Shown: one piece after another, positions 1 through 14,459 of the stretch
Layout: each line of letters begins with the position of its first letter
Numbering within the stretch: the stretch's first letter is position 1
Origin: an uncultured bacterium
Lineage (GTDB): Bacteria > Patescibacteriota > Minisyncoccia > Phycocordibacterales > UBA1006
NCBI GenBank assembly: GCA_903873095.1
Contig: CAIQMU010000096.1
Location: forward strand, 1 to 14,459
Reading direction: 5' to 3'
DNA: 14,459 nt
Made by a program: the position numbers and the translations under genes
Notes under the pieces: model-generated
What the model was told of the DNA's origin: nothing
Seen by the model: only the letters and a program-made list of their open reading frames with translations
Database searches by the model: none

Positions 1-51
1 ATCCTCCCCTTTATAAGGGGAGGTGCCGAGGCTCTGCGAGGCGGAGGGGTT
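1..51 (+). repeat. GC-rich hairpin repeat, copy 1
   Basis: The first 50 bases match 7753-7802 at 48 of 50 positions (differences at repeat positions 12 and 34). The 25 bases at 1-25 recur inverted at 496-520. Bases 3-23 form a 9-bp stem (CCTCCCCTT / AAGGGGAGG) with a 3-base loop. About 64% of the 50 bases are G or C, well above the surrounding DNA. The direct repeat CGAGGC occurs twice in its core (27-32 and 37-42). Confidence 0.9.
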
Positions 52-88
52 TTTATTTTTTCTTTATTTTTTCTTTATCTCAATATTG

Positions 89-94
89 TAAAAT
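89..94 (+). promoter_or_regulatory. -10-like box for the DUF559 gene
   Basis: TAAAAT lies nine bases before the ATG at 104. No convincing -35 is visible; the upstream sequence is a T-rich run. The spacing predicts a leader of about three bases, as for several other genes in this window. Confidence 0.4.
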
Positions 95-103
95 TCTTCT
101 CTT

Positions 104-454
104 ATGACAAGACTTTACAATCAAGGAATTTTAAAAGAAAGACGCAAAGAATTGCGGAAAAATCTTACTCCAGAGGAGGCGATCATGTGGAATGTTTTGC
201 GCAGGTATTTTAAAAGTGCAAGATTTCGCAGACAATATTCTCTTGGTCCGTACATATTTGATTTTTATTCTGTAAAACATCGTATTGCAATCGAACTCGA
301 TGGTTCACAACATTTGGACAATGCTGAATATGACAAAGAACGAGACAGATATGCATATTCTTGTAATATTAGAACTTTGCGATTTTGGAACAAGGAAGTC
401 AGAGAAAATTTGGATGGAGTTGTAATTGCTATAGGAAAGGAGATTTTGTCGTAA
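104..454 (+). CDS. DUF559 endonuclease-domain protein (Vsr-like fold)
   Basis: A 116-residue protein that is essentially one DUF559 domain. This family belongs to the PD-(D/E)XK-type, very-short-patch-repair-like nucleases. Family landmarks are visible in order: LTPEEAIMWNVLR (21-33), FRRQYSLG (41-48), YIFDFYS with Asp53 (50-56), and the core AIELDGSQH with Glu64, Asp66, Gln69 and His70 (62-70), followed by a Y-x3-R segment and LRFWNKEV (92-99). The candidate catalytic residues are therefore intact. The substrate and cellular role of the family are not established. The gene is convergent to rpsI and bracketed by inverted repeats. The start at 104 follows a TAAAAT box by nine bases. No Shine-Dalgarno sequence is seen. 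A role in copying or moving the flanking repeats is possible but inferred only from the arrangement. Confidence 0.9.
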   Translation: MTRLYNQGILKERRKELRKNLTPEEAIMWNVLRRYFKSARFRRQYSLGPYIFDFYSVKHRIAIELDGSQHLDNAEYDKERDRYAYSCNIRTLRFWNKEVRENLDGVVIAIGKEILS

Positions 455-458
455 TTCC

Positions 459-520
459 AACCCCTCCGTCATTCGCCCGAGGCCAAGGCGAATGCCACCT
501 CCCCTTATAAAGGGGAGGAT
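459..520 (-). repeat. GC-rich hairpin repeat, copy 2, variant core
   Basis: On the minus strand this copy starts with the same 25 bases as copy 1 (496-520) and ends with the same CGGAGGGGTT block (459-468). The 27-base core between them is unrelated to the 16-base core of copies 1 and 3. It forms its own hairpin, CATTCGCC / GGCGAATG, with a nine-base loop. It begins five bases after the DUF559 stop codon. Confidence 0.85.
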
Positions 521-530
521 TTTTCGCGCA

Positions 531-563
531 AGAAAAAAGTCCTGTTTCCAGGACATTTTTCTT
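531..563. terminator. Bidirectional intrinsic terminator (rpsI operon / DUF559)
   Basis: A hairpin GTCCTG / CAGGAC (539-554) has an A-rich left flank and a T-rich right flank, so a U tract follows the stem on either strand. Read on the minus strand, the loop is GAAA and the stem can be extended by A-U pairs. It lies about 20 bases beyond the rpsI stop codon and separates the convergent DUF559 and rpsI genes. Confidence 0.85.
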
Positions 564-581
564 GTGCTTGTAGCAAACGAA

Positions 582-989
582 TTATCGTTTTGACCACTGT
601 GAAGATTTTCGAGCTTTCTTGAGTCCGAACTTGCGTCGTTCTTTTGAACGCGCATCTCGTTTCAAGAAACCAAGTTTTTTCACTTCTGATTTCAAGACTT
701 CGTCAGTTGTAGAAAGTGCTCGTGCAATTCCGTGGCGGATAGCCTCGGCTTGTGAATGAACACCACCTCCTTTGACGACAACCGTTATGGCATAGTCTTT
801 TACATCCTTTGGTTTCTGAAGAGATTCAGAAGCAACGCGGACCAAGTCCTTTGTTGCAAAGTATGCATCGACTGGCTTATCGTTGACGATGAATGAAGGA
901 GTTGCTGATTCTGTAATGCGTACGCGTGCGGTTGACGTTTTGCGTCGTCCGATGGCTGCAATGTATTGTGCTGATTTTGCTGCTGACAT
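582..989 (-). CDS. rpsI: 30S ribosomal protein S9
   Basis: A 135-residue S9, close to the usual bacterial length of about 130. Typical features are the N-terminal AIGRRKTSTARVRI (12-25), the glycine-rich VVVKGGGVHSQAEAIRHGIARAL segment in the middle, and the basic C-terminal tail (RRKFGLKKARK... ending SKR). In the family the tail reaches into the ribosomal P site. It is the last gene of the ribosomal operon; it follows rplM by five bases, the usual rplM-rpsI pair, and is followed by a strong terminator. No Shine-Dalgarno sequence precedes the ATG. Confidence 0.98.
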   Translation of the reverse strand: MSAAKSAQYIAAIGRRKTSTARVRITESATPSFIVNDKPVDAYFATKDLVRVASESLQKPKDVKDYAITVVVKGGGVHSQAEAIRHGIARALSTTDEVLKSEVKKLGFLKRDARSKERRKFGLKKARKSSQWSKR

Positions 990-994
990 ACTAG

Positions 995-1336
995 TTAGTC
1001 GTTGATGACCAAATTCTTAAGAGTCGGCGTGCGCAACTTGTTGCGAGGAAGCATTCCTCGAACGGTGCGCATAACGGCTTCCTTCATACCTCGTCGACCG
1101 ATCAAGTGACCTCGAGATTCTTTTTTCAAACCTCCCGGGTAACCTGAGTAACTTTGGTATTCTTCTTGTAAACGTTTTTCCGAAAGATCGAGTTGTGAAG
1201 CATTGTTGATGATCACTCGAACTTTGGAAACTTTATTGGGTGCAAATCCCGTGTCGTGTTTACCTCGCAGATACGCTGCGGCTTCACTTGCGACGCGGCC
1301 AAGCTTTTTCCCTGCTGCATCAATAATGTATTCCAT
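995..1336 (-). CDS. rplM: 50S ribosomal protein L13, short form
   Basis: A 113-residue L13. It starts at the family's IIDAAGKKLGRVASEAA motif (4-20) and contains the conserved SGYPGG (64-69) and RRGMKEAVMRTVRGMLPRNKL block. The E. coli protein is 142 residues. The missing part is the N-terminal strand normally found before the DA-x-GKxLGR motif, plus some C-terminal residues. An in-frame stop lies a few codons upstream of this ATG, so no longer start is available. Shortened L13 agrees with the reduced ribosomal proteins of Patescibacteria. It lies between rplQ and rpsI in the operon. The start lacks a Shine-Dalgarno sequence. Confidence 0.96.
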   Translation of the reverse strand: MEYIIDAAGKKLGRVASEAAAYLRGKHDTGFAPNKVSKVRVIINNASQLDLSEKRLQEEYQSYSGYPGGLKKESRGHLIGRRGMKEAVMRTVRGMLPRNKLRTPTLKNLVIND

Positions 1337-1359
1337 AAATGGTTGGGTCTAGTTAATAA

Positions 1360-1719
1360 TTAGACGAATTCGATCAATGCCATTTCACTGCCATCTGACA
1401 AGCGATTTGGAAGTTTAAGAATTCGGATGTAGCCACCGTGTCGGTCGGCATACTTCGGAGCAATGTTCTTGATAAGTTCGTGTGCAACATCGAGCTGTCC
1501 GCCCATGTCTGCTGCAAGGTTTCGGATGACTGAGAGATCACTTGGACCTTTCTTGGCAACCGTAACCATCTTTTCAACCATCGGTCGGATTTCTTTGGCA
1601 CGTGGAAGTGTTGTCTGAATTCGTCCGTTGATGACCAGAGCACGAATCAAAGAGCGCAAGAATGCTTTGCGGTCTTTTCGTTCTCGTCCGAATTTTCGGT
1701 TGTTATCGTGGTGTCGCAT
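1360..1719 (-). CDS. rplQ: 50S ribosomal protein L17
   Basis: A 119-residue L17, normal bacterial length. It starts MRHHDNNRKFGRERKDRKAF, the family's basic N-terminus, followed by LRSLIRALVINGRIQTTLPRAKEIRPMVEKMVTVAK. The end carries the typical GGYIRILKLPNRLSDGSEMALIEFV. It is six bases downstream of rpoA, the standard rpoA-rplQ order, and was probably translated from the same mRNA. The start lies in an A/T-rich stretch without Shine-Dalgarno sequence. Confidence 0.97.
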   Translation of the reverse strand: MRHHDNNRKFGRERKDRKAFLRSLIRALVINGRIQTTLPRAKEIRPMVEKMVTVAKKGPSDLSVIRNLAADMGGQLDVAHELIKNIAPKYADRHGGYIRILKLPNRLSDGSEMALIEFV

Positions 1720-1725
1720 AAAATA

Positions 1726-2706
1726 TTATTTCTTAAGTGAGAGGTTGTAGCCCGAAAGCACGTCCTTTACTTCATTCAATCCTTTCTCGCCAAATCCATC
1801 AAGATCAAGCAAGCCTTCTTCTGTCTTCTGGAGCAATCCTCCGACTGTTCGGATTCCTGCATCTGAAAGTGCGTTGAGTGTTCGTGTTGAAAATTGAAGT
1901 GAATCGATGCGAGTTTTCAACATCTCTGTAAGATCTTCTTTGTCCATTTCTGGTTCAGAATCTTCTTTTGATGATGCTGATGATACTGTTACCGGTTCAG
2001 GAATTTTTGTTTCTGCGATTTCTTTCAAATCAAGAATCGCACGAAACTGATCAAGCATGATTTTGATTGACATTTCAAGTACATCTTTTGGAGATACTGA
2101 TCCATCTGTATCAATCGTCATGCGAAGACGGTTGTAGTTTGTTCGATCACCGACACGCATATCCTCGACATCGTAGCTTGCGCCAACGACCGGTGAGAAT
2201 CGTGCATCTGTCATGATTGTTCCAACATCAACCTTTTCCTTGGTAAGAGCTTCTCGAGAAACGAATCCGAGTCCTTTTGAGACAACGATTTCGATTGCGA
2301 GTTCTCCTTTGCCTGAAATTTCCGCGATCACTTGATCAGGATTCATGACGACAAGACCTCCTGGTGTTTCAAAATCCCCAGCTGTTACAACTCCACTTTT
2401 AACCGAAAGAGTTGCCGTTTGAGACTCGTCACCTGCGATTTGGAAGCGAACTTTTTTCAAGTTGAGAATGATCGCCATCACGTCTTCACGAACTCCTGGG
2501 AGTGTTGAGAATTCATGATCAGCTCCCTTAATTTTCACACTTGTGATCGCAGCACCCGGAATCGATGAATAGATAATTCGGCGCAAGGAATTTCCGAGCG
2601 TATGCCCGTATCCAGGATACAATCCTTCGATTTCGAAGATTCCGCGTTTGTCGTCGCTTGAAACGATTTTGAGTTTTGAAGGCAAGACGATTGAAAGGTT
2701 CATCAT
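1726..2706 (-). CDS. rpoA: DNA-directed RNA polymerase subunit alpha
   Basis: A 326-residue alpha subunit of usual length. The N-terminal assembly domain (about 1-235) contains the dimerisation segment GYGHTLGNSLRRIIYSSIPG (32-51). An acidic, Ser/Glu-rich linker (about 240-260) leads to the C-terminal domain (about 262-326). There, Arg275 and Asn278 occupy the positions of E. coli Arg265 and Asn268, which contact UP-element DNA. The helix-hairpin-helix part DLDGFGEKGLNEV follows. The ORF begins ATG ATG, so initiation could be at 2706 or 2703. It is within the ribosomal operon between rpsD (52-base gap) and rplQ (6-base gap). Retaining a full C-terminal domain suggests that promoter recognition through UP-like elements is kept in this reduced genome. 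Confidence 0.98.
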   Translation of the reverse strand: MMNLSIVLPSKLKIVSSDDKRGIFEIEGLYPGYGHTLGNSLRRIIYSSIPGAAITSVKIKGADHEFSTLPGVREDVMAIILNLKKVRFQIAGDESQTATLSVKSGVVTAGDFETPGGLVVMNPDQVIAEISGKGELAIEIVVSKGLGFVSREALTKEKVDVGTIMTDARFSPVVGASYDVEDMRVGDRTNYNRLRMTIDTDGSVSPKDVLEMSIKIMLDQFRAILDLKEIAETKIPEPVTVSSASSKEDSEPEMDKEDLTEMLKTRIDSLQFSTRTLNALSDAGIRTVGGLLQKTEEGLLDLDGFGEKGLNEVKDVLSGYNLSLKK

Positions 2707-2758
2707 AATAATTTGGGGATGATGATAGATTGATAAATAAAGGACTCTCTCGTACTAA

Positions 2759-3361
2759 TTATCGACTGTAGAACTCGATTACGGCCTGGAAGTTAAGGAA
2801 TGCATCAGGAGTTTTTGGATCTCCTGAGACTTTCGCGGTAAGCGCCTTGTCATCCCATGTCAACCATTCTGGTTTCTTCACTGCTTTTAATTTAACCGCA
2901 GCTTCAGCAAACAATCCGTTTGATTTACTTCCTTCGCGAATAGCGACAACATCTCCAAGCTTTACAGCGTATGACGGAATTGTCATTTTCTTGCCGTTAA
3001 CGGTGAAATGTCCATGGGAAGCCATCTGTCGTGCCAAGGCTCGCGTAGATGCAAAGCCGAGTCGGTAGATAACATTGTCGAGTCGTTCTTCGAGCTGTCG
3101 GAAGAGAAGTGTTGCAGGGGTTGTGCCTTTCTTGGCAGTTTCCATTGCGTGTTCCACGTAATTTCCAAATTGCTTTTCACGAACACCGTACATAAATCGA
3201 ACTTTTTGTTTTTCGATGAGCTGGTTTCCGTAGTCAGAACGTCGTCCACCCATTTTCTTTCCCTTTTTAACAGGTTCAGATTGAGCGAATTTTGCAGTCT
3301 GGCATTTTTCAAAGATTGGTGTACCGAGTCGTCGGCACAACTTGTATTTTTTCTGTGTCAT
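2759..3361 (-). CDS. rpsD: 30S ribosomal protein S4
   Basis: A 200-residue S4, near the usual 200-208. The S4 RNA-binding domain is at about 92-152 (RLDNVIYRLGF, STRALARQMASHGHFTVNG). The C-terminus ends with the family's LNFQAVIEFYSR-type tail. Only two cysteines (9 and 20) are present in the N-terminal region, where zinc-binding S4 proteins have four, so a zinc site is unlikely. S4 nucleates 30S assembly; in other bacteria it can repress its own operon, but nothing in this sequence shows that. It lies 12 bases after rpsK. Confidence 0.97.
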   Translation of the reverse strand: MTQKKYKLCRRLGTPIFEKCQTAKFAQSEPVKKGKKMGGRRSDYGNQLIEKQKVRFMYGVREKQFGNYVEHAMETAKKGTTPATLLFRQLEERLDNVIYRLGFASTRALARQMASHGHFTVNGKKMTIPSYAVKLGDVVAIREGSKSNGLFAEAAVKLKAVKKPEWLTWDDKALTAKVSGDPKTPDAFLNFQAVIEFYSR

Positions 3362-3373
3362 ATAATTATTTGA

Positions 3374-3808
3374 TTATACGCGTCGTGGCTTTTTCGCACG
3401 TGGACCATTAAATGGAACGGGTGTGCGATCTTTGATCGAGAGAAGCTCGATTCCTTTGCCTGAAAACGCCTTAATTGCTGATTCTCGACCAGAACCAACT
3501 CCTCGTACAACAACGTGAACTTCTTTGAGTCCGATCATTGCAGCTTTTTCAGCGAGAACTTCACCGATTTTTGCAGCAGCAAACGGAGTACCTTTTTTGG
3601 CACCTTTAAACCCAAGAGCACCTGATGATGATGACATGATGGCGTTTCCGTCCATGTCTGTCAAAAGAGCTTTGGTGTTGTTGAATGTTGCCTGAACATG
3701 AAGAATTCCTGTAACAAGCTTCTTTTTAGGTGTACGCGAAACAGCACGGTCTCGAAGAGACTTGTCAACGCGGGTACCTTCTGTTTTTACAATTCGTTTT
3801 TTACCCAT
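3374..3808 (-). CDS. rpsK: 30S ribosomal protein S11
   Basis: A 144-residue S11, slightly longer than the usual 128-130 because of a basic N-terminal extension (about residues 1-33: MGKKRIVKTEG...TPKKK). The core starts at GILHVQATFNNTKALLTDMDG and contains SSGALGFKGAKKGTPFAA and VVVRGVGSGRESAIKA. The C-terminus has the typical DRTPVPFNGPRAKKPRRV. It is four bases downstream of rpsM. S11 sits on the 30S platform next to the mRNA exit region where an anti-Shine-Dalgarno helix would form, but no direct link to the lack of such sequences here is shown. Confidence 0.97.
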   Translation of the reverse strand: MGKKRIVKTEGTRVDKSLRDRAVSRTPKKKLVTGILHVQATFNNTKALLTDMDGNAIMSSSSGALGFKGAKKGTPFAAAKIGEVLAEKAAMIGLKEVHVVVRGVGSGRESAIKAFSGKGIELLSIKDRTPVPFNGPRAKKPRRV

Positions 3809-3812
3809 ATGA

Positions 3813-4193
3813 TTATGTCTTCGAATCGGTCTTTCGTCCCGATCCCATGGTTACACGCTTGTTTCCTCGAACCGTTCGTGAATTTGTCTTTGTTCGCTGA
3901 CCCTTTGTAGGGAGTCCACGCGCATGACGCATTCCTCGGTATGAACCGATATCTTTCAAACGTTTTACGTTTTGTCCGATTTCACGCTTCAAGTTTCCTT
4001 CTAATTTCATTTCCTCGACAAGTTTTCGGATGGCAACTTCGTTATCTGCAGTCAAATCTTTGATCTTACTGATTGGGTCGATCTTGCAAGTCTTGCAAAT
4101 AGCAAGTGCGCGTGCAGGTCCGATTCCATAGATAGCGGTCAAGCCATACTGAACATTTTTGTTGTCGGGAAGAGTAATTCCTAGTAAACGCAT
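3813..4193 (-). CDS. rpsM: 30S ribosomal protein S13
   Basis: A 126-residue S13 starting MRLLGITLPDNKNVQYGLTA, followed by the helix-two-turn-helix IYGIGPARALAICK and the C-terminal SYRGMRHARGLPTKGQRTKTN signature with its basic tail. The open frame continues 25 codons upstream, but that stretch overlaps rpmJ and lacks similarity to S13. The ATG at 4193, seven bases after the rpmJ stop codon, is therefore preferred. The protein contacts the P-site tRNA and bridges to the 50S subunit. No Shine-Dalgarno sequence is present. Confidence 0.96.
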   Translation of the reverse strand: MRLLGITLPDNKNVQYGLTAIYGIGPARALAICKTCKIDPISKIKDLTADNEVAIRKLVEEMKLEGNLKREIGQNVKRLKDIGSYRGMRHARGLPTKGQRTKTNSRTVRGNKRVTMGSGRKTDSKT

Positions 4194-4200
4194 ATAATAA

Positions 4201-4314
4201 TTATTGTCGAGCCTTGTGGCGCGGGTTTTTCTTGTTAATGCGATACAAACGACCTTTTCGTCGAACAATGATATCGTCCGGACTAATTTTTTTGATTGAT
4301 GATCGAATTTTCAT
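4201..4314 (-). CDS. rpmJ: 50S ribosomal protein L36, cysteine-free form
   Basis: A 37-residue L36, found by translating the gap between infA and rpsM. It starts [20 protein letters not shown], and the remaining residues are [17 protein letters not shown] followed by TAA. The family pattern K-x-R-x-S-x-K, RRKGR and NPRHKxRQ is clear. The zinc-ribbon positions normally occupied by Cys and His hold other residues (SPDD in place of C-x2-C), so this is a non-zinc version. Its place between infA and rpsM is the standard order. The ATG is 69 bases after the infA stop, with no Shine-Dalgarno sequence. Confidence 0.94.
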
Positions 4315-4383
4315 AATCTGTATCTTATAATTAATAAATTTCAGAATAGCTGACAAAATATAAACGAGGGTAATCTAAAATAA

Positions 4384-4599
4384 TTACGCTCGTTTTACGT
4401 TTCTTCCCTTCCCTCCGTAGGGTTCGAGAAGCACATGAACCGTATCACCGATCAAAACTTTGATGCGATGAAGTTTCATTTTGCCTGAAAGGTAGGAAAC
4501 TTGTTCCGTACCATCTTGAAAACGTACGCGAAACATAGCGTTCGGTAACGCTTCGATGACTTCTGCTGTGACGATGTTTTTTTCGTCTGTGGGTACCAT
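4384..4599 (-). CDS. infA: Translation initiation factor IF-1
   Basis: A 71-residue OB-fold protein, the usual IF-1 size. Recognisable segments are VTAEVIEALPNAMFRVRFQDG (about 9-29), SGKMKLHRIKVLIGDTVHVLLEPYG and the GR-x-V-x-R end. The open frame extends to an ATG at 4623, but this longer start would place the first codons over the -10 box of the promoter (4614-4619), so ATG 4599 is chosen. It is the first gene of the operon. IF-1 binds the 30S A site and helps start-codon selection. The predicted mRNA leader is only about eight bases and has no Shine-Dalgarno sequence. Confidence 0.95.
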   Translation of the reverse strand: MVPTDEKNIVTAEVIEALPNAMFRVRFQDGTEQVSYLSGKMKLHRIKVLIGDTVHVLLEPYGGKGRNVKRA

Positions 4600-4613
4600 G
4601 TGCAGTAAACACC

Positions 4614-4642
4614 ATCCTATCAAAAATGCTTTATAATGTCAA
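4614..4642 (-). promoter_or_regulatory. Promoter of the infA-rpsI operon
   Basis: On the minus strand a perfect -35 TTGACA (4637-4642) is followed after exactly 17 bases by TAGGAT (4614-4619, four of six matches to TATAAT). The predicted transcript start is near 4607, eight bases before the infA ATG. This is the best -35 in the window, fitting a highly expressed operon. Confidence 0.7.
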
Positions 4643-4706
4643 CACACCGCGAGTTATCCACTCCTCAAATCCCCTATTTACAAGGATTTAAAAAGTGTGG
4701 CAACAA

Positions 4707-4731
4707 AATTTCCCCCGTCAAGAGGGAAATT
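4707..4731. repeat. Inverted repeat upstream of infA promoter
   Basis: AATTTCCC (4707-4714) and GGGAAATT (4724-4731) form a perfect 8-bp inverted repeat with a nine-base spacer. It lies between the terminator of the neighbouring gene and the infA promoter, about 65 bases upstream of the -35. It could be a protein-binding site or a backup hairpin; its function is unknown. Confidence 0.4.
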
Positions 4732-4748
4732 CACAGGTTTTTCCAACA

Positions 4749-4771
4749 AAAAACCACCTTTTAAGGGTGGT
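4749..4771 (-). terminator. Intrinsic terminator after the 317-residue protein gene
   Basis: On the minus strand ACCACC / GGTGGT (4753-4771), extended by weaker inner pairs, is followed by a run of six T. It starts nine bases beyond the stop codon at 4780. Confidence 0.8.
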
Positions 4772-4779
4772 TTTAATCT

Positions 4780-5733
4780 CTAGTTCGTAAACGCAAAGTT
4801 CAAATTCTGCATTTCTTGATCAAACATCTGATAAGTTGAAGACTGATTTGGTGCTTGAGTGCTTGGATTCGTGCGATCGTACTGGTCAGTGAAAATCAAA
4901 TTATAGAATTGTCCATTGTGAGGCGCGCAGTAAACAGCATCAATCGAATTACTTTCCATTCCACCAAAACCACCTGTGCCGGTAATTTTTTGAAATATTA
5001 TTCCATTTATTGAAATACTACTTGTCACCTGACTTGCTGAGCCACTTATATTACTCTCACATGAGGTACCGACATCGAGATTATGAATTCCTGGAACACC
5101 ATAAGGCGTATTGGAAGACCAAGACACTCCATCTTGTCTAAGTGAAATACCTTGTGGCAGAGTCATTTGAAAATGATACGTCGCATTACTGAAGACATTA
5201 GCGCTTGACTGTTGATTTGCATTGATGGTAAATGAATTATCAGAAAAATCTTCTGCGCCTGAATTTGAATCTGGAGGAGTACTTATTTCAATAATATATT
5301 TTCCAGATGTTATAGTACTGGGTATAGTAACAACCTCACTGCCACTTGTTCCAGAAATCCACCCTCCAAGAAAATTTTCATTACTTGTTGAATTAGGATT
5401 ACCACTTGAATTGAAACCAGCAAAACCTAAGAGTGTTACTCCAACCTGAGTTTTAACATTGCAGCTCTTCCACGTTATCGTGATTTGCTGTCCTGCGATA
5501 TATGTTTCTCCTCCATTCGGCGAAAGCACTGTAATTGAAGGATTACATGATGCTGTAGATGAAGATGTTGTAGTCGTAACTTGTGACGAAAGAGTTTGTG
5601 GTGTTTCATTAAGATTCGACTGTGATCCGTCAATTTGAATAACAGGTGCCGGCGTTGCTGTTTTCCAAATCGCATATCCACTAATGGCAATAATAATTAA
5701 AACAAGAATTCCAATAACAATGTTTTTGTTCAT
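4780..5733 (-). CDS. Membrane-anchored secreted protein with Kre9/Knh1-like domain (paralog A)
   Basis: A 317-residue protein with an uncleaved-looking N-terminal membrane segment (about 4-22, MNKNIVIGIL then hydrophobic) and a Ser/Thr-rich linker. An Ig-like segment follows (about 63-171), starting CNPSITVLSPNGGETYIAGQ and continuing ITITWKSC. This resembles Kre9/Knh1-type domains common in Parcubacteria surface proteins. The C-terminal domain (about 179-317) has two cysteines (225, 269) that could pair outside the cell. The first 38 and last about 140 residues are clearly related to the next gene, which lacks the Ig-like part. Function is unknown; location is probably the outer face of the membrane. 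A TATACT box lies eight bases before the ATG. Confidence 0.6.
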   Translation of the reverse strand: MNKNIVIGILVLIIIAISGYAIWKTATPAPVIQIDGSQSNLNETPQTLSSQVTTTTSSSTASCNPSITVLSPNGGETYIAGQQITITWKSCNVKTQVGVTLLGFAGFNSSGNPNSTSNENFLGGWISGTSGSEVVTIPSTITSGKYIIEISTPPDSNSGAEDFSDNSFTINANQQSSANVFSNATYHFQMTLPQGISLRQDGVSWSSNTPYGVPGIHNLDVGTSCESNISGSASQVTSSISINGIIFQKITGTGGFGGMESNSIDAVYCAPHNGQFYNLIFTDQYDRTNPSTQAPNQSSTYQMFDQEMQNLNFAFTN

Positions 5734-5741
5734 ACGAGTCC

Positions 5742-5770
5742 AGTATAAAACGTTCCAAGTTAAAAAACAA
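5742..5770 (-). promoter_or_regulatory. Promoter of paralog A, near-leaderless
   Basis: TATACT (5742-5747) is eight bases before the ATG at 5733, with TTGTTT (5765-5770) 17 bases further upstream. The sequence from the -10 to the ATG is nearly the same as before paralog B (TATACTGRACTCGT). The -35 overlaps the terminator of the upstream gene. Confidence 0.55.
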
Positions 5771-5788
5771 CCTTTGGAAAGGTGGTTT
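5762..5788 (-). terminator. Intrinsic terminator after paralog B
   Basis: On the minus strand AAACCACCTTT / AAAGGTTGTTT (5765-5788) pairs with one mismatch and runs into six T. It resembles the terminators at 4749-4771 and 6461-6484. Confidence 0.7.
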
Positions 5789-5800
5789 AGTGATTAGATG

Positions 5801-6433
5801 TTAACTTTTCGTTGCGGTTGTAAACGCAAAATTCAAACTCTGCATTTCTTGGTCAAATGTTTGATACGTTGCTAATGCATCAGGAATTTGGACACCTGGA
5901 GTAACGCGATCATACTGATCAGTGAAAATTAATGTGTAATATTGTCCATTGTGAGCTGCGCAGTAAGAAGCATCGAGGGAGTTACTTTGCATTCCTCCAA
6001 AAGCTCCTGTACCAGTAATTTTCTGGAACACTACACCATTGATCGCGACCGTACTCTTTACTTGACTTGCCGCCCCACTCACACTATTAGGACACGAAGC
6101 ACTAATTCCGAGACTACGAATACCTGGCACACCATAGGCAGTATTAGCAGACCAAGACGCACCGTCTTGTCGTAGTGAAATACCTTTTGGTAATGTCATT
6201 TTAAAATGATAGGTAGTATTTGTGTACACATTCGAACTTGATAATGAAGATGACGAAGTTGTAGTAGTACTTGTCTTCTGTGTCGAAGATGTCGGCGAAG
6301 TCTGGGTCGTTGTCGACTGCTCTGTTCCGTTAGTTTGAGTAATAGATGCCGGTGTAGATGTTTTCCAAATCGCATATGCACCAAGCGCAATGATAATGAC
6401 TGCAAGGATTCCAATGACGATGTTTTTGTTCAT
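5801..6433 (-). CDS. Membrane-anchored secreted protein (paralog B)
   Basis: A 210-residue protein with an N-terminal membrane segment (about 4-22), nearly identical at its start to the neighbouring paralog (MNKNIVIGIL in both). A long Ser/Thr/Gln linker (about 36-68) follows, then a C-terminal domain (about 69-205). Shared motifs with paralog A include TYHFKMTLPKGISLRQDG (74-91), YGVPGI, NGVVFQKITGTG, HNGQYYTLIFTDQYDR (161-176) and FDQEMQSLNFAFT. The cysteines at 114 and 158 match those in paralog A. The Ig-like segment of paralog A is absent. I do not recognise the C-terminal domain. Gene, promoter and terminator are duplicated together, suggesting tandem duplication. The Thr/Ser-rich linker would be typical of a glycosylated or extended surface stalk (inference). 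Confidence 0.6.
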   Translation of the reverse strand: MNKNIVIGILAVIIIALGAYAIWKTSTPASITQTNGTEQSTTTQTSPTSSTQKTSTTTTSSSSLSSSNVYTNTTYHFKMTLPKGISLRQDGASWSANTAYGVPGIRSLGISASCPNSVSGAASQVKSTVAINGVVFQKITGTGAFGGMQSNSLDASYCAAHNGQYYTLIFTDQYDRVTPGVQIPDALATYQTFDQEMQSLNFAFTTATKS

Positions 6434-6441
6434 ACGAGTTC

Positions 6442-6447
6442 AGTATA
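6442..6447 (-). promoter_or_regulatory. -10 box of paralog B, near-leaderless
   Basis: TATACT is eight bases before the ATG at 6433, in the same sequence context as for paralog A. The region 17 bases upstream shows no clear -35. Confidence 0.5.
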
Positions 6448-6460
6448 AACCTATTTAATA

Positions 6461-6484
6461 AAAAAACCACCTGTGAAGTGGTTT
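6461..6484 (-). terminator. Intrinsic terminator overlapping the stop codon of the baseplate-J-like gene
   Basis: On the minus strand AAACCAC / GTGGTTT (6464-6484) with a seven-base loop is followed by a run of T. The stem includes two bases of the TAA stop codon (6483-6485). Confidence 0.75.
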
Positions 6485-7895
6485 AATTACTGATTGGTTT
6501 TATTACCACCGTGATCTGACTCGGATCCGTTGGTAACAATCTACGCCAAGGAGGTGTAACTGAAAGTGTGTAAGATATTATTTCAGGTGTCTTGTTTAAA
6601 ATTGTTCGTGTCTGACTACGCGTCTGCCCTGCTACGAGCGCAACAATAGTACTTGGTGTAATGTTCCCTACGAGCGTAGCTGTTCCTGTAATACGAACAT
6701 GGATCGTTTGTGGAATTGCTCCACCTTGCGCAACATCCGATGATGTTACTGTTAATCCATTCCAAGAATTAAGAACAACGTCCGTTCCTTGTGGAACATT
6801 CAAACTTGTTCCAAGTGATGTTGCGATCGCAGATTTATCAATCACAAATGTGCTAACGGTTCTATGTGCAACAACATGAACCCCATCATTTTGCGTTCCA
6901 TCAATCGTAATTGTTGGATCAGCAAGAGGAATAACAAGTGGCAATGCAATACTGTTATCAGGCAAATCATCAGTGAGTCTTGCGACCAATGCATTTTGAT
7001 CAGCAAGATTTGATTTCACTGTTTGTTCTGCTTGTGCAAGAACCATCGGATCAGCGGTTGATTCATTTCCTGATGCACCACCGGAAATCACCGTGGTTGA
7101 ATGTATCGTAATTAATTTTTCAGATGCAGTCGGTTTTGCAAATGTAAAATCATCCAATGCATCATTTCCAGTATCACCCGCGTTTACCGCAGTAACCACT
7201 GCATCAACCTGCCCTGACTTAATTGATGAAGCTGCTTTTGGTATGGTAAACGATTTATTTGTTGCGTACTCTACTTGTTTTGATGAAATAATAATCGTTC
7301 CACTTGGGATTGTTTTTGATGTTGTCGTCGAATTATAAAATCTTACCGTTCCTGTTGCCTTTGTATCAGTAGCAGATCGTCCTGTTGCAGGAATGACAAC
7401 TTGGGATGTGAAATCTTTAGTCACCATTCCAATCTGAATATTTGTCGCCGAGCGTGTTTGAGAAAGTGTTATTGAATCATCAACAGTACCTGTGAATGTT
7501 TTTGGACCAATGACAATAGTTGCGTGTGTAAACAAACCGCCCACAACGAATACGATGGCAATGATTGCAATGAAGGCAATGATCCAAACAACACATCCAA
7601 ATCGTCCTTTTGGTTTGTCCCCATAGTGATGAACAAGTTGATCTATTGATCGTTCTTCTTGTTCAAAATAATCAAGTTCTATTTCCTCTGATTCACTTGA
7701 TTCTAAAATATCTTCATCTTGCTCTTGTTCAACAATTTCTTCTTCGTCCGAAATCCTCCCCTTCATAAGGGGAGGTGCCGAGGCTTTGCGAGGCGGAGGG
7801 GTGGTGCGCGACAAAACTTCCACCTCTTTTTTAGGTGAAGTCTTTGGTTTCATGACCATGTCAGACATTAGCTTTTTTTTCTTTAGTTTGTCCAT
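6483..7895 (-). CDS. Single-pass membrane protein with baseplate-J-like extracellular region
   Basis: A 470-residue protein. The N-terminal cytoplasmic part (1-98) starts with a lysine-rich segment and contains a strongly acidic stretch (about 49-82). A membrane helix (about 101-124) follows, then a large beta-rich extracellular region. Residues about 170-255 (VVIPATGRSATDTKATGTVRF, then IPSGTIIISS and AVNAGDTGN) resemble the baseplate J/gp47-like domain often annotated in CPR membrane proteins. The C-terminal part (about 325-465) is Thr/Val-rich. Residues 32-48 (TPPPRKASAPPLMKGRI) are encoded entirely by a copy of the dispersed repeat and are probably a late insertion in a disordered tail. 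It starts three bases after the FtsA/PilM-like gene's stop, implying coupled translation and a shared role at the envelope. No phage genes lie nearby. Confidence 0.55.
   Translation of the reverse strand: MDKLKKKKLMSDMVMKPKTSPKKEVEVLSRTTPPPRKASAPPLMKGRISDEEEIVEQEQDEDILESSESEEIELDYFEQEERSIDQLVHHYGDKPKGRFGCVVWIIAFIAIIAIVFVVGGLFTHATIVIGPKTFTGTVDDSITLSQTRSATNIQIGMVTKDFTSQVVIPATGRSATDTKATGTVRFYNSTTTSKTIPSGTIIISSKQVEYATNKSFTIPKAASSIKSGQVDAVVTAVNAGDTGNDALDDFTFAKPTASEKLITIHSTTVISGGASGNESTADPMVLAQAEQTVKSNLADQNALVARLTDDLPDNSIALPLVIPLADPTITIDGTQNDGVHVVAHRTVSTFVIDKSAIATSLGTSLNVPQGTDVVLNSWNGLTVTSSDVAQGGAIPQTIHVRITGTATLVGNITPSTIVALVAGQTRSQTRTILNKTPEIISYTLSVTPPWRRLLPTDPSQITVVIKPISN
7753..7802 (+). repeat. 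GC-rich hairpin repeat, copy 3, inside a coding sequence
   Basis: These 50 bases match 1-50 at 48 positions, including the CCTCCCCTT / AAGGGGAGG hairpin (one base of the stem changed) and the CGGAGGGGT end. The copy is antisense to the gene that contains it and is read through in frame, with no stop codon, as residues 32-48 of the host protein. No DUF559 gene accompanies it. Confidence 0.9.
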
Positions 7896-7898
7896 AAA

Positions 7899-9038
7899 TT
7901 AGTTCAAACTGTCGAGACAATATTCAATCGCCTGCGCAAGAGAGCTTGTTTTGACTTGTGTATCATGTGCAAACACAAGCGCATAAGGTTCCACATCGTC
8001 ACTTGCAACAGCAATCGGCGCACCAAGTTCACGCGCAATCACCGGCGCAAGAGCCGAGATCCATGCAACATCAGCAGACAACACAATCACGTTTGGCACG
8101 TTGTCTACTTGTTTTTTAAGAGTCTCAAACGAAGCGCGGACTTCATGCAGCCACGATTCACACGCACGAAGTGTTCGCTTGTAATAAATATCACGTTCAT
8201 TTTCAACAAGTCCAATATCTGTTGCAAATGACATTGTTGAATCGATTAATTTTTTAGGTATTGAAAATTCATGTGCGATCGCATGCTCAATATCATGCAG
8301 TCCTCCTTGGGATGAACTGCTTGAAAGAATATTTTTTCGATCGATTAACATCCAGTCAGTGGAAACACCCCCTATCGAAAGACTGAGAATTTTTTCCTCT
8401 GAAATAGCATGCGCAAACACATGTGCACGTGACACTAATGTAACATCATCACGGTGAAAGACACTTGCGACCGCAAGTTTTAATTGTTCCTGTACAAGTT
8501 TCGGTATCACTGATGCTGACCTTGCAATACCAAGAGATGGTATTGTTCCACCAACAACGTGCGCATCTACTCGATATCCATTTACACTGAATATGGGTTT
8601 TGTCATATCAAAAATGGCAAGGTCTTCGGAGTTGGGAAATTCGCGTCGCATATCAGAATCTGCTGCACGCGTGTCACGCAAAAGAGCTTCGTCAATCATT
8701 GATTGTGAGACTTTAAATTCACCACCTTTTTCAATATGTATAGATCTCGGCATGGTCGCAATCCAAGGTTCGCCCACAACGCAAAATAATTTTGTTGGAT
8801 TTCCACCATGAGACCTTGCTTGCTCCAAAACATGATGAAGTGCTTGTACCGCATTACCTAATGTTTCTCCTTGAATTTTTTCTGATGTCGAAAACAAAAC
8901 AAGTGGAGCATTCATAGTTCCCTCAGTATTAAATCTGCGCACGACTGCAACGGTTGCGCAATAACTATCAATCGTGCAAATGCAAAATGTTTCAACGGGC
9001 AGTTGTTTTTTTGATGTTCCAAAAAGAGATCGTGACAT
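7899..9038 (-). CDS. FtsA/PilM-like actin-fold protein, divergent
   Basis: A 379-residue protein with the layout of the FtsA/PilM branch of actin-like ATPases. A phosphate-1-like strand-turn (FCICTIDSYCATVAVV, 18-33), a phosphate-2-like loop (LSLSIGGVSTDWMLID, 218-233) and a C-terminal adenosine-like segment (NVIVLSADVAWISAL, 316-330) can be placed. The usual Asp before GG in phosphate 2 is Ser221, and the GG of the adenosine loop is replaced, so nucleotide binding may be altered. In known systems such proteins form membrane-associated filaments or link pilus and division machines. Its partner here is probably the membrane protein encoded three bases downstream, whose cytoplasmic tail could be the contact (inference). 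It starts six bases after a TATACT box, without Shine-Dalgarno sequence. Confidence 0.6.
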   Translation of the reverse strand: MSRSLFGTSKKQLPVETFCICTIDSYCATVAVVRRFNTEGTMNAPLVLFSTSEKIQGETLGNAVQALHHVLEQARSHGGNPTKLFCVVGEPWIATMPRSIHIEKGGEFKVSQSMIDEALLRDTRAADSDMRREFPNSEDLAIFDMTKPIFSVNGYRVDAHVVGGTIPSLGIARSASVIPKLVQEQLKLAVASVFHRDDVTLVSRAHVFAHAISEEKILSLSIGGVSTDWMLIDRKNILSSSSSQGGLHDIEHAIAHEFSIPKKLIDSTMSFATDIGLVENERDIYYKRTLRACESWLHEVRASFETLKKQVDNVPNVIVLSADVAWISALAPVIARELGAPIAVASDDVEPYALVFAHDTQVKTSSLAQAIEYCLDSLN

Positions 9039-9044
9039 GGTATT

Positions 9045-9050
9045 AGTATA
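9045..9050 (-). promoter_or_regulatory. -10 box of the FtsA/PilM-like gene, leaderless
   Basis: TATACT ends six bases before the ATG at 9038, so transcription would start at or next to the A of the start codon. No good -35 is visible. Confidence 0.55.
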
Positions 9051-9064
9051 ATATGTTCTGTAAT

Positions 9065-9087
9065 AAAAAAGAAGCTAGTTAAGCTTC
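9065..9087 (-). terminator. Intrinsic terminator overlapping the alaS stop codon
   Basis: On the minus strand GAAGCT / AGCTTC (9071-9087) has a five-base loop and is followed by six T. The TAG stop of alaS (9075-9077) lies within the hairpin. Confidence 0.8.
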
Positions 9088-10817
9088 GCTTTGATTCGAC
9101 GGACTCCTGCCGAACTTGCTTCTTCTTTTTGAATCTCAAAATGTCCAAGGTCTGCGGTGTTTGTTACGTGAGGTCCTCCACAAAACTCTTTCGATACATA
9201 TTCATCGTTTGAATTCTGGATCGTGTACACAGAAACCATATCAGGATACTTTGCACCAAACTCCATTTCTGCTCCTAATTTTTCAGCTTCTTCGCGTGGC
9301 ATCTCTCGGCGTACGACAGGTAATTTTTCTGCGATCCAACTGTTTACAAGTGTAGAAATTTTTTCAAGTTCTTGGGGTGTGACTTTGCGATCGAAATTAA
9401 AATCGATTCGAAGTCGTTCTTCAGTAATATTACTTCCCCGTTGTTTTACTTGTTTTCCGAGTACTTCTTGCAGTGCTGCAAGTAACAAATGATGCGCCGT
9501 GTGCAATTTCACCGTCATTTCATTTGTGTTTGCAAGACCTCCTTTGAATTTTTGTTCCGCTCCACTTCGCGAGAGATCTTGGTGGGCTTTCATTTTTGCA
9601 TCAAAATCTGCACGATCGATTTTTATTCCTTTTTCCGCAGCGAGTTCTTCGGTAACCTCAATTGGGAATCCGAATGTTGTTGCAAGGATAAATGGATCTG
9701 TTCCCTTTTCAAACTCTTTAAGACCTGCATCTAATGTTTTTAGAAATTTATTTTTCTCTTCTTCAATAACAGAAAGGACTTTAGGATTCCCAATATCAGG
9801 ATAAATATCCTCGTATACATCGTTAAAATTTTCTTGGATCATTTTCAAGTGATCCATAGGAAAATCTATTTTTTTAGCCTGCATCAAAGCACGACGGATG
9901 AGTCTTCGAAGAATATATCCTCGATCTTTATTTGAAGGAACAACCCCATCAGCCACCAAAAACATTGCGGTGCGCATATGATCTGCAACGATACGTCCAG
10001 ATCGTTCATTATAATTTAAAGAAACCTCTCTCAACATTTCCATTGTGTTTGCAAATAAGTCAGTATCAAAAATATTATCTTTTTTCTGAACGGCTGCAAT
10101 TACACGTTCAAGACCACTTCCTGTATCCACATTTTTCTGTGCAAGTTTACCAATAACTTTGCCATCTTTCTTCTCGTATTCCATGAACACATCGTTCCAA
10201 ATTTCAACGAGTTTTTGCTCCTCGTCAGCTTTCATATATTCTTCTTCTGTAAGATCCCCAAGGCCCTCTTCTGTAAGATCGTAAAACATTTCTGTATCCG
10301 GACCACATGGACCATTTTCGCCCACACTCCACCAATTTGATTTTGCGCCGAAATAATAAATTCGATTTTCTGGAATATATTTTTTCCAAATATCAAAAGC
10401 TTCTGTGTCTCGAGGAGCGTTTTCATCACCTTCAAAAACTGTTACATACAGTCGCGCAGGATCAAGTCCAAGCCCTTTGTCTTCACTCGTCAAAAATTCA
10501 TAACTCCACTTAATTGCATCTTCCTTGAAATAATCTCCAAGTGACCAATTTCCGAGCATCTCAAAGAACGTATCGTGCGTATTGTCACCAACTTCTTCAA
10601 TGTCTTGTGTTCTTACACATTTCTGTGCATTTGCAAGTCGAGTTCCAAGGGGATGCTGTTGCCCCATCAAATATGGAACAAGTGGTTGCATTCCAGCCGT
10701 ATTAAAAAGCACCGAAGGATCATTTTCAGGAACAAGTGACGCACTTGGGAGTATTGCATGTCCGCGTTTTTTGAAGAATTCCAAGAACCTTGAACGTATT
10801 TCAGATGAAGTTAGCAT
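9075..10817 (-). CDS. alaS: Alanyl-tRNA synthetase lacking the C-terminal domain
   Basis: A 580-residue enzyme charging tRNA(Ala). The class II catalytic core shows CVRTQDIEEVG (67-77), the motif 2 region TFFEMLGNWSLGDYF (83-97) and motif 3 VDTGSGLERV (230-239). The tRNA-recognition part has RIVADHMRTAMFLVADGVVPS and RGYILRRLIRRA (299-310). The editing domain keeps both metal-binding pairs, H439-x3-H443 and C546-x3-H550. The protein ends just after the editing domain (GVRRIKAKLN), whereas E. coli AlaRS has 876 residues with a further oligomerisation/C-Ala domain. A terminator overlaps the stop, so this is a true short form and not a frameshift. The frame extends upstream to 10856, but MLTSSEIRSRFLEFF (start 10817) matches the family N-terminus. 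Confidence 0.96.
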   Translation of the reverse strand: MLTSSEIRSRFLEFFKKRGHAILPSASLVPENDPSVLFNTAGMQPLVPYLMGQQHPLGTRLANAQKCVRTQDIEEVGDNTHDTFFEMLGNWSLGDYFKEDAIKWSYEFLTSEDKGLGLDPARLYVTVFEGDENAPRDTEAFDIWKKYIPENRIYYFGAKSNWWSVGENGPCGPDTEMFYDLTEEGLGDLTEEEYMKADEEQKLVEIWNDVFMEYEKKDGKVIGKLAQKNVDTGSGLERVIAAVQKKDNIFDTDLFANTMEMLREVSLNYNERSGRIVADHMRTAMFLVADGVVPSNKDRGYILRRLIRRALMQAKKIDFPMDHLKMIQENFNDVYEDIYPDIGNPKVLSVIEEEKNKFLKTLDAGLKEFEKGTDPFILATTFGFPIEVTEELAAEKGIKIDRADFDAKMKAHQDLSRSGAEQKFKGGLANTNEMTVKLHTAHHLLLAALQEVLGKQVKQRGSNITEERLRIDFNFDRKVTPQELEKISTLVNSWIAEKLPVVRREMPREEAEKLGAEMEFGAKYPDMVSVYTIQNSNDEYVSKEFCGGPHVTNTADLGHFEIQKEEASSAGVRRIKAKLN

Positions 10818-10823
10818 GGCGAA

Positions 10824-10829
10824 AATGTA
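10824..10829 (-). promoter_or_regulatory. Possible -10 box of alaS
   Basis: TACATT lies six bases before the ATG at 10817; an overlapping TATGCT (10829-10834) lies eleven bases before it. Either would give a very short leader. There is no clear -35, so the assignment rests mainly on the spacing seen at other genes. Confidence 0.35.
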
Positions 10830-10900
10830 GCATATTTTTGGGAATAAAAAAAGCACCTTTTGACTTTCTTTTTACAATCGTATACTATGAAAATACCGAA

Positions 10901-10934
10901 AAGGAACCCTTGCAAGTCACGTACTTGCCGGGGT
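10901..10934 (-). terminator. Terminator-like hairpin overlapping the NYN gene stop codon
   Basis: GCAAGT / ACTTGC (10912-10917 and 10923-10928) with a five-base loop extends outward through CCC / GGG and an A-T pair. On the minus strand TTCCTTTTC follows, a weak U tract. The TGA stop (10917-10919) is inside the hairpin. Confidence 0.6.
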
Positions 10935-11414
10935 CTTTTCTTTGGTTATTTTTGTAATTATCTGTTCTAAGAAAATAATCTTTAAATATTTTTTAACTCT
11001 TAGGATTTTCGAGGTTGTCTTCACATCGGTAGACATAAGAACCGTGTCTATATCATTCTTATTTGCATAATCAAGTAATATTGAAAAATCTCCATCTCCA
11101 CTAAGTAAGATAAGTTTTGATAATTCACCACTTTCAACCATCTTGGTTATATAATGCGATATTTCAACATCGCAATTTGCTTTTGTTTTTGATTTTTCAA
11201 AATAAACCTGTTTTAGGACAAGGGAAAAATTATTCATTTCCAACACCCTTAATTCTTCATGAATGGATTTCAGGTTTGCTGTAAAATAATAAATATTTTC
11301 AACTTTAAATTTATCAACCAGATAGGTTTTTAACTTCAAGAAGTCAATATCCATTCCAGCTCTTTGCGAGGAAAGTATTATATTTGCAGCATCTATGAAA
11401 GCAATATTTTTCAT
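10917..11414 (-). CDS. NYN-domain (LabA/DUF88-like) PIN-fold nuclease
   Basis: A 165-residue single-domain protein. Family landmarks are FIDAANI with Asp8 and Asn11, the middle acidic motif KANCDVEISHYITKM with Asp82, and LLSGDGDFSILLDYA with Asp107 and Asp109 (103-117). These acidic residues form the metal site in PIN-like NYN ribonucleases, so activity is likely. The cellular RNA target is unknown. The basic C-terminal tail (KITKEKTPAST) could aid RNA binding. It uses a TGA stop codon. The gene stands alone between its own promoter-like sequence and a hairpin on its stop codon, and a perfect 12-bp palindrome lies over its -35 position. No partner antitoxin or CRISPR genes are nearby, so its role stays open. 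Confidence 0.82.
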   Translation of the reverse strand: MKNIAFIDAANIILSSQRAGMDIDFLKLKTYLVDKFKVENIYYFTANLKSIHEELRVLEMNNFSLVLKQVYFEKSKTKANCDVEISHYITKMVESGELSKLILLSGDGDFSILLDYANKNDIDTVLMSTDVKTTSKILRVKKYLKIIFLEQIITKITKEKTPAST

Positions 11415-11420
11415 CTCAAT

Positions 11421-11449
11421 AATCTAGCACAAGAATTTATCTTAAGATA
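11421..11449 (-). promoter_or_regulatory. NYN gene promoter with palindromic operator-like site
   Basis: TAGATT (11421-11426) ends six bases before the ATG at 11414. The position 17 bases upstream (11444-11449, TATCTT) is half of a perfect palindrome TATCTTAAGATA (11438-11449). The palindrome covers the -35 site, a typical place for a repressor operator. No regulator binding is demonstrated. Confidence 0.4.
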
Positions 11450-11485
11450 TTCCACATAAAATAATCTTTAGAAAAAATTTATCTG

Positions 11486-11514
11486 AAAAAAGCAAGCCAT
11501 AGGGCTTGCTTTTT
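11486..11514. terminator. Intrinsic terminator after the DUF1761-like gene
   Basis: AGCAAGCC / GGCTTGCT (11491-11498 and 11503-11510) with a four-base loop is flanked by an A run and a T run, so it works in principle on both strands. It follows the gene ending at 11538. Confidence 0.9.
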
Positions 11515-11537
11515 ACTTGTCCAAATTTAATTTGAAA

Positions 11538-11963
11538 TTACATCAACCAAACAAAGATAAGCGCCCAAACTGCAAAGTTGATGAGCTGGAATCCTGCTGA
11601 AATTCCAAATTGCTGCAATTGTTGTTTTACTGAAAATCCTTTCCACATAACTGCGCCCATTTGAAAAGGAACAGCAAATCCAAGGAATAAAACTCCCGCT
11701 GTAATAAGTGCCTGTGGGATTGTTGCAGCACCAAATCCTGCAAGAATCAAGAAGAGTACGAATGCCATCAACAAGTTTCCAACAAAGTTAAGCGCAAGTG
11801 AAACCCATATTGCCTTGCGCCCCTTCTTAATTTCTTCTGGGTCTGTAGGCATGGTCTGCCCGGTAGCCTTACCCCATTTTTTACCAAAAAGTGGCATGTA
11901 CCAAATAGATGCAAGAATCTGAGAAACAATCGCAGCGATAAGTGTTAAAAGAAAAATAGACAT
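11538..11963 (-). CDS. DUF1761-like four-helix membrane protein
   Basis: A 141-residue protein with four hydrophobic segments (about 2-22, 53-76, 83-105 and 118-139). The segment SIWYMPLFGKKWGK (19-32) after the first helix and the GNLLMAF part in the second fit DUF1761, a family of small bacterial membrane proteins of unknown function. The loop between helices 1 and 2 is polar (about 31-52). It lies downstream of the MgtC-like gene, and read-through from it is possible since no terminator separates them. A separate promoter (12001-12029) inside the end of that gene would give a leader of about 30 bases. No Shine-Dalgarno sequence is seen. Confidence 0.7.
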   Translation of the reverse strand: MSIFLLTLIAAIVSQILASIWYMPLFGKKWGKATGQTMPTDPEEIKKGRKAIWVSLALNFVGNLLMAFVLFLILAGFGAATIPQALITAGVLFLGFAVPFQMGAVMWKGFSVKQQLQQFGISAGFQLINFAVWALIFVWLM

Positions 11964-12000
11964 AAAATATAAAACGTAATTATTATTAATTAATGCTGAA

Positions 12001-12029
12001 AGTATACTATTTCACAGAAACTTTCACAA
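12001..12029 (-). promoter_or_regulatory. Internal promoter for the DUF1761-like gene
   Basis: TTGTGA (12024-12029) and TATACT (12001-12006) are separated by exactly 17 bases. The -35 lies within the final codons of the MgtC-like gene. Transcription would begin near 11994, about 31 bases before the ATG at 11963, so this is not leaderless. Confidence 0.5.
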
Positions 12030-12561
12030 CTCGCTTACGGGCCGGTTTTTTGGTCTTTTCAAGAGAATTCTGAAATTCAGGATCCGGGAAATATTTCAAT
12101 CGAATACTTCGCTCAACAAATGAAAGTCCACCCATAACAAATAATGTAAGAACTGTTGCAAAAATTGCTTCACGAAACATTCCAAGTCCTGTGGCAATAC
12201 CAATTCCTGCTGCAATCCAAAGCCCTGCCGCTGTCGTCAAATTCTCGATGTGTCCATCCTTGAAAATAATAAGTCCTGCACCAAGAAAACCAATACCAAC
12301 GATAATACTCCCAGGAATATAGGCAACATTGAATCCTCCAACAAATTGCAGTGCCATACCAGTGGAGAGCGCGATTGAAATAATAACAAAGAAACAAGAC
12401 GCAACAGCTACGAGTGCATATGTTCGCATACCCGCCGTCTTGTGAGCATAGACTCGCTCAAGACCAAGTAATAATCCAAGTAGCATCGCAAGACAAATTT
12501 TTGCAATGATAAGCAAAAATCCTGCATCAAAAATTTGAAGTACTAAAGAATTGAAATTCAT
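12007..12561 (-). CDS. MgtC/SapB-family membrane protein
   Basis: A 184-residue protein with the MgtC/SapB signature: LLGLERVYAHKTAGMRTYAL (31-50) and GFLGAGLIIFKDGHIENLTT (91-110) followed by AAGLWIAAGIGIATGLGMF (111-129). About five hydrophobic segments cover 8-150; the tail (about 165-184) is Lys/Arg-rich and probably cytoplasmic. MgtC in pathogens affects adaptation to low magnesium and ATP-synthase activity; many members elsewhere are uncharacterised, so the role here is open. The open frame reaches an ATG at 12591, but the ATG at 12561 is chosen because a perfect TATAAT (12568-12573) ends six bases before it. The longer start would lie upstream of the transcript. Confidence 0.9.
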   Translation of the reverse strand: MNFNSLVLQIFDAGFLLIIAKICLAMLLGLLLGLERVYAHKTAGMRTYALVAVASCFFVIISIALSTGMALQFVGGFNVAYIPGSIIVGIGFLGAGLIIFKDGHIENLTTAAGLWIAAGIGIATGLGMFREAIFATVLTLFVMGGLSFVERSIRLKYFPDPEFQNSLEKTKKPARKRVVKVSVK

Positions 12562-12567
12562 ACAATG

Positions 12568-12573
12568 ATTATA
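12568..12573 (-). promoter_or_regulatory. Consensus -10 box of the MgtC-like gene, leaderless
   Basis: A perfect TATAAT is separated from the ATG at 12561 by the six bases CATTGT. The predicted transcript starts at the A of the start codon. A T-rich stretch lies at the -35 position. Confidence 0.65.
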
Positions 12574-12590
12574 CATCGAATACGTAAACA

Positions 12591-12622
12591 AAAAAATTAT
12601 TTTGTGGATAACAAAATAATTT
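12591..12622 (-). terminator. A/T-rich terminator hairpin after the lysozyme-like gene
   Basis: On the minus strand AAATTATTTTG / CAAAATAATTT (12594-12622) form a perfect 11-bp stem around a seven-base loop, followed by T residues. It is about ten bases beyond the stop codon at 12633. The stem is weak in GC. A DnaA-box match (TTATCCACA on this strand, 12603-12611) spans the loop. Confidence 0.6.
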
Positions 12623-12632
12623 TAAAAACTTT

Positions 12633-13712
12633 TTATTGTGATTGAGATTGTGACTGCGGTGATACGTACGGAAATTCTTGTTGAAGTTCTCCGGAATAAT
12701 AAAACTGATATCCAAGATCTCCAAAATTATAATCCGTTCCGTTTACCGTAATCGGCGCACCTCCTGCTGTTGGATCAGCTTTTGGAATCGATCGATTAAA
12801 TCCAAGATTATACAATGTCGAGAGAACATCAGGACGATTTGAAATATCGTATCCAGCAGCTTTCCATTGCACGATCACCTCACGCATAAATAATCCCGCG
12901 TACAAATATGAATAATACGTGTCTTTGGTATCAGTAATGCGATTAAAACGAACTGTATCAGGATCAGAAGCAGCAGGATATGTAATCACATTTTCCATAT
13001 CAGGACCTAAGTAATAAACAGATGTCGAATCATGCAAATAACTTTCGATTTGTTTTGCGGTATCAGGTTTAAGTCCTGCAATACCGTATGAAAATTGTGA
13101 TAGTGACGCAAGAACTTTCAAAGGTTCAAAATATTGTTTGAACGCCTCGCGATCACTTGTAAAAAATCTGAATTGTTCACCAATAATTCCACCAAGAAGA
13201 AGTCGTGGTGAAATTCCCGCATCGTGTGCCGCACGATTAATCGTATCTTGATCACGAACAAATGCAGATTTCATAACAGACCATTCAGGAGAATCGGCCC
13301 ATGCATATGCGGTTTGTGTAATCGGTGTTGTGTCGGGAACAACAGCTGTTGCACAAATATCAAAACTTGATTGCAAATTTGTATTCGCAAATCGAATTGA
13401 AGAAACATCAAACATTGTCGAGACAAGATTCGCATCTCCTGTTTGTCCATAAGCTGTTTCAATCTGCTGTGCTGTCAGTGGTGCAAAATTTGCAAGTGCG
13501 TGAACCTTGCATAAAATAACTGACTGCGATGCATTATTCGTACCAATAACTGATTTAGTGGTGTCAGTTAAAAATGAGGCATTACGCTCGGCAATGGTTC
13601 CACGTACATTGGTAAGTCCAAACCGCATTGCAATAAAAATGGCAACGAATGCAAGTCCGATCAAAGCAAAAATTCCTATTGTTAATTTCCATGCAATTCT
13701 CCAAGGATTCAT
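12633..13712 (-). CDS. Membrane-anchored protein with possible lysozyme-like (transglycosylase) fold
   Basis: A 359-residue protein with one N-terminal membrane helix (about 10-29) and an extracytoplasmic body. The middle suggests a lysozyme-type fold: AAHDAGISPRLLLGGIIGEQ (161-180) would place Glu179 as the catalytic acid. FSYGIAGLKPDTAKQIE (207-223) resembles the glycine-containing substrate-groove motif before a P-x-TA stretch. DVLSTLYNLGFN (295-306) resembles the Y-N-x-G segment of lytic transglycosylases. The similarity is by pattern only, so a peptidoglycan-cleaving role is an inference. Cysteines 68 and 120 could pair. The C-terminus ends in a short Ser-Gln repeat (SPQSQSQSQ). It is downstream of mnmA with its own -10 box, and followed by a hairpin. 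Confidence 0.5.
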   Translation of the reverse strand: MNPWRIAWKLTIGIFALIGLAFVAIFIAMRFGLTNVRGTIAERNASFLTDTTKSVIGTNNASQSVILCKVHALANFAPLTAQQIETAYGQTGDANLVSTMFDVSSIRFANTNLQSSFDICATAVVPDTTPITQTAYAWADSPEWSVMKSAFVRDQDTINRAAHDAGISPRLLLGGIIGEQFRFFTSDREAFKQYFEPLKVLASLSQFSYGIAGLKPDTAKQIESYLHDSTSVYYLGPDMENVITYPAASDPDTVRFNRITDTKDTYYSYLYAGLFMREVIVQWKAAGYDISNRPDVLSTLYNLGFNRSIPKADPTAGGAPITVNGTDYNFGDLGYQFYYSGELQQEFPYVSPQSQSQSQ

Positions 13713-13721
13713 AATGGAGGC

Positions 13722-13727
13722 ATTGTA
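13722..13727 (-). promoter_or_regulatory. -10 box of the lysozyme-like gene
   Basis: TACAAT (five of six matches) lies nine bases before the ATG at 13712, predicting a leader of about three bases. TTTACT, 16 bases further upstream, could serve as a -35. Confidence 0.45.
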
Positions 13728-13752
13728 GCAGAATTTTCAGAAAAGTAAAAAA

Positions 13753-14459
13753 TTATTTCACGACACCACCACCAATACAGACTTCATCGTCATACACAAC
13801 AACTGACTGTCCTGGTGATAATGAAAAATCTGATTCATCAAAATGAACAATCCATTCGTTATTTTTTCCTTGAACAATAATACATGGTTTAAATTCTCCA
13901 TGATAACGAATCTGTGCCGTATATTTCTTATCAGCGATAATTGGTTGTCGCCATACACAATCGATTAATATCGTATCTGTTGAGTTTTCAAAACTCGCTG
14001 GATCTTGCGAAACAGTAATCGTATTGTTTTCAATACCTTTTGAAACAACATAGTACGGCATATCATGCGTTGATTTTTTTGTAATCATAAAACCATGACG
14101 TTCGCCAAGTGTATAAAATAATGCGCCATCATGTGTTCCAATTATTTCTCCGTCGACACTCAGAATATTTCCAGAATTTACGTCGATATAGTGTCGCAAG
14201 AAATCTTTCATATCGATTTCACCGATAAAACAAATTCCTTGGGAATCTTTTTTGGTTGCTGTTGGTAGTTTGTATTTCTCGGCAAGTTTTCGAACATCTG
14301 ATTTTTGTAAATGTCCAATTGGAAAAAGTATTTTTTCAAGTTGTTCGTTTGTGAGTGTCCACAAAAAATATGACTGGTCTTTTGCGAGATCTATTCCTTT
14401 TAGTAATCGCGCGCAAGAAGTTTGCTCCGCGTCACTGCAGACGTTTACACTTGGCTTCG
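13753..14459 (-). CDS. mnmA: tRNA-specific 2-thiouridylase MnmA, C-terminal part (cut by window edge)
   Basis: The 3' portion of mnmA; the frame runs off the right edge, so the N-terminal ATP-binding P-loop part is not visible. The enzyme thiolates U34 of Lys, Glu and Gln tRNAs. Visible motifs are GIDLAKDQSYFLWTL (about 14383-14350), the FPIG segment, and DSQGICFIGEIDMKDFL containing the catalytic cysteine (codon 14230-14232). The C-terminal RNA-binding barrel follows, with FYTLGERHGF, YHGEFKPC and SLSPGQSVVVYDDEVCIGGGVV. A TTG at 14364 is an internal leucine codon of the KDQSYFL motif, not a start. It is 40 bases upstream of the next gene, which has its own -10 box. Confidence 0.96.
   Translation of the reverse strand, partial: KPSVNVCSDAEQTSCARLLKGIDLAKDQSYFLWTLTNEQLEKILFPIGHLQKSDVRKLAEKYKLPTATKKDSQGICFIGEIDMKDFLRHYIDVNSGNILSVDGEIIGTHDGALFYTLGERHGFMITKKSTHDMPYYVVSKGIENNTITVSQDPASFENSTDTILIDCVWRQPIIADKKYTAQIRYHGEFKPCIIVQGKNNEWIVHFDESDFSLSPGQSVVVYDDEVCIGGGVVK

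Follow-up and report, generated by a model that had tools for sequence, protein, structure and literature searches.

The first 520 nucleotides of the window, i.e. of the whole stretch of 14,459 nucleotides analysed here, form a package of about 0.5 kb in which one nuclease gene is boxed by two inverted bipartite hairpin units, and which we read, with a probability of roughly 0.6, as a compact REP-like mobile element that is bounded by these units and whose own enzyme is a nuclease of Vsr fold (EDxHD type). REP-type hairpins are common bacterial repeats; joined in this way to a nuclease gene, they appear to make up a kind of mobile element that has escaped notice. It is nearly certain that hairpin units enclose genes of the nuclease's family, DUF559, far more often than they enclose other genes, and that many DUF559 genes have relocated. 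Spread of the nuclease together with its repeats is well supported, and the nuclease as driver of that movement is the best-supported mechanism, at which we arrive by inference.

The element in the window and its genome

The relevant features of the window are:

1-50, forward strand: left hairpin unit, consisting of AT, a palindromic head at 3-23 (CCTCCCCTTTATAAGGGGAGG), a second-hairpin region at 24-42 and an inner tail, GGAGGGG, at 43-49
104-454, forward strand: DUF559 (PF04480) nuclease gene, 116 aa, by Pfam profile match
460-520, reverse strand: right hairpin unit, inverted, with inner ACCCCTCC at 460-467, CGTC at 467-470, second hairpin at 470-477/487-494, CCA at 495-497, palindromic head at 498-518 and AT at 519-520
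526-567, reverse strand: stem-loop with T-run below rpsI, adjoining the element (inverted pair, 89%)
582-989, reverse strand: rpsI (S9), neighbour of the element, gene name from sequence
6483-7895, reverse strand: ORF of 470 aa with a solo hairpin unit in its N-terminal linker
7753-7802, forward strand: third hairpin unit, solo and without nuclease, 96% identical to 1-50

Each unit runs from an outer palindrome (CCTCCCCTTTATAAGGGGAGG) through a second hairpin to a GGAGGGGT tail towards the gene; the head of the left unit points outward, and the start of the contig falls inside this unit. An earlier note on this DNA had stressed perfectly inverted 25-base ends. Positions 1-25 and 496-520 are indeed a 100% inverted match, but each 21-nt head is itself palindromic, so that this perfection is largely trivial, and past 25 nt the arms diverge, with a second hairpin of a different subtype on each side. 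Because the heads are palindromic, inverted orientation is better judged from the asymmetric units, and at 1-50 and 460-520 alike the palindrome lies outward and the GGAGGGG tail inward. The nuclease-driven reading is weakened in that the window arms match over 25 nt only, most of it palindrome. The repeats are nevertheless not a product of chance, as judged from DNA-fold z-scores against mononucleotide shuffles, which are -3.5 for the left arm and -5.1 for the right, and from the head itself, which at up to three mismatches is found at 18 places in the genome, three of them in the window, as against 0 for the reversed control. The stem-loop at 526-567 is likely to be the rpsI terminator.

The third, nuclease-free copy described in the earlier note is present at 7753-7802, where it is translated in frame (..RTTPPPRKASAPPLMKGRIS..) within the ORF at 6483-7895; since the N-terminal linker of this ORF cannot be aligned in relatives, an empty site for the solo copy cannot be demonstrated. 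No Rfam family matched window positions 1-9000 at gathering score. Elsewhere in the window, two adjoining paralogous genes (4780-5733 and 5801-6433, 74% over 300 nt) are likely to reflect a tandem duplication.

The gene at 104-454 matches PF04480 with E 1.1e-28 and 99.7 bits (curated cut-off 20.6), is under purifying selection, and belongs to a family that Pfam still labels a protein of unknown function. The fold predicted for it matches that of Vsr and of the homing endonuclease I-Bth0305I, and the links to REP/RAYT systems and to homing that had been drawn from the letters alone were thus apt. Across an alignment of 52 sequences E64, H70 and D77 are invariant and D66 is conserved in at least 90%; by our own assignment these would be the residues of the EDxHD motif; the name of the EDxHD family is used in PMC6083498. 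The sole NCBIfam match, NF007294, scores 71.7 bits, under its cut-off of 218, and no model in PADLOC-DB, one library of anti-phage defence systems, matched the nuclease at E<=0.001.

The window's genome (G000; 656,782 bases in 122 contigs, 91% complete) holds five PF04480 matches, four as separate genes and one inside a 1220-aa frame. The hairpin repeats adjoining the four separate genes differ in sequence between genes: besides the window type, a first copy on contig C22 has mixed CTCCCCC and CCCCTCC types, whilst a CCTCACCC/CCCTCTCC type is found on C120 and on one side of a second C22 copy, the other flank of which is lost at the contig end. When 15 window-type copies were aligned from outside to inside (a 16th, at a contig start, is without an outer flank), AT stood directly before the head in 15/15 (background 0.085) and CG within 10 nt of it in 14/15 (background 0.325). 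Contig C71 carries an inverted pair of units 105 nt apart, and C81 probably a second, 96 nt apart, both of which resemble REPINs. Units without a nuclease are scattered over the genome, and units are read in frame in five frames (FtsK, PIF1, a PriA-like ORF, a PilB-like ATPase and the window ORF), where six of the 15 aligned copies sit, two of the six forming one pair; since some versions have no stop in one frame, landing in frame in host genes is possible.

Hairpins and repeats beside DUF559 genes

Loci were picked by protein match alone, in three samples (70 named, 15 family and 29 class loci), and flanks of 200 nt were compared with those of other ORFs of the same loci (159, 15 and 18, respectively). 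Inverted repeats scoring at least 16 flank 54/114 DUF559 loci (27/70 named, 11/15 family, 16/29 class) as against 3/192 control ORFs (3/159, 0/15 and 0/18), which supports the suggestion in the earlier note that the nuclease may be spread with these repeats. A G/C-rich hairpin lies on at least one side of 93/114 DUF559 loci and of 20/192 controls (58/70 named, 12/15 family and 23/29 class versus 17/159, 1/15 and 2/18), and on both sides of 25/70, 7/15 and 12/29 versus 2/159, 0/15 and 0/18; the hairpins are more frequent upstream of the gene (88/120) than downstream (58/120). Direct repeats are also enriched in the named set (21/70 versus 7/159 controls), at some loci (L231, L246) because each flank is itself a hairpin pair. 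At a gonococcal locus (L245, N. gonorrhoeae) the DUF559 flanks carry a strong direct repeat (score 80), and one of the two sides has CTCTCTCCC-type hairpins.

Repeat-bearing loci occur in 10 of the 13 groups to which we assigned the named set by record title; the three groups with none are Chloroflexota (2 loci), Armatimonadota (1 locus) and the unassigned records (3 loci). Elements recur in many bacterial phyla, their arms varying from locus to locus. Five weak or fused DUF559 matches of the family had no inverted repeat above score 12. Two results count against the nuclease-driven reading, namely that 21/114 loci have no hairpin of this type within 200 nt and that none lies near the E. coli locus (L226).

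The association extends to whole genomes. Among 188 genomes of the class, 28 positive and 160 negative for DUF559 at E<=1e-10, the head-type pattern (up to one mismatch) occurs at least twice in 16/28 positive versus 10/160 negative genomes (Fisher p 1.3e-9, kinship ignored), at least three times in 11/28 versus 6/160, and at least once in 21/28 versus 37/160, so that, in keeping with the earlier note, the repeat is not equally common in genomes without the nuclease gene; several of the single one-mismatch matches, which have one sequence in common, probably belong to an ordinary conserved gene. Of the six DUF559-negative genomes with at least three copies, G060 and G205 hold Y1_Tnp, the RAYT-type transposase domain, and G056, G095, G169 and G196 have neither DUF559 (E<=1e-10) nor Y1_Tnp. 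In these four the hairpins are, or were, moved by something else, a point against the nuclease-driven reading; by eye, the ORFs near the hairpins of G056, G095 and G196 include no common gene. One GIY-YIG-like ORF was recognised by eye at a locus of G056 (L211). Six of the 20 family genomes contain the pattern (G000, G002, G003, G005, G007 and G014), and two of these, G005 with five matches and G014, have no DUF559 match; it counts further against the association that in G001 and G004, which do have DUF559, that single pattern has no match.

Nuclease and repeat also vary together. Similarity of arms follows similarity of nucleases over 60 loci (Mantel r 0.215, 0/2000 permutations), and the correlation falls to r 0.141 (71/3000) on thinning to 45 less similar nucleases, a point against the nuclease-driven reading. 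In the family, CCTC[AT]CC/CCCTCTCC-type repeats accompany 7/7 nucleases with KW[RK]RQ (four genomes) and 0/14 others, for a pattern picked post hoc and with 3/24 nucleases that could not be classed.

Sites of insertion

Elements occupy non-orthologous positions. In relatives of the window's genome the nuclease gene does not regularly follow rpsI: the 700 nt next to the end of rpsI contain no element in any of the three same-genus genomes, as the mobile unit envisaged in the earlier note would have it. Elements also lie inside coding sequences. The LeuRS of G003 (L196) contains a DUF559 domain with both arms in frame (inverted-repeat score 35.5), whereas three congeneric LeuRS have no DUF559 insert, and in-frame DUF559 was likewise found in TatD (G004), in a methyltransferase ORF (G001) and, with a weak inverted repeat (10.5), in the glutamate synthase of an alphaproteobacterial MAG. 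The same LeuRS contains a NUDIX domain and two peptide inserts that, by eye, are hairpin-like (LTPSLRFPQGKARP, SPERGAPRSGEGYG).

In Deinococcus, homologous elements lie in one hpa operon on three plasmids (L224, L227, L229), between the oxidoreductase gene and hpaB in D. proteolyticus, between hpaE and the oxidoreductase gene in NW-56 (the D. proteolyticus homologues of which overlap by 4 nt), and upstream of a VOC gene in D. aetherius. The D. proteolyticus and NW-56 elements surely occupy different sites, and the D. aetherius site could be that of NW-56 after loss of the oxidoreductase gene. Of four DUF559 elements studied on Deinococcus plasmids, three are located in this operon. The paaD-paaZ junction is occupied in D. 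psychrotolerans and is an 83-nt spacer in D. sp. QL22; the spacer gives no alignment past the genes and, by eye, holds in QL22 an inverted repeat of different sequence. Sphingomonas has an element at the sufB-sufC junction, which in A. brasilense is short. Four similar elements (L072, L080, L087, L088) have both ends in common by eye; their outer flanks are alike upstream for L087/L088 and downstream for L080/L087, and the ends hold in the remaining comparisons, again by eye.

Some DUF559 genes look vertically inherited, e.g. at a site common to seven Azospirillum records, and these count against mobility. A comparison of Sinorhizobium K101 with S. meliloti Ak57 was considered as an empty site and rejected, one site being a partial deletion and the other common to both.

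Mechanism and relation to known systems

In the mechanism that we favour, the nuclease would recognise either the hairpin unit that belongs to it, possibly in a form folded from single-stranded or cruciform DNA, or a short sequence beside this unit (the outer ..CG..AT in the window's family), and would cut or nick the recognised site, after which host repair would copy the hairpin-bounded DNA to new sites; solo and paired units would then be non-autonomous derivatives, as REPs and REPINs are to RAYTs. The hairpins themselves may be what is cut. More tentatively, elements of this kind may constitute a class of mobile DNA that is pan-bacterial and uses a Vsr/EDxHD-fold nuclease instead of a transposase; the nuclease would recognise its cognate hairpin and drive the spread both of the element and of its gene-free derivatives.

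It is rather unlikely that the nuclease is instead a free-standing homing endonuclease that cuts pre-existing bare repeats and is copied by double-strand-break repair, the repeats spreading by other means. Such an enzyme would account for the match of fold and residues to I-Bth0305I and the EDxHD homing family, for insertions at operon junctions and in frame that recall homing genes, for a GIY-YIG nuclease between REP dimers at the same sufB-sufC junction in A. lipoferum, and for the existence of repeat-rich genomes without DUF559. However, the two arms of an element are often alike and differ from the arms of the genome's other elements (L002 versus L003), and the empty sites, i.e. the LeuRS codons and the hpaE-oxidoreductase overlap, contain no such repeat; the inverted repeat of other sequence at the QL22 paaD-paaZ junction fits homing and a self-contained element equally.

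We also regard as unlikely that a RAYT (Y1) or another transposase acts in trans to move the hairpins, DUF559 being trapped cargo. The unit, its solo copies and its inverted pairs do resemble REP/REPIN/RAYT systems as set out in excerpts of PMC3733652, a Y1_Tnp match of some kind occurs in 22/28 DUF559-positive class genomes, G005 combines its pattern matches with one Y1_Tnp, and 4/13 Y1_Tnp loci have flank repeats scoring at least 16, though seldom of this hairpin type. Against this, no Y1_Tnp match was found in G000, at 91% completeness, nor in G001-G004 and G007, which with G000 make up all six family genomes with strong DUF559 matches, nor in G030, G057, G074, G180 and G198. The hairpin type lies on either side of Y1_Tnp at 1/13 loci and on both sides at 0/13, the arms track the nuclease clade, and purifying selection on the DUF559 gene sits poorly with cargo. 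As far as Y1_Tnp is concerned, its absences and its hairpin-poor flanks disfavour a RAYT acting in trans.

Least probable is an ordinary Vsr-like repair or accessory nuclease gene that shares its intergenic space with terminators or chance REPs, a view that draws on Caulobacter VsrA, a DUF559 protein proposed as a mismatch-repair (VSP-repair) enzyme in PMC12907096 and also a point against the nuclease-driven reading, and on loci without repeats or at a common position, and that is opposed by the rarity of such repeats at control ORFs, which rules out terminators alone, by second hairpins and matched tails that terminators do not need, and by in-frame copies within genes and varied positions.

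The reading as a nuclease-bearing element places it closest to the 'REPtrons' of REP/REPIN and RAYT (TnpA_REP), with which it shares a small hairpin unit, inverted pairs, one unit-flanked enzyme gene and many gene-free copies, some of them intragenic. The layout is REPtron-like; the enzyme, in contrast, is predicted to be a Vsr/EDxHD-fold nuclease, encoded by a DUF559 gene in a genome without a Y1_Tnp match, rather than an HUH Y1 transposase, and if movement of the repeats is traced to the nuclease, its mechanism would be new in kind. According to excerpts of a 2013 survey (PMC3733652), REPs divide into GTAG REPs, tied to RAYT, and CGTC REPs, which include Rickettsia palindromic elements and 'apparently lack a dedicated transposase'. 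By eye, the GTAG tag is conserved at neither unit end of the 15 aligned G000 copies, its letters being present in two of the genome's copies, in the outer flank of L009 and the loop of L014. Set against the survey excerpts (PMC3733652), the right arm at 467-497 is like a CGTC REP in its CGTC, in a stem that begins with AT and in its CCA tail, and a further likeness is that some copies are read in frame within genes such as FtsK and PIF1; CGTC REPs are defined there by a stem of 8-9 bp and a loop of 4-5 nt, whereas the right arm has an 8-bp stem (counting the tag C) and a 9-nt loop, and the larger head palindrome is extra. This order of parts fits the right arm and L008, not the left arm or most G000 copies, and recurs in a Novosphingobium arm, which has the same order as the second hairpin of the right arm; we do not claim CGTC REP membership, since other arms are without these features.

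The free-standing position of the DUF559 gene would fit a homing endonuclease gene; unlike EDxHD homing endonucleases (I-Bth0305I) and Vsr, the element has no intron or intein and is flanked by hairpins. Terminal inverted repeats and gene-free derivatives are shared with MITEs, from which the element differs in its bipartite hairpin ends and in that a parent transposase is not known here. In open-access literature, to which most subscription journals do not belong, 14 papers mention DUF559, and their titles and abstract openings contain no link to hairpin repeats; GIY-YIG is not mentioned there together with 'repetitive extragenic palindromic'.

A small nuclease family so frequently flanked by hairpins offers a concrete, cloneable candidate for a mover of REP-type hairpins that have no dedicated transposase, a question left open in the excerpted survey (PMC3733652), together with a possible role for DUF559 and a route by which peptides may be inserted in frame into proteins such as LeuRS, FtsK and PIF1. 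A parallel arrangement on A. lipoferum AZO_p3 (L258, 1022-1315), where a GIY-YIG gene lies between sufB and sufC with CGTC-REP dimers on both sides (inverted-repeat score 42), suggests that hairpin repeats have become partners of more than one small nuclease family. If both hold, nucleases of these kinds would supply the mover that is missing for RAYT-less REP/RPE-type repeats, including those read in frame in essential genes. Relatives of DUF559 were also seen in 23 viral contigs of IMG/VR (L126-L148), 18 of them about 4-10 kb long, and in three phage records (best E 4e-23).
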